A DNA stretch of 48,845 bases from Thermoanaerobaculia bacterium. Its GTDB lineage: Bacteria > Acidobacteriota > Thermoanaerobaculia > UBA5066. The stretch spans positions 1-48,845 of the forward strand of contig JAJVIN010000047.1 in assembly GCA_022071945.1 (NCBI GenBank), in the 5' to 3' direction. Below the pieces are notes generated by a model. The model was not told the origin of the DNA, searched no databases, and was given only the letters and a program-made list of their open reading frames with translations. Both the position numbers and the translations under genes were made by a program. Shown piece by piece: positions 1-48,845 of this stretch. Numbering within the stretch: the first letter of the stretch is position 1; every line of letters starts with the position of its first letter.

Positions 1-435
1 CGAGGAACGAACGATATAGGGTAATACAAGAATCGAGTCGGGGCCTCGCCTGTAAACCCCTCTACTGGCAGCACTTATCGACCGAGACCTCGGGGCGACA
101 CCCGCTTCTCAGTAAACTCCCGCTAGGGTCGGTCAGGGGAGCGAGACATTTCGGACAGGTGGCAGGTCTCAATCCATCCATGCGGGAATTTTCGCCTGTC
201 CAGAGGACGGATGATGTCCGCCGGGGCATCCCCCCGGCTTTCGCGACTCTTTTTCGCTCGCGGAGAGAGGCCCTCCAGGGCCAGCTCCCAACTCGCACCT
301 AAGATTAGCAATTGTAGGTATTTAGCCCAGGGAGGTGGGCGGAGAGATCTTGTCGCCTGTGTGAGTAGGGTGTGAGTACCGACTGGGCGCCACAGAATGC
401 GATTTCCGTAACCTATTGTCCCGAGCGGACTTACC
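1..435. other. No convincing gene; spacer downstream of tRNA-Thr
   Basis: No frame here has both a credible start and a protein I recognise. Short minus-strand frames between 62 and 311 are Arg/Ser/Pro-rich and look like chance openings in GC-rich DNA. The stretch is somewhat less GC-rich than the coding regions around it. It lies just beyond the 3' end of the tRNA gene, a position often used by integrases, but no integrase frame is visible. Confidence 0.5.
359..378. repeat. Tandem 9-bp direct repeat near the tRNA 3' end
   Basis: GTGTGAGTA occurs at 359-367 and again at 370-378 with two bases between. It lies about 60 bases beyond the 3' end of tRNA-Thr. It could be an integrase arm-type site left by an excised or decayed element, or chance. 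No partner attachment site is visible in the window. Confidence 0.35.
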
Positions 436-511
436 TGGAGCCGAAGGTCGGACTTGAACCGACGACCTGCTGATTACGAATCAGCTGCTCTACCGACTGA
501 GCTACTTCGGC
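436..511 (-). tRNA. tRNA-Thr (anticodon CGT)
   Basis: Read on the minus strand the sequence folds into a full cloverleaf: acceptor stem GCCGAAG pairs with CTTCGGC, anticodon stem GCTGA pairs with TCAGC around the loop TTCGTAA, and the T stem GTCGG/CCGAC encloses TTCAAGT. The anticodon is CGT, which reads the threonine codon ACG. The discriminator base is T and the 3' CCA is encoded at 436-438. Length is 76 nt and there is no intron. The CGT isoacceptor suits a genome with many G-ending codons. Confidence 0.96.
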
Positions 512-596
512 CCATGTGAGGCGGGCGTCCGCGGAACGCGGAGCCCGCGAATATTAGGGGAGCGACACCACGAGGTCAAGCCTGCATCCCGTCCGC

Positions 597-1859
597 TCAC
601 TCGGGATGGGATTCCACCCGCACTTCCACTTCGCTCGCCGCCGGTCCGCCCGCGGCCTTCTCGAATCTCGCCCGCTTCACCCATTCGTCCAACCCGCTCG
701 CGGGTCCACTGATCCGGATCACCTTCTTCACCCGGCCGTCCGGGTCCAGGACGACGTGGAAGAGCGCCTTGCTCCCCGGCGCCAGAGGCGGGAGCTCGGA
801 AGCCGGCGCCATTCGCCACTCGGCCGCCCGTCCCCCCGGACCGGTCACCGACACCACCGGACCCTGCCGCTTCTTTCCCTTCGAGAGCGCCGCCTCGTTG
901 GCCGCCAGCCGGCCCGGGGCTCCCGCTTGCGCCGTTGGCGCGCCCGCCACGGCTGGCGCGGCTGCCGGCGGGGCCGCCACCGCGGCCAACCCCTCGTCGG
1001 CTTTCCTTGCCGGAGCCGAGCGCATCGCCGTGGGCTTGTCCTCTGTTCTCGCTCCCGCGGCGTCCGCCACGACCGCCGGAGCAGCCGGGGCCGGACCAGC
1101 CGGGGCCGGGGCCGCCGGGGCTACCGCCCCCGCCACCACGGACTCGGCCTCCCGCTGATCCCGCGTCCGTTCCTCCTTCGCCTCGGGCTGCCTCTCGGCT
1201 GCCTGCGCGACGATGGCCACCGGTTCGCTCGCGGCCCCTGACCCGGCGGCCCGGGCCGCGTCCTCATCCCGGCCCGCCAATCCGGCGGCGGACGGGGCCG
1301 GACCGCGGTCCGGTTCGGCCGATGCCACCTGCACGGGAGACGGTTCGACCGGCCGGGACGCCTGCTCGGCGACCTTCGCGCTTTCCCCTGGCTGCGGCTT
1401 CTCTTCGAAGAAGACCTGAACCGGCCCCTCGATGTCCTTCTCGGGCACGTACTCGCCCGTGGGCCTCCGCCTGGCCGCCACCTGCTCCGGAGACCCTCCG
1501 AGCGTGGCGAGGTAATAGATGGCCACCACCCCGAGACCCGCCATCAGGACGAAGACCGCTCCCATCCGGCGCACGATGCCGAGCCTCAGGAGCACTCCAG
1601 AAAACCCGACCGCCTGGTCCTGAACGCGCGCCGCGATGCGCGTCGACAACGCAAACGGCGTGTCGGGCCCCGGCAGGCTCCGATACTCCTCGACGACCGC
1701 CTGGAGCGACGAGAGCTTCGCGTTCGCCTCGGGATGCCTTTCGAGATAGGTCTCGAACTCGGCCCGCTCCTCGGGGGAGAGATCCCCGTCGAGATAGCGC
1801 GAGCCCAGAAGCTCGAGTTCCTCGTCCCCGAGGGGCTTCAAGGAAGGCACCGCACTCAT
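597..1859 (-). CDS. Anti-sigma factor, single-pass, with TonB-C-like C-terminal domain
   Basis: This 420-residue protein probably holds the ECF sigma factor encoded just upstream inactive at the membrane. Residues 1-80 form an acidic helical domain (DEELELLGSRYLDGDLSPEE) resembling anti-sigma domains but without the HxxxCxxC zinc motif. One membrane helix lies at about 99-121. A long Pro/Ala/Glu-rich linker then leads to residues 345-420, where ALFHVVLDPDGRVKKVIRISG resembles the fold signature of TonB C-terminal domains. Its ATG overlaps the sigma stop codon as ATGA, so the two are translationally coupled. The linker and terminal domain would be periplasmic and could sense envelope state. 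The anti-sigma role rests on context and topology; the TonB-C resemblance is by eye and less certain. Confidence 0.8.
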   Translation of the reverse strand: MSAVPSLKPLGDEELELLGSRYLDGDLSPEERAEFETYLERHPEANAKLSSLQAVVEEYRSLPGPDTPFALSTRIAARVQDQAVGFSGVLLRLGIVRRMGAVFVLMAGLGVVAIYYLATLGGSPEQVAARRRPTGEYVPEKDIEGPVQVFFEEKPQPGESAKVAEQASRPVEPSPVQVASAEPDRGPAPSAAGLAGRDEDAARAAGSGAASEPVAIVAQAAERQPEAKEERTRDQREAESVVAGAVAPAAPAPAGPAPAAPAVVADAAGARTEDKPTAMRSAPARKADEGLAAVAAPPAAAPAVAGAPTAQAGAPGRLAANEAALSKGKKRQGPVVSVTGPGGRAAEWRMAPASELPPLAPGSKALFHVVLDPDGRVKKVIRISGPASGLDEWVKRARFEKAAGGPAASEVEVRVESHPE

Positions 1860-2458
1860 GACAATCGCTCCTTCAGCATCGAGCGCCCGCGCGCGATGCG
1901 GCTCCTCACCGTCCCGACCGGTACTTCCAGCGCCTCGGCGATCTCCTGATAGCTCATCCCCTCGAGGTCCCTGAGGATGACGGCCGTCCGGAACTCCGAA
2001 GGCAAGGCCGCCATCGCCGACCTCAGCTTCTGCCGGCGCTGCCTCTGCAGGGCCTCGTCCTCCGGCGAGAGATTCGGATCCGGCACGTTCGAGAAGAAGA
2101 GCTCCTCCCCGTCGTCCTGGCCCGGTTTCGGGTCGTTCGGAACGAAGTACTCCCGCAGCCGCGACAGGATCCCGCGACGGGCCCGGATCCGGTTCAGCGC
2201 GATCGCCAGGAGCCAGGTCTTCAGCGTCGACTCTCCCCGGAACCGCTCCAGGCCCCGGTAGGCCCGCAGGAACGTCTCCTGCACCACGTCCTCGGCCTCC
2301 GAAGGTCCGAGCATCCGCGCCGCCACGGAGAACACCATGGAGGAGTAGCGCCTGACGATCAGCTCGAATCCCGCCACGTCTCCGGCCAAGAACCGGGTGA
2401 TCGCCCGCTCGTCACCTGGCCAGTCTTGACGCTCTGGGACCTTCACCGGACTCGGCAT
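1856..2458 (-). CDS. ECF-family RNA polymerase sigma factor
   Basis: This is a 200-residue group 4 (RpoE-like) sigma factor that directs RNA polymerase to stress or envelope promoters. Region 2 is clear (FELIVRRYSSMVFSVAARML, then EAEDVVQETFLRAYRGLERF), followed by a variable linker and region 4 with its helix-turn-helix (GMSYQEIAEALEVPVGTVRSRIARGR). The ATG at 2458 was chosen because GGGAG lies about 10 bases upstream and the protein then has normal length; a start at 2569 would add 37 unrelated residues and run through the predicted promoter. It is followed by its anti-sigma gene with a 4-bp overlap and preceded by an ECF-type promoter at 2533-2561, which suggests autoregulation. Confidence 0.94.
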   Translation of the reverse strand: MPSPVKVPERQDWPGDERAITRFLAGDVAGFELIVRRYSSMVFSVAARMLGPSEAEDVVQETFLRAYRGLERFRGESTLKTWLLAIALNRIRARRGILSRLREYFVPNDPKPGQDDGEELFFSNVPDPNLSPEDEALQRQRRQKLRSAMAALPSEFRTAVILRDLEGMSYQEIAEALEVPVGTVRSRIARGRSMLKERLS

Positions 2459-2532
2459 CGCCGGGATTCTCCCACGGCTCCCTGCCGTGAACGACGCCGC
2501 GAGGGAAACCAGGATCGCCTCCATACATGGAC

Positions 2533-2561
2533 TGAGACCCGCGAGAGAGGCGATAAGTTCC
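2533..2561 (-). promoter_or_regulatory. Predicted ECF-sigma promoter (autoregulatory)
   Basis: On the minus strand GGAACTT (2561-2555) is followed by 16 bases and GTCTCA (2538-2533). This matches the GGAAC...GTC pattern of many ECF-dependent promoters. It would start transcription near 2526, about 70 bases before the sigma ATG. The sigma gene is the first gene downstream, so self-activation is the natural reading. Confidence 0.6.
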
Positions 2562-2587
2562 CCGCTCACCTCCCCCGCTGGGGCGGG

Positions 2588-3040
2588 TCATGCGGCAGGA
2601 CCACCCTCGAGGAGCTCTCGCGTCACCCGGTGCCGGTGCGCGAACATCCGGCACAGATCCGGCCGGATGACGAGCCGGTCGATGGCGGCGCCCCCCATCC
2701 GGGCCAGCGGCACCTCGTAGTCGACCCGGTCCGTCAACAGTCCGTCCAAGAAGAGATGCTCGTGACGCCAGAAGGAAAACGGCCCCTTCCTCTGAACGTC
2801 CACGAACCGGACCGGCGGTTCCCACACCTCGATCAGGGAGACCCACTCGAGCGAGACCCCGAACTGCTCCACACGAATCACGATCTCGGCCCCTTCGCCC
2901 ATCGCCGGCGGCAGGCTCACGACCCTGACACGCTTGTCCGGGGGCGAGAGCCGGGGCAGGACCTCGGGGCTCTCGTGCAGGCGCCACAGGACCTCCCTCG
3001 TCACCCCGGGAAGGGCAAGCTCGAACTCGAGGCGAGGCAT
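2588..3040 (-). CDS. SRPBCC (START/Bet v1-like) domain protein
   Basis: This is a 150-residue cytosolic protein without a signal peptide. It has the pattern of the SRPBCC ligand-binding superfamily: an N-terminal strand (MPRLEFELALPGVTREVLWRL) and helix, an alternating strand pattern (AEIVIRVEQFGVSLEWVSLIEVWEPPVRFVDVQ), then FWRHEHLFLDGLLTDRVDYEVPL, the motif seen in proteins of the 'ligand-binding SRPBCC domain' group, and a C-terminal helix. Such proteins bind hydrophobic small molecules; the ligand cannot be told from sequence. The ATG directly abuts the stop codon of the upstream gene at 3041, so the two are co-transcribed. The next gene downstream starts after a 129-base gap holding its own promoter. 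Confidence 0.8.
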   Translation of the reverse strand: MPRLEFELALPGVTREVLWRLHESPEVLPRLSPPDKRVRVVSLPPAMGEGAEIVIRVEQFGVSLEWVSLIEVWEPPVRFVDVQRKGPFSFWRHEHLFLDGLLTDRVDYEVPLARMGGAAIDRLVIRPDLCRMFAHRHRVTRELLEGGPAA

Positions 3041-3646
3041 TCAGTTCGGCGGGACGGGAGTCGGAGTCGGCTTCTTGGCCTTCGGCGGACGCGCCGTGAT
3101 CATGAACCCGTACCCGAGGGAACCCTTGGCGTAGGACCCGAAGTCGTTGAGCTGAACTGCTGGCTGAGGCAGCTGAAGCGGCGGCTCTCCGAGGGTCAGG
3201 ATCTCCACGTCGTCGAGCTTCAGAACGGGCCGGACTCGGGATTCGGGCGCCGTTCCTCCTTCCGGAACCGGATCGGCGTAGCCGAACACATCGATCGCTT
3301 CCTTCAGCCCGATCAGCTTGGCGGGAGCCGTCATCTGTCCGCCCGCCACCACGAAGGGAACCGCGCTCTTGGCCACGGTTCGTCCCTTCTCCTCGACCTC
3401 GATGAAGGACGACTTCGCCCCGTCCGGGACCACGAACCAGCTTCCGGCCTCGTCCCGGTAAACGGCCACGGGGGCCCCGCCGAACTTCACGACCGCGTCT
3501 TTCGAGACGCCCTTCTTCAGGACGACCTTCGCGCCCGTGTTGCCGACCCGGGGTTCGAACTCCAGGGGCGAGGTGTCCGCCCCTTGCGCGGACAAACCCA
3601 GGAGTCCGAAGACGATCGCGACCGCTTTGAGGACGTTCCTCATCAT
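3041..3646 (-). CDS. Exported protein of unknown function (IPT/TIG-like)
   Basis: The 201-residue product starts with a Sec signal peptide (MMRNVLKAVAIVFGLLGLSAQGA, cleavage near residue 23). The mature part begins with PLEFEPRVGNTGAKVVLKKGVSKDAVVKFGG, which resembles IPT/TIG immunoglobulin-like folds in which a position-and-value rule shapes the strands. It ends with a Lys/Pro-rich tail (KAKKPTPTPVPPN). I do not recognise a specific family. The start has two consecutive ATGs; a -10-like TAGAGT lies 5 bases upstream of the first and no Shine-Dalgarno sequence is present, so the mRNA may be leaderless. It is divergent from the LysE-type gene across a 63-base gap and abuts the START-like gene. 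Confidence 0.7.
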   Translation of the reverse strand: MMRNVLKAVAIVFGLLGLSAQGADTSPLEFEPRVGNTGAKVVLKKGVSKDAVVKFGGAPVAVYRDEAGSWFVVPDGAKSSFIEVEEKGRTVAKSAVPFVVAGGQMTAPAKLIGLKEAIDVFGYADPVPEGGTAPESRVRPVLKLDDVEILTLGEPPLQLPQPAVQLNDFGSYAKGSLGYGFMITARPPKAKKPTPTPVPPN

Positions 3647-3709
3647 GATTCACTCTACGCTGCTGGTCCCTCGCCCGCAACCGATCGTGAGAGGATTCGG
3701 GACGAGGAC

Positions 3710-4390
3710 GTGTTCATCCCAGAGTCTCAGACCGCAGCCTTCACCATCTCCTTCGTCTCCGGCCTCGTTTTCGGATTCGCCGGGGCGATCCCGCCGGGAC
3801 CGCTGAACGTGACCGTCATCCGGGATGCCGGGATCGGCCGGACGCGGGAGGCCCTCCGGGCGGCCACCGGGGGGGCCGTCGTCGACGGCCTGATCTGCGG
3901 CCTGGCGGGCTACGGACTCGGCTCGATCCTGGAACGCGTCGTCAACTATCCGGGCGTGCGGCTGGGTCTTGCGATCTTCCTGGTTCTCTATGGCCTCAAG
4001 ATCCTCATCTGGGACCGGCGAAACGAGGGCCGGCCTTCCGCCGCGGGAATCACACCCCAGACGAGCGCCGAGGGCGAGCGGCTCGATCTCTCCTTCTTCG
4101 TCGGGGTGCTGCATGGGGCCGCCAACCCGGCCGTCTTCATCAACTGGACACTCTTCATCGGGTTTCTCGTCAGCCACCAGCTCTTCCGGCCGGGACCGCT
4201 GACCGCTTCCGCCCTGGCCGTGGGAGTCGGGCTCGGAGTCTTCCTCTGGTTTCTCGTCTTGATCGAGCTCGTCACCCGCCTGAAGAACCACCCCGCGGGG
4301 GAGTGGATCAAGAACTCCACCACCCTGGCCGGCGTTCTGCTCGTCGGGTTCGGGCTCGCCTTCACCTGGAAGTCCTTCCGGGCCCTTTGA
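3710..4390 (+). CDS. LysE/RhtB-family transporter
   Basis: The 226-residue inner-membrane protein has the LysE translocator pattern: the start FVSGLVFGFAGAIPPGPLNVTVIRDA contains the conserved PPGP motif of the first helix, and about six hydrophobic segments follow (near residues 10-30, 40-65, 70-90, 130-150, 158-185 and 197-220). The family exports amino acids or other small molecules; the substrate is not predictable. The GTG at 3710 was chosen because it directly precedes the conserved first helix; the open frame extends far upstream but reads through antisense DNA. The histidine kinase gene follows after 9 bases, so they may be co-transcribed. Confidence 0.85.
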   Translation: MFIPESQTAAFTISFVSGLVFGFAGAIPPGPLNVTVIRDAGIGRTREALRAATGGAVVDGLICGLAGYGLGSILERVVNYPGVRLGLAIFLVLYGLKILIWDRRNEGRPSAAGITPQTSAEGERLDLSFFVGVLHGAANPAVFINWTLFIGFLVSHQLFRPGPLTASALAVGVGLGVFLWFLVLIELVTRLKNHPAGEWIKNSTTLAGVLLVGFGLAFTWKSFRAL

Positions 4391-4399
4391 GGTCTCCTC

Positions 4400-5895
4400 A
4401 TGCCGCTTCTGAAGCATCTGCCCCCCCGGCGTCTCTCCTCCCGGCTCGCGCTGACCATGGCCGCCGTGCTCTTCCTGGCCGCCGCCGCGCAGACGCTTCT
4501 CTACTTCAAGACCCGTGACGAGACGGTGCTCGAGGCCGAGGCCTCCTACCAGACTCTCGCCAAGGCAATCGAGGTCGCCGCGATGCAGATCGGCCCCGAT
4601 GGGTGGAAGGACCCGAAGGTCCTCGCCGACTACCGCGACAAGCTGAAGGCGAGCGGCTTGAGAGACATTCAGGTCACCGAAGCGGGCAAGCCGTTTTCCG
4701 AGACGGTCCCGGTGCTCTCCCCATCCGGGCCGGGAGGAGCGAAGAAGAAGGCGGCCAAGCAGCAGGCGATGAAGGACATTCTGATCACCGGAGTCGTCGG
4801 CGAAGGCGCCGCGAACTCCGTCCTTCAGCTTCCGCTCGTCGTCGAGGGCCGCTTTCTGGGCTGGGTCCGGATCGCCTACTCGCTCGAGAACATCCGCGAC
4901 ATCGTCGACGAGAACTTCAGGCGGCGCCTCTATGCCCTGATCGGCGTCTTCGCCCTGGGCCTGGCGGTGATGCTCCTGGTTTCCCGTGACCTGGTCCGGC
5001 CGATCGAGCAGCTTGCCACGGCGGCCGGGCAGGTGGCCGAGGGAGACCTCGAGGTCCGGGTCCCGGCCGAGAGGGCCGACGAGCTCGGCCAGCTGGCCCG
5101 CGCGTTCAACCGGATGACGGAGAAGCTGAAGGAGCGCCAGGAGCTCGAAACCCGTCTCGTTCGCGCCGAAAAGCGGGCCGAGATCGGACACCTCGCCTCC
5201 GGCCTCGCCCACGAGATCAAGAACCCCCTGAACTCGCTCTCCCTGGGCCTCGACGTCCTCAGAAGACGCCACAGCCCTCAGGATCCCGCGTCCGCCGAAG
5301 AGTACGGCTCCCGCATCCAGGTTCTCCGCAGCGAAATCGAGAGGCTCGCCTCCCTCATCAACAGCTTCCTCGCTTTTGGCCGTCCCCTCGTCATGAATAG
5401 GACGAGCGTCAAGCTCCTGGACGTCGTGAAGGCCTCCCTCGACGGCCTCGCGGAACAGGCGGAGAAGGCACGGGTCACGACCCGGCTTCAGATCGACGGA
5501 GAACCGGGGGAGGGCACTCTCGACGGATCTCTCATCAAGTCGGTCGTCTGGAATCTCATCCAGAATGGAATCCAGGCCATGGAGCGGACGGGCGGGACCC
5601 TGACCGTCCACCTCGCGAGGATTCCGGCGGCGGGTGGCGAGGGTGAAGAGTTCGAGCTCGTCATCGCCGACAGCGGTCCCGGCATCGCGCCCGACGATCT
5701 GCCGAGGCTCTTCGAACCCTACTTCTCAAAGAAGGAAGGCGGCGTCGGGCTCGGGCTCGCCATGACCCGCCGGATCATCGAGGAACACGGCGGCCGGATC
5801 CTGGCAAGAAACCGGGAAGGGGAACCCGGGGCTGAATTCATCGTCTGGCTCCCCGTCTCGGCCGGGAATGGCCCGACTTCCGGTAATCTCGCCGC

Positions 5896-5899
<4 letters not shown>
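4400..5899 (+). CDS. Membrane sensor histidine kinase (NtrB/ZraS-like)
   Basis: A 499-residue sensor that autophosphorylates on histidine and passes the phosphate to the regulator encoded next. Membrane helices at about 16-36 and 177-195 enclose a periplasmic sensor of about 140 residues with a Lys/Ala-rich loop. HAMP follows at 196-248, then the dimerisation domain with phospho-acceptor H271 in LAHEIKNPLNSL. The ATPase domain shows the N box NLIQN (385-389), DSGPGIA (424-430) and GVGLGLA (448-454). The HEIKNPL type of H box is typical of kinases that pair with sigma-54 activators. A GAGG site lies 7 bases before the ATG. The gene overlaps the regulator as GTGA. Confidence 0.94.
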
Positions 5900-7278
<1,379 letters not shown>

Positions 7279-7395
7279 AGAACCCCATCCTCGACCAATT
7301 AGGCGAACGGGATACCCTGAATGAGGCACTTTTCGCTCCGGAACCGTCTTATTGGGCAGGAATGCTTCGTGCATACCGCAAAACGGGAGAAGGTT

Positions 7396-7803
7396 GTGTC
7401 CGTGTTTCGGATTCTCGTCATCACAACTGGAATGTGGCTTGCCGTCCTGAGTCATGGGCCGGCGGCGAATGCTCAGGGTCCGGGAGGAGCTTCGGGTCCC
7501 AAGACGATCGTGGGTGAGATCCGGAACGTGGACGTCCCGAGATCCAGGGTGACGATCCAGGAATCGGCGAACGCCGCCGGGTCGCCGAGAAAAGCAGTCC
7601 CGGAAACGGTGGTGATCTCGGTGGACGCGGGAACGCAGATCTCCCGGGGCAAGCGGACCATCACGCTCAGTGAGCTGCGGCCTCAGGATCGAGTCCTGGC
7701 CAACTATTCCGTGACTCCTCAGGGTCTGCGGGCCGTGTCGATCCGTGCGGCCGACCTGCCGGGCACCACACCGACAGTCCCGCCGCCGCCTTCGGGCCGC
7801 TGA
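7396..7803 (+). CDS. Small exported protein of unknown function
   Basis: The product of about 135 residues begins with a signal peptide (SVFRILVITTGMWLAVLSHGPAANAQ). The mature part is a small strand-rich domain (KTIVGEIRNVDVPRSRVTIQ, then VVISVDAGTQI and ITLSELRPQDRVLANYS) that resembles the DUF5666/YobA-like OB folds of periplasmic proteins, and it ends in a Pro-rich tail. GTG at 7396 was chosen since GGGAG/GAAGG precede it at ideal distance and it gives a normal signal peptide; an ATG at 7321 in the same frame would add 25 residues. It lies 117 bases after the regulator gene and 53 bases before the MoxR-type gene. Confidence 0.65.
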   Translation: MSVFRILVITTGMWLAVLSHGPAANAQGPGGASGPKTIVGEIRNVDVPRSRVTIQESANAAGSPRKAVPETVVISVDAGTQISRGKRTITLSELRPQDRVLANYSVTPQGLRAVSIRAADLPGTTPTVPPPPSGR

Positions 7804-7856
7804 GCGAACCCCCAAATCGAAAAAGCCGGATGCCGGAGCCGGGCGTAGGAGTTGGC

Positions 7857-9413
7857 ATGTTGGACAGACCTTCGACCCTCGGCGAGCTGATCGACGCGGG
7901 GTACCGCCCAAAGACCGTGCGCGAGGAACTCCGGGAGAACCTCATCCAGCACCTCCGGACCGGAGCGAATCCGTTCCCGGGGATCATCGGGTACGAGCGG
8001 ACCGTCATCCCGGCCCTGCAAAACGCCCTCCTGGCCCGGCACGACATCCTGCTTCTGGGGTTGCGCGGCCAGGCCAAGACGCGCATTCTCCGCTCCCTCG
8101 TCCTACTCCTCGACGAGGAAATCCCGGTCCTGGCGGGTTCCGAGCTGAACGAGTCCCCGTTTGAACCCGTCACGAAGTTCGGCAGGCGGCTTCGCCAGAC
8201 CGCTGGAATGGACACTCCGGTCGCCTGGCTCCGCCGGGAGGAGAGGTACCGGGAGAAGCTCGCCACTCCCGACGTCACCATCGCCGACCTGATCGGAGAC
8301 GTCGACCCCGTCAAGGCCGCAACCCAGAAGAAGACGTTCGCCGACGAGGACGTCATCCATTACGGCATCATCCCCAGAACGAACCGGGGAATCTTCGCGA
8401 TCAACGAGCTGCCCGATTTGCAGCCCCGCATCCAGGTCGGCCTCCTCAACATCCTCGAGGAACGGGATCTGCAGATCCGCGGTTTCCCCGTCCGGATCTC
8501 CCTGGACATCCTGATGGTCTTTTCGGCCAACCCGGAGGACTACACCAATCGCGGCAACATCATCACCCCCCTCAAGGACCGGATCGCCTCGCAGATCCTG
8601 ACGCACTACCCCCTCACCGTCTCGACGGCCGCCGCCATCACCGAACAGGAGGCCTGGCTCGACCGGCCCCTCCCCGGCGTACAGATCCACATCCCGGACG
8701 AGGTGAAACTCCTCCTCGAGGAGGTCGCCTTCGTCGCCCGCCGGAGCGACCTCGTCGATCAGACCTCCGGCGTCTCGGCCCGGATGCCGATCGCGGCCCG
8801 CGAGCTTCTGACATCCAACCTCGAGAAACGGGCCCTGAAGAACGGAGAGAACCACGCCTCGCCGCGCCTCGTCGACCTCTTCGCCACTCTTCCCGCCATC
8901 ACCGGAAAAGTGGAGATGGTCTTCGAGGGTGAACAACAGGGAGCCGAGATCGTCGCAAAGAAGCTGATCGGAGAGGCCGTCAAGGCCCTGTTCGAGGCTC
9001 GATTCCCGCCCGTCGAGGGTCCGAAGGGCCGGGCGGACCGCGCACGCAAGAACCGCAACGACTTCGAGGAAGACGAGAGCGTTGCCTCCTTCGATCGATC
9101 GGAGCGCCGGTCTTCACCCCCCGCCCCGACGCCCTACGACAAGATCGTCAGCTCCTTCGGCAAGGACCGCAAGATCGTCCTCTCTGACGAATCGACCTTC
9201 GCGGACCACCTCAAGGCCCTCCGCTCCGTCGACGGCCTGGAGGAATTCGTGAGGACCCACGCGAGCCCCAAGGACGACTATGACCTCGCTCTCCTGATGG
9301 AGCTCGTCCTGGAAGGCCTCGTCCAGAGCCTCCGGATCGCGCGCGAAGACCTCGACTCGACCGTCACATACTCGGAGATGGCGAAGTTCAACCTGATGAG
9401 GAGCCGAGGGTAG
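7857..9413 (+). CDS. MoxR-type AAA+ ATPase (Mg-chelatase subunit I-like)
   Basis: A 518-residue cytosolic AAA+ protein. The P-loop reads GLRGQAKT (about 68-75), with Ala in place of the usual glycine before lysine. Walker B (GIFAINELPDL, 179-189), the sequence QVGLLNILEERDLQIRGFPVRI and sensor 1 (FSANPEDY) are characteristic of the Mg-chelatase/MoxR clade. These ATPases act as chaperones that insert metals or remodel targets with a partner VWA protein. A fitting VWA protein lies 10 kb away at 19580-20671 instead of next door. The ATG at 7857 follows AGGAG by 5 bases; an ATG 27 bases upstream lacks such a site. A less conserved linker (about 395-430) separates the ATPase core from a C-terminal helical part. 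Confidence 0.9.
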   Translation: MLDRPSTLGELIDAGYRPKTVREELRENLIQHLRTGANPFPGIIGYERTVIPALQNALLARHDILLLGLRGQAKTRILRSLVLLLDEEIPVLAGSELNESPFEPVTKFGRRLRQTAGMDTPVAWLRREERYREKLATPDVTIADLIGDVDPVKAATQKKTFADEDVIHYGIIPRTNRGIFAINELPDLQPRIQVGLLNILEERDLQIRGFPVRISLDILMVFSANPEDYTNRGNIITPLKDRIASQILTHYPLTVSTAAAITEQEAWLDRPLPGVQIHIPDEVKLLLEEVAFVARRSDLVDQTSGVSARMPIAARELLTSNLEKRALKNGENHASPRLVDLFATLPAITGKVEMVFEGEQQGAEIVAKKLIGEAVKALFEARFPPVEGPKGRADRARKNRNDFEEDESVASFDRSERRSSPPAPTPYDKIVSSFGKDRKIVLSDESTFADHLKALRSVDGLEEFVRTHASPKDDYDLALLMELVLEGLVQSLRIAREDLDSTVTYSEMAKFNLMRSRG

Positions 9414-9495
9414 GGAAACCGCCCACGAGGGGACTCCGTCGACGTCAGGGCCTCGGGCGCGAGGGGCTCGGGCGTCAGGGCTGGACTTCTCGATC

Positions 9496-10278
9496 TCAGG
9501 GGTAGAGAGCCTTCTTCAGAAGGATCGCCCCGGATTTCTTGTCGTAGAGCCAGACCTCGGCCTTGGAGCCTGAGACCTGATAGATGTTGCGGCGGGTCCA
9601 GCTCGTCGCGCCGGGCTCGGGCTGCTTGTCTTCCATGTCGAATTCGGGCTTTCCGTCCGCGTCGAACACGGCAATGGCGCCGAGCCCACCCTTGGCCAGT
9701 CGGGCGGCGTCGGCCGCGTCCGGCCGCTCGAGATCGATCACCAAACCCTGGCCGCTCAGCACCGCCTTCAGAAAGGCCAGCTCCGCCGCGTCCGCCGGCT
9801 TGAGAGCCACTCCCTTATCGTAGATCTCGTCGACGATCACCTTCGTCCCGGAAGGTTCCGTGACCGGGCGCTTGCGGATCTGACGGTTCAACGCGAGGCA
9901 GAGCGAGTCCCCCGGGGGCGGGGCCGTCATCTTCACCCGGACCGTCTTGCCGGAAGCGTCGGAGCTGACCATCCACGTGCAGGGCGTCGACGAGGACGAA
10001 CTGGCCTTCAGCCCGATCGCGAATCCGTAGGTCCCGGGGGCGGCGGCAGGAGCCCCCTCCGGCTGGTCCTTGGCTCCCGGCAGCGTCCAGAAAAAGGACT
10101 CTGGCGGGGCAGGACTGAATCCTGCCGGAAGCTTTTCGACCGATCGCTCGATCCGAGCCGACTGGTAGGCCCCCGGGGCTCCCTGAAGGAGCGGCGTTGC
10201 CGGCAGAAGGAGAAGGGCCGCTAAGGCCGCGAGCCGGGAGCTCCTCTCGTTCGGGACAAAGAAACAATCTCCGTTCAT
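9496..10278 (-). CDS. Exported protein of unknown function
   Basis: The 260-residue product begins with a charged segment (NGDCFFVPNERSSR) and a hydrophobic core (LAALAALLLLPATPLLQGAPG), consistent with a signal peptide. The rest is mixed alpha/beta, with a Ser run (KASSSSSTPCTW), a helix-rich middle (ADAAELAFLKAVLSGQGLVIDLERPDAADAARLA) and terminal strands (KAEVWLYDKKSGAILLKKALYP). I recognise no family. A GGAGG site lies 5 bases before the ATG and TATGAT sits about 22 bases upstream of it, giving a short conventional leader. It is divergent from the membrane glycosyltransferase-like gene and convergent with the MoxR-type gene. Confidence 0.7.
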   Translation of the reverse strand: MNGDCFFVPNERSSRLAALAALLLLPATPLLQGAPGAYQSARIERSVEKLPAGFSPAPPESFFWTLPGAKDQPEGAPAAAPGTYGFAIGLKASSSSSTPCTWMVSSDASGKTVRVKMTAPPPGDSLCLALNRQIRKRPVTEPSGTKVIVDEIYDKGVALKPADAAELAFLKAVLSGQGLVIDLERPDAADAARLAKGGLGAIAVFDADGKPEFDMEDKQPEPGATSWTRRNIYQVSGSKAEVWLYDKKSGAILLKKALYP

Positions 10279-10345
10279 GTGACCCTCCAGCTGTCACGAA
10301 TCATAGCCTCCCCGGCCCTGTCCCTTGGCCCTCTATACTCCGCCC

Positions 10346-12727
10346 GTGACCACGGAGAACCTCCTCTCGCGCAAGCCCTTCTTTCGCGAGGTCTTGATCT
10401 TCGCCGCCTTCCTCGCCCTGACGGTCCTCAATACCTGGCCATGGGCCACCATGATCCGGGATGGCGTTCCCGACCCGGGCGATCCCTACCTCAACGCCTG
10501 GATCATCTGGCAGGCATTCCACGGGTTCTTCACCAACCCGTTCACGATGTTCCACGGGAACATCTTTTACCCCTACCAGTACTCGCTGGCCTTCAGCGAG
10601 CACAACTTCGGTCTGGCCCTGCCGTTCTTCCCGCTCCTGGCGGTCGGTGTGCGACCGCTGACGGTTCACGGGCTCACCGTCTTCTACGGCTTCGCCTTGT
10701 CGGGCTACGGTGCCTTCCGGCTCACCCGGACGCTCTCGGGTTCCACGGCTGCCGCCTGGATCGCCGGCATCGGCTTCGCCTTCGTCCCGTACCGCTACCA
10801 GCACCTCTCGCACTCCAACTACATTTCGGCTGGTTGGATCGCGCTCGTTCTGGAGGCTCTGATCCTCTTCTCGCGCGAGCGCACGAACAAGAGGGCGCTC
10901 TGGCTCGGCGCCGCGTTCCTGATGAATGGGCTCAGCTGCATCCACTGGTTCGTCCTCTCGGCCCTCCCTCTCGGCGTGACGGGACTGTGGCTGGCCGTCA
11001 GGAGCAGCCTGTGGAAGTGCCGCGACTTCTGGAGGAAGGGCGCCATCGCTCTGGGAGTCGCGAGCCTCGTCCTCCTCCCGTTCTTCATTCCCTACAAGAA
11101 GGTCCGGGATCTCTACGGCCTTCAGCGCAGTCCGGAGGAAGCCGCCCATTTCTCGGCCAAACCCATCAACTGGATGACGGCTCACCCGGGCCACCACGTC
11201 TGGGAAGGTCTGGGCCTGCAGCCGCCCCCGGGAGAGCTCTCGCTCTTCCCCGGTCTCCTCCTGCCTCTCCTTGCGCTCGCGGCGATCCTCCTGATGCCGC
11301 CCGCAAGACGGCCCGACCCCGATTTCGCCCCCTCTCCCCCGCCGGGCCGCTGGATCCACATTCTGGATGTCCTGATCATCGCGGCAGGCGTCGTCGCCCT
11401 GTTCGCGGCCTTCCCGCCCCACATCGTCCTCAAACTAGGGGGGAAGACCGTTTTCAGAGCCCAGGAACCGACGCGAGCCTTCGCCGCCTTCGCGGTCCTG
11501 CTTCTCGTCCGGTGCCTCTTCGCCTACCCGAAGGCCCTCGCGTTCTTCAGGGAGGCGAGCCTCTACGACTCGATCCGGGCGGGTGGACGGCCCGAGCCGC
11601 TTTCCATCGCCCTGCTCTGGGGTCTGATCGGTTTCGCGGGCTCGTTCGGCATGAACTTCTTCCTTCACAGAACGCTCTTCGAGTTCGTTTCGCTCTACCG
11701 GAGCATCCGGGCACCCGTGCGCTGGACGATGATCGCGATGCTCGGCCTGTCGGTCTTGGCAGGTCTCGGCGCCGTGGCCCTCACCCGGGCCGCGGGCGCG
11801 CGCTGGGAGAGGCTGCGGCGCCTGACACCGGCCCTCATCGGGTTTCTTGCGGTGGTCCTCCTGTGGGAGAACCGCGTCGCCCCCTTGACAGTCTTTCGGG
11901 GGCGGCCCGATCCCGATCCCGTCTCCCTCTACCTCAAGGGCATCGACATGAAGGGAGGCCTCGCCGTCTTCCCCGTACAGCCCGTCGACATGGAGAGCCC
12001 CTACCTCTCGGTCCTCAGGGCCGCCGACCACGGCAAGCCCCTCATCACGGCGGTCTCGGGATTCGGCCTGCCGATCCCCATGAAGATCGAGGAACTCGCC
12101 AACCAGCGTCCGATCCCCGTCGACGCCCTCATGGATCACCTGGAGTCGATCCCGACGTCTTACCTCATCGTCAGGGAGTGGAGACTCGGCGAGGTGGAGG
12201 GCCGGATCTATCACCGCTTCCTCGCCGGAGCGGCCCGGGCCGGGCGTCTGCGGTTCATCAAGCGCTTCGGGAGCGCTGAGGCGGAGGACCTTTGGGCGGT
12301 CGTCAAGATCGAGCCCGGAGCCAAACAGCAGCAGGAGATCCCCTGGATCAGCGAGGGGCTTCTCCTGTCAGACGGGCGCGAGGCGAGATTGGATACCTCG
12401 CTTCCGGGTTCAGTGGACGGTCCCTCCGAGGGGGCCAAGGTCAAGGACCGGGTGAAGGTCAGAGGCTGGGCCCGCACACCCCAGGAAGACCTCGAGGTCT
12501 TCATTCTGGTCAACGGGGCACGCCGGGAGCCTCTGTCGTTGACGCGCGGACCGAGACCGGACGTCTGCGCCGCCATCCCGACGATGGGGAATTGCTCGGC
12601 GGCGGGGTGGGAGTCCGAAATCGAGCTGCACTCGGAAGATGTCGGCACGGTGAAGATCGAGGCCGTCTTCCTCTCCCGTGATGGCCGGTACCGGATCTAC
12701 CCGGCGGTCTACGTCGCGCGCGAGTAG
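10346..12727 (+). CDS. Multi-membrane glycosyltransferase-like protein with C-terminal beta domain
   Basis: A 793-residue integral membrane protein with about 11-13 hydrophobic helices spread over residues 15-520, and acidic residues in the first loop (GVPDPGDPYLNAWIIW) as in GT-C-fold polyprenyl-phosphate glycosyltransferases. A soluble part follows (about 530-660). The last 105 residues (from about 687) form a strand-rich domain with GSVDGPSEG...VRGWARTPQE and RPDVCAAIPTMGN. The same domain ends the next gene. The start is GTG at 10346: TATACT lies 6 bases upstream and there is no Shine-Dalgarno site. It probably transfers a lipid-linked sugar to an exported acceptor; the sugar and acceptor are unknown. 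Confidence 0.8.
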   Translation: MTTENLLSRKPFFREVLIFAAFLALTVLNTWPWATMIRDGVPDPGDPYLNAWIIWQAFHGFFTNPFTMFHGNIFYPYQYSLAFSEHNFGLALPFFPLLAVGVRPLTVHGLTVFYGFALSGYGAFRLTRTLSGSTAAAWIAGIGFAFVPYRYQHLSHSNYISAGWIALVLEALILFSRERTNKRALWLGAAFLMNGLSCIHWFVLSALPLGVTGLWLAVRSSLWKCRDFWRKGAIALGVASLVLLPFFIPYKKVRDLYGLQRSPEEAAHFSAKPINWMTAHPGHHVWEGLGLQPPPGELSLFPGLLLPLLALAAILLMPPARRPDPDFAPSPPPGRWIHILDVLIIAAGVVALFAAFPPHIVLKLGGKTVFRAQEPTRAFAAFAVLLLVRCLFAYPKALAFFREASLYDSIRAGGRPEPLSIALLWGLIGFAGSFGMNFFLHRTLFEFVSLYRSIRAPVRWTMIAMLGLSVLAGLGAVALTRAAGARWERLRRLTPALIGFLAVVLLWENRVAPLTVFRGRPDPDPVSLYLKGIDMKGGLAVFPVQPVDMESPYLSVLRAADHGKPLITAVSGFGLPIPMKIEELANQRPIPVDALMDHLESIPTSYLIVREWRLGEVEGRIYHRFLAGAARAGRLRFIKRFGSAEAEDLWAVVKIEPGAKQQQEIPWISEGLLLSDGREARLDTSLPGSVDGPSEGAKVKDRVKVRGWARTPQEDLEVFILVNGARREPLSLTRGPRPDVCAAIPTMGNCSAAGWESEIELHSEDVGTVKIEAVFLSRDGRYRIYPAVYVARE

Positions 12728-12736
12728 GCGCCCCCC

Positions 12737-14938
12737 GTGTTCGCCCTGGTCTTCGGCTTTGCGGCCTTCCACGCGGCAATCGCCGTTTCGGCCGCCTGGC
12801 TGGGGCACTTCGGGATCCTGCGGCCGGGATTCTTCATCCTGGCCTCGATCGTCATCGGTCTGTCTCTTCTCTTCTGGTTGCGGGGCGAGCTGACCTCGTC
12901 CCGCAGCTCCGAGCCCGCCGCTCCTCGCGACGCCGCCCTTCGCCGCGCCTCGGCAGTCCTCTGGACCGTCACGCTCGTCCTTCTGGCCGGATTCCTCATC
13001 GCCGGCCTCGTCCGTTTCTGGGCAGCGCCCCCCGGAGCGCTCAACTATGACGACACCCACTATCACCTGACGGCGGCGGCGACGTGGCTCGCTCACGGCG
13101 ACCTTCGGATGGTGAAGTTCCCCGTGGGGGATGGCAGTCCGGCGTTCTACCCGATCGGCTCGGAACTCTTCTCGTTCTTTCTCCTCTGCCTCTCCGCCCC
13201 GTCAGACATCCTCGCCCGCTTTTCCGAGCTTCCTTTTGCGGCCCTGTCGCTTGCCGCCGTCTACCTTCTGGCGCGGAGACTGGAACTCTCGAGAGAAGGG
13301 TCTCTGGCCGCCGCGGCTCTCTCGGCCCTGACTCCCAAGGCGTTCCCGGAGAAGATGCTGAGCGCGGGCAACGACCACGCCACGGCGTTCTATTTCGTCG
13401 CCTCGCTTCTGGCCTCCCTTCACTTCGTGGAGGCTCCGGGCAAGAAGCGCGGTGTTCTCCTCGGGCTCGCGGCGGGCCTTCTCGTGGGCACCAAGTACAG
13501 CGGGGTGATGTTCCTGCCACTCGTGGTCGCGGTCCTGGTCCTGAGGCTGTGGGAAACACGGGAGACTCAGGTCTCTCGCCCCACCTTGGCCGCCTCTCTC
13601 CTTCTCGCCGTCGCGGCCGCGGCCGCTGCCGGCGGCTACACGTACCTCAGGAACTGGGTGACCGCGGAGAACCCCCTCTTCCCGGCCACCGTTCGCTTCG
13701 CGGGCCACACGCTCCTGCAGGGCTGGCGATCCCTCGACCAGGCAACCCTGGCGCAGTCTCCCGAATTCGCCATCGAGCCGGTGAGGTTCCTTCTCGCGCG
13801 CCCGGACCTGTGGGGAGCACACTTTGCATTCCTGCTCCTGCCCGCGGCGCTCCTCGCGCCGGCCTTCGCTCTCTTCCGCGGGCGGGAGCGGCGCTTCAGC
13901 GATCTGGCGATTCTCCTGACGCCCGTCTATCTCTACCTCGTCTACGTTCGCTTGATGCCCGACCACCGCGAGATTCGCTACATCTTCGCGGCTCCCCTCG
14001 TGGCCGCGATCTCGGTAGCCTTCGTCCTCGAGCGAGGATTTCGAGCGAGAAGGCCTCACGCCGGGGCCGCCCTTCTCGCGGTCTCGGCGATCCTGCTGGG
14101 CGCGCGGGCCTTCACCGTTGCCTCACGCTCACAACCTGCCCCGGGTGGAAGATTCGACAGCGCCGCCGCCGCGCAGTTCATCGAGAAGACCGTCGCGGGA
14201 AAACCCGTCCGGATCGCGCTCGCTGGAACGAACCAGCCCTACCTGTTCTTCGGCAGCCGGCTCCAGAACAGCGTTTCTTACGTTCCCACTCACGAGGCGG
14301 CGGGGGCCGAGTTCTACTCGTGGGGGAGCCCGCTCGACTTTCCCCACCGGTCCATCGACCCGAGGAAGAAGTCCCGGGCGGACATCTTCTGGCGGAATCT
14401 GGTGGACCGCCAGATCCAAGGAGTCGTGATCGCGAGGACGGGCGACGAGTACCCTGTTGCAGGCTGGGTCGCGCTCGACCCGGCGCGCTTCGAGAAGATC
14501 TTCTCGGGCGGGGACCAGGAGGTCTACCTCGTCAAGAACCCTCCCGCGGGCCACGCGGTTCCCCTCCCCTTCGTCACCGTCGATGATGGGATTCCTGGCT
14601 CGGTCGACGAACCCGTCGAGGGCGCGGTCATCCGTGGCGACCTGAAGATTCAGGGGTGGTGTCTCGAGAGGGGCGGCGGAGAAGTCAGGGTCGTCGAAGC
14701 CAGGCTCGATGGAGAAAGCCTCGACCTGGGATCTCTCGTGAGGGTGCCGCGCGACGACGTGGCGGCCGCCATCCCGGACATGGGGGACGCGAGCCGCGCC
14801 GGGTTCGAGTTGGTCATTCCCGCAAAGAGTTTGCCCTTGGGTCGCGCGAAACTCGTGGTCGCTTTTGGGACCGCGGATCTGAGGGTTCGCTACACCCCCG
14901 CGGTGACCCTCCAGATCGAAGGTCCGGCGTCCCGGTGA
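12737..14938 (+). CDS. GT39-like membrane glycosyltransferase with C-terminal beta domain
   Basis: A 733-residue membrane protein. It has about 12 helices up to residue 460, and the first large loop contains NYDDTHYHLTAAATWL, the position of the metal-binding Asp pair in GT39/ArnT-type enzymes. PIGSELFSFF and a helix-dense block follow, then a soluble region. The last ~115 residues repeat the C-terminal domain of the preceding protein (PGSVDEPVEGAVIRGDLKIQGW, RDDVAAAIPDMGDASRAGFEL). The GTG lies 9 bases after the upstream stop codon with no Shine-Dalgarno site, so translation is probably coupled. The pair may assemble or decorate the same glycan or glycoprotein. Confidence 0.8.
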   Translation: MFALVFGFAAFHAAIAVSAAWLGHFGILRPGFFILASIVIGLSLLFWLRGELTSSRSSEPAAPRDAALRRASAVLWTVTLVLLAGFLIAGLVRFWAAPPGALNYDDTHYHLTAAATWLAHGDLRMVKFPVGDGSPAFYPIGSELFSFFLLCLSAPSDILARFSELPFAALSLAAVYLLARRLELSREGSLAAAALSALTPKAFPEKMLSAGNDHATAFYFVASLLASLHFVEAPGKKRGVLLGLAAGLLVGTKYSGVMFLPLVVAVLVLRLWETRETQVSRPTLAASLLLAVAAAAAAGGYTYLRNWVTAENPLFPATVRFAGHTLLQGWRSLDQATLAQSPEFAIEPVRFLLARPDLWGAHFAFLLLPAALLAPAFALFRGRERRFSDLAILLTPVYLYLVYVRLMPDHREIRYIFAAPLVAAISVAFVLERGFRARRPHAGAALLAVSAILLGARAFTVASRSQPAPGGRFDSAAAAQFIEKTVAGKPVRIALAGTNQPYLFFGSRLQNSVSYVPTHEAAGAEFYSWGSPLDFPHRSIDPRKKSRADIFWRNLVDRQIQGVVIARTGDEYPVAGWVALDPARFEKIFSGGDQEVYLVKNPPAGHAVPLPFVTVDDGIPGSVDEPVEGAVIRGDLKIQGWCLERGGGEVRVVEARLDGESLDLGSLVRVPRDDVAAAIPDMGDASRAGFELVIPAKSLPLGRAKLVVAFGTADLRVRYTPAVTLQIEGPASR

Positions 14939-14954
14939 ACGTTATGATCCCGGC

Positions 14955-16694
14955 ATGCCCCGAGAGGACAGCGGATGGGAGACCCACTTCGAGAGAACGT
15001 CCGGACTCGAGACGACGTCCTATGAAGAAACGGTGTCGTTCCTCGAGAGGCTCGCGGAAGAGACCGGCCAGGGGCGGCTGATCTGCATCGGCGAGACCCC
15101 GCAGAAGCGCCCGATCTTCGTCTTCATCGCGGGCCACTCCGAGGACCTCTCTCCCGAGAGCACAGAGCGCGAGGGGAAGCTCGTCGTCCTCGTCCAGAAC
15201 GCCATCCACGGAGGCGAGGTCGAGGGAAAAGACGCCTGGTTGCTGCTCTTGCGGCAGATCCTCGTCTCGGGCGAGCTCCGCCACCTCCTCGAGGACTTGA
15301 TCCTTCTCCTCGTCCCCGTGCTCAACGTCGACGGGCACGAGAGGATGAGCCCCTACAACCGTCCGAATCAGAATGGGCCCGTCCGGATGGGCTGGAGGAC
15401 GACCTCCCAGAGCCTGGACTTGAACCGGGACTACGCCAAGGCCCGTTCTCCCGAGATGAGGGCCCTGCTCTCCCTCTTCAACGAGTGGCTGCCCGGGTTC
15501 GTCATCGACAACCACACCACCAACGGGGCGGACTACCAGTACCACGTCACCTACTCGATCGAGACGCACGAGACGATCGACAAGGGGCTGGCCAGCTTCG
15601 CGCGCGAGGAACTGATCCCGTTCGTTCGCGAAGGCGTCGAGGCGGCGGGTTTCCTCACGGCGCCTTACGTCCAGCTCCGGACCTCCCGGATCGAGGACGG
15701 GTTCGCTGACCCGCCCTCCCTGATGCGCTATTCGACCGGCTACGCCGCCGCCCAGAACCGGCTATCGTTCCTCGTGGAAGCGCACGCGCTGAAGCCCTAT
15801 GCGAACCGCGTGGCCTCGACCCTGGCCATGAACATCGCCATTCTCGAGTGCCTGGCGAAGAACGCCTCACATCTGCGCGACCTCAACGAGGCAGCCGACC
15901 AGAACGCGGTCCTGGGGTTCGGAGAGAGGCAGGAGGAGTTCCCCCTGATCGTCGAGGGAAGCCGCGACACCGACCCGTTCCTCTTCAAGGGGTTCGAGAG
16001 CAGCTGGGAGTACAGCCCCGTCACGGGCGCGGCCGTCCGGCGATACTCCGAAACCGCCATCGAGTTCGAGGTGCCGTACTTTGCCGGATCTGCCGTTCTC
16101 GAGACCGTCACCCCGCCTCTGGCGTACTTCGTTCCCGAGGAGCTGACCGAAGTCCTCGACGTGCTCGCCCTCAACGGGATCGAGAAGCACCGGGAGGAGG
16201 AAGGGGCCTGGCGCGCCGAGCGCTACGAGTGGGACGAACTCGAGTTTTCGCCGAGGCCGTACGAGGGCCGCCAGACCGTCAGCTGCACCATCAGGGCACG
16301 GCAGGAGTGGGTGCGGCTCTCGGGGAACGGGTTCGTCGTCCCGGTCGCCCAGCGACGAGCCCGGCTCCTCATTCAGCTCCTGGAGCCCCACGGGCCCGAC
16401 TCGCTCTTTCACTGGGGCTTCTTCAACGCCTTCCTGGAACGCAAGGAGTACGCGGAGGACTTCATCTTCGAGCCGATCGCCCGCAAAATGCTGGAAGGAA
16501 ACAGCAAGTTGCGGGTGGAGTTCGATCAACGCCTCGAGGAGGAAGACTTCCGTCAGAGCCCGTCTGAAAGGCTCGACTTCCTCTACCGGCGCTCCCCGTA
16601 CTTCGACCGGCGCGAAGAGACCTATCCGATCCTGAGGCTTCTCGAACGACACGAGACGGGCCGCTCAGAGAGTGCCCGCTCCGCATCCGAGTGA
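14955..16694 (+). CDS. M14-family zinc carboxypeptidase-like protein
   Basis: A 579-residue protein without a signal peptide. The M14 signature is complete: zinc ligands H85 and E88 in NAIHGGEVEGKDAW, the substrate-carboxylate NR pair (LDLNRDY, N157-R158), the third ligand H187 in IDNHTTNG and the catalytic Glu E275 in FLVEAHALK. Residues 340-579 form an extra region after the catalytic domain. Family members remove C-terminal residues from peptides or tails. ATG 14955 follows TATGAT by 6 bases and lacks a Shine-Dalgarno site, so a leaderless mRNA is likely. The stop codon overlaps a GTG of the ATP-grasp gene. Confidence 0.92.
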   Translation: MPREDSGWETHFERTSGLETTSYEETVSFLERLAEETGQGRLICIGETPQKRPIFVFIAGHSEDLSPESTEREGKLVVLVQNAIHGGEVEGKDAWLLLLRQILVSGELRHLLEDLILLLVPVLNVDGHERMSPYNRPNQNGPVRMGWRTTSQSLDLNRDYAKARSPEMRALLSLFNEWLPGFVIDNHTTNGADYQYHVTYSIETHETIDKGLASFAREELIPFVREGVEAAGFLTAPYVQLRTSRIEDGFADPPSLMRYSTGYAAAQNRLSFLVEAHALKPYANRVASTLAMNIAILECLAKNASHLRDLNEAADQNAVLGFGERQEEFPLIVEGSRDTDPFLFKGFESSWEYSPVTGAAVRRYSETAIEFEVPYFAGSAVLETVTPPLAYFVPEELTEVLDVLALNGIEKHREEEGAWRAERYEWDELEFSPRPYEGRQTVSCTIRARQEWVRLSGNGFVVPVAQRRARLLIQLLEPHGPDSLFHWGFFNAFLERKEYAEDFIFEPIARKMLEGNSKLRVEFDQRLEEEDFRQSPSERLDFLYRRSPYFDRREETYPILRLLERHETGRSESARSASE

Positions 16695-16702
16695 GGGACA
16701 CA

Positions 16703-17914
16703 GTGGGAAACAAACCATTCACAGTTCTCTGCGTCACGAGCTACTTCAAGGGCCACGAGTTCATGAAGCAGTGCAAGAAGGAAGGCTGCCGTGTCGTCCT
16801 GCTCACGTCGAAGAGCCTGGAGAACGAGGAGTGGCCGCGCGAGAGCCTGGACGAGATCTTCTACATCCCTGACAAGAACAAAGAGTGGAACATGCACGAC
16901 GTCATTTACGGCGTCAGCTACATCGCCCGCCGCGAGAGGTTGAACCGGATCGTCGCGCTCGACGACTTCGACGTCGAGAAGGCGGCCGAGCTTCGGGAAC
17001 ACCTCCGGATCCCCGGCGCCGGCGAGACGACGGCCCGCTACTTCAGGGACAAGCTCGCGATGCGGATGAAGGCGAGGGAATGCGGGATTCCCGTCCCGGC
17101 CTTCGTCGCCATCCTCAACTACGAGGAGATCAACGAGTACCTGGCGGAAAACCAGCCCCCTTACGTCCTCAAGCCGCGCCTGCAGGCGAGCGGAATCGGC
17201 ATACGGAAGATCGCCTCCTCCGCCGACCTCTGGCGCGAGGTCGACTCGCTCGGCGACCAGCAGTCCTTCTACCTTCTGGAGCAGTTCAAGCCGGGAAAGG
17301 TCTATCACGTCGACTCGATCGTCCACGAACGGGGGATCCGGTTCGCGGTCGCGAGCGAGTACGGCGAGACGCCGATGTCCGTTGCTCACGAAGGGAAGGT
17401 CTTTTCGACGCGGACGATGCGCCGGGGAACCGAGCGAGAGAAGGCCCTTCTCGAGTTGAACGCGCGCGTCCTCTCGGAGCTCGGGTTGAAGGAAGGCGTC
17501 TCGCACACCGAGTTCATCGAGGGCGAGACCCCGGCGGACTTCTACTTCCTCGAGACTTCCATGCGAGTCGGCGGTGCCCACATCTCCGACCTGATCGAAC
17601 AGGCGACGGGCATCAACCTCTGGCGCGAGTGGGCGAAGATCGAGGTCCTCCGCGACGAGATGACCTACGAGCCTCCGAAGGCGCGCGAGGACTACGCGGG
17701 GCTCCTCGTCTCCCTGGCCAAGCAAGAGTGGCCCGACATGGCGGCCTACAACGACCCGGAAGTGACCTGGCGCCTGAAGAAACACCACCATGCCGGGCTC
17801 ATCGTGGTGTCGCCGAGCTTCGAGCGCGTCGAGTCGTTGATGGCCGAGTACGTGGGACGCTTCCGCGCGGATTTCTTTGCGTCCATGCCGCTGCCGGACA
17901 AGCCCGCGGACTGA
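16703..17914 (+). CDS. ATP-grasp carboxylate-amine ligase
   Basis: A 403-residue ATP-grasp enzyme. The N-terminal Rossmann-like part (FTVLCVTSYFKGHEFMKQCKK) is followed by the ATP-grasp core: YFRDKLAMRMKARECGIPVPAF, PPYVLKPRLQASGIGIRKI (the lysine and glycine-rich loop), the YLLEQFKPGKVYHVDSIV strand, and metal-binding residues in SHTEFIEGE...FYFLETSMRVGGAH. The family joins a carboxylate to an amine through an acyl phosphate. GTG 16703 was chosen because GAGGG precedes it by 5-6 bases; GTG 16691 overlaps the upstream stop codon and is the alternative. It ends 8 bases before a convergent gene. Coupling to a carboxypeptidase suggests that one adds and the other trims residues on a shared substrate. 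Confidence 0.9.
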   Translation: MGNKPFTVLCVTSYFKGHEFMKQCKKEGCRVVLLTSKSLENEEWPRESLDEIFYIPDKNKEWNMHDVIYGVSYIARRERLNRIVALDDFDVEKAAELREHLRIPGAGETTARYFRDKLAMRMKARECGIPVPAFVAILNYEEINEYLAENQPPYVLKPRLQASGIGIRKIASSADLWREVDSLGDQQSFYLLEQFKPGKVYHVDSIVHERGIRFAVASEYGETPMSVAHEGKVFSTRTMRRGTEREKALLELNARVLSELGLKEGVSHTEFIEGETPADFYFLETSMRVGGAHISDLIEQATGINLWREWAKIEVLRDEMTYEPPKAREDYAGLLVSLAKQEWPDMAAYNDPEVTWRLKKHHHAGLIVVSPSFERVESLMAEYVGRFRADFFASMPLPDKPAD

Positions 17915-17922
17915 GGTCTTCC

Positions 17923-19560
17923 CTACCCCTCCGCCTGGAACTCCGCTGAGCGCATCAGCTCCCGGACGAACCGCGGCCGATTGATGTCGTTGGCTCCGAC
18001 CTTGGACGCCCAGAAGGCCGCCCCTTCCGGATCGGCGGGGCGGCCAAGGATCGCAAGGTATGCGGCCTCGACGAAATCGCGAGGGCCCGCCTCGTTCGTC
18101 CTCGAAAGGAGCATTCTCGCCGCTCTTGCCTCGCCGGCGAAGGTCTCCCCCGCTGTCAGCCCTTCGGATTCAGGCTCGATGCCGAGACAGTCGAACAAGA
18201 CCTGTTTGCGGCCCTCGGGCACATCCTGGGGCGGCTCAGAGCGAGCCAGATCCGACAGGAGGGCGCGCACGAGGAGAAGCCGTCCGGCGAAGTGCTGCGA
18301 GAGCGGCCGTGAGTAGTGCGTGAGCGCCTCGGCATCGGGTCCGTGCCCAGCCGCCCCCACAAAGACGCTCCGGAGGAACTCTCCATCCTCGAGTTCCTCC
18401 CCGTCCCGGCACACCGCCAGAGAGATCTCCGTCGACTGGATCCGCCCCGAAACCCGCGGGAAGAACCGCGCCAGACCCTCCGCCACGTACCAGGGAACCT
18501 CAGAAGGAAACGGCCGGACGAAGTTCCGGAACTCGGAGCCCGACAGGACCGACTCGAGCAGAGTCAGCCGCGTCTCGAACCCTTTCTCGAGAATCCCGAG
18601 CTGGAAGGCGAGCGTCTCGGCGGATGGGTCTCCCCCGGTGAGCCGCCTGTACGCGTTCTTCACGAACTCTTCGTCGGAATCCGCCTGGCAGAGCGCGTCG
18701 AGTTCTCCGAGCGCCTCGCGGAGCGGGATCTTGCCGTGAACGACCCTGAAGGCACGGACATGCGGCTCGGCCACGCCCAGGCCCGAGAGGACCAACTCCA
18801 CGGCCACGGGATCGAGGGCCCTCGGGCGCACCCGAACCCGCCCGCTCCCGGGTTTTTGGGCCGTGATCCAGTAGTAGTGCGTCCCCTCGCCCCACTCGTC
18901 GACGATCGAAAGGCCCGTCCCGTCCAGGAGCCCGCGCGCCTCGGCCGTCGTGAACTTCTTCCCGTCGTAGGTTCCTGCGTCCTGCCCCCAAGGCGAGGCC
19001 CCGCGCCCGTCGACCTGGAATCTCAGAACGCCCCCTGGAGCGAGGACCCGTCCCGCCTCGCGCACATACGTTTCTATTGGCTCGACGGCCGGGATGTGCT
19101 GAAAGACGATGTACGAAAAGACGAGATCGAGACTCTCGTCCGCAAGGGGTTGAAGCGTGCCGTCCGTGACCCACGTTCGAGCCCGGGGAAAGTCGTGCAG
19201 GAATGCGGCCGACTTCTCGATCATCAGGGGAGAGATGTCGACACCGTATGCCTCGGCGATTTGTTCCGACAGGGGGGCCAGAAGCCGTCCGACCCCGCAC
19301 CCGATCTCCAGACCGCGAGCGGACGGGTCGAGCTCGATTCCGTCGAGGATCGGGTCGGAGAGCTCGCGGGCTCCCGACTCGCGAAACTCGGCTTCCGAGG
19401 CCGCGCTGCCGCTCGCGATATAGAACTGGTGATCCTCGGAGGCTCGCTTGTCCCAGTCACGCCGCATCTCGTCGGCCAGGGAGAGAGGGGCCTCCTCGAC
19501 CCAGGGAGCCTCGGCCTCGGCCCCCTCGCCCGGCTGTTCGTTGCGTCCGGTTTCCTGCAT
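17923..19560 (-). CDS. SAM-dependent methyltransferase fused to DUF4214 domains
   Basis: A 545-residue protein. After an acidic N-terminus, residues 30-230 are a class I methyltransferase with motif I LEIGCGVGRLLAPLSE, an acidic strand end (AYGVDIS) and FSYIVFQHIPAVEPI further on. Two DUF4214-like helical units follow (EFVKNAYRRLTGGDPSAETL near 280-330; DFVEAAYLAILGRPADPEGA near 490-545), with AEALTHYSRPLSQHF between them. DUF4214 occurs in secreted and surface proteins and in glycan clusters; its role here is unclear. The ATG lies 7 bases from TATCCT and has no Shine-Dalgarno site. The promoter is shared with the VWA gene on the other strand. Confidence 0.88.
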   Translation of the reverse strand: MQETGRNEQPGEGAEAEAPWVEEAPLSLADEMRRDWDKRASEDHQFYIASGSAASEAEFRESGARELSDPILDGIELDPSARGLEIGCGVGRLLAPLSEQIAEAYGVDISPLMIEKSAAFLHDFPRARTWVTDGTLQPLADESLDLVFSYIVFQHIPAVEPIETYVREAGRVLAPGGVLRFQVDGRGASPWGQDAGTYDGKKFTTAEARGLLDGTGLSIVDEWGEGTHYYWITAQKPGSGRVRVRPRALDPVAVELVLSGLGVAEPHVRAFRVVHGKIPLREALGELDALCQADSDEEFVKNAYRRLTGGDPSAETLAFQLGILEKGFETRLTLLESVLSGSEFRNFVRPFPSEVPWYVAEGLARFFPRVSGRIQSTEISLAVCRDGEELEDGEFLRSVFVGAAGHGPDAEALTHYSRPLSQHFAGRLLLVRALLSDLARSEPPQDVPEGRKQVLFDCLGIEPESEGLTAGETFAGEARAARMLLSRTNEAGPRDFVEAAYLAILGRPADPEGAAFWASKVGANDINRPRFVRELMRSAEFQAEG

Positions 19561-19566
19561 GGGTCG

Positions 19567-19573
19567 TAGGATA
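19567..19573. promoter_or_regulatory. Symmetric bidirectional -10 element for two leaderless genes
   Basis: TAGGATA reads TAGGAT on the plus strand (19567-19572) and TATCCT on the minus strand (19573-19568). Each hexamer is followed by exactly 7 bases and a start codon: GTG at 19580 on plus, ATG at 19560 on minus. The element is centred at 19570, exactly midway between the two starts. No Shine-Dalgarno sequence fits between element and start on either side. Confidence 0.65.
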
Positions 19574-19579
19574 AACCGC

Positions 19580-20671
19580 GTGGACTACCGATACGGGCAG
19601 CTTCCCCTCGACCTCCTCCGGTCGCTCCTGACGTTCGAGGAGCTCGTCCGGATGTTCCTGGAGCTCGTCTCGCGGCTGGGGGGCGACGTGGAGGCCGCTC
19701 TGGACGCGATGCGGGAGCTCCAGGAGATGGGCATCATCGGCGAGGACGTCGACCTTTCGGAGTTCCGGCGCATCCTGGAAGAGCGTGGCCTCGTCGGTGA
19801 CGACGGCAAGGGAAACCTCCAGCTTCTCGCCCCCGGGGAGCGCCGCATCCGAAAGGCGGCGCTGGAAGAGATCTTCTCCTCGCTGTCACGGTCCGGTCCG
19901 GGGTTCCACTCGATCCCGCGGCCCGGGTCGAGCATCGAGGTGATGCCGGAAACCCGGAAGTACGAGTTCGGGGACGACATCGCCAGGCTGGACGGCATCC
20001 GGACGGTCGCGAACGCCTCGCGACGCGACCTCGAGGACATCTCGTTGTCGCCGGAAGACTTCGAGGTCTTCGACGTCGAGGACCAGAGCGCCTGCGCGAC
20101 GGCGATTGCCATCGACATCTCGCACTCGATGATCCTGTATGGCGAGGACCGGTTCACTCCCGCCAAGAAAGTCGCCCTCGCCCTGACAGAGCTCATTTTG
20201 GACAAGTACCCGAAGGACACGATCGACATCGTCCTCTTCGGGGACCAGGCCGTTTCGGTCCCCACCGAACACCTCTCCAGGGCGAAGGTCGGTCCCTTCC
20301 ACACCAACACCAAGGCGGGCCTGGCCCTCTGCCGGACTCTCCTGAACAGGCGAAGGTCCCGGAACAAGCAGATCTTCCTCATCACCGACGGGAAGCCCTC
20401 CTGCATCCAGGAAGGCAGCCGTCTGTACAAGAACCCTTTCGGGCTCGATCTGAAGATCGTCAATCGGACGCTCGAGGAGGCCGAGCGCTGCCGCCGCGAG
20501 GAGATCCAGCTGACGACGTTCATGATCGCGACCGACGAGTACCTCGTGAAGTTCGTCGACACGCTGACCAAGGTGGCCCGGGGCCGGGCCTACTACGCCT
20601 CACCGGACGATCTCGGGACCTTCGTCTTCAGGGACTACATCCGGAACCGCAAGAAGCTGTTCCGCGGCTGA
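19580..20671 (+). CDS. VWA-domain protein (Mg-chelatase subunit D/CoxE-like)
   Basis: A 363-residue cytosolic protein. The N-terminal 170 residues are helical. The VWA domain occupies about 170-350: the metal-ion-dependent adhesion site DISHS (DxSxS), a Thr in HTNTKAGLAL, and ITDGKPS complete the site. EDRFTPAKKVALALTELILDKYPKDTIDIVLFGD is typical of partners of MoxR/Mg-chelatase ATPases, so it probably works with the AAA+ protein encoded at 7857-9413. GTG 19580 begins DYRYGQLPLDLLRSLL; the frame stays open upstream but into the promoter. It ends 4 bases before the convergent hydrolase gene. Confidence 0.9.
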   Translation: MDYRYGQLPLDLLRSLLTFEELVRMFLELVSRLGGDVEAALDAMRELQEMGIIGEDVDLSEFRRILEERGLVGDDGKGNLQLLAPGERRIRKAALEEIFSSLSRSGPGFHSIPRPGSSIEVMPETRKYEFGDDIARLDGIRTVANASRRDLEDISLSPEDFEVFDVEDQSACATAIAIDISHSMILYGEDRFTPAKKVALALTELILDKYPKDTIDIVLFGDQAVSVPTEHLSRAKVGPFHTNTKAGLALCRTLLNRRRSRNKQIFLITDGKPSCIQEGSRLYKNPFGLDLKIVNRTLEEAERCRREEIQLTTFMIATDEYLVKFVDTLTKVARGRAYYASPDDLGTFVFRDYIRNRKKLFRG

Positions 20672-20675
20672 CCCT

Positions 20676-21551
20676 TCAGGGGTCCGGCAGAAACGGGACC
20701 GTCCTCTCGAGAAGGCGGCGCGGGAGAGTCTTCTTCATCTCCCGCCGGATCTCGTCGGCGGTGGCCCTGAGCGAGAGGTGCGTCAGGACGATCACCTCGT
20801 TCTCGAAGAGGTCCGCGTGCTGGGCGATGTCCGAGACGTGCAGGTGGCCCCAGTGATGGGCCCGGTGGCTGTCCTCGGGATCGAAAAACGAGCATTCGAC
20901 CAGCAGCAGCCGCGCCCGGAAGAAATCGGCCGGAGCGGCGTCGAAGAGGCCCTTCGAGGCGTCTCCCGAGAAGGCCACGATCGGGTTCGAGATCTCCTCG
21001 CTGACGGCTTCCCCCGAGAGGATCCGGCCCCGGATCTCCTCCTCGGCGAGGCCCTGAAAGCGGGGCAAGAGCTTCCGCTTGCGTTCGGAAGCGATGAAGC
21101 CCAGGGCCGGAATCCTGTGAGGGGACCGAAAGGCGGTCACGCCGAGATCCCGGCGCACCTCGACCGTCTGTCCCGGGGCGAGCGGGGCGATGGCCGCGTC
21201 GTAGCTTGCGCCCTCGAGGCGCTGAAAGCGCTCGAGGATCTCTTTCCAGATGGCAACGGCGGAGGGTTCGGTCCAGATCGTCCCCGCGGGCAGGCGCAGC
21301 AGCCGGCGCTGGGACATCCAGTAGGGAACGCCGGCGGCGTGATCGAGATGGGCGTGGCTCAGGAAAACGTGCCGGGCCGGCACGAGGAGTTGCGGAGACC
21401 TCCCGAGATCGAAGCCGATTCCCAGTCCGGGAAAGAAGAAGTACGTCTCCCTCCCCGCGACCGAGACACCGGTGAGCTTGACCCCCGCGAAAGTCCGGGT
21501 GATGGGCGAGAGCCGTTCCTCCGCCTCGTTTACGCGAAGAGACATCATCAT
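20676..21551 (-). CDS. Metallo-beta-lactamase-fold hydrolase (RNase Z-like)
   Basis: About 291 residues. The zinc motif HVFLSHAHLDHAAGVPYW (HxHxDH) is followed by PNPIVAFSGDASKG-like spacing to the Asp ligand (VAFSGDAS) and a final His region (LVECSFFDPEDSHRAHHWGHLHVSD), the order seen in the RNase Z/ElaC branch. Possible roles are tRNA 3' processing or hydrolysis of a small-molecule ester; the exosite arm typical of RNase Z is not obvious. Three consecutive ATGs mark the start at 21551. A longer frame starting at 21638 would overlap the divergent GTPase gene and is unlikely. Confidence 0.82.
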   Translation of the reverse strand: MMMSLRVNEAEERLSPITRTFAGVKLTGVSVAGRETYFFFPGLGIGFDLGRSPQLLVPARHVFLSHAHLDHAAGVPYWMSQRRLLRLPAGTIWTEPSAVAIWKEILERFQRLEGASYDAAIAPLAPGQTVEVRRDLGVTAFRSPHRIPALGFIASERKRKLLPRFQGLAEEEIRGRILSGEAVSEEISNPIVAFSGDASKGLFDAAPADFFRARLLLVECSFFDPEDSHRAHHWGHLHVSDIAQHADLFENEVIVLTHLSLRATADEIRREMKKTLPRRLLERTVPFLPDP

Positions 21552-21615
21552 TCGGTGGGAATCCCAGGTAACGGGAAGACCTATACTCTCACGAACGAAT
21601 CCAGCGGGAGAGACG

Positions 21616-24600
21616 ATGGTCCTGTTCAACCATTCCACGCGGGAACTGACGGCAAAGATCGTCTTTTACGGCCCGGGTCTCTGCGGCAAGACGACGAACC
21701 TGAAGATCTTGCACGAGAAGCTGGACAAGCAGAGCGTCGGCAAGCTCCTCTCGCTCTCCACGGCACAGGACCGGACCATCTACTTCGACCTTCTCCCGGT
21801 CGAGCTCGGCAACATCAAGGGCTACACCGTGAGATTCCAGCTCTGCACGGTGCCGGGGCAGGTCTTCTACAACGAGACCCGCAAGCTGGTCTTGAAAGGC
21901 GTGGACGGCATCGTCTTCGTCGTCGACTCCCAGCCGGTGAGCCTCTCTCACAACCTCGAGTCGTTCCAGAACCTCAAGGACAACCTGGCCGAGCTCGACA
22001 GGCCCTTCGATCAGATACCGATCGTCATCCAGTACAACAAGCGAGACCTCGCCGGCGTCCTGTCGATCGAGGAGCTGCAAGACTCCCTGGCTTTTCGCTC
22101 GTACCCGTTCGTCGAGGCGATCGCGAACCAGGGCCCGGGCGTCGTCGAGACGTTCCGGCTCGTTTCCAAGCTGACCTTCACCGACCTGATGCGGAGGCTC
22201 CAGAAACCGGGAGGCATGGAGATCGCCGCCGATCTCCTGTTCGACAAGCCGAGGGTTCCGGTTCCCCGGCAGGAGCCGGATTCGGCAACCGTGCGGGTCG
22301 CCGGGGTCTCCGAAAGGCTCACGCCTCCTCCCGTCCCGGCCCTGACCCCGCCCCCGAAACCGAAGAGAGAGGATGCCTGGCTCCAGCTTCTCGGCCGCGA
22401 GGAGAAGAAGCCTTCGCCTCCGACCAACTCGGGACGGGACCTGCTCGGCATGGCGGTCGCGGCCTCGACGAAGCTCGAGCCCCCAAAGCACCCGCCAAAG
22501 ACCGTCGAGAACCCCTTCGACATCTCGTCGAGCTGGCCGGTCCAGGCGGGTACGGACGTCTTCGCACCGGGAGCAAGGGCGCCCCGGCCCCCCGTTCCGC
22601 CCCCGCCCGGGTCCCCGGCCGTGCCGCCGAGGCCGGTCTTTTACACCCGGCCTCACATTCCACCCGGACCGCCGTCCTCCGGCGTCCTGCTCCCGCCGCC
22701 ACCGCCGCCCCCGTATGCGGGTCCGCCGCTCGCCGCCCGCGATCTGGCTCCGGCTCAGGCGCCCATCGCGGTCCCCCCCGAGTGGTCCGCGCCCCTTCCG
22801 CCTCCACCGCCCCCAGCTCCCGTTTTCGCCCCTCCGCCGCCTCCGCCGGCCACGGCCGCAGCCATCCCGGAGGTCGATGCCGCCGCGGTGATGACACCGC
22901 CGAGGCCGGCAACGACGGAGGCCGAACCCCTGGCACCGCCGGAAGCCGACTTCAGGGAGCCCGCCTACTCGGCTCCCGAGCCGCCGTTCGAACCCATGTC
23001 AGCCGCCCCGGAGACGACGCAGGCGCCGTTCGATGTCGGGGCCGGAGAACCCGAACAGGAGCCCGTGCCCACCATGCGGATCCCGGTCTTCCCCGGCGGG
23101 AAGGCCTCGACACTCCTCGAGCCCCTGCCATCGGAACCGCCCGTGGCCGAGCCGGCCGCCGCGGACTCTGCCGCCGCCGTTCCCACGGCCGCCGTTCCGA
23201 CGGCCGCCGTTCCGACGGCCATCGTCGACGCGGAACCCCCTCCCTTCTCCTCGACTCCCGTTGAACTGGGCGCATCCTCTCAGCCAGCTGACCTCGACAT
23301 CGAGGCCCCGGTTCTCCTCGAGCCCCCGCCCCTGGCGGAACCCGCCGAGGCCGTGCCAGAGCAGGGTCCTGTCGTTGTGAGCGAGGCTGTTTCGGGTGGA
23401 GCGTTCGCTCCGGCGCTGCCGACCCCCGAGGTCGAGGTCGAAGAGACGGAAGCCATCACTCAGCAGATCCCCGTTCTACCGGTCTTCGAACTCCCTCAGG
23501 CGCCCCCCGTCGAGACCTCCGGACAGATCTTCTCGCTTTCGGCCCCTCTGCCCGAGGCTCTGGCGTCCGTGGCGGCTCCCGCGGAGCCGGCCCCAGCAAT
23601 CGGGAACCGGCTCGACGAGATCACGACCCGTCTCGATGAGCTGTCCTCACGGGCGCGAGTCGAGCCGCTCACGGAGAAGCTCGAATCCCTCGTTCTGCGC
23701 ATGGACGGAATCGAGCGGACTCTCGATGCCGGAGGCACCGCGAGAAAACAGGCTGAAATCGCGGAGCGGCTCGCAGCCCTGGAGACCCGCCTGGAGGAAA
23801 CCGCCGTCCAGCTCGCAGCCGAGGCGGCCGAAAAGGGGGAGGAGAACTCGCGCCGGGTCGCCTCGCTTTCCACCAGCGTCGGAGAGCTTCGCGACTCCCT
23901 CACGGGCCGCCTGGTTGCCGAAGGGCAGGCGCTGAAGGAGAGGCTCGAGGGTTTCGTCTCGGGACGCGAGGAAGACAGATCCCAGATCCTGGCTGCCGCC
24001 GACGCCGTGGCGGCTCAGAAGGTGGCGAGTGCGGCATTGGCGTCAGCCGATTCCGTGTCCTCTCTGAAGTCAGAGGTCGAGGTGCGGCTCTCCGCGCTGA
24101 AATCCGATCTCGACTCGATGGCATCGGCCTTGACCGTGCCGGCGGAGGGGATCCACGAGGTTCGAGTTGCGATCCAGTCCCTGAAGGACGAGCTCGCGGT
24201 CCTCGGGAACGCTCTGGCCGAAGAGTCAGAAGCACGCCGGATGGCCGAAAAGCGGCTGCAAGAGGAGCAGGACGCAGGCCTCGCCTCGCTGAAGGCGGAA
24301 CTCTCGGAGGCTCTGCAGGGACTTCGCGAGCGTCTGGAACAGATCCCGGCAGCGGTCACGAGAGAGACCGCCGCATCCGCTTCGGCGCTGGCCGGGTTCG
24401 AAAAGAGCACGAGTCTGAGATTCGAGGCTCTCGAGCAGACGACAGCGGAGCTGATGACTGTGGACAGTGTCTCCACTCTCCTGGATCTGAAGCTCGCGGC
24501 TCTGAAGACCGAGTTCCTGACCCAACTCGAGGAGGCGCAGAAGAGCCACAGGGAGTCCCTCGAAGCCGCCCTTGTCGAGACCAGGAAGGCGACGGACCGG

Positions 24601-24732
24601 GCCGCCTCCGCCGAAGGCAAGTCACGGCAGCTCTTTGGCCACCTCAGGCGCGCCCTCTCGGAGTTCGAGGAGGTCAGCTCGTCAGCTGAGAAAGAAAGCG
24701 GGGATCCTCCCGCCAGCCCGGCCGAGCCGTGA
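21616..24732 (+). CDS. MglA-like small GTPase with Pro-rich and coiled-coil extension
   Basis: A 1038-residue protein. Residues 1-195 are an MglA-type Ras-like GTPase: P-loop GPGLCGKT (19-26), a switch region with LLPVELGNIKGYTVRFQLCTVPGQVFYNETRKLVLKG, and NKRDL for guanine specificity. MglA proteins set the front pole in gliding or twitching bacteria. MglA usually ends near residue 195; here about 350 Pro/Ala-rich residues follow (with three AAVPT repeats), then about 350 residues of predicted coiled coil rich in Leu/Glu/Lys/Arg. No mglB lies in the window. GGGAG lies 5 bases before the ATG and TATACT at 21582-21587 gives a short leader. The 3' end overlaps the convergent era gene by 59 bases. 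Confidence 0.9.
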   Translation: MVLFNHSTRELTAKIVFYGPGLCGKTTNLKILHEKLDKQSVGKLLSLSTAQDRTIYFDLLPVELGNIKGYTVRFQLCTVPGQVFYNETRKLVLKGVDGIVFVVDSQPVSLSHNLESFQNLKDNLAELDRPFDQIPIVIQYNKRDLAGVLSIEELQDSLAFRSYPFVEAIANQGPGVVETFRLVSKLTFTDLMRRLQKPGGMEIAADLLFDKPRVPVPRQEPDSATVRVAGVSERLTPPPVPALTPPPKPKREDAWLQLLGREEKKPSPPTNSGRDLLGMAVAASTKLEPPKHPPKTVENPFDISSSWPVQAGTDVFAPGARAPRPPVPPPPGSPAVPPRPVFYTRPHIPPGPPSSGVLLPPPPPPPYAGPPLAARDLAPAQAPIAVPPEWSAPLPPPPPPAPVFAPPPPPPATAAAIPEVDAAAVMTPPRPATTEAEPLAPPEADFREPAYSAPEPPFEPMSAAPETTQAPFDVGAGEPEQEPVPTMRIPVFPGGKASTLLEPLPSEPPVAEPAAADSAAAVPTAAVPTAAVPTAIVDAEPPPFSSTPVELGASSQPADLDIEAPVLLEPPPLAEPAEAVPEQGPVVVSEAVSGGAFAPALPTPEVEVEETEAITQQIPVLPVFELPQAPPVETSGQIFSLSAPLPEALASVAAPAEPAPAIGNRLDEITTRLDELSSRARVEPLTEKLESLVLRMDGIERTLDAGGTARKQAEIAERLAALETRLEETAVQLAAEAAEKGEENSRRVASLSTSVGELRDSLTGRLVAEGQALKERLEGFVSGREEDRSQILAAADAVAAQKVASAALASADSVSSLKSEVEVRLSALKSDLDSMASALTVPAEGIHEVRVAIQSLKDELAVLGNALAEESEARRMAEKRLQEEQDAGLASLKAELSEALQGLRERLEQIPAAVTRETAASASALAGFEKSTSLRFEALEQTTAELMTVDSVSTLLDLKLAALKTEFLTQLEEAQKSHRESLEAALVETRKATDRAASAEGKSRQLFGHLRRALSEFEEVSSSAEKESGDPPASPAEP
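23173..23217 (+). repeat. Three tandem 15-bp repeats inside the GTPase-fusion gene
   Basis: GCCGCCGTTCCSACG occurs three times head to tail (23173, 23188 and 23203). In frame it encodes AAVPT three times within the proline-rich linker. It is a coding minisatellite that could vary in copy number between strains by slippage. Confidence 0.85.
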
Positions 24733-25567
24733 CGACGAGCTCCAGGTAGAACCGCCGACCAAAGGTGGCTTCCAGCTCGGTGCGAGCTTCCACGCCGCAT
24801 TCCTTGATGAGCCGTCCGCCCCGGCCAAGGACGATCTTCTTGTGACTCTCGCGGTCCACGACTACCTCGGCCCTGATCACGGTGATGTCCTTGCCGGGCC
24901 GGGGTGCCATCTCTTCGATCACCACTCCGAGCCCGTACGGGATCTCCTCGCGGGTCCGGTGAAGGAACTTCTCGCGGATGATCTCGGCGGCCCGCGCCAC
25001 CTCGGGGGAGGTCGTGAGGGTTCCAGCCGGATAGAGTTCGTCCCCCTCGGGCAGGAACTTGAAGAGGAGGCCCCTGAGGATTCCCAGGTTCTCCTGCGTG
25101 AGGGCCGAGATCGGTACCAGTTCGTCGAAGATCTTCCGCTCGGAGAGCGCGGCGAGCCGCGGCAGCAAGAGGTTCTTCTCGATCAGGTCGACCTTGTTGA
25201 GAACGGCGATCCTCGGTTGCGGCATTTTCCCGAAGAGGTCCAGGACGAACTCGTCGCCCTTACCGGACGGGACGGAAGCATCGATCACGAGGAGCCTCAG
25301 GTCGACCTCGCGGACTGCCTCTATCGCCTCGTCCACCATGATCCGGTTGAGGCGGTACAGGGGCCTGTGTATGCCCGGAGTGTCCACGAAGACGATCTGG
25401 CCTTCCTCCGCGGTGTAGATCCCGAGGACCCGTTTTCGGGTCGTCTGGGGCTTGTCGGAGACGATGGCGATCTTCTGTCCGACGAGGGCGTTGAGAAGGG
25501 TCGACTTGCCGGCGTTGGGCCGGCCCGCCACGGCCACCGTTCCCGAGTGTCTCGGCGCGTCCTTCAT
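24674..25567 (-). CDS. era: GTPase Era
   Basis: A 297-residue GTPase that binds 16S rRNA 3' ends and assists 30S ribosome maturation. G1 is GRPNAGKS (15-22); the switch I region has SDKPQTTRKRVLGIYT, G3 is DTPG, G4 is NKVD. The C-terminal half is a KH domain with the usual GRGGRLIKECGVEARTELEATFGRRFYLELVV pattern. Its ATG overlaps the stop codon of the CBS-domain gene as ATGA, making it the last gene of the phoH-ybeY-CBS-era operon. Its last 59 bases lie opposite the 3' end of the MglA-like gene. Confidence 0.97.
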   Translation of the reverse strand: MKDAPRHSGTVAVAGRPNAGKSTLLNALVGQKIAIVSDKPQTTRKRVLGIYTAEEGQIVFVDTPGIHRPLYRLNRIMVDEAIEAVREVDLRLLVIDASVPSGKGDEFVLDLFGKMPQPRIAVLNKVDLIEKNLLLPRLAALSERKIFDELVPISALTQENLGILRGLLFKFLPEGDELYPAGTLTTSPEVARAAEIIREKFLHRTREEIPYGLGVVIEEMAPRPGKDITVIRAEVVVDRESHKKIVLGRGGRLIKECGVEARTELEATFGRRFYLELVVTARPGWREDPRFLSQLTS

Positions 25568-26865
25568 TCGAAAGTCTTGACCTGGTGCTCGGCGGGAGGA
25601 GCTTTTCGAACCACGACCCTCTGGATCCGGCGCCGGTCGGCCTCCTCGACCTCGAAGAGGAGTCCGGCCACGGTCAGGTTCTCACCCACCCGCGGAATGT
25701 GACCGAGGCGCTCGGAGACGAATCCGGCGACCGTACCCGACTCCGATTCGGGGAGCTTGGTCTCGAAGAGGCTCTCGACCTCCGACACCCGGACTCTCCC
25801 GGCGAGCGAGTAGCTGCCGTCCTGCTGGCTGACGACGGGGTCCAAGGAGTCCTCGTGTTCGTCGGCGATCTCTCCGACCAGCTCCTCGATGCAGTCCTCG
25901 ACGGTGACGAGGCCGGTGACGGCGCCGTACTCGTCGACGACGATGGCCATGTGAGTCCGGGTCCGGCGGAACTCGCCCAGGAGGGTCGAGATCACCTGGG
26001 ACTCCGGCACGAAGAGCACTTCGCGCGAGAGAGGCCGGATCGTGGCGGGGGGTTCGGCGGTCCGGAGAACGCTGAAGACGTCCTTGACGTGAACGACGCC
26101 GACCGGCTTGTCGAGCTGACCCTCGACGAGGGGGATCCGGGTGTACTTGGTCTTGACGAAGAGGTCCGCCACGTCGTCAAGCGGGGCATCCGCCTCGGCC
26201 ACGACCATGTCGGGCCGGGGGGTCATGACCTCGCCGACTGTCCGGTCTCCGAAATCGACGGCCCGGGAAACGAGTTCCTCCTCGTGTTTTTCGAGGATCC
26301 CCTCTTCCCGCGCGACGTCGAGGAGAGCCCGGACCTCGGCATCCTTCGTGACGGAATCCCGGGGCGCCGGGCCGGAAGCCCCCGGGTCGTCGTGTTCTTC
26401 CGACTCCTTGACGAGGAGCCGGGAGAGAAACGGCGTGAGAGGCGCCGACAGGAGCCCCACGACCGGGATCAGCCAGACGAAGTCCTTCAGAAGGGCGTCC
26501 GCGCCGCGGCGCAGGACGAGTCTGATGACGAGAGTCTCGAGGAGTGCCCAGCCGAAGAGGATCGCGAGCGCGGCCACCAGCCAGGGCTCGGGAGACTGGA
26601 AAGCGGCCAGGGCCGTCCCGAGCGAGAGAAGCCCTCCCAGAACGGCGGCCTGAGCCGTCACCCTCACCGCCACCCTGGAGACCTGGACGTTGCCGGAAGC
26701 GAGGATTCTCTGGAATCGCTCCGGGTGCTCCTCGAGGAGCGCCTTGCGCCGGATCGTCGAGAGGCTCTCGAGAGCCTGCGCGAAGACGGAGAGCAGCATG
26801 TAGACGATCGAGCAGCCTGCCGCAAAGAGCAGCGCCAGGCCGGCTCCCACCGAGAAGAAGTTCAT
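25564..26865 (-). CDS. HlyC/CorC (CNNM-like) CBS-domain membrane protein
   Basis: A 433-residue inner-membrane protein. Residues 1-160 hold about four hydrophobic segments in the place of the DUF21/CNNM transmembrane domain. Then [34 protein letters not shown] leads into a CBS pair (about 200-325) with typical TRIPLVEGQ and [16 protein letters not shown], followed by the CorC/HlyC C-terminal domain ([19 protein letters not shown]). Such proteins are linked to Mg2+/Co2+ efflux, or in this operon to ribosome-associated gene order. The transmembrane part is divergent from the usual DUF21 pattern. Its start overlaps the ybeY stop codon and its stop overlaps the era start. Confidence 0.9.
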
Positions 26866-27380
26866 GTCTCTCTCTCGGGAAGGGCGCGGGACGGGGCAGG
26901 CTCTGACGCCTCGTCCCGCGGGACCCCATCGGGCCCCGGCCCGAAGACGCGGGCCATCAGCTCTGCCTGTAACCGGAACATCGTGCCATCGTCCGTCTCG
27001 TGATCGTGACCGAGCAGGTGCAGGATGCCGTGCGTGAGCAGGATCTGGATCTCGCGGTCGAGCCCGTGTCCGCGCCTGACCGCCTGGCGAAGGGCATACG
27101 GTACGTCGATGGCGAGATCGCCGAGGAACGTCTCATCGTCTGATGGGAAGGATAGAACATCTGTTGGTTTGTCGATCCCGCGAAAGGCCCGATTCAGCCC
27201 GCGAATACGTTGATCTCCACAGATCAGAACCGAAACGGGGCGCAGGGAGACTCCGCAGGCTTTCATCACCGCGCGGGTCCAGCGTCTCATCCTTTCGGCC
27301 GGCGGGCCGGATTTGACCGTCACCGTCAGCTCCACGGAGGGCGTCTTCCCCCCCGGGTATCGCTTGTCCGGAATGTCCAT
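26862..27380 (-). CDS. ybeY: Endoribonuclease YbeY
   Basis: A 172-residue zinc-dependent endoribonuclease of rRNA maturation and ribosome quality control. The catalytic signature HGILHLLGHDH is complete, with H117, H121 and H127 as zinc ligands, and the upstream conserved block LNRAFRGIDKPTDVLSFP is present. About 25 residues beyond the conserved domain are Pro/Glu-rich and poorly conserved. It lies between phoH and the CBS-protein gene, the usual order in many bacteria, with a 4-base overlap downstream and 9 bases from the phoH stop codon. Confidence 0.96.
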   Translation of the reverse strand: MDIPDKRYPGGKTPSVELTVTVKSGPPAERMRRWTRAVMKACGVSLRPVSVLICGDQRIRGLNRAFRGIDKPTDVLSFPSDDETFLGDLAIDVPYALRQAVRRGHGLDREIQILLTHGILHLLGHDHETDDGTMFRLQAELMARVFGPGPDGVPRDEASEPAPSRALPERET

Positions 27381-27389
27381 GCCGTCTCT

Positions 27390-28373
<984 letters not shown>

Positions 28374-28489
28374 GGGAAACGAACTGGACCGGATGACGGG
28401 GCCTCCTTCTCGGCGCACGGAGGATAAGGGCCAGGATTTGGGGGAGTCAAATCTGGGCACTGGAGTGGAATTCGGGCAGGATTGGTCCC

Positions 28490-30094
28490 ATGGCCGTTTC
28501 TCTCAGAAGGGCTCTTCTCCCGTCGATCTGTCTGGGCGCCTGTCTCGTCTCCTCCCTCGCGGCCGCCCTTCCGCCTCCGGGGGTGCCGGCGACGTCAGCG
28601 GCCACGCCGACTCCCGTTCCCGTGGAGGTTTCACCCGAATCGCCCCGGTCGTCCGTGACCCAGTACTTGAAGCTCGCCAACAAGGGCGACTGGGAAGGCG
28701 CCTCGAACTACCTCGACTGGCCTCCAGGTCCGGACGCACCGCTCCTGGCGAGGCAGCTGAAGGCCGTCCTGGACCGCCACCTCTACGTGCGGCTCGAGGA
28801 ACTCTCTCCCCACGCCGAGGGATTCGAGGACGACTCCCTGCCCCCCGGAGTGGACCAGCTCGGGACGATCCCCGGCTCTCATGAACAACCAGAACCCGTC
28901 CGGATCGTTCGGAAGGATCGCCCGGCGGGGGCCATCTGGCTCTTTTCTCGCGCGACCCTGAACCGAGTCCCGGGCTGGTACTCCCAGCTCCCTGACCGCC
29001 ACTTCAGGGAGACCCTGCCCGGGTTCTTCTTCCGGATGGGTCCGAAGGGCCTCGTCCTCTGGCAATGGCTCGCGATCCTCGGGGGCTTCCCACTTCTCCT
29101 CCTCGGCGGCCGGGCTGTTGCCTGGGCTGTACAGAGGCTCCTCCTGCGCGCGGCACGCAAGACGGAAACGACGTGGGACGACGCCCTCGCCGCGAGGGTG
29201 TCCGGCCCCTTCTCCCTGGCCGGGGCGATCTTCCTCGGCTACATCCTCGCCCCGTTCCTGGAAATGAACGAGACCGGGTACCGATTCACGAGCCAGGTCC
29301 TCGCCGCGCTCGCCATCTTCACCTTCTTCTGGATCGCCTTCCGCATCGTTGCGGTGGCAAGCGACATCCTCTCGCAATCGGAGTGGGCCCGGACGAACCC
29401 CTCGGCTCCCGCCATCCTGTCGCTCGGAGTCCGCGGATGCCAGATCACCCTCATCATCCTGGGCGCCCTCGCCGGAATCGCCCAGCTCGGATTCCCCGTC
29501 GGAAGCGCGCTGGCGGGTCTCGGCCTCGGAGGTCTCGCGATCGCCCTTGCTGCCCAGAAGACGGTGGAGAACCTCTTCGGGTCGATCTCGATCGGCGTGG
29601 ATCAACCCTTCCGCGTCGGGGACTTCGTCAACATCGGCGGGATTCTCGGCACGGTCGAGGCGATCGGGCTCCGCTCGACTCGGGTCCGCACGCTCGACAG
29701 GACGATCGTGACCATCCCGAATGGAAAGCTGGCCGACCGCGAGATCGAGACCTTCGGTCTGAGGGACCGGTTCCGCCTCATCGCCACGATCGGAGTGGAG
29801 TACGGGACGACGGCCGCGCAGCTCCGCGCCATCATCGACGGTCTTCAGGGCACCCTGGCGAACCACCCGAAGATCTGGCCGGACGAGGTCATCGTCAAGC
29901 TCCTCGGCTTCGGAGAATCGGCGATCAACATCGAGGTGGCCGCGTGGTTCCTCGTCAAGGACATGCTCGAGTTCCGCGCGGTGCGGCAGGAAGTCCTGCT
30001 CGGGTTCATGGACGTCATCGAAAAGGAAGGAAGTTCCTTTGCCTTCCCCTCGAGGACGGTGTACCTGAGAAACGGCCCGGAAGCGGCCAGGTAG
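28490..30094 (+). CDS. MscS-family mechanosensitive channel
   Basis: A 534-residue protein with a cleavable signal peptide (SLRRALLPSICLGACLVSSLAAA), a soluble N-terminal region of about 160 residues, then about five membrane helices and the MscS domain. The pore helix GSALAGLGLGGLAIALAAQKTVENLFGSISIGVDQPFRVGDFV carries the Gly/Ala packing pattern of MscS TM3. The beta domain that follows has GTVEAIGLRSTRVRTLDRTIVTIPNGKLADREI. It releases solutes under hypo-osmotic shock. The N-terminal periplasmic-like domain is longer than in E. coli MscS. CAGGAT lies 7 bases before the ATG with no Shine-Dalgarno site. Confidence 0.94.
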   Translation: MAVSLRRALLPSICLGACLVSSLAAALPPPGVPATSAATPTPVPVEVSPESPRSSVTQYLKLANKGDWEGASNYLDWPPGPDAPLLARQLKAVLDRHLYVRLEELSPHAEGFEDDSLPPGVDQLGTIPGSHEQPEPVRIVRKDRPAGAIWLFSRATLNRVPGWYSQLPDRHFRETLPGFFFRMGPKGLVLWQWLAILGGFPLLLLGGRAVAWAVQRLLLRAARKTETTWDDALAARVSGPFSLAGAIFLGYILAPFLEMNETGYRFTSQVLAALAIFTFFWIAFRIVAVASDILSQSEWARTNPSAPAILSLGVRGCQITLIILGALAGIAQLGFPVGSALAGLGLGGLAIALAAQKTVENLFGSISIGVDQPFRVGDFVNIGGILGTVEAIGLRSTRVRTLDRTIVTIPNGKLADREIETFGLRDRFRLIATIGVEYGTTAAQLRAIIDGLQGTLANHPKIWPDEVIVKLLGFGESAINIEVAAWFLVKDMLEFRAVRQEVLLGFMDVIEKEGSSFAFPSRTVYLRNGPEAAR

Positions 30095-30099
30095 AGTCG

Positions 30100-30201
30100 C
30101 CCGGCGACAATTCGCCGGGCCACGAAACTGCGCCCCCTGAAGGGGGCTTCCCGGTGTAGGCCCTGAGGGCCGCCGCTTCGTAGCCGGAGAATCATCTCCG
30201 G
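30100..30201. terminator. Cluster of four hairpins between convergent genes
   Basis: Four perfect hairpins fill the gap between the convergent MscS and antiporter genes: CCCGGCGA/TCGCCGGG with loop CAAT (30100-30119); GCCCCC/GGGGGC with loop TGAA (30132-30147); GGCCC/GGGCC (30159-30171); CCGGAGA/TCTCCGG with loop ATCA (30184-30201). None is followed by a long T run, so they may act as a bidirectional termination or mRNA-protection region rather than a classical intrinsic terminator. Confidence 0.6.
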
Positions 30202-30245
30202 GCGTTTCTGCCGCGCTCTTCCGGATTCACTTGGAGCGTAAGGAG

Positions 30246-31526
30246 CTACGAGACCTCGAAACCTCTCTCGATCGCGGCCTCTCGCGTCGCCTTTCTCCCG
30301 TAGACCCTCTCGAAGATCGGTGTCGCCATCAGGGTCGTCACGATGGCCATGACGACCATGATGGTGAACATGGTCGGCTGGATGATGCCGCGCTCGAGGC
30401 CGATGTTCAGGATGATGAGTTCCATCAAGCCCCGGGCGTTCATCAGGGCTCCCGTCGCCAGAGCGTCACGGTTGTTCTCCCCGCTCAGGCGGGCGGCGGC
30501 CCAGCACGCCACGCCCTTTCCGAGACAGGCGGCAAGCAGGACCACGAGGGCGATCACGGCAAGGGCCGGAGTCGAGACGAGGCCGATCTTCGTGTTCAAC
30601 CCGGAATAGACGAAGAAGAGAGGCAGCAGGAACCCGACCGTCAGCGGCTCGATCTTCGTCCGCAGCTCCTCGGCAAAGTGCCCCTTCGGCATCGCGGCGC
30701 CGATCAGGAAGGCCCCGAAGACCGCATAGATGTGCAGGACATCCGTGATGAAGGCCCCCAGCATGACGATGGCGAGCATCTGGGTGAAGAGGTTCGAACT
30801 CATCTCACCCGGACCCTTGACCAGATTGCCGAGGGGCGCCAGGAGGCGCCTCACGACGACGAGGGTGAAGAGCAGGAAGAGCCCGCCTCCTCCGACCGCC
30901 ATGATGGCCAGCTTCGGATCGTTGCTGAAGGCCGACAGGACGATCGCCAGAAGGCACCAAGCGGCCGCGTCGTCGATGGATCCCGCGGCAAGCGCGAGCG
31001 TGCCGAGTGCCGTCTTGGAGAGGCCCTGTTCGTGGATGATGCGCGCCAGCATCGGGAACGCGGTGATCGACATCGCGGCGCCCGTGAAGAGGATCGCCTG
31101 CAAGGTCGAGACCCCCTGGCCAAAGACCGGGTACTCGGGGTGGTTCGTCAGGTAGATGGCGATTCCCGCACCCAGAGCGAACGGCATCGTGATCCCCGCG
31201 GCTGAGACGGACACCGCGCTTTTGGCGCGAGCCTTGATCAGCGCCAGATCGAACTCGAGGCCCACCAGGAACATGTAGAGGACAAGGGCAACCTGGGCGA
31301 CCGAGAAGAGGATGGGCATCGACTGCTTGGGAAACAGGAAAGCCGAGGCCTCCGGCCAGAGCCAGCCGAGAAGCGAGGGTCCCAGGAGAACGCCGGCGAT
31401 CATCTCGCTGACAACCTGCGACTGCCCCAGACGCCGGAAGACCCAGGCCGCGATCTGACAGACCATCAAGATGCAGACGAGTTGGAGGAAGAAACGGACC
31501 GAAAGCTCGAACGTCGTCAGTGGCAC
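30246..31526 (-). CDS. CPA2-family cation:proton antiporter (KefB-like membrane domain)
   Basis: A 426-residue protein with about 12 hydrophobic segments. The pattern of the Na+/H+ exchanger fold is clear: SEMIAGVLLGPSLLGWL in an early helix, FLVGLEFDLALIKARAKSAVSVSAAG, then a conserved acidic region (LAAGSIDDAAAWCLLAIVL) with the ion-binding DD pair. It would exchange K+ or Na+ for protons. There is no TrkA-N domain after the membrane part. GTG 31526 lies 9 bases after the folP stop codon; TAAGAT six bases before it is a possible extra promoter that also contains the folP stop. Confidence 0.93.
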   Translation of the reverse strand: MPLTTFELSVRFFLQLVCILMVCQIAAWVFRRLGQSQVVSEMIAGVLLGPSLLGWLWPEASAFLFPKQSMPILFSVAQVALVLYMFLVGLEFDLALIKARAKSAVSVSAAGITMPFALGAGIAIYLTNHPEYPVFGQGVSTLQAILFTGAAMSITAFPMLARIIHEQGLSKTALGTLALAAGSIDDAAAWCLLAIVLSAFSNDPKLAIMAVGGGGLFLLFTLVVVRRLLAPLGNLVKGPGEMSSNLFTQMLAIVMLGAFITDVLHIYAVFGAFLIGAAMPKGHFAEELRTKIEPLTVGFLLPLFFVYSGLNTKIGLVSTPALAVIALVVLLAACLGKGVACWAAARLSGENNRDALATGALMNARGLMELIILNIGLERGIIQPTMFTIMVVMAIVTTLMATPIFERVYGRKATREAAIERGFEVS

Positions 31527-31535
31527 GACCCGATC

Positions 31536-32429
31536 TTACGGGATATTCACTCGCTCGATGGTTTCCTCGATGACGGCCAGAAACCTCGCGGTTTCCGCGA
31601 CATCGTGAACGCGGACCACGACGGGAGTTCTCGGAGAAACGCGGGCCGCCATCACGACAGCGGCCAGCGATTCCGGGAGCCGGCCGGCCGGTGGTACGCG
31701 CGATGCGGCTCCAAGAAAAGCCTTGCGAGACGCCCCCGCGACGATGACCCTGCCCGGCGGGGCGATCTTTCCAAGATTGGCCAGCAACAAGAAGTTCTCG
31801 TCGGCGCTCTTCCCGAATCCGAATCCAGGGTCTCGCCAGATCTTCTCGGCCGAGACGCCCTCACCGGCGAGCCGCCCCTCGACCGTCTCGAGATCCGCGG
31901 TCACATCCGCCACGACGTTTGCGAAACGCGAGACCGCGAAGGTCGTCGACGGCGTTCCCCGGCAGTGGTTCAGAATCAGAGGAACTCCCGATTCCCTCAC
32001 GAGGGTCACGAGATCGGGGAGAGGATCGAGGCCCGTCACGAGATTCACGATCCGGGCCCCCTCACCCACGGCGGCCCGGGCGACCTCCGGCTTGCGCGTG
32101 TCGATCGAGACGATGGCCTCGGGCCGCTCTGCGAGAATCCCGCGGATTACGGGCAGCACACGGTTCAGCTCTTCCTCCACCGGAATGTCGGACGCCCCTT
32201 CTCCGTAAGTCCCGCTCCTGGGACGTGTCGACTCCCCTCCCACATCCAGGATCGCGGCGCCCTCGTCGAGCAGGCCGAGGGCGTGGGCAACAGCTTTTTC
32301 GGGCTCGAGGAACCGTCCGCCGTCGGAAAACGAGTCGGGGGTGACGTTCACGATCCCCATCACCAGGGGGACAGAACTGAATTGCAGGAAACGGCCGGAG
32401 GACAGAGGAACCGCAAAACCCCGAGACAT
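31536..32429 (-). CDS. folP: Dihydropteroate synthase
   Basis: A 297-residue enzyme that joins p-aminobenzoate to the dihydropterin pyrophosphate in folate synthesis. Family marks: VMGIVNVTPDSFSDGGRF at the pterin site, AAILDVGGESTRPRS, VSIDTRKPEVARAA, NLVTGLDP in place of the usual IND, NHCRGTPSTT (a Met-to-Cys variant of the HMRGTP motif), DPGFGFGKSADEN and IVAGASRKAFLG. ATG 32429 lies 6 bases after TAGGAT; AAGG directly before the ATG is too close to act as a Shine-Dalgarno site. No other folate gene is in the window. The antiporter gene follows in the same orientation. Confidence 0.97.
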   Translation of the reverse strand: MSRGFAVPLSSGRFLQFSSVPLVMGIVNVTPDSFSDGGRFLEPEKAVAHALGLLDEGAAILDVGGESTRPRSGTYGEGASDIPVEEELNRVLPVIRGILAERPEAIVSIDTRKPEVARAAVGEGARIVNLVTGLDPLPDLVTLVRESGVPLILNHCRGTPSTTFAVSRFANVVADVTADLETVEGRLAGEGVSAEKIWRDPGFGFGKSADENFLLLANLGKIAPPGRVIVAGASRKAFLGAASRVPPAGRLPESLAAVVMAARVSPRTPVVVRVHDVAETARFLAVIEETIERVNIP

Positions 32430-32493
32430 CCTTGAATCCTACCCCTCGCCGGGACGGCCCCCGCAGCGTTCCCCGCGCTATTCTGGAACGAGG

Positions 32494-35400
32494 GTGGCTG
32501 AGAGAGATCTCGGTAAGACCGGTGACTCGAGAGTCCGCGGGAAGACGCGGACCCCTGCTGTCGGCTCTGTCCTCGCGGCCGCATTCCTGCTGGCGGTGCC
32601 CCCGGCCAAGGGGCTCGACCCGGCTCCCCCGCTCACCCGGTTCCTGATCGACGTGTGGCAGGCCGAACAGGGGCTCCCCATCAACACCGTGACCGCGGTC
32701 CACCGGACTCCAAGGGGGTACCTGTGGGTCGGGACGGAGGAGGGGCTCGTCCGGTTCGACGGGATTCGCTTCACCATCTTCGACCGGCGCACGACGCCCG
32801 CGCTGGCCAACCACAGCATCTCCGCTCTCTCCGAGGACCGCGACGGAAGCCTCTGGGTTGGAACCCTCGGGGGTGGAGTCGTCCGTCTGGCCCCGTCGGG
32901 CTTCGAGACCGTCCCTCTCGGCGGCGGGAGCCGCGGGGAGTACATCCGGAGCCTTAGCCCCGCGCGGGACGGAGGAGTCTGGGCCGCGACGGATGGAGGC
33001 GCCGTCTTGATCCGCGACCGGAAGCCACAGCGGGCCCTGAGCCAAGCACAGGGACTCCCGGCCGACTCCGTCCGGACGGTTCGAGAAGATTCCAGGGGTC
33101 GCCTCTGGATCGGCACGGACAGCGGTCTCGCCCTCCTGGAGGCGGGCGCGATCACGGTCCTCTCCACCGCGAACGGTCTGCCCTCGGATTGGATCTCGAG
33201 CCTTCTGGAGGACGATTCGGGAACGATCTGGGCGGGCACGACTCGCGGGATCGCCCGCCTTGCGGGGAACCGCTTCGAGCCGGCGTGCGACCTGCCCGCG
33301 TGCCGGACCCAGGTCTGGCAGATCGTTCAGGATCCCGACGGAGCCGTCTTCGCCGCGACGTCGAGCGGTCTCCTGCGGTTCTGGAAGGGTCGCGCCTCCG
33401 TGCTGGACCGCACGGGCGGCCTCGCCCGGGAGCGCCTCTACTGCCTCTCTCCGGACGCCGAGGGAAGCCTCTGGCTCGGAGCCGAAGGCGGGGGCCTCTA
33501 CCGGCTGAAACTCGGGCGCTTCGAGAACATCACCAGCCGCGATGGGCTTCCCGACGACTTCATCATGACCGTCTTCGAGGACTCGTCCGGCAGAATCTGG
33601 ATCGGAACCCCCAAGGGCATGGGCCGCCTCGACCCTGACGGGACGGTCCGCTCCTTTGCCCGTGACTCCGGTCTGCAGTCCGTCGAAATTCGCACGCTTG
33701 GCGAGGGGACCGACGGACGGATGTGGGCTGGAACGCAAGGAGGCGGGGTCGGCACGATCGAGAACGACCGCTTCCGGCGGGCCGTCACCATTCCCGACAA
33801 CAACGCGACGTCGATCCACCCGTCTCCGGATGGCAGCCTCTGGATCGGCACCTTCAACGGGCTCTTCCACCTTCGCGGCAAGACCCTGACGGGATTCGAC
33901 AAAGCGGACGGCCTCCCCTCGAACGAGGTGTTCTGCCTGGCGGCCGACCGCGCCGGAACCCTCTTTCTGGGAACGTACGGGGGCGGCCTGGCGGAAATGA
34001 CAGAGGAGGGGCGTTTCCGGAAGTACCAGATCGCGGACGGAGTCCCCAGCAACACGGTGACGACACTGATGCCGGACGCCGACGGCGGTCTCTGGATCGG
34101 CACGGTCGGAGGCGGCATCGCCCGCCTCTCTGGCGGGAAGTTCTTCACTTTCGATTCCTCTCGTGGACTCTGCGACGACAGTGCCTTCCAGATCGTCGAC
34201 GATCGGGCAGGGTCGCTCTGGACGACGAGCAACCGGGGCATCGCCCGAACCTCCCGGGCCTCGCTTCTCGACGTCGCCGGGGGACGCAGAAGCCGCGTGG
34301 AATGCCAGATGTTCGGCCTGCCAGACGGCCTTCGCACTCGCGAGTGCAACGGTGGCCAACAGCCCGCCGGCATCCGGGCATCGGATGGACGGCTGCTCTT
34401 CGCCACCGCAAGAGGACTCGCCGTACTGGACCCGCGCCGGACGGTGAAGACCAAGACTCCACCCCGGGTCCTGATCGAGGAACTCCGCGCCCGGGGAAAG
34501 AACAGGGACCTCTCGGGCCGGGGCATCCAGCTCGCGCCCGGCGAGAACGACCTGGAGATTCGCTACACGGGGCTCGACCTGTTGTCATCGGAGCAGATTC
34601 GGTTCCGGTACCAGCTCGAGGGGTACGACTCCGACTGGATCGAGGCCGGAAACCGGAGGACGGCCTTCTACACGGGGTTGCCCCCTGGCCAGTTCGTCTT
34701 TCGCGTGGGCGCCTCGAACGCTGACGGCCCTTGGAGCGAGGAGACGGCACGGGTCTCCCTCGAGCTGGCTCCACGGTTCTTCCAGACCCGCTGGTTCCTT
34801 TTCGGAGTGGCTCTTTCCATCGCGGGCGCCGGAGCAATGCTGAACCAGCTGCGGGGACGCCGCACGAGGCGGCGAGCGGCCGAGCTGGCCCGCATCGTCG
34901 AGGAGAAGACGCACGACCTGAGGGAAACCAACGAGAGACTCGAGGAGGCGAACGAGCGAATCGCGCGAATGACCGAGTCCGGGTTCCGGGCCATGGACGA
35001 TGTCGGCGGCTGGGCGGGCCGGATGGCGGCCGACCTCGCGTCCGCGCTCCGTGTTTCCGAGATCGACGTCTACACGCTCGTCGATGAGACCCTGGTGCCG
35101 GTCTCCGGGACTCCCCGGGCCGGCGTTCCCGGGCTGGAAGACCTCAAGCGCGCGACCTCTGAATCCACAGACTTGCGCGCCGGAAGGCCGTCCCTGGTTC
35201 CGATCCGGACGGGCTATGGCGAACTCCTCGGCGCCGTAGCGGTCCCCGAGAGATCCGACCCGTTCTCGTCAGCGGAGGAACGCCTCATCCTCGGATTCTC
35301 CCATCAGCTCGGCGCGACCCTGGAGTTGAAGCGAACCAGGGAGGACCTCGCGCGGGCGATGAGCGTCCGGACCGCGCGCAGGCAGGAGCTGATCGAGAAG

Positions 35401-36435
35401 GGGATCGACATCCTGGAGATCTGTCCGGTCTGTCAGCGCTGCTACGGACATCAACAGGAGAAATGCGCGAGCGACGGGGCTACCCTCGTCCCACCGGCCT
35501 CGTTTCTCCCGTACCGGATCCAGGGAAAGTACCGCCTCCTGCGGGTACTGGGCGAGGGAGGGATGGGGACCGTGTTCGAGGCCGCGGACGAGAGGCTCGA
35601 CCGCAAGGTCGCGCTGAAAGTGATGCGGCTGGACCGCTTCGCCGATCGCGAGATGCTGCTCCGGTTCCAGCGCGAGGCTCGCACACTCGCCCAGATCGAC
35701 CATCCGGGGGTGATCGCGGTCTACGACACGGGAGAGCTGGACGAGGGATCGACCTTCATCGTGATGGAACTCCTGAAAGGCGTCGAACTCGCCACGCTCC
35801 TCAGGACGTTCGGACGCGGGACGCCCTCGCAGGTCGCCCGGCTCCTGTCCCAGGCGGCGAGTGGTCTCGAGGCCGCTCACCGCCAGCGGATCGTCCATCG
35901 GGACATCAAGCCCGAGAACATCGTCTTGACGGGCGGTGAATCAGGATTCCAGACGAAGATCGTTGATTTCGGCCTCGCGAAGAAGATCGATGCGGAAGGG
36001 ATGACCCTGACAGGGATGGTCGTCGGCTCACCGCACTACATGTCCCCCGAGCAGGCGCGAGGCCGGCCGGCAGGGCCCCTGAGCGACTTCTTCTCACTCG
36101 CCACGGTGACCTACGAGGCCCTGACCGGAAGAAAGACGGTCGACGTGGGGGATGCATCGGACATCGGCACCATCCTCTACGACGTGATGATCACGATCCC
36201 GCCGCCTCCGTCGGTGTTCGTCACGGGGCTCTCCCCGGAGATCGACCGGCTCCTCCTGTGGGCGCTGGCGAAGGACCCCAGGGCGCGGCCGCAGAATTCG
36301 GCGGAATGGGTTCCCCTCCTCGTCCAGGAACTCGAATCGACCCCCGCATCGACTCCGGGCTGGCCGGACGACATCGAAGCGCTCGCCTCACCCCGACGTT
36401 CGAGTTCGTCGGTTCCGAGGACCCAGGTCATTTGA
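32494..36435 (+). CDS. Propeller/Y_Y_Y receptor fused to a GAF-like domain and Ser/Thr kinase
   Basis: A 1313-residue transmembrane kinase. A signal peptide ends near residue 45. Residues 55-620 contain about 13 Reg_prop repeats with the GxLWxGTxGGGLxRL pattern, giving two seven-bladed propellers. A Y_Y_Y domain (about 675-760) and a membrane helix (767-786) follow, then a coiled coil and a GAF-like region (about 845-955). A cysteine cluster (C977, C980, C983, C991) precedes the kinase (1008-1290): GEGGMG loop, K1042, HRDIKPEN near 1135 and DFG at 1158-1160. Usually Y_Y_Y receptors end in a histidine kinase. GTG 32494 is nine bases after TATTCT. The signal, probably a glycan or envelope cue, is unknown; the FHA activator downstream is a candidate phospho-reader. 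Confidence 0.93.
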   Translation: MAERDLGKTGDSRVRGKTRTPAVGSVLAAAFLLAVPPAKGLDPAPPLTRFLIDVWQAEQGLPINTVTAVHRTPRGYLWVGTEEGLVRFDGIRFTIFDRRTTPALANHSISALSEDRDGSLWVGTLGGGVVRLAPSGFETVPLGGGSRGEYIRSLSPARDGGVWAATDGGAVLIRDRKPQRALSQAQGLPADSVRTVREDSRGRLWIGTDSGLALLEAGAITVLSTANGLPSDWISSLLEDDSGTIWAGTTRGIARLAGNRFEPACDLPACRTQVWQIVQDPDGAVFAATSSGLLRFWKGRASVLDRTGGLARERLYCLSPDAEGSLWLGAEGGGLYRLKLGRFENITSRDGLPDDFIMTVFEDSSGRIWIGTPKGMGRLDPDGTVRSFARDSGLQSVEIRTLGEGTDGRMWAGTQGGGVGTIENDRFRRAVTIPDNNATSIHPSPDGSLWIGTFNGLFHLRGKTLTGFDKADGLPSNEVFCLAADRAGTLFLGTYGGGLAEMTEEGRFRKYQIADGVPSNTVTTLMPDADGGLWIGTVGGGIARLSGGKFFTFDSSRGLCDDSAFQIVDDRAGSLWTTSNRGIARTSRASLLDVAGGRRSRVECQMFGLPDGLRTRECNGGQQPAGIRASDGRLLFATARGLAVLDPRRTVKTKTPPRVLIEELRARGKNRDLSGRGIQLAPGENDLEIRYTGLDLLSSEQIRFRYQLEGYDSDWIEAGNRRTAFYTGLPPGQFVFRVGASNADGPWSEETARVSLELAPRFFQTRWFLFGVALSIAGAGAMLNQLRGRRTRRRAAELARIVEEKTHDLRETNERLEEANERIARMTESGFRAMDDVGGWAGRMAADLASALRVSEIDVYTLVDETLVPVSGTPRAGVPGLEDLKRATSESTDLRAGRPSLVPIRTGYGELLGAVAVPERSDPFSSAEERLILGFSHQLGATLELKRTREDLARAMSVRTARRQELIEKGIDILEICPVCQRCYGHQQEKCASDGATLVPPASFLPYRIQGKYRLLRVLGEGGMGTVFEAADERLDRKVALKVMRLDRFADREMLLRFQREARTLAQIDHPGVIAVYDTGELDEGSTFIVMELLKGVELATLLRTFGRGTPSQVARLLSQAASGLEAAHRQRIVHRDIKPENIVLTGGESGFQTKIVDFGLAKKIDAEGMTLTGMVVGSPHYMSPEQARGRPAGPLSDFFSLATVTYEALTGRKTVDVGDASDIGTILYDVMITIPPPPSVFVTGLSPEIDRLLLWALAKDPRARPQNSAEWVPLLVQELESTPASTPGWPDDIEALASPRRSSSSVPRTQVI

Positions 36436-36460
36436 GTCGAAGGGCTATCCATCCGATATC

Positions 36461-36472
36461 GGGACAGACAAT
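36461..36472. repeat. 12-bp direct repeat, left copy (flanks ompW segment)
   Basis: GGGACAGACAAT occurs here, just after the receptor-kinase stop codon, and again at 37689-37700, just after ompW. The two copies enclose about 1.2 kb holding the Rrf2 remnant and ompW. A 12-mer repeat could arise by chance in a window this long, but the positions at the edges of one segment are suggestive. Confidence 0.4.
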
Positions 36473-36679
36473 TCGTACCCCTGAGGCACGTCCGTTCAGC
36501 CGCGGCGTCCCCTTGCTGGCTCTACGGGCGCTCGATCCCCTGGATCCCGGCCTCGAGGAGTCGCCTTTCCAGCGGGAGGCCCTGCCCGGCCTCGGTTCTT
36601 CCCTTCCGTGAGCTTGCGATGAGCCTCGGCGTGCCTGGCTGAGCGGATCGCGAGCGCGTCGAAGAAAATCGAGGCCAGA

Positions 36680-36793
36680 TGGGCCTCCATCGACGCCGCC
36701 ATCCCGGACACGGACCTGAGTCTGAGGCCCGACCGAGGCCAGGTGTAGGACAGTCCTCACCGCGTAGTCCGTCTCGCGTCTGATACCCAGCAC
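36680..36793 (-). pseudogene. Remnant of an Rrf2-family regulator (N-terminus)
   Basis: Translation from the ATG at 36793 gives MLGIRRETDYAVRTVLHLAS, the hallmark N-terminus of Rrf2-type winged-helix repressors (NsrR, IscR, CymR group). After about 28 residues the similarity ends; the frame stays open to 36428 but becomes Arg/Gly-rich with no Cys ligands and no recognisable rest of the domain. This fits a gene broken by frameshift or fused to unrelated sequence. It is divergent from ompW, as a local repressor would be, with the palindromic operator between them. Exact end of the remnant is uncertain. Confidence 0.5.
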
Positions 36794-36881
36794 GATGCCG
36801 CCCTACTCCAGTTCTTCCATGTTGACGGGATTCGCTGGCAAGTGTGCTGCGCCGATCACGCGAACTCCCTTCTCGCCGGGA

Positions 36882-36921
36882 TTGACAAAGATCACCTAGC
36901 CGATAATATTATCCATTAGGT
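36882..36921 (+). promoter_or_regulatory. ompW promoter with overlapping palindromic operator
   Basis: TTGACA (36882-36887) is followed by a 16-base spacer and TAATAT (36904-36909), a strong sigma-70-type promoter in an otherwise GC-rich region. The -10 lies inside an interrupted palindrome at 36894-36921: ACCTA, three bases, GATAATATTATC, three bases, TAGGT. All paired arm positions match. A dyad covering the -10 is the classic place for a repressor. The leader to the ompW ATG would be about 115 bases. Confidence 0.65.
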
Positions 36922-37030
36922 GGTATTTACAGGGCGAATGGCGCGCCGCCGATCTCGAGAACCGTGCCTGCCGAACCAGTCACGTCTCCTTCATCCAGAC
37001 CCACACCACAGCATTCGAAAGGAAATCCCG

Positions 37031-37657
37031 ATGAGAAAAGCCCTCTGCGTCCTCGCTCTGGCATCGTTTCTGGCGCCGGCAACCGTGATGGCGGCGGATA
37101 GCCCCTGGCTCGTCCGGCTGCGGGCGGTCTACATCAGTCCGGCTGACAAGTCCGACGCGATCCCGGCTCTTGGCGTCCCCCAGGACGCGATCACGGTCAG
37201 CAGCAAGACGATCCCGGAAGTCGACGTGAGCTACTTCTTCACCAAGAACTTCGCAGCCGAGCTGATCCTGACGTATCCGCAGGAACACCACGTCTACCTC
37301 ACGGGCCTGGACATCGGCACCTTCAAGCACCTCCCCCCGACCCTGACGCTGCAGTATCACTTCCTGCCCGATCAGGTGGTCAACCCGTATGTCGGTGCCG
37401 GCGTGAACCTGACACTGATTTCGGATGTGAACCTCAACGTCCCTGGTGTCGGGGCGCTGGATCTGGACTCGTCGAGCGTCGGGTTTGCCGCGGGTCTGGG
37501 AGTCGACATCAAGGTCGCTGAGAAGGTCTTCATCAATCTCGACGCGAAGTGGGTGCAGATTGGCAGCGACGTGATGCTCCAGTCCAACGGGGCCAAGGTG
37601 AGCGCCGTCAAGATCGACCCCTGGTTGCTGGGCGGCGGCATTGGCTATCGTTTCTAG
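37031..37657 (+). CDS. ompW: OmpW-family outer-membrane protein
   Basis: A 208-residue eight-stranded beta-barrel protein. The signal peptide (MRKALCVLALASFLAPATVMAA) is followed by SPWLVRLRAVYISPAD, the OmpW-type first strand, then FFTKNFAAELILTYPQEHHVYL, PPTLTLQYHF, NPYVGAGVNLTLI and a final strand ending in Phe (GGGIGYRF), as needed for BAM insertion. OmpW takes up small hydrophobic compounds and is often regulated by oxygen or stress. The ATG at 37031 follows AAGGAAA; an ATG at 36920 in the same frame would add 37 residues lacking a signal peptide. Base composition is less GC-rich than its neighbours. Confidence 0.9.
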   Translation: MRKALCVLALASFLAPATVMAADSPWLVRLRAVYISPADKSDAIPALGVPQDAITVSSKTIPEVDVSYFFTKNFAAELILTYPQEHHVYLTGLDIGTFKHLPPTLTLQYHFLPDQVVNPYVGAGVNLTLISDVNLNVPGVGALDLDSSSVGFAAGLGVDIKVAEKVFINLDAKWVQIGSDVMLQSNGAKVSAVKIDPWLLGGGIGYRF

Positions 37658-37688
37658 GGTGTAGTCCCGCCGGCCCACGAAGAGGAGA

Positions 37689-37700
37689 GGGACAGACAAT
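37689..37700. repeat. 12-bp direct repeat, right copy
   Basis: Second copy of GGGACAGACAAT (first at 36461-36472), 31 bases past the ompW stop codon. The last part, GACAATCTAG at 37695-37704, is itself repeated at 37727-37736. Confidence 0.4.
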
Positions 37701-37716
37701 CTAGAGGATTCGGCCA

Positions 37717-37751
37717 CCGGGCTTCTGACAATCTAGCGTTGGGAAGCCCGG
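37717..37751. terminator. Hairpin between convergent ompW and FHA-activator genes
   Basis: CCGGGCTTC (37717-37725) pairs with GAAGCCCGG (37743-37751) around a 17-base loop; an alternative compact palindrome GAAGCCCGGGCTTC lies at 37743-37756. There is no T run, so a classical intrinsic terminator is not certain. It lies between the ompW stop codon and the stop codon of the opposite gene. Confidence 0.4.
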
Positions 37752-37754
37752 GCT

Positions 37755-39572
37755 TCAGCCCTCGGGAGGAGCTATCCCGAGCTTCTCGACCTTGGCTCTG
37801 AGGGTGTCACGCGAGATGCCGAGAAGGTCCGCCGCCTTCGAGCGGTTTCCGCCCGTGCGCGACAGAGCCTCCGCGATCAGCCGCTTCTCCAGGGCATCCA
37901 CCTGCGGCTGCATCCGGAGGTCGTCTGACAGGGGCGAAGCCGGCTCCGGGAGGGTCGCGGGGGGCGGGCCGCTCCGCTCGAGCATCGAGGCCTCGATGAC
38001 GCCCCCATTCGGACAGACGAGAGCGAGCCGCCGCATCTCGTTCTCCAGCTGCCGGACGTTGCCCGGCCAGGGCTCCTCGACGAGCTGCCGGAGGGCCTTC
38101 AACGAGATCCCGAGGATCTCCTTGTTGACCTCCGCCGCGAACCTCGAGAGGAAGTGCTCGGCCAGGACCGGGATGTCCGCCTTCCTGCATCTGAGAGGCG
38201 GAAGCTCCACCGCAAAGCCCGCGAGCCGGTAGAAGACGTCCGCCCTCAACCTCGTCTCGCTGACGAGCTGTCCGGCCGGAGCGTTCGTTGCCGACACGAT
38301 TCGGGCATCGAGACGGGAGGGCTTCCGGCTGCCCACCGGATAGACCTCCCCGGTCTGAAGAACGCGGAGGAGCTTCGTCTGCAGCCCTTGCGGCATCTCC
38401 GCGACCTCGTCGAGGAAGAGGACTCCGCCCGAGGCGATCTGGAAGAGACCCGCGCGCTCCGTCACGCCGGTGGCCGTGCCCTTCTCGATGCCGAAGAGTT
38501 CCGCCTCCAGGAGTTCCGCCGGAACGGCCGCGCAGTTGATCGCCTGGAACGGACCCTTCCGGCGCGAGGACGAAAGGTGGATCGCGCGGGCGATCATCTC
38601 TTTCCCCGTCCCGGTCTCTCCGGTGATGAGAATCGGGATCTCCGTGTCGAGGAACGGGTGGAGTTGCTCCAGAACGCGGCGAAGCTCCATCGACGACCCC
38701 GCCACGAATCCCGGCGGAAAGGCCCACTCCTGCCTCGCCTGCCCCGCCGGCTCCGTGATTCCCGTCTCCGACAGGAGGAGCAGGGTGTGCACCGTTTTCA
38801 GGAGCCAGCGCAGACCGGGGATCGAGGGCTCGACTCCTATTGCGGCCAGGATGTCGATGCCCCCGGCCTCCTGAGTCGCGACAGATGCAAACGTCGGCTC
38901 TGGCTCCGAGACCGAGGCGAACCCCTCGATCGGCTTGGACGACACCTGGTCGAGGAGAGCTGGCAGGGCGTGCAGGTGGGAACTGCCGCCCCGGAACTCC
39001 CGGACCAGAGGTTCGTTCTTCCGGTCCCAGCCGACATGGACGACGGCCGCCGCCTCGAGGAGTTCGCGGAGTTCCTCCAGGCTGGGCCCCCTCGATCCTT
39101 CCTTTCCCAGAGCAAGCGGGCGGACGGCTCCGGCCAGATAGCGCATCCAGACCGCATCCGTTCCCACAGCCTTCGGCGTCAGGATTCCGGTCTGCCGGAC
39201 GAGGGTCTTCTCCGGTGCCGCGATCCGGACCGCGAGCGGAATGGCGATCTCGGCCTCTTCGGGGTCGATCAGATCGAGATCGATCGGGACCGAACCGAGG
39301 CGCAGCTTGTCTCCCGCACTGAGCGGGGAAACCCGGACCCTCTGTCCGTTGACGAACGTCCCGTTGGTGCTCCCGAGGTCCTCGATCTCCAGCCGGTCCT
39401 TGGACCGGCGCAAGACCGCGTGGCGGCGGGAGACCGCCGTGTCCGCGATGACGACCGCGTTGTCGGGCTGGGAGCCGACACCCGAGGTTCCCTCGCGAAT
39501 CAGAAACTGGTGGACCCTTCCGTCCAGGGTCCACCGGATTCTGTACAGACTCGCTTCGGGCCCCGTCGCCAT
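37755..39572 (-). CDS. FHA-domain sigma-54 enhancer-binding protein
   Basis: A 605-residue transcription activator. An N-terminal FHA domain (residues 10-95; GSQPDNAVVIADTAVSRRHAVL, then GSTNGTFVNGQRV) should bind phosphothreonine. A GAF-like middle region (110-290) follows, then the AAA+ domain: Walker A GETGTGKE, Walker B LFLDEVAEM and arginine finger region. The sigma-54 loop reads GTATGV instead of GAFTGA. A Fis-type helix-turn-helix ends the protein (GNRSKAADLLGISRDTLRAKVEKLGI). The ATG at 39572 starts directly before the FHA domain; a GTG at 39674 overlapping the upstream stop codon as GTGA is the alternative and would add 34 low-complexity residues. FHA activators of this type are usually switched on by Ser/Thr kinases. 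Confidence 0.92.
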   Translation of the reverse strand: MATGPEASLYRIRWTLDGRVHQFLIREGTSGVGSQPDNAVVIADTAVSRRHAVLRRSKDRLEIEDLGSTNGTFVNGQRVRVSPLSAGDKLRLGSVPIDLDLIDPEEAEIAIPLAVRIAAPEKTLVRQTGILTPKAVGTDAVWMRYLAGAVRPLALGKEGSRGPSLEELRELLEAAAVVHVGWDRKNEPLVREFRGGSSHLHALPALLDQVSSKPIEGFASVSEPEPTFASVATQEAGGIDILAAIGVEPSIPGLRWLLKTVHTLLLLSETGITEPAGQARQEWAFPPGFVAGSSMELRRVLEQLHPFLDTEIPILITGETGTGKEMIARAIHLSSSRRKGPFQAINCAAVPAELLEAELFGIEKGTATGVTERAGLFQIASGGVLFLDEVAEMPQGLQTKLLRVLQTGEVYPVGSRKPSRLDARIVSATNAPAGQLVSETRLRADVFYRLAGFAVELPPLRCRKADIPVLAEHFLSRFAAEVNKEILGISLKALRQLVEEPWPGNVRQLENEMRRLALVCPNGGVIEASMLERSGPPPATLPEPASPLSDDLRMQPQVDALEKRLIAEALSRTGGNRSKAADLLGISRDTLRAKVEKLGIAPPEG

Positions 39573-39670
39573 CTCTCGGTCTCTGGTCAATCCCGAGAGA
39601 TTCCACCACGGGAGGAGGCGGAAGGAAACCGGCCGGGGGACGGAGCCCGTGGGGACCGCCCCTGCCGGGT

Positions 39671-40612
39671 TCACTGGAAGGCCTGCCAGCCGGGGTAGAT
39701 CTCGCCCGCCTGCTTGCCCAGCACGGGCGCCAGCGCCTTCACCTCGTCCCGGACGATGTCATGGGCCCAGTTCGTCGCCGCGGGGATCAACTCGATCGCG
39801 GACGCATAGAACTCGCCGAAGACCGGGATCAGGCTCGCCACGATCTGGAGCCCGCTCAAGGTCAGCGACTTGCCGTTGATCGAGACCGCGGTCTGCTTGT
39901 TCAGGACGTCCGCGTACTGGATCGCCTTGCTCAGCGTGCCCGCGAAGTCCAGCGGCCCCTGAGACGCCTCGAGCACCTTGTCCTCGATCGTCGGATGCGC
40001 GAGCCAGAGAAGGGGCTTGGCCTTCTCGGCGTAATCGATGATCTTGTCGATGTCGCCCGAGACCGTCTGGGCCGTCACGTCGTCGGCGAGGTTGTTCTTC
40101 TTGCCCTTCTTGATCGCGTCGACGATGGCGGCCGCGGTGCTCTTGTGCTCCTTCACCAGTTCCAGAAGGCTCGCGAACTTCTCGTTGACCTTGTCGGCAA
40201 AGTGCTTGGGGCCGAGCGGGACGTCCGAGACATTCGAACTGTCCGACGTCGACCAGATCGGGCTCGATTCCTTGGAGTAGTAGACCCCCGTCCCCGAGAA
40301 CTTCCAGTTCTTCCCGTCCTTCTTGAAGCGCTCCGCGCACGACATCAGGCTGTTCGGGTTGCCGACCGCCATGGCTCCCCAGGAGGCAATGTCGCTCCAC
40401 TCCCCGTTGAACGCGGCGCACGACCAGAGGGCGGTGTTCATCTGTTCCTTGTGCTTGGCGTCCGGACACTTCTTGATGTTCTGGCTGGCCTGGAAGTAGA
40501 AGGCGAAGCAGCGGTTGGTGAAATCCAGGGCGTCTCCCGTCAGCTTGGAGTTCGTGCCGTTCAGGATCAGCTGGACCGATCCGCCGATGAACCCGTTGCT
40601 CGATGTGCTCAT
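39671..40612 (-). CDS. Unrecognised 313-residue protein behind a sigma-54 promoter
   Basis: The product has no signal peptide and resembles no family I know. The first 140 residues are rich in Asn, Ser, Gly, Phe and Trp with several Cys (TNRCFAFYFQASQNIKKC, ALWSCAAFNGEWSDIASWGAM). The middle is Lys-rich and helical (KKGKKNNLADDVTAQTVSGDIDKIIDYAEKAK). A hydrophobic stretch near 255-290 (LQIVASLIPVFGEFYASAIELIPAA) could insert in a membrane or form a helical hairpin. Composition differs from its neighbours, with more Lys and Asn. The ATG at 40612 follows GGGAGG by 5 bases. The FHA activator gene is next downstream; the pair is probably co-transcribed or co-regulated. An effector or toxin-like role is possible but is speculation. 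Confidence 0.75.
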   Translation of the reverse strand: MSTSSNGFIGGSVQLILNGTNSKLTGDALDFTNRCFAFYFQASQNIKKCPDAKHKEQMNTALWSCAAFNGEWSDIASWGAMAVGNPNSLMSCAERFKKDGKNWKFSGTGVYYSKESSPIWSTSDSSNVSDVPLGPKHFADKVNEKFASLLELVKEHKSTAAAIVDAIKKGKKNNLADDVTAQTVSGDIDKIIDYAEKAKPLLWLAHPTIEDKVLEASQGPLDFAGTLSKAIQYADVLNKQTAVSINGKSLTLSGLQIVASLIPVFGEFYASAIELIPAATNWAHDIVRDEVKALAPVLGKQAGEIYPGWQAFQ

Positions 40613-40637
40613 GTCGTCCTCCCTGGCTGATCCTCCT

Positions 40638-40653
40638 TGCGACTTTCGCGCCA
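40638..40653 (-). promoter_or_regulatory. Predicted sigma-54 (-24/-12) promoter
   Basis: On the minus strand TGGCGCGAAAGTCGCA matches the sigma-54 consensus TGGCACGN4TTGCA except at two positions. The invariant GG and GC are present with the required 10-base spacing. Transcription would start near 40628, giving a leader of about 16 bases with a GGGAGG ribosome site before the ATG at 40612. Confidence 0.75.
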
Positions 40654-40739
40654 GGGATCCGCGACCGTCAACCGCGTCGGATTCGATTGATTCGAACGAT
40701 TTACACGGGGCGTACCCAGCCAGTTGGCGGCCAGGCGTG

Positions 40740-40774
40740 GCGGATTTCTCCGCAGGGTGCCGAGAAACTCGGCA
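40740..40774. promoter_or_regulatory. Two palindromic enhancer-type sites upstream of the sigma-54 promoter
   Basis: GCGGA-TTTC-TCCGC (40740-40753) and TGCCGAG-AAA-CTCGGCA (40758-40774) are perfect inverted repeats that share the pattern GCSGAGAAA(C)TCSGC when the first is read on the minus strand. They lie about 110-148 bases upstream of the predicted sigma-54 start, and their centres are about 20 bases (two helical turns) apart. This is the usual placement of upstream activating sites for NtrC-type activators. Confidence 0.6.
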
Positions 40775-40908
40775 GCCACGGCCCCGCTGGATAAGACCCA
40801 TCGCGTCGTGAGACAGGAATCACAGGCGCGGAAACGGATCTGCGCTACGCTCCCGATCCCATCGCCCGAATCAACGGGGTGCGGAACCCTCGAACGGAGG
40901 CTGGTGCC

Positions 40909-41424
40909 ATGGCGTCAACGAACAGGCGAAAGCCGCTTCTCGTGCTCCTCGCTGTATCCGGAGGTCTCTTCGTCCTCATCCAGGCCGTCCCGTACGGCCG
41001 GGCGCACACGAACCCGCCGGTCACGGCGGAACCGGCCTGGAACAGCCCGCGGACCCAGGAACTCTTCTACCGGGCCTGCGGGGACTGCCACAGCAACAAG
41101 ACGGTCTGGCCGTGGTACAGCAACGTGGCTCCCGCCTCGTGGCTGGTCCAGCGAGACGTGGACAAGGGCCGACGGCACATGAACGTCTCCCAGTGGAAGG
41201 CCGGGAAGAACTACGGTCTCGAGGCCGCCGGCCTGATCGATGAAGGAAAGATGCCGCTGCCGCCGTACCTGCTGCTCCATCCCGAGGCACGGCTGACCCC
41301 GGCGGAGAAGCAGGAACTGATGGACGGCGTCATGGCGAGCCTGGGGATGGGCGAGGATAAGAAGGGGCGGCGCGACAAGGACGGGCACGAGAAGGACGAG
41401 CGCGAGAAGGAAGAGAAACACTAG
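40909..41424 (+). CDS. Haem-binding domain protein (Haem_bd family)
   Basis: A 171-residue protein anchored by an N-terminal signal/anchor helix (residues 9-28). The following domain has the single c-type haem motif CGDCH (C57, C60, H61) in the family pattern [26 protein letters not shown], then a conserved [35 protein letters not shown] with a possible second haem ligand. The last 30 residues are an unusually charged Lys/Glu/Asp/Arg tail ([21 protein letters not shown]). The ATG follows GGAGG by 8 bases. It would face the periplasm and act in electron transfer or haem-dependent redox; the flavoenzyme gene follows after 25 bases. Confidence 0.88.
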
Positions 41425-41449
41425 ACTTCTGACCCTCGAGAGGACTGCG

Positions 41450-42754
41450 ATGCCCGTACTCGCGAACTCCCTGCCCGAGAGGCTCGACGCCGTCATCTGT
41501 GGAGGCGGACCGGCGGGCGCCACGGCCGCGATCGTCCTCGCGCGCGCGGGCCACAAGGTCGCCCTCTTCGAACGCGAGCACTTTCCCCGCTTTCACATCG
41601 GCGAATCGCTCCTCCCCGAGAACGTCCCGCTCTTCGCGCGACTGGGAGTTCTCCAGAAGATCGAGAGCGCCGGGTTCCAGAAGAAGTTCGGCGCACGCTT
41701 CTACCACCAGGGAACCGAACGCAAGAGGCTCGTTCGCTTCGCGAGGAGCATCGACAGCAGCCGTCCGCTGGCCTTCCAGGTCAAGAGAGCGGAGTTCGAC
41801 AAGCTGATGCTCGACCACGCGCGCGAGTGCGGGGCCATGGTGTTCGAGGGGGCGCGAGTCGAGGACGCTCTCTGGGAAGGCGGCACGGCAACAGGCGTCA
41901 GGGTGAGGCTCGAGGGTGAGGCAGCCCCTCGGGAGATCCCGGCGGCCGTGGTCTTCGACGCCACCGGACGCGACGCGCTCTTCTCACGCAAGCTCGGAGG
42001 CCGAACGCGCGACCCGCGGCTCGATCGTTCGTCCGCCTTCGCCCACTACGACCGCTTCGAGCGGGCCGAGGGGCCGGAGGGAGGGGACATCATCATCCTG
42101 ACGACGCCCGATGGCTGGTGGTGGCTCATTCCCCTCTCGGACGGCTCGGTCTCGGTCGGCGTCGTGATGCCATCGAAACGATTCAAGGAGCGGTCCGGGA
42201 GCGTGACCGACCTCTTCGAGTCGTCCCTCGCGGCGACTCCCGAGGTCGCCGCCCTTCTCGGAGGGGCGAAGCGGACGACGGACGTCCACGCGATCGCCGA
42301 CTACTCCTACAGAACCGCGGAGACGCACGGGGACGGGTTCTGTCTTCTCGGCGATGCCGCGTGCTTCCTCGACCCCGTCTTCTCGAGCGGCGTTCTCCTG
42401 GCGATGGTCTCGGCGGAACTCCAGGCTTCCGCCGCCGCCCGCGCCCTCTCGAAGCGCGGCGCGGTGACAAGACGGGACTTTTCCCCGGGGGACAAGGTGA
42501 TGCGCCGCGGGATCGGCAAGTTCCGCAAGTACGTGCACGGCTTCTACGAGCCGCCGCTCCTCGAGACCTTCTACACGAAGGCCCCGAACGAGTGGATCGA
42601 GCGCGGCGTGACCTACGTCCTGGCCGGCGGAGTCTTCTTCCCGAGCCTCCGGGCACGGCTCCTCGACGCGGTCTTCCACGGCTTCGTCCGGCTGACGGCG
42701 TTTCGGCAGCGCCGCAACGGTTGCGGGGAGTTCGCCCGCGCGGCGGGCCACTGA
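41450..42754 (+). CDS. Flavin-dependent halogenase-like oxidoreductase
   Basis: A 434-residue flavoprotein of the tryptophan-halogenase/PltA-like group. FAD binding: GGGPAGAT (18-25). The PltA-type stretch HFPRFHIGESLLPENVPLF is followed by GFQKKFGARFYHQG with candidate catalytic lysines K78/K79. The WxWxIP motif is intact as W223-x-W225-x-I227-P228. The second FAD motif is GDAACFLDPVFSSGV. Enzymes of the group chlorinate aromatic or pyrrolic substrates, but many homologues only oxidise, so the reaction is not certain. GAGAGGA lies 5 bases before the ATG. The haem-binding protein gene directly upstream makes a common redox unit plausible. Confidence 0.85.
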   Translation: MPVLANSLPERLDAVICGGGPAGATAAIVLARAGHKVALFEREHFPRFHIGESLLPENVPLFARLGVLQKIESAGFQKKFGARFYHQGTERKRLVRFARSIDSSRPLAFQVKRAEFDKLMLDHARECGAMVFEGARVEDALWEGGTATGVRVRLEGEAAPREIPAAVVFDATGRDALFSRKLGGRTRDPRLDRSSAFAHYDRFERAEGPEGGDIIILTTPDGWWWLIPLSDGSVSVGVVMPSKRFKERSGSVTDLFESSLAATPEVAALLGGAKRTTDVHAIADYSYRTAETHGDGFCLLGDAACFLDPVFSSGVLLAMVSAELQASAAARALSKRGAVTRRDFSPGDKVMRRGIGKFRKYVHGFYEPPLLETFYTKAPNEWIERGVTYVLAGGVFFPSLRARLLDAVFHGFVRLTAFRQRRNGCGEFARAAGH

Positions 42755-42791
42755 TTCCAGTTCCGGGATGAGGGCAGAAGCGCCGCCCTCC

Positions 42792-44111
42792 TCACAGGGT
42801 CGCGCGCCCCTCCAGAACGGATTCGAGAGTGTCAGAGACGAACGCCAGCATCTCTTCGGTCAGCCCCGGATAGACGCCGACCCAGAACGTCCGGTTCATG
42901 ACGCGGTCCGCATTGGCGAGGCTGCCCACGACACGCCGGGGGATGTCGCGGTAGGCCGGCTGCCGCAGGAGGTTGCCGCCGAAGAGAAGCCGGGTTCCGA
43001 TCCGGTTCCTCTCGAGAGCCTTCAGGACGTCCTGCCGTGAGACGGGGCACGTCTCCCTCAGCGTGATCGGGAATCCAAACCAGCTCGGAGTGCTCCCGGG
43101 TGTGGCTTCTGGCAGGATGAGCCGGTCTTCCAGCGGTGCCAGGAGTGCCCTGAGGAACGCGAAGTTCCGGTTCCTCTTCTCGATGAAGACGGGGAGCTTC
43201 TGGAGCTGAGAGAGCCCGACGGCCGCCTGCATGTCCGTCATCTTCAGGTTGTACCCGATGTGGCTATAGATGTACTTGTGGTCGTATCCCGCGGGGAGGT
43301 CTCCCAGCTGCCAGCCGAAGCGCTTGTGGCACGTATTGTCGTGGCCAGGGTCGCACCAGCAGTCCCGTCCCCAGTCCCGGAAGGACTCGACGAGGAGTTT
43401 CAGATCGGGCCGCGAGGTCACGACGGCGCCTCCCTCTCCGGTGGTGATGTGGTGGGCGGGATAGAAGCTGATCGTCGCAAGATGCCCGAAGGTCCCGGCC
43501 TTCTTGCCGGAATACTCCGCTCCCAGGGCATCGCACATGTCCTCGATGACCCAGAGATCGTGTTTTTCCGCGAAGTTCAGAACGCTCGTCAGGTCAAAGG
43601 GGTTTCCGAGGGTGTGGGCCAGGATGATGGCCCGCGTCTTCTCCGAGACGGCCTCCTCGAGCCGGCTCGTCTCCATGTTGTACGAGGGAATGTGGACGTC
43701 GAGAAAGACCGGGACGAGTCCATTCTGGAGGATCGGGTTCACGGTCGTGGGGAACCCGGTGGCGCACGTGATGACTTCGTCACCCGGTTTCAGCCTCTTC
43801 TCTCCCAGCTTTGGCGAGGTCAGGGCAGAGACGGCGGCGAGGTTGGCGGAGGAGCCGGAGTTGACGAGGACGGCGTGGCGAAGTCCGAGCCAGCCAGCGA
43901 GCTCCCGCTCGAACCGTTCGGCGAAGCGCCCCGTCGTCAGCCAGAAGTCGAGCGAGGCATCGACCAGGCTGACCACATCTTCATGGTCGAACACGCGCCC
44001 CGCGACCGGGACGGGCGTCTGCCCTGGAATGAAGGGGCGCGCGGGCCAGTTCTCCCGCGAGAAGTCCTCGACATCGGCCAGGATTCGCGCCCGGAGGTCC
44101 TCTGCGCTCAC
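42792..44111 (-). CDS. rfbH: CDP-4-keto-6-deoxyglucose-3-dehydrase (E1)
   Basis: A 439-residue PMP/iron-sulfur enzyme that removes the C3 hydroxyl of CDP-4-keto-6-deoxyglucose in 3,6-dideoxyhexose synthesis. The usual PLP lysine is replaced by histidine ([17 protein letters not shown]220-H221), the mark of E1. The four cluster cysteines C193, C251, C253 and C261 fit the E1 spacing C-X57-C-X-C-X7-C exactly. The start is GTG at 44111, overlapping the rfbG stop codon as GTGA. Its reductase partner E3 (ddhD/rfbI) is not visible in the window. A weak hairpin with arms GAGGGC/GCCCTC (42770-42790) follows the stop. Confidence 0.96.
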
Positions 44112-45088
44112 TTTCTCTCCGCAAGGAAGTCCCGGTACCAGCGGATGGCCTCGGTCAGCCCTTCCTCCAGGGACCAGCGTGGAGCCCAGCCCAGGATTTC
44201 CCGGGCCTTTCCGGCATCCAGGTACTGATCTCGGATCTCGGCCCGGGCCGTGTTCTGGATGTCCAGGGAAAGGTCGGTCCGCCCCATGAGTTTCAGGATC
44301 TCACCGGCGATCAGAACGACGCTGACGGGCCGTGCCGGGCCGAAGTTGAAGGCTTCTCCCGCGAGGTTCTTCTCTTGCAGTTTCTCGGCGAGGAGCAGGT
44401 AGGCGGACACGGCGTCCTTCACGAAGACGTAGTCGCGAAGGAAGGTCCCGTCCGACCGGATGATGGGCCGTTCGTTGTGGAGGACGGAGCGGATGGTGCC
44501 CGGCACGATCCGGCTCCAGTTGAGGTCTCCCCCTCCATAGAGGTTGCCGGAGCGGGAAATGGCAACGGGAAGGCCGTAGGTTTCCGCGTAGGTCTGGGCC
44601 AGGAGGTCCGTGCAGCTCTTTGAGACATCATAGGGGTGTCTCCCGGCGGCAGGCATCGCCTCGGTGTACGGCAACGCGGGGCCCGTTCCGTACGCCTTGT
44701 CGCTGCTGGCGACGACGACCCTTCGGACGAACTCCGGGTGCCGGCGGCAGGCCTCGAGCAGATTGTAGGAACCCCTGACGTTGCTTTCGAAGGTCAACAG
44801 AGGAGCGTGATACCCGACTCCGACGAGGGCCTGCGCGGCGAGGTGGATGACGGTGTCCGCCTCCGCTTCCAGGATGGCTCTCTCGAGCGTCGAAAAGCTC
44901 TCGACCTCTCCCGAGACGACCGTGCACTCCCGGATGCGGCCCGAGCGGATCAGCTCGGATTGCGGATCCCAGTCGCGCACCAGAACGGTGAGTCGCGCGC
45001 CGCGGTCGAGGAGTTCCCGGGTGAGCCAGGATCCGAGGAAACCGGTGGCGCCGGTGACGAAGACGGAGCGGCCCTTCCAGAAGGTCAT
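44108..45088 (-). CDS. rfbG: CDP-glucose 4,6-dehydratase
   Basis: A 326-residue short-chain dehydrogenase that turns CDP-glucose into CDP-4-keto-6-deoxyglucose. The NAD site is [12 protein letters not shown]; the catalytic Ser region (SSDKAYG) and Tyr-Lys pair ([15 protein letters not shown]) and the stretch [21 protein letters not shown] are typical of RfbG. It is shorter than most homologues (about 355 residues). The ATG at 45088 overlaps the rfbF stop codon as ATGA; the frame stays open 12 codons upstream. It lies between rfbF and rfbH, the order of the pathway. Confidence 0.95.
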
Positions 45089-45858
45089 GGCCAGATCCTC
45101 CACGGGGCCTTGCCCGAATTCCACAGGTCCTCGAGGTGTTTCTTGTCGCGAAGCGTGTCCATCGGCTGCCAGAACCCCTCGTGCCGGAAGGCCATCAGCT
45201 GGCCCTCCCGCGCAATCCGCTCCATCGGGTCGAGTTCCCAGTAGGTACCGTCTCCCTGGATGAAATCCAAGACCTTTTTCTCGAGAACGAAGAACCCGCC
45301 GTTGATCCAGCCCTCTCCGGTCTGCGGTTTCTCGGTGAAGGCCGTGACGCGATCTCCGTCGAGATGCAGCCCTCCGAACCTCGCCGGAGGTCTGACAGCC
45401 GTCACCGTGGCGAGGCGGCCATGAGCCCGATGAAACTGCAGCAAGGACTTCAAGTCGACATTCGAGACGCCGTCTCCGTAGGTCATCATGAAGGCCTCGC
45501 CATCATCGAGCCACCTCGCGAGCCGCTTCAGCCGGCCTCCGGTCTGCGTGGAGAGGCCTGTGTCGACCAGGTGCAGGGTCCAGTCGGGATGGCTGGCCTC
45601 GTGGATGGTTCTGTTCCCAGTGGCCAGTTTGATGGTGAGATCCGCGTTCCTGGTATTGAACTGGAGGAAGTAGTCCTTGACGACCTCGCCCTTGTAGCCG
45701 AGAGCCACGACGAACTCGGAGAACCCCTGGCAGGCGTAGATGTTCATGATGTGCCAGAGGATCGGCCGACCGCCGATCTCGACCATCGGTTTCGGAATAC
45801 TGGCCGTCTCCTCGGCAAGGCGAGTTCCGAGGCCCCCGGCGAGCAGGATCGTCTTCAT
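45085..45858 (-). CDS. rfbF: Glucose-1-phosphate cytidylyltransferase
   Basis: A 257-residue nucleotidyltransferase that makes CDP-glucose from glucose 1-phosphate and CTP, the first committed step of the CDP-dideoxyhexose pathway. The start MKTILLAGGLGTRLAEETASIPKPMVEIGGRPILWHIMNIY is diagnostic. Further conserved segments are MMTYGDGVSNVDLKSL, FTEKPQTGEGWINGGFFVLEKKVLDFI and EGFWQPMDTLRDKKHLEDLW. The ATG at 45858 overlaps the upstream epimerase-like stop codon as ATGA. A -10-like TAGATT lies 7 bases before the ATG and could be an internal promoter, but operon reading is more likely. Confidence 0.97.
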   Translation of the reverse strand: MKTILLAGGLGTRLAEETASIPKPMVEIGGRPILWHIMNIYACQGFSEFVVALGYKGEVVKDYFLQFNTRNADLTIKLATGNRTIHEASHPDWTLHLVDTGLSTQTGGRLKRLARWLDDGEAFMMTYGDGVSNVDLKSLLQFHRAHGRLATVTAVRPPARFGGLHLDGDRVTAFTEKPQTGEGWINGGFFVLEKKVLDFIQGDGTYWELDPMERIAREGQLMAFRHEGFWQPMDTLRDKKHLEDLWNSGKAPWRIWP

Positions 45859-46904
45859 GAGGCCAAATCTAACCGGTTTCGGTGCCACTTCAACGTTCTT
45901 CGGATCCCTTCGTTCAAAGAGACCGACGCTCCGACCCCGAGCTGCCCTCGGGCCTTCGCGGTGGAGGGCACGTAGCGTTCGGGAGGTCCTCCTCCAAGGG
46001 CAGGCTTCTCGACGATGACGGGCAGCGGTTCATCCGAGTGCGAGGCGATCGTTTTCGCCAGTTCCAGAATGGAAACGGGGTCCTCCGAGCCGACGTTGTA
46101 GGCCTCGCCGGGTGCCCCCCTCGCGAGGATGGTCCAGAGCCAGACCGTGAGATCGCTCGCGTACAGGTACGAGCGGACCGGGCTGCCGTCGCCTCTCACA
46201 CGAACGGGCCGCCGGGCCAGGCAGTCCCCGATGAAATTCCCGAAGGCGTAGTGGGAATCGAGAGGAAGGTGCGGTCCCGAAAACGCAAAGCAGCGGGCGA
46301 TCTTGGCGCTGAATCCGAACTTCTCGGCATGGAGGCAGGCCATCAGCTCCGAGACCCGTTTCCCTTCGCCCATCGAGGAGGCAGAGGCCGTCGGGGATGG
46401 GGACCCCGGGAAGTCCTCGGAAACGCGGAGGACTTCGGGGGGCTGCTTGCCGTAGATGCCTCCGGTGCTCGTGAGGAGAAAGGAATGAGCTCCGGACTCC
46501 GCCGTGAAGGCGAGGATCCGCCGCATGCCGTCGATCATCGCCTCCAACCTGGGCAACGGCTCCCTGGCGTCCACGAAAACGCTCGACTCGGTCGCCAGGT
46601 GAAGGACGTGCGTGAAGCGCCCTTCTGGAAAGCCGAAAGACCGCACGTCCCCTTTCAGGAAGGCCAACGACCTCTCAGCGGCCAGGTGGGGCTCCCGGGC
46701 CAGGAAGGTCTCCGGATCCCGGCTGAGAACCGTCGCCGAGGCCCCGAGTCCGAGCTCCCTGTTCATCGCGACGAACGACTCCAGGACCCACTTCCCGAAA
46801 AAGCCTGTCCCTCCCGTGATGAAAAGGCGGCTGGCCCGGAATTCGTTCCGGGATCCCTCCATTCCGGAGAGGATCTCCCTGATGTCGAGTTCGTCGATCG
46901 GCAA
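45855..46904 (-). CDS. NAD-dependent epimerase/dehydratase-like protein (NDP-sugar SDR)
   Basis: A protein of about 349 residues in the extended short-chain dehydrogenase family. The NAD site is LFITGGTGFFGKWVLESF; VLHLATESSVFVDAREPL, STGGIYG, RCFAFSGPHLPLDSHYAFGNFIGDCL and RSYLYASDLTVWLWTIL follow. The YxxxK catalytic motif appears as MGEGK (ASSMGEGKRVSELM), so the Tyr is replaced by Met, and enzyme activity may be lost or changed. TTG 46904 was chosen because GGAGG lies 5 bases upstream and homologues have a similar N-terminal helix; ATG 46862 is the alternative. It is first in the epimerase-rfbF-rfbG-rfbH operon and is divergent from the thiamine enzyme. It may be a reductase or synthase for the final sugar. 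Confidence 0.85.
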   Translation of the reverse strand: MPIDELDIREILSGMEGSRNEFRASRLFITGGTGFFGKWVLESFVAMNRELGLGASATVLSRDPETFLAREPHLAAERSLAFLKGDVRSFGFPEGRFTHVLHLATESSVFVDAREPLPRLEAMIDGMRRILAFTAESGAHSFLLTSTGGIYGKQPPEVLRVSEDFPGSPSPTASASSMGEGKRVSELMACLHAEKFGFSAKIARCFAFSGPHLPLDSHYAFGNFIGDCLARRPVRVRGDGSPVRSYLYASDLTVWLWTILARGAPGEAYNVGSEDPVSILELAKTIASHSDEPLPVIVEKPALGGGPPERYVPSTAKARGQLGVGASVSLNEGIRRTLKWHRNRLDLAS

Positions 46905-46934
46905 GGCGGCCTCCGGGAAGAAGAGGAGTCCCGT

Positions 46935-46942
46935 ACTATAGT
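46935..46942. promoter_or_regulatory. Palindromic bidirectional -10 element of the sugar cluster
   Basis: The palindrome ACTATAGT reads TATAGT on both strands (plus 46937-46942; minus 46940-46935). It would drive the rfb operon to the left and the thiamine enzyme to the right, each with a leader of about 23-25 bases holding GGAGG or AGGG ribosome sites. No clear -35 elements are visible on either side. Confidence 0.5.
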
Positions 46943-46973
46943 CAAAGGATGCCGCAAGGGAGCAGGGACAGGC

Positions 46974-48776
46974 GTGAAGTTGTCTGATTACGTGGCCAGC
47001 AAGGTCGCGGATTTTGGGGTGGAGCGGGTGTTCATGGTGACGGGCGGCGGCGCCATGCACCTGAACGATTCCTTTGGAAAGGAACGGAGGCTGAAGCTCG
47101 TCTTCAACCACCATGAGCAGGCCTCCGCAATGGCCGCGGAAGGCTATGCCCGAGTGACGGGCAAGCCCGCTGTCGTTCAGGTCACCACAGGACCTGGCGG
47201 CATCAACGCTCTCAATGGGGTTTTCGGGGCTTTCACCGACTCCATCCCGATGATCGTCATCTCCGGGCAGGTCAAGCGCGAGACCTGCATGAACTTCCAG
47301 GATGTGCCTCGACTGCGACAGCTGGGCGACCAGGAAGCGGACATCGTGAGAATGGCGAAGGGGATCACGAAGTTCGCGATCCTCGTGAAGGATGCGAAGT
47401 CGATCCGTCGCCACCTCGAGGAGGCCCTTCATCTGGCCGTTTCGGGGCGGCCGGGACCGGTCTGGGTGGACATCCCGATCGACCTGCAGTCGGCGGACGT
47501 CGACCCCGGCGGACTCGAACCTTTCGCCCCTCCGGCGCCCGAGCGAGACGAGGGCGTCTTGACCTCTGCCTGCGCGATGGTTCTTGAGAAGTTGAGAGGC
47601 GCGGCGCGGCCGGTGATCATGGCGGGAACGGGTGTGAGTCTGGCCGGAGCGCGGGATGTCTTCAGCCGGGTCACGAGCCTGCTCGGAATCCCCGTCGTCC
47701 CGGCGTGGACGGCGCCCGACGTCGTCCCGAACGACGACCCTCATTTCTGCGGACGGACAGGCACGATCGGCGACCGCGCCGGGAACTTCACCGTCCAGAA
47801 TTCCGACCTCCTCCTCGTCGTGGGATCGCGACTCAATATCCGGCAGATCAGTTACAACTGGCTGTCCTTCGCCCGGGCCGCCTTCAAGATCCAGGTCGAC
47901 GTCGACCCCGCGGAGCTAGAAAAGCCGATGGCCAGGCCCGACCTGGGCGTCGTCGCGGATGCCCGCGAATTCCTCGTCGAGCTGGAACGGCAGCTGCTCG
48001 GCACCCCCCTTCCAAAGGGACGGCACGAGGCATGGCTGGCATGGTGCCGCGAACGCGTCTCCCGCTATCCCGTCGTCCTGCCGCGCCACAGAACGCCGTC
48101 GGAGAAGATCAATCCCTATCACTTCATCGAAGTTCTCTTCGAGAGGCTGTCTGCGGGGGATGTCATCGCCTGCGGCGACGGGGCGGCGGCCGTCGTCACG
48201 TTTCAGGCGGCGACGCTTCGCCGGGGTCAGCGGCTTTTCGCCAACTCGGGGTGTGCGTCGATGGGTTTCGATCTGCCGTCGGCGATCGGAGCCTCTTTCG
48301 GCCGGCCTGGGGAGCGCGTCGTCTGTCTTGCCGGCGACGGAAGCCTGCAGATGAATATCCAGGAGCTCGAGACCGTTGCCCGCCACCAGCTCCCGATAAA
48401 AATCTTCGTCCTCGACAACGGGGGCTACCTCTCGATTCGGCAGACTCAGAAGAACTTCTTCGGGCGTCTCGTGGGAGAAGGCCCGGAAAGCGGCCTTTCC
48501 TTTCCCGACATCGTCTCCGTGGCCACGGCCTACCGCATTCCGGCCTTCCGCCTCACGGGACCGAGTTTCGCGGATGGGATCGACAGGGCCCTCTCCGGTC
48601 TCGGCCCCGTCCTCTGCCAGGTAGTGCTCGAACCCGGCCAGGAATTCGAGCCGAGGCTCTCGTCGCGTTCCTTGCCGGACGGACGGATCGTCTCCTCGCC
48701 CCTCGAAGACATGTACCCGTTTCTCGAGAGAGAGGAACTGGCCTCGAATCTCCTCATCCTCGGATTCGAGAATTGA
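46974..48776 (+). CDS. Thiamine-diphosphate enzyme, acetolactate synthase-like
   Basis: A 600-residue three-domain ThDP enzyme. The N-terminal pyrimidine-binding domain has the catalytic Glu E48 (FNHHEQASAMAAEGYARVTG). The middle domain follows (RPVIMAGTGVSLAGARDVF). The C-terminal ThDP domain has the metal motif GDGSLQMNIQELETVA (G454-S457) ending in VLDNGGYLSIRQTQ. It is not a normal IlvB in context: no small subunit is near, and it lies divergent from CDP-dideoxyhexose genes. YerE of the CDP-yersiniose pathway is a precedent for such an enzyme adding a two-carbon branch to a keto sugar. GTG 46974 follows AGGGA; the frame upstream of it is antisense to the epimerase-like gene. Confidence 0.88.
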   Translation: MKLSDYVASKVADFGVERVFMVTGGGAMHLNDSFGKERRLKLVFNHHEQASAMAAEGYARVTGKPAVVQVTTGPGGINALNGVFGAFTDSIPMIVISGQVKRETCMNFQDVPRLRQLGDQEADIVRMAKGITKFAILVKDAKSIRRHLEEALHLAVSGRPGPVWVDIPIDLQSADVDPGGLEPFAPPAPERDEGVLTSACAMVLEKLRGAARPVIMAGTGVSLAGARDVFSRVTSLLGIPVVPAWTAPDVVPNDDPHFCGRTGTIGDRAGNFTVQNSDLLLVVGSRLNIRQISYNWLSFARAAFKIQVDVDPAELEKPMARPDLGVVADAREFLVELERQLLGTPLPKGRHEAWLAWCRERVSRYPVVLPRHRTPSEKINPYHFIEVLFERLSAGDVIACGDGAAAVVTFQAATLRRGQRLFANSGCASMGFDLPSAIGASFGRPGERVVCLAGDGSLQMNIQELETVARHQLPIKIFVLDNGGYLSIRQTQKNFFGRLVGEGPESGLSFPDIVSVATAYRIPAFRLTGPSFADGIDRALSGLGPVLCQVVLEPGQEFEPRLSSRSLPDGRIVSSPLEDMYPFLEREELASNLLILGFEN

Positions 48777-48845
48777 GACCGGAGCCACTCTGTGTCGAGT
48801 ATCGTCCCGAAAAAGCAGGGAAGAGTCAGGCAGACCCAGGAGACT

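Follow-up and report, generated by a model that had tools for sequence, protein, structure and literature searches.

How can two genes that are read away from each other be served by an intergenic region of only 19 bp? The question is raised by positions 19561-19579 of the window, by which is meant the whole stretch of 48,845 nucleotides that was analysed; it lies on the contig labelled C22 of the source assembly (6.17 Mb, 69 contigs), and its own genome is designated G000. VWA homologues and a search for relatives put this genome among the Acidobacteriota, in the class Thermoanaerobaculia. A gene on the minus strand (17923..19560, ATG start) encodes a methyltransferase of 545 aa with a C-terminal DUF4214 domain (Pfam Methyltransf_11, 4.6e-18; DUF4214, 6.4e-14). 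The gene on the plus strand (19580..20671, GTG start) encodes a VWA-domain protein of 363 aa, assigned on the basis of Pfam (VWA_2, 4e-9), homologues and coding signal.

Both start codons are backed by homologues and by codon usage. GTG 19580 coincides with the alignment start of VWA homologues from many phyla (column DYRYGELP), and the codon score of the VWA frame was -5.0 for the 44 codons leading up to the GTG and +21.3 for the first 44 downstream of it. An alternative ATG on the plus strand (19559..19561), which overlaps the minus-strand ATG within CATG (19558-19561), was rejected as the VWA start because the homologues begin seven codons later and the codon score from this ATG to the GTG is negative. 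The first 31 codons of the methyltransferase gene scored as coding (mean of 0.25 per codon vs 0.20 for the stretch that follows), a score of -10 was obtained for the 20 codons upstream of ATG 19560, and the N-terminal MQ was also found in both relatives that have the directly divergent pair (G008 and G012). A methyltransferase start at residue 32 (19467) was considered less likely, since the N-terminal stretch scores as coding and G008 and G012 have the MQ start too, together with a -10 element before it.

The plus strand around the gap reads CAT at 19558-19560 (the minus-strand ATG), TAGGATA at 19567-19573 and GTG at 19580-19582. Two putative -10 hexamers, offset by one base, are contained in the TAGGATA core: TAGGAT for the VWA gene (19567-19572, plus strand) and TATCCT for the methyltransferase-DUF4214 gene (19573-19568, minus strand). 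Each agrees with TATAAT in 4 of 6 bases, and the first T of each lies 13 bases before the respective start codon. A sequence-only reading of this DNA had described a perfectly symmetric promoter. Its geometry was confirmed, with exactly 7 bases between each hexamer and its own start codon (ATG 19560 on the minus strand, GTG 19580 on the plus strand) and with position 19570 in the middle of the 19-base gap, midway between the starts. The symmetry holds for the spacing and not for the letters, TAGGAT being set against TATCCT (the reverse complement of TAGGATA is TATCCTA, which makes no palindrome). If the -10 elements are real, there is no room on either side for a leader or a Shine-Dalgarno sequence.

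For starts 19 bp apart, the chance that both strands carry TANNNT at 12-16 bases was 0.3% in random sequence of 66% GC and 0.45% by shuffling of the gap. The full pattern CAY-N6-TANNNTA-N6-RTG occurred once in the 6.17-Mb genome, as did a reversed control. Pattern frequency alone was rejected as proof, the reversed control being equally frequent here and more frequent in many relatives; because the control is equally common, the string by itself is not evidence, and what counts is its position between real starts and its conservation.

We consider it likely, from the sequence, that TAGGATA is a shared -10 element, that is, a bidirectional promoter of the Warman/Grainger kind in a double-leaderless form. 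The opposite-strand hexamers overlap in one core, and base pairs 19568 and 19572 each provide the -11A of one strand and the -7T of the other; this reciprocal pairing, with hexamers one base out of register, is the geometry of the 18-bp form (PMC10268837) and the commonest arrangement in bacterial bidirectional promoters (PMC10268837). In a consensus scan of 19200-19950, no promoter of the sigma-70 type that includes a -35 element was detected. Along with the agreement of both hexamers with TATAAT in only 4 of 6 bases, this speaks against the shared-core reading; bidirectional promoters can be without a -35 (PMC10268837, PMC12825309). The proposal of a promoter core shared by two mirror-placed -10 elements within 7 bp is supported as a prediction.

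The housekeeping RNA polymerase would bind TAGGATA in either orientation. A rightward polymerase would start at or next to G19580 and yield a leaderless VWA mRNA with GUG at its 5' end, and a leftward polymerase would start at or next to A19560 of the minus strand and yield a leaderless methyltransferase-DUF4214 mRNA with AUG at its 5' end. The reciprocal -11A/-7T pairs would place the two start sites 18-20 bp apart, and starts exactly at both start codons would make the first bases purines (G and A). Two polymerases could not occupy TAGGATA together, and at basal rates coupling of the genes would probably be absent. The actual start sites, the leaderless translation and the exclusion of one polymerase by the other are what we infer from the arrangement.

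The use of leaderless initiation was assessed over 1.64 Mb of the window's own genome (1207 genes) by recording the position of TANNNT before candidate starts. A peak was found at 12-16 bases (2.2, 1.6, 0.9, 1.2 and 0.7% of starts, respectively), over a plateau of ~0.45% further upstream and a level of ~0.05% at internal ATG/GTG control codons. The excess at leaderless distance amounts to ~92 starts (~8% of the 1207 genes), which is near the 9.7-19.4% of genes published for three Acidobacteria (PMC3160421). This positional peak is a clear sequence indication that the genome uses leaderless initiation. Both hexamers of the TAGGATA core, at 13 bases, fall inside the peak, and both of them (TAGGAT and TATCCT) rank in the top four hexamers of the leaderless candidate set. 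Together, the start codons, the genome-wide signature and the conservation of a -10 element on each side (see below) agree with the earlier description of the two genes as leaderless, which is retained as predicted. As a separate observation, an A directly after TANNNT was rare among leaderless -10 elements (10/152, 7%, vs a background of ~17%), and symmetric cores look as if they were avoided among those of the 1.64 Mb.

In relatives, TANNNT was found 12-15 bases before the aligned VWA start in 8 of 10 species of the same family (5 of 6 other genera), in the forms TAGCAT, TAGGAT, TATCCT and TATGAT. With a chance of 2.5% per site, this corresponds to p ~6e-8 when counted by genus. The methyltransferase gene is directly divergent from the VWA gene in only two of the relatives, G008 and G012, which belong to one genus, so that conservation on the methyltransferase side is a single observation. 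TATCTT stands 14-15 bases before the methyltransferase ATG-CAG in both and is separate from the TAGCAT of the VWA gene, the gaps measuring 54 bp (G012) and 80 bp (G008). Conservation of the 19-base gap, which had been put forward as a check, was not found in these relatives. Each putative -10 element is conserved, and superposition of the two for this gene pair is seen only in the present genome. In the relatives the two elements are neighbours within a longer gap, so that the superposition resembles an otherwise ordinary divergent leaderless pair in compacted form.

The same data bear on an unlikely alternative, in which TAGGATA serves only the VWA gene, the methyltransferase promoter lies inside the VWA gene and gives an mRNA with a normal leader, and the minus-strand TATCCT is a by-product. 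A TANNNTA core hands the minus strand its TANNNT cheaply, the plus-strand -10 is kept in many more relatives, its minus-strand counterpart being limited to two species of a single genus, and no TANNNT at leaderless distance was evident before the methyltransferase start in other genera, all of which would fit such an arrangement. However, both relatives with the directly divergent pair carry a TATCTT of their own before the methyltransferase, apart from the VWA -10, and the scan of 19200-19950 yielded no better promoter inside the VWA gene. The shared -10 element is the reading that we prefer.

Whether shared cores recur was examined at two scales. The 1.64 Mb contain 187 divergent pairs, of which the pair described here alone has overlapping -10 elements with both at leaderless distance. 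A survey of 60 genomes of the class was made for TANNNTA between CAY and RTG at four spacings, with ATNNNAT as the control core (sampled at 30 loci per spacing); a codon table from one genome was used, the leaderless side comprised two exact spacings and low-GC loci were left out. At leaderless spacing, TANNNTA was placed between two divergent coding starts at 17 sites, 13 of 44 with N5 and 4 of 29 with N6, and at the other spacings at a single site, 0 of 19 with N3 and 1 of 15 with N12; the control core was so placed at none of 58 loci in these genomes. Fisher tests gave p = 0.006 for spacing and 2e-5 for the core, values that treat non-independent species without correction for phylogeny. 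The pairs included ACP phosphodiesterase/M24 peptidase, HrcA/DUF2520, UbiE-type methyltransferase/chorismate-binding enzyme, ThiS-family protein/small protein and SelB-type GTPase/CYTH. Most of their genes are backed by Pfam, the family domain often beginning within the first 11 residues.

A second instance within G000 (C9:134388-134410, locus L252) has the core TACGATA in a 17-bp gap with weaker gene support, its flanks being an AbiEii-like nucleotidyltransferase (weak Pfam match) and an ORF of 107 aa to which no function was assigned. The genes for the UbiE-type methyltransferase and the chorismate-binding enzyme were divergent in 14 of the 14 genomes that had both in reach; the gap ranged from ~10 to ~236 bp, and only one genome had the shared form of exactly 17 bp. 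Taken with the relatives of the VWA gene and its divergent pair, this suggests that divergent leaderless pairs are retained and that their overlap is gained and lost.

Several further sites were recorded in passing. Near the start of the gene for the chorismate-binding enzyme (L392 to L405), ATTGTA or ATTCTA recurs, which reads TACAAT/TAGAAT on the strand of the gene. Elsewhere in the window, a divergent pair with starts at 32429 (minus) and 32494 (plus) has a gap of 64 bp, and each side carries a -10 element at leaderless distance (TAGGAT at 12 bases, TATTCT at 15); by eye, the minus-strand protein resembles dihydropteroate synthase and the plus-strand protein a sensor with beta-propeller repeats. 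In the same genome, at C5:45867-45902 (L191 of G000), a divergent pair with a gap of 35 bp surrounds the palindrome GATGATACGGGTATCATC, in which TATCAT occurs at leaderless distance on both strands and the letters are symmetric too; the plus-strand protein resembles glutamyl-tRNA synthetase and the minus-strand protein an EamA-type transporter (names assigned by eye). In six species of one genus (G024, G030, G033, G036, G051 and G054; loci L213, L215, L218 and L342), CACTTGGAGTAACTTACGRCCCATG is kept upstream of one gene (MEFGAQLSSYRVPW...). It was rejected as a shared-promoter site, as only one side looks like a gene and the other does not have the look of coding sequence.

The sequence-only reading had also held that competition for one element would couple the two genes in an either/or fashion. 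This part was not supported: the overlap is absent from both that have the pair, where the -10 elements are separate, and all five bidirectional promoters tested in E. coli fire too weakly at basal level for competition (PMC12825309). Either/or control is possible, and the conservation data do not favour it. A dedicated switch, in which the overlap would be under selection as a means for either gene, when transcribed, to silence its neighbour, is graded by us as very improbable. Overlapping polymerase sites are mutually exclusive, and in E. coli the divergent RNA can be repressed, though only once the opposite side is strongly activated (PMC12825309). Against this, the overlap of the chorismate-binding/UbiE-type pair is equally unstable (14 of 14 divergent, the 17-bp shared form in one), and no shared function is known for the methyltransferase-DUF4214 and VWA proteins.

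It is scarcely credible that AGGA (19568-19571) is instead the Shine-Dalgarno sequence of a leadered VWA mRNA starting further upstream, with no promoter at TAGGATA: its distance of 8 bases to GTG 19580 is acceptable, but the TAGCAT, TATGAT, TATCCT or TACAAT of relatives keep the letters of TANNNT and not AGGA, and the minus side is left unexplained.

With the shared -10 element as the preferred reading, the locus has a simple rationale: leaderless genes shrink the 5' region to near nothing, so that 17-19 bp with a single -10 in common can be enough for two genes. A wider proposal, which we regard as tentative and rather doubtful, is that such shared -10 elements, lying between leaderless genes arranged head to head, make up a recurrent promoter class under selection in Thermoanaerobaculia, complete in 17-19 bp and imposing competition between polymerases, perhaps with counterparts in other phyla rich in leaderless genes. 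If the class is real, 17-19 bp would hold the complete core promoter and the 5' region of two genes, and few intergenic regulatory regions would be more compact. Such regions would be a clean set of natural cases for testing whether competition of polymerases for a shared -10 affects two mRNAs, and the shared-core pattern would help to annotate the start codons of divergent genes wherever leaderless genes are in use.

Bidirectional promoters were reportedly first described in 2021 by the Warman/Grainger group. Most of the work on them has been done in E. coli and Salmonella, in which leaders are usual and one of the RNAs is often non-coding. The predicted core has in common with them (PMC10268837, PMC12825309) a near-symmetric -10 that would be read on both strands and the reciprocal -7T/-11A, and its start sites would likewise lie ~18 bp apart, with mutually exclusive polymerases. 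Unlike in those promoters, both RNAs are here predicted, from sequence only, to be the flanking mRNAs, beginning at their start codons in a 19-bp intergenic region.

Leaderless genes of Acidobacteria and other phyla (PMC3160421) likewise have TANNNT ~12 bases before the start codon, but that work treats single genes, and the word 'divergent' is absent from it. In the prpD/Rv1129c pair of Mycobacterium tuberculosis (PMC3898074), the genes are also divergent neighbours and both mRNAs were mapped as leaderless; the portion of that report drawn on here terms closely juxtaposed divergent promoters common in M. tuberculosis, and within it no shared -10 is stated and no gap of 17-19 bp is described. 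The csoR-cueA divergon of Bradyrhizobium liaoningense (PMC5057107) also has divergent genes with overlapping -10 elements and a csoR mRNA that starts at AUG. It differs in that cueA has a leader of 42 nt, the promoters have identified -35 elements and the core is covered by a CsoR operator, whereas at the TAGGATA site both sides are predicted to be leaderless and neither an operator nor a -35 was found. On the best reading of the sequence, what may be new here relative to known bidirectional promoters is the double-leaderless form, of a type that is itself already known.

Follow-up and report, generated by a model that had tools for sequence, protein, structure and literature searches.

Textbook accounts commonly divide bacterial signalling into two distinct systems, one of histidine kinases with coiled-coil levers and one of eukaryote-type kinases without them. 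Among the former, HTCS proteins of the BT4663 type (heparin-sensing, Bacteroides) combine Reg_prop propellers, a Y_Y_Y domain and one transmembrane (TM) helix. Among the latter, the PASTA receptor kinases PknB and StkP are single-pass receptors, and PknB has its kinase at the N-terminus and its sensor at the C-terminus. The same order is seen in PknD of Mycobacterium tuberculosis, where an N-terminal kinase is followed by a C-terminal, six-bladed propeller; PknD is not known to have a Y_Y_Y domain, GAF domain or cysteine segment. Two reports describe PknD as a receptor Ser/Thr kinase with a β-propeller outside the cell (PMC2877116, PMC6213207). In a 2006 survey, the S-helix was never found upstream of a eukaryote-type Ser/Thr kinase (PMC1592074).

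The window, i.e., the whole 48,845-nucleotide stretch of DNA that was analysed, contains a gene that combines parts of both. Its product shares the propellers, the Y_Y_Y domain and the single TM helix with the BT4663-type HTCS, which are its best solved sensor relatives, but Pfam revealed no HisKA, HATPase_c or receiver domain, and the output is a Hanks-type kinase (PF00069). With PknB and StkP it shares the single-pass receptor plan and a PknB-like kinase domain (PknB is the nearest known kinase; the domains are 37–39% identical), whereas it has no PASTA domain by Pfam and its part order is the opposite. A β-propeller outside the membrane is shared with PknD, but again the order is reversed, and there are about 14 blades. 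Finally, the REC-GAF-Cys-Ser/Thr kinases (L072, L081 and others) share the GAF domain, the helix, the cysteine segment and the kinase, but their input is a two-component receiver, not a propeller. The open literature that we searched, including the available parts of PMC8534201 and PMC10269533, yielded no description of a Reg_prop/Y_Y_Y sensor joined to a Ser/Thr kinase. Nor did it yield an account of propeller regulators in Acidobacteria, and searches on kinase architectures and on zinc ribbons brought up no match.

Architecture and distribution of the receptor kinase

The reading frame is open throughout from a GTG codon at 32341 to 36435 (1364 aa), and residue numbers are counted from that start (51 is to be taken off for a start at 32494). 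The GTG at 32494 is codon 52 of the same frame and is directly followed by a basic and hydrophobic, signal-like stretch. It is the likelier start, because a start at 32341 overlaps an opposite-strand ORF (31536–32429). From its N-terminus, the product has about 14 propeller blades followed by Y_Y_Y and a single membrane helix; a coiled coil, a putative compact GAF domain and CPVCQRC-x7-C-x2-D then lead to a Hanks-type kinase (Table 1). Reg_prop (185 bits in 8 stretches), Y_Y_Y (56.9 bits; cut-off, 26.6) and Pkinase (151 bits; cut-off, 31.7) all scored above their Pfam cut-offs. These scores, combined with 21 further proteins of identical part order, exclude a chance origin and confirm that the receptor-kinase architecture reported in the first-pass annotation is real. 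That annotation had also credited the kinase with all key residues, and indeed GEGGMG, K1093, E1112, HRDIKPEN (1186–1193) and DFG (1209) were all present; the seven catalytic positions checked showed no variation in any of the 31 sequences aligned.

Table 1. Features of the receptor kinase gene and its product, with positions in the window
Feature	Position	Strand	Basis or remark
Propeller/Y_Y_Y receptor Ser/Thr kinase gene	32494..36435	+	Alternative in-frame GTG start 32341
Signal-peptide-like N-terminal stretch, basic then hydrophobic (aa 69-95)	32545..32625	+	Predicted; hydropathy maximum 71-74
Reg_prop region, 14 repeats of ~42 aa	32626..34461	+	Pfam; repeat spacing; Foldseek on low-confidence model
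Y_Y_Y domain (aa 745-810)	34573..34770	+	Pfam
Transmembrane helix (aa 818-838)	34792..34854	+	Hydropathy; alignment
Juxtamembrane coiled coil with S-helix signature E855-K856-T857 (aa 839-880)	34855..34980	+	Alignment; definition PMC1592074
Putative compact GAF domain (~aa 888-975)	35002..35265	+	Pfam; predicted secondary structure
43-residue helix, GAF to cysteine segment (aa 977-1019)	35269..35397	+	Predicted helix, model residues 116-158
Zinc-ribbon-like segment CPVCQRCYGHQQEKCASDG: C1028, C1031, C1042, D1045; extra C1034	35422..35478	+	Alignments, model, profile comparison
Hanks-type Ser/Thr kinase domain, PknB-like (aa 1062-1325)	35524..36315	+	Pfam; catalytic residues; Foldseek PknB

The full architecture, defined as a match to profile A3 running from positions 1–4 to 343–344, was detected in 22 proteins from 14 genomes, all of them Acidobacteriota as far as sampled (1,713 genome searches, in which some genomes were counted more than once). 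The phylum survey located it at 13 places, a lower bound because 5–10 candidates were scored in each of its 396 genomes; three other scans were scored in this way and their counts are likewise minima. The family survey located it at 15 places in 7 of the 14 family genomes, 8 of these 15 being also in the 396-genome survey, and 2 of the 6 genomes reached via named loci carried it. Two other phyla (282 and 200 genomes) did not yield it, and viral contigs gave three distant matches only, to the stretch comprising the cysteines and the start of the kinase. The full-length relatives are 31–43% identical from the propeller through the kinase, and the linker across the sensor–kinase joint is conserved in them. 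The searches uncovered a conserved class; that the class might already be widespread and characterised does not hold, since it was detected in 7 of 396 sampled phylum genomes and no characterisation appears in the literature searched. When ORFs were compared between the window and 12 relatives (13 loci), no conserved neighbour gene emerged, save in one near-identical pair, so the neighbourhood suggests neither a target nor a ligand. An FHA-sigma54 activator at 37755–39674 was dropped as a candidate target of the kinase for the same reason.

From the sensor to the cysteine segment

A W-x-G-T repeat was seen 14 times at regular spacing in the propeller region and, by analogy with BT4663, the 14 repeats probably form two 7-bladed propellers. 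The best Foldseek matches of the sensor model were 4a2m, 4a2l and 3v9f, at a TM-score of about 0.3 with a weak model (pLDDT 65.8); because this model is poor, the blade number and the global fold rest on sequence. The signal-like stretch and the TM helix suggest that Y_Y_Y and the Reg_prop repeats lie on the outer side of the membrane. The coil that follows the TM helix carries the ERT signature in register c-d-e, with V853, L860, L867 and I874 at the a positions, and in the aligned coils T and R/K were each conserved in 20 of 21 rows and E in 11 of 21. It shares the signature of S-helix proteins but precedes a eukaryote-type Ser/Thr kinase. Judged by this signature, an ERT-type S-helix coil upstream of such a kinase is new and contrary to the 2006 survey (PMC1592074). 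By eye, the coil is common to 18 of 19 histidine-kinase paralogues. In the SpoIIE-linked sensors (L128 and L132), the propeller and Y_Y_Y were present and the coil signature was absent.

In the window protein, the region described as GAF-like scored 15.9 bits, under the Pfam GAF cut-off of 22.4, whereas the stretch aligned to it in L071, a paralogue from the same genome, reached 30.6 bits.

The CxxCxxCx7C cluster reported ahead of the kinase was found exactly as given (C1028, C1031, C1034 and C1042), with D1045 after it. Far from being unconserved, two C-x2-C/D knuckles were present in 63 of 63 relatives, a count that is partly circular because profiles A1, A2 and A3 contain the cysteines; the fourth position was D in 62 and C in one, and C also in L169. 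In a check on other kinases, the segment was present in 8 and absent from 22 of the 30 top kinase matches in the same genome. The segment was modelled at pLDDT 94–95, adjoining the 43-residue helix. The window's own segment matched no Pfam zinc family; among 40 members, 4 matched Zn_ribbon_3 (best E, 1.5e-4) and 6 matched ADK_lid, and the segment profile aligned to the bL32 ribbon at an E of 0.04. The pattern reads as C-x2-C-x10/11-C-x2-D (D sometimes C), a putative zinc ribbon with an extra, less constant middle cysteine. The segment also occurs in kinases with REC or multi-TM inputs, and three Y_Y_Y-kinases of another build do without it, which indicates that it is not what allows a propeller to work with a Ser/Thr kinase. 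The cluster is conserved, but its distribution assigns the cysteines to the kinase module and not to the propeller.

The extra cysteine raises the question of whether the segment acts as a redox switch, in which C1034 and its neighbours would make or break disulfides, or lose zinc on oxidation, and so set kinase activity, the propeller being a second input. C1034 would be dispensable for a C3D zinc site, yet 61 of 63 relatives retain it, as does most of the wider group. By contrast, it is replaced by V in L073 and L083 (an own-genome paralogue and the most similar full-length relative, respectively), where the rest of the architecture is intact. Moreover, a scan of the neighbouring genes, none of which is conserved, turned up no obvious redox partner, and a structural site would account for D1045 and the other three cysteines. 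We consider a redox switch unlikely and favour the zinc-ribbon reading.

Output swapping and a proposed signalling route

The 24 Y_Y_Y sensors of the window genome comprise 17 linked to histidine kinases, 4 to Ser/Thr kinases, 2 to SpoIIE phosphatases and 1 to GGDEF, which bears out the premise that such sensors usually drive histidine kinases. In a separate count, L285, the full frame of locus L262, was seen to carry a kinase as well. The proposal that output chemistry has been swapped was upheld as well: a Hanks-type kinase here sits behind a sensor of this kind, and the trees point to more than one event. One common origin for the kinase-linked sensors was rejected (log-likelihood loss 307, p-AU 3.8e-10), and the sensor tree with four output labels contained 10 changes. 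According to these trees, which come from quick searches and from sequences that are repetitive and diverged, outputs have been swapped repeatedly among Y_Y_Y sensors.

The protein is likely to be a transmembrane receptor Ser/Thr kinase in which an HTCS-type sensor acts through the TM helix, the S-helix coil, the GAF domain and a zinc-ribbon clip to switch a PknB-like kinase. A ligand would move the outside sensor, made up of the Reg_prop propellers and Y_Y_Y. The movement would cross the one membrane helix, enter a dimeric coil of the signalling-helix type, marked by the ERT signature, and pass the compact GAF domain and then the 43-residue helix to the clip, which would hold zinc and lie against the kinase N-lobe. 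Movement of the clip would switch trans-autophosphorylation of the kinase, in one direction or the other, and in this way reach its presumed targets. It is possible, though doubtful, that this route exemplifies a general acidobacterial class, in which bacterial-type inputs (two-component propellers, S-helix coils and receivers) would drive eukaryote-type Ser/Thr kinases via an N-lobe-clamping zinc-ribbon adaptor. Such an adaptor, in which the extra cysteine would serve as a redox gate, may help rotating or sliding coil signals to control a Hanks kinase, contrary to the older view that the two are incompatible.

Alternatively, the propeller might not drive the kinase at all, the outside part being an anchor or scaffold while the GAF domain or other kinases (about 100 in the genome) set activity. 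The 107 kinase matches in the window genome are compatible with this arrangement, as is the presence of the GAF-Cys-kinase module in other proteins that have no propeller. However, sensors of this kind are attached to four different types of output in this genome, which points to a role in signal transmission, and we regard a propeller-independent kinase as quite improbable. An artefact of annotation or assembly (a chimera, or the loss of a stop codon between two genes) has a negligible chance of being the explanation, for although the genome assembly is in 69 contigs, the identical part order in independent genomes and the linker conserved over the joint refute it.

One sensor–membrane–coil unit is found ahead of histidine kinases, of Ser/Thr kinases and also of diguanylate cyclases, often within one cell. 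Bacteria rewire a single type of sensor to different types of signal, and a lineage with about 100 Ser/Thr kinases in this genome gains a class with a recognisable input. Because this unit is shared and the sensors have repeatedly crossed between outputs, natural sensor pairs make it directly testable whether the same mechanical signal may control chemically unrelated enzymes.

Domain organization and distribution of the receptor kinase

A single reading frame covers the receptor gene and is open from an in-frame GTG at 32341, from which residues are numbered here (subtract 51 for the start at GTG 32494). Its product matched Reg_prop, Y_Y_Y and Pkinase of Pfam, all above their respective cut-offs, with 14 W-x-G-T repeats, spaced by about 42 residues, N-terminal of Y_Y_Y. 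The first-pass annotation had described a Hanks-type kinase with all key residues, and the full catalytic set was indeed present. The nearest solved structures to the kinase were mycobacterial PknA and PknB. Those nearest to the sensor by sequence were BT4663 and other Bacteroides two-component sensors; BT4663-type sensors were also its top fold matches, obtained with a weak predicted model.

Coordinates of the receptor gene, its neighbors and a related composite frame
Sequence	Position	Strand	Feature
Window	32494-36435	+	Propeller/Y_Y_Y receptor Ser/Thr kinase
Window	37755-39674	-	FHA-sigma54 activator with Fis HTH, two genes from the kinase gene
Window	39671-40801	-	376-aa protein without Pfam match
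L285 (genome G084)	1042-6906	-	Single 1955-aa frame

Eleven proteins (L071, L073, L074, L075, L077, L078, L079, L083, L084, L091 and L093, the last ending at a contig end) matched the window receptor from propeller to kinase over most of its length. In the window's phylum, 7 of 396 genomes held 13 end-to-end matches to profile A3, which spans Y_Y_Y, the TM helix, coil, GAF, cysteines and kinase start; this count is a lower bound, since the phylum-wide searches scored only 5-10 candidates per genome. In the window's family, 7 of 14 genomes held 15 such matches, and they also occurred in 2 of 6 genomes that named loci pointed to. Because 8 places were common to the 396-genome and 14-genome searches, these searches together yielded 22 proteins in 14 genomes, window included. 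The phyla of G419 (282 genomes) and G420 (200 genomes), searched at the same depth, gave no end-to-end match, only Y_Y_Y-side or GAF-kinase-side ones. Relatives in named records were mostly Acidobacteriota, including Thermoanaerobaculia, Holophagales and Vicinamibacteria, with two exceptions by label, one Deltaproteobacteria MAG and one Gemmatimonadetes.

According to the available portions of the respective sources, PknD has a propeller (PMC2877116, PMC6213207), WD- and PQQ-repeat kinases and GAF-HisK-kinase fusions are on record (PMC1262709), BT4663 is a Y_Y_Y sensor (PMC8534201), 7.7% of transmembrane transcription regulators contain Y_Y_Y (PMC10269533), and the account of Planctomycetota kinase architectures mentions no propeller (PMC11032199). 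Those portions of the six sources contain no description of Reg_prop/Y_Y_Y joined to a Ser/Thr kinase.

Outputs of Y_Y_Y sensors and their repeated joining to kinases

The window's genome (6.2 Mb, 69 contigs) holds 24 Y_Y_Y places, with HisKA plus HATPase (15), HATPase only (2), Ser/Thr kinase (4: the window, L071, L073 and L074), GGDEF (1) or SpoIIE (2) as output; with 17 of 24 in the first two groups, the expectation that such sensors usually feed histidine kinases held. A fifth kinase receptor, L075, was found via its kinase half and A3; its Y_Y_Y fell below detection in the genome-wide search and is outside the count of 24. The SpoIIE phosphatase-linked sensors (L128 on contig C10, L132 on C58) and the propeller kinases may possibly be opponents under like sensors.

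A phylum-wide draw by Y_Y_Y alone gave matches in 37 of 60 genomes. Of 29 frames in the loci retrieved from it, a script assigned 3 to Ser/Thr kinases, 9 to HisKA (one of them, L262, a cut piece of L285) and 7 to GGDEF; the 10 that it left unassigned were by eye HisKA_3-like (6), SpoIIE-like (2), EAL-like (1) and sigma54/Fis-like (1). The L285 frame itself carries Reg_prop, Y_Y_Y, HisKA, HATPase_c, a receiver, an adenylate/guanylate cyclase, the cysteine segment and a Ser/Thr kinase. Its last 720 aa, compared with 297 phylum genomes (E 1e-80), were matched over their whole length in G084 only; in 13 other genomes the match was confined to one side, either receiver-cyclase or kinase.

In quick trees of diverged, partly repetitive sequences with some rows of odd composition, on which account exact change counts are soft, the kinase label had to change 7 times across 45 sensor regions (20 kinase-linked), with supported branches forcing at least 5 of these changes; across 63 GAF-kinase modules the propeller label had to change 8 times (3 or more of them forced) and the receiver label once. 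Constraining the 20 kinase-linked sensors to one clade cost 307 log-likelihood units (p-AU 3.8e-10); the suggested swap of output chemistry is accompanied by rejection of a single-clade origin. That sensors and kinase modules were joined more than once is well supported by these sequence comparisons. We conclude that propeller/Y_Y_Y receptor Ser/Thr kinases are a real, conserved class, repeatedly assembled from known parts.

The cysteine segment and the kinase module

The CxxCxxCx7C pattern is present as described, followed by x2-D, and the segment occurred in 63 of 63 GAF-kinase frames, a set chosen partly by a profile that itself contains it; the third cysteine proved less constant (61 of 63), and the last ligand is D in 62, with C in the remaining frame. 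Because V replaces the third cysteine in L073, L083 and another kinase, L169 (C-x2-C...C-x2-C), the constant set is C1028, C1031, C1042 and D/C1045, which would correspond to that of zinc ribbons. In Bacillus adenylate kinase, zinc is held by a C-C-C-D site. The segment profile matched the bL32 ribbon (E 0.04), and of 40 members 4 matched Zn_ribbon_3 and 6 matched ADK_lid; these matches are weak but agree with a zinc ribbon. In the predicted model the segment (pLDDT 94-95) lies shortly after the 43-residue helix from GAF. The 30 strongest kinase matches in the window's genome comprise 8 with the segment and 22 without it. The segment is not required to couple propeller to kinase, since it is lacking in L258 (Y_Y_Y-TM-coil-kinase), in L265 (Y_Y_Y-TM-kinase directly) and, over the part examined, in L264, which is similar by domain positions.

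The unit of GAF, long helix, cysteine segment and kinase also stands behind other inputs. Many modules have multi-TM N-termini, and 13 proteins, all with visible receiver hallmarks, have a receiver (L072 on own-genome contig C4, L076, L081, L082, L087, L089, L090, L096, L098, L106, L108, L110 and L204). Such response regulators would link His-Asp phosphorelay directly to Ser/Thr phosphorylation. No histidine-kinase-like frame was seen near 9 loci examined, 2 of them (L112, L113) propeller-linked. A further build, L192 (genome G031), is a propeller-Y_Y_Y protein in which a large hydrophobic insert precedes the GAF-cysteine-kinase part. Three IMG/VR contigs (L241, L242, L243) encode the cysteine segment and kinase start; despite the viral collection, L241-L243 are perhaps bacterial DNA. 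The GAF-kinase query gave 107 matches in the window's genome, a very large Ser/Thr kinase set.

Proposed signal transfer and the juxtamembrane coil

Neighboring genes, compared between the window and relatives, suggested no ligand or target. The FHA-sigma54 activator is conceivable as a substrate because FHA reads phospho-Thr; the pairing is not kept in relatives, and the activator was dropped as a candidate target. Most likely, a ligand would bind the outside part and move the coil, the movement would pass through GAF and the long helix, and the ribbon, close to the kinase in the chain, would press against its N-lobe, upon which the kinase would trans-autophosphorylate; binding and autophosphorylation are modeled on BT4663-type hybrid two-component systems and PknB-type kinases.

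The coil of the window receptor has the sequence V853 x E855-K856-T857 xx L860, with L867 and I874 further on. An alignment of 21 receptors, which includes the near-copies L077/L078/L080 and L112/L113 and omits L192, has T in 20 rows, R or K likewise in 20, and E in 11. By eye, 18 of 19 propeller receptors of the histidine-kinase type (11 of 19 with a stricter scripted pattern) and 4 of 4 GGDEF ones have the same coil; it was not seen in 2 SpoIIE paralogues, nor found by pattern in the 13 receiver-linked kinases. The available portion of a survey of the signaling helix (S-helix) states that it never lies upstream of a eukaryote-type S/T kinase (PMC1592074), a statement dating from 2006 to which later exceptions may exist. 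Judged by signature and register, the propeller receptor Ser/Thr kinases, in which GAF and ribbon sit between the putatively dimeric coil and the kinase, are an exception to this rule, and this is the most surprising point about them.
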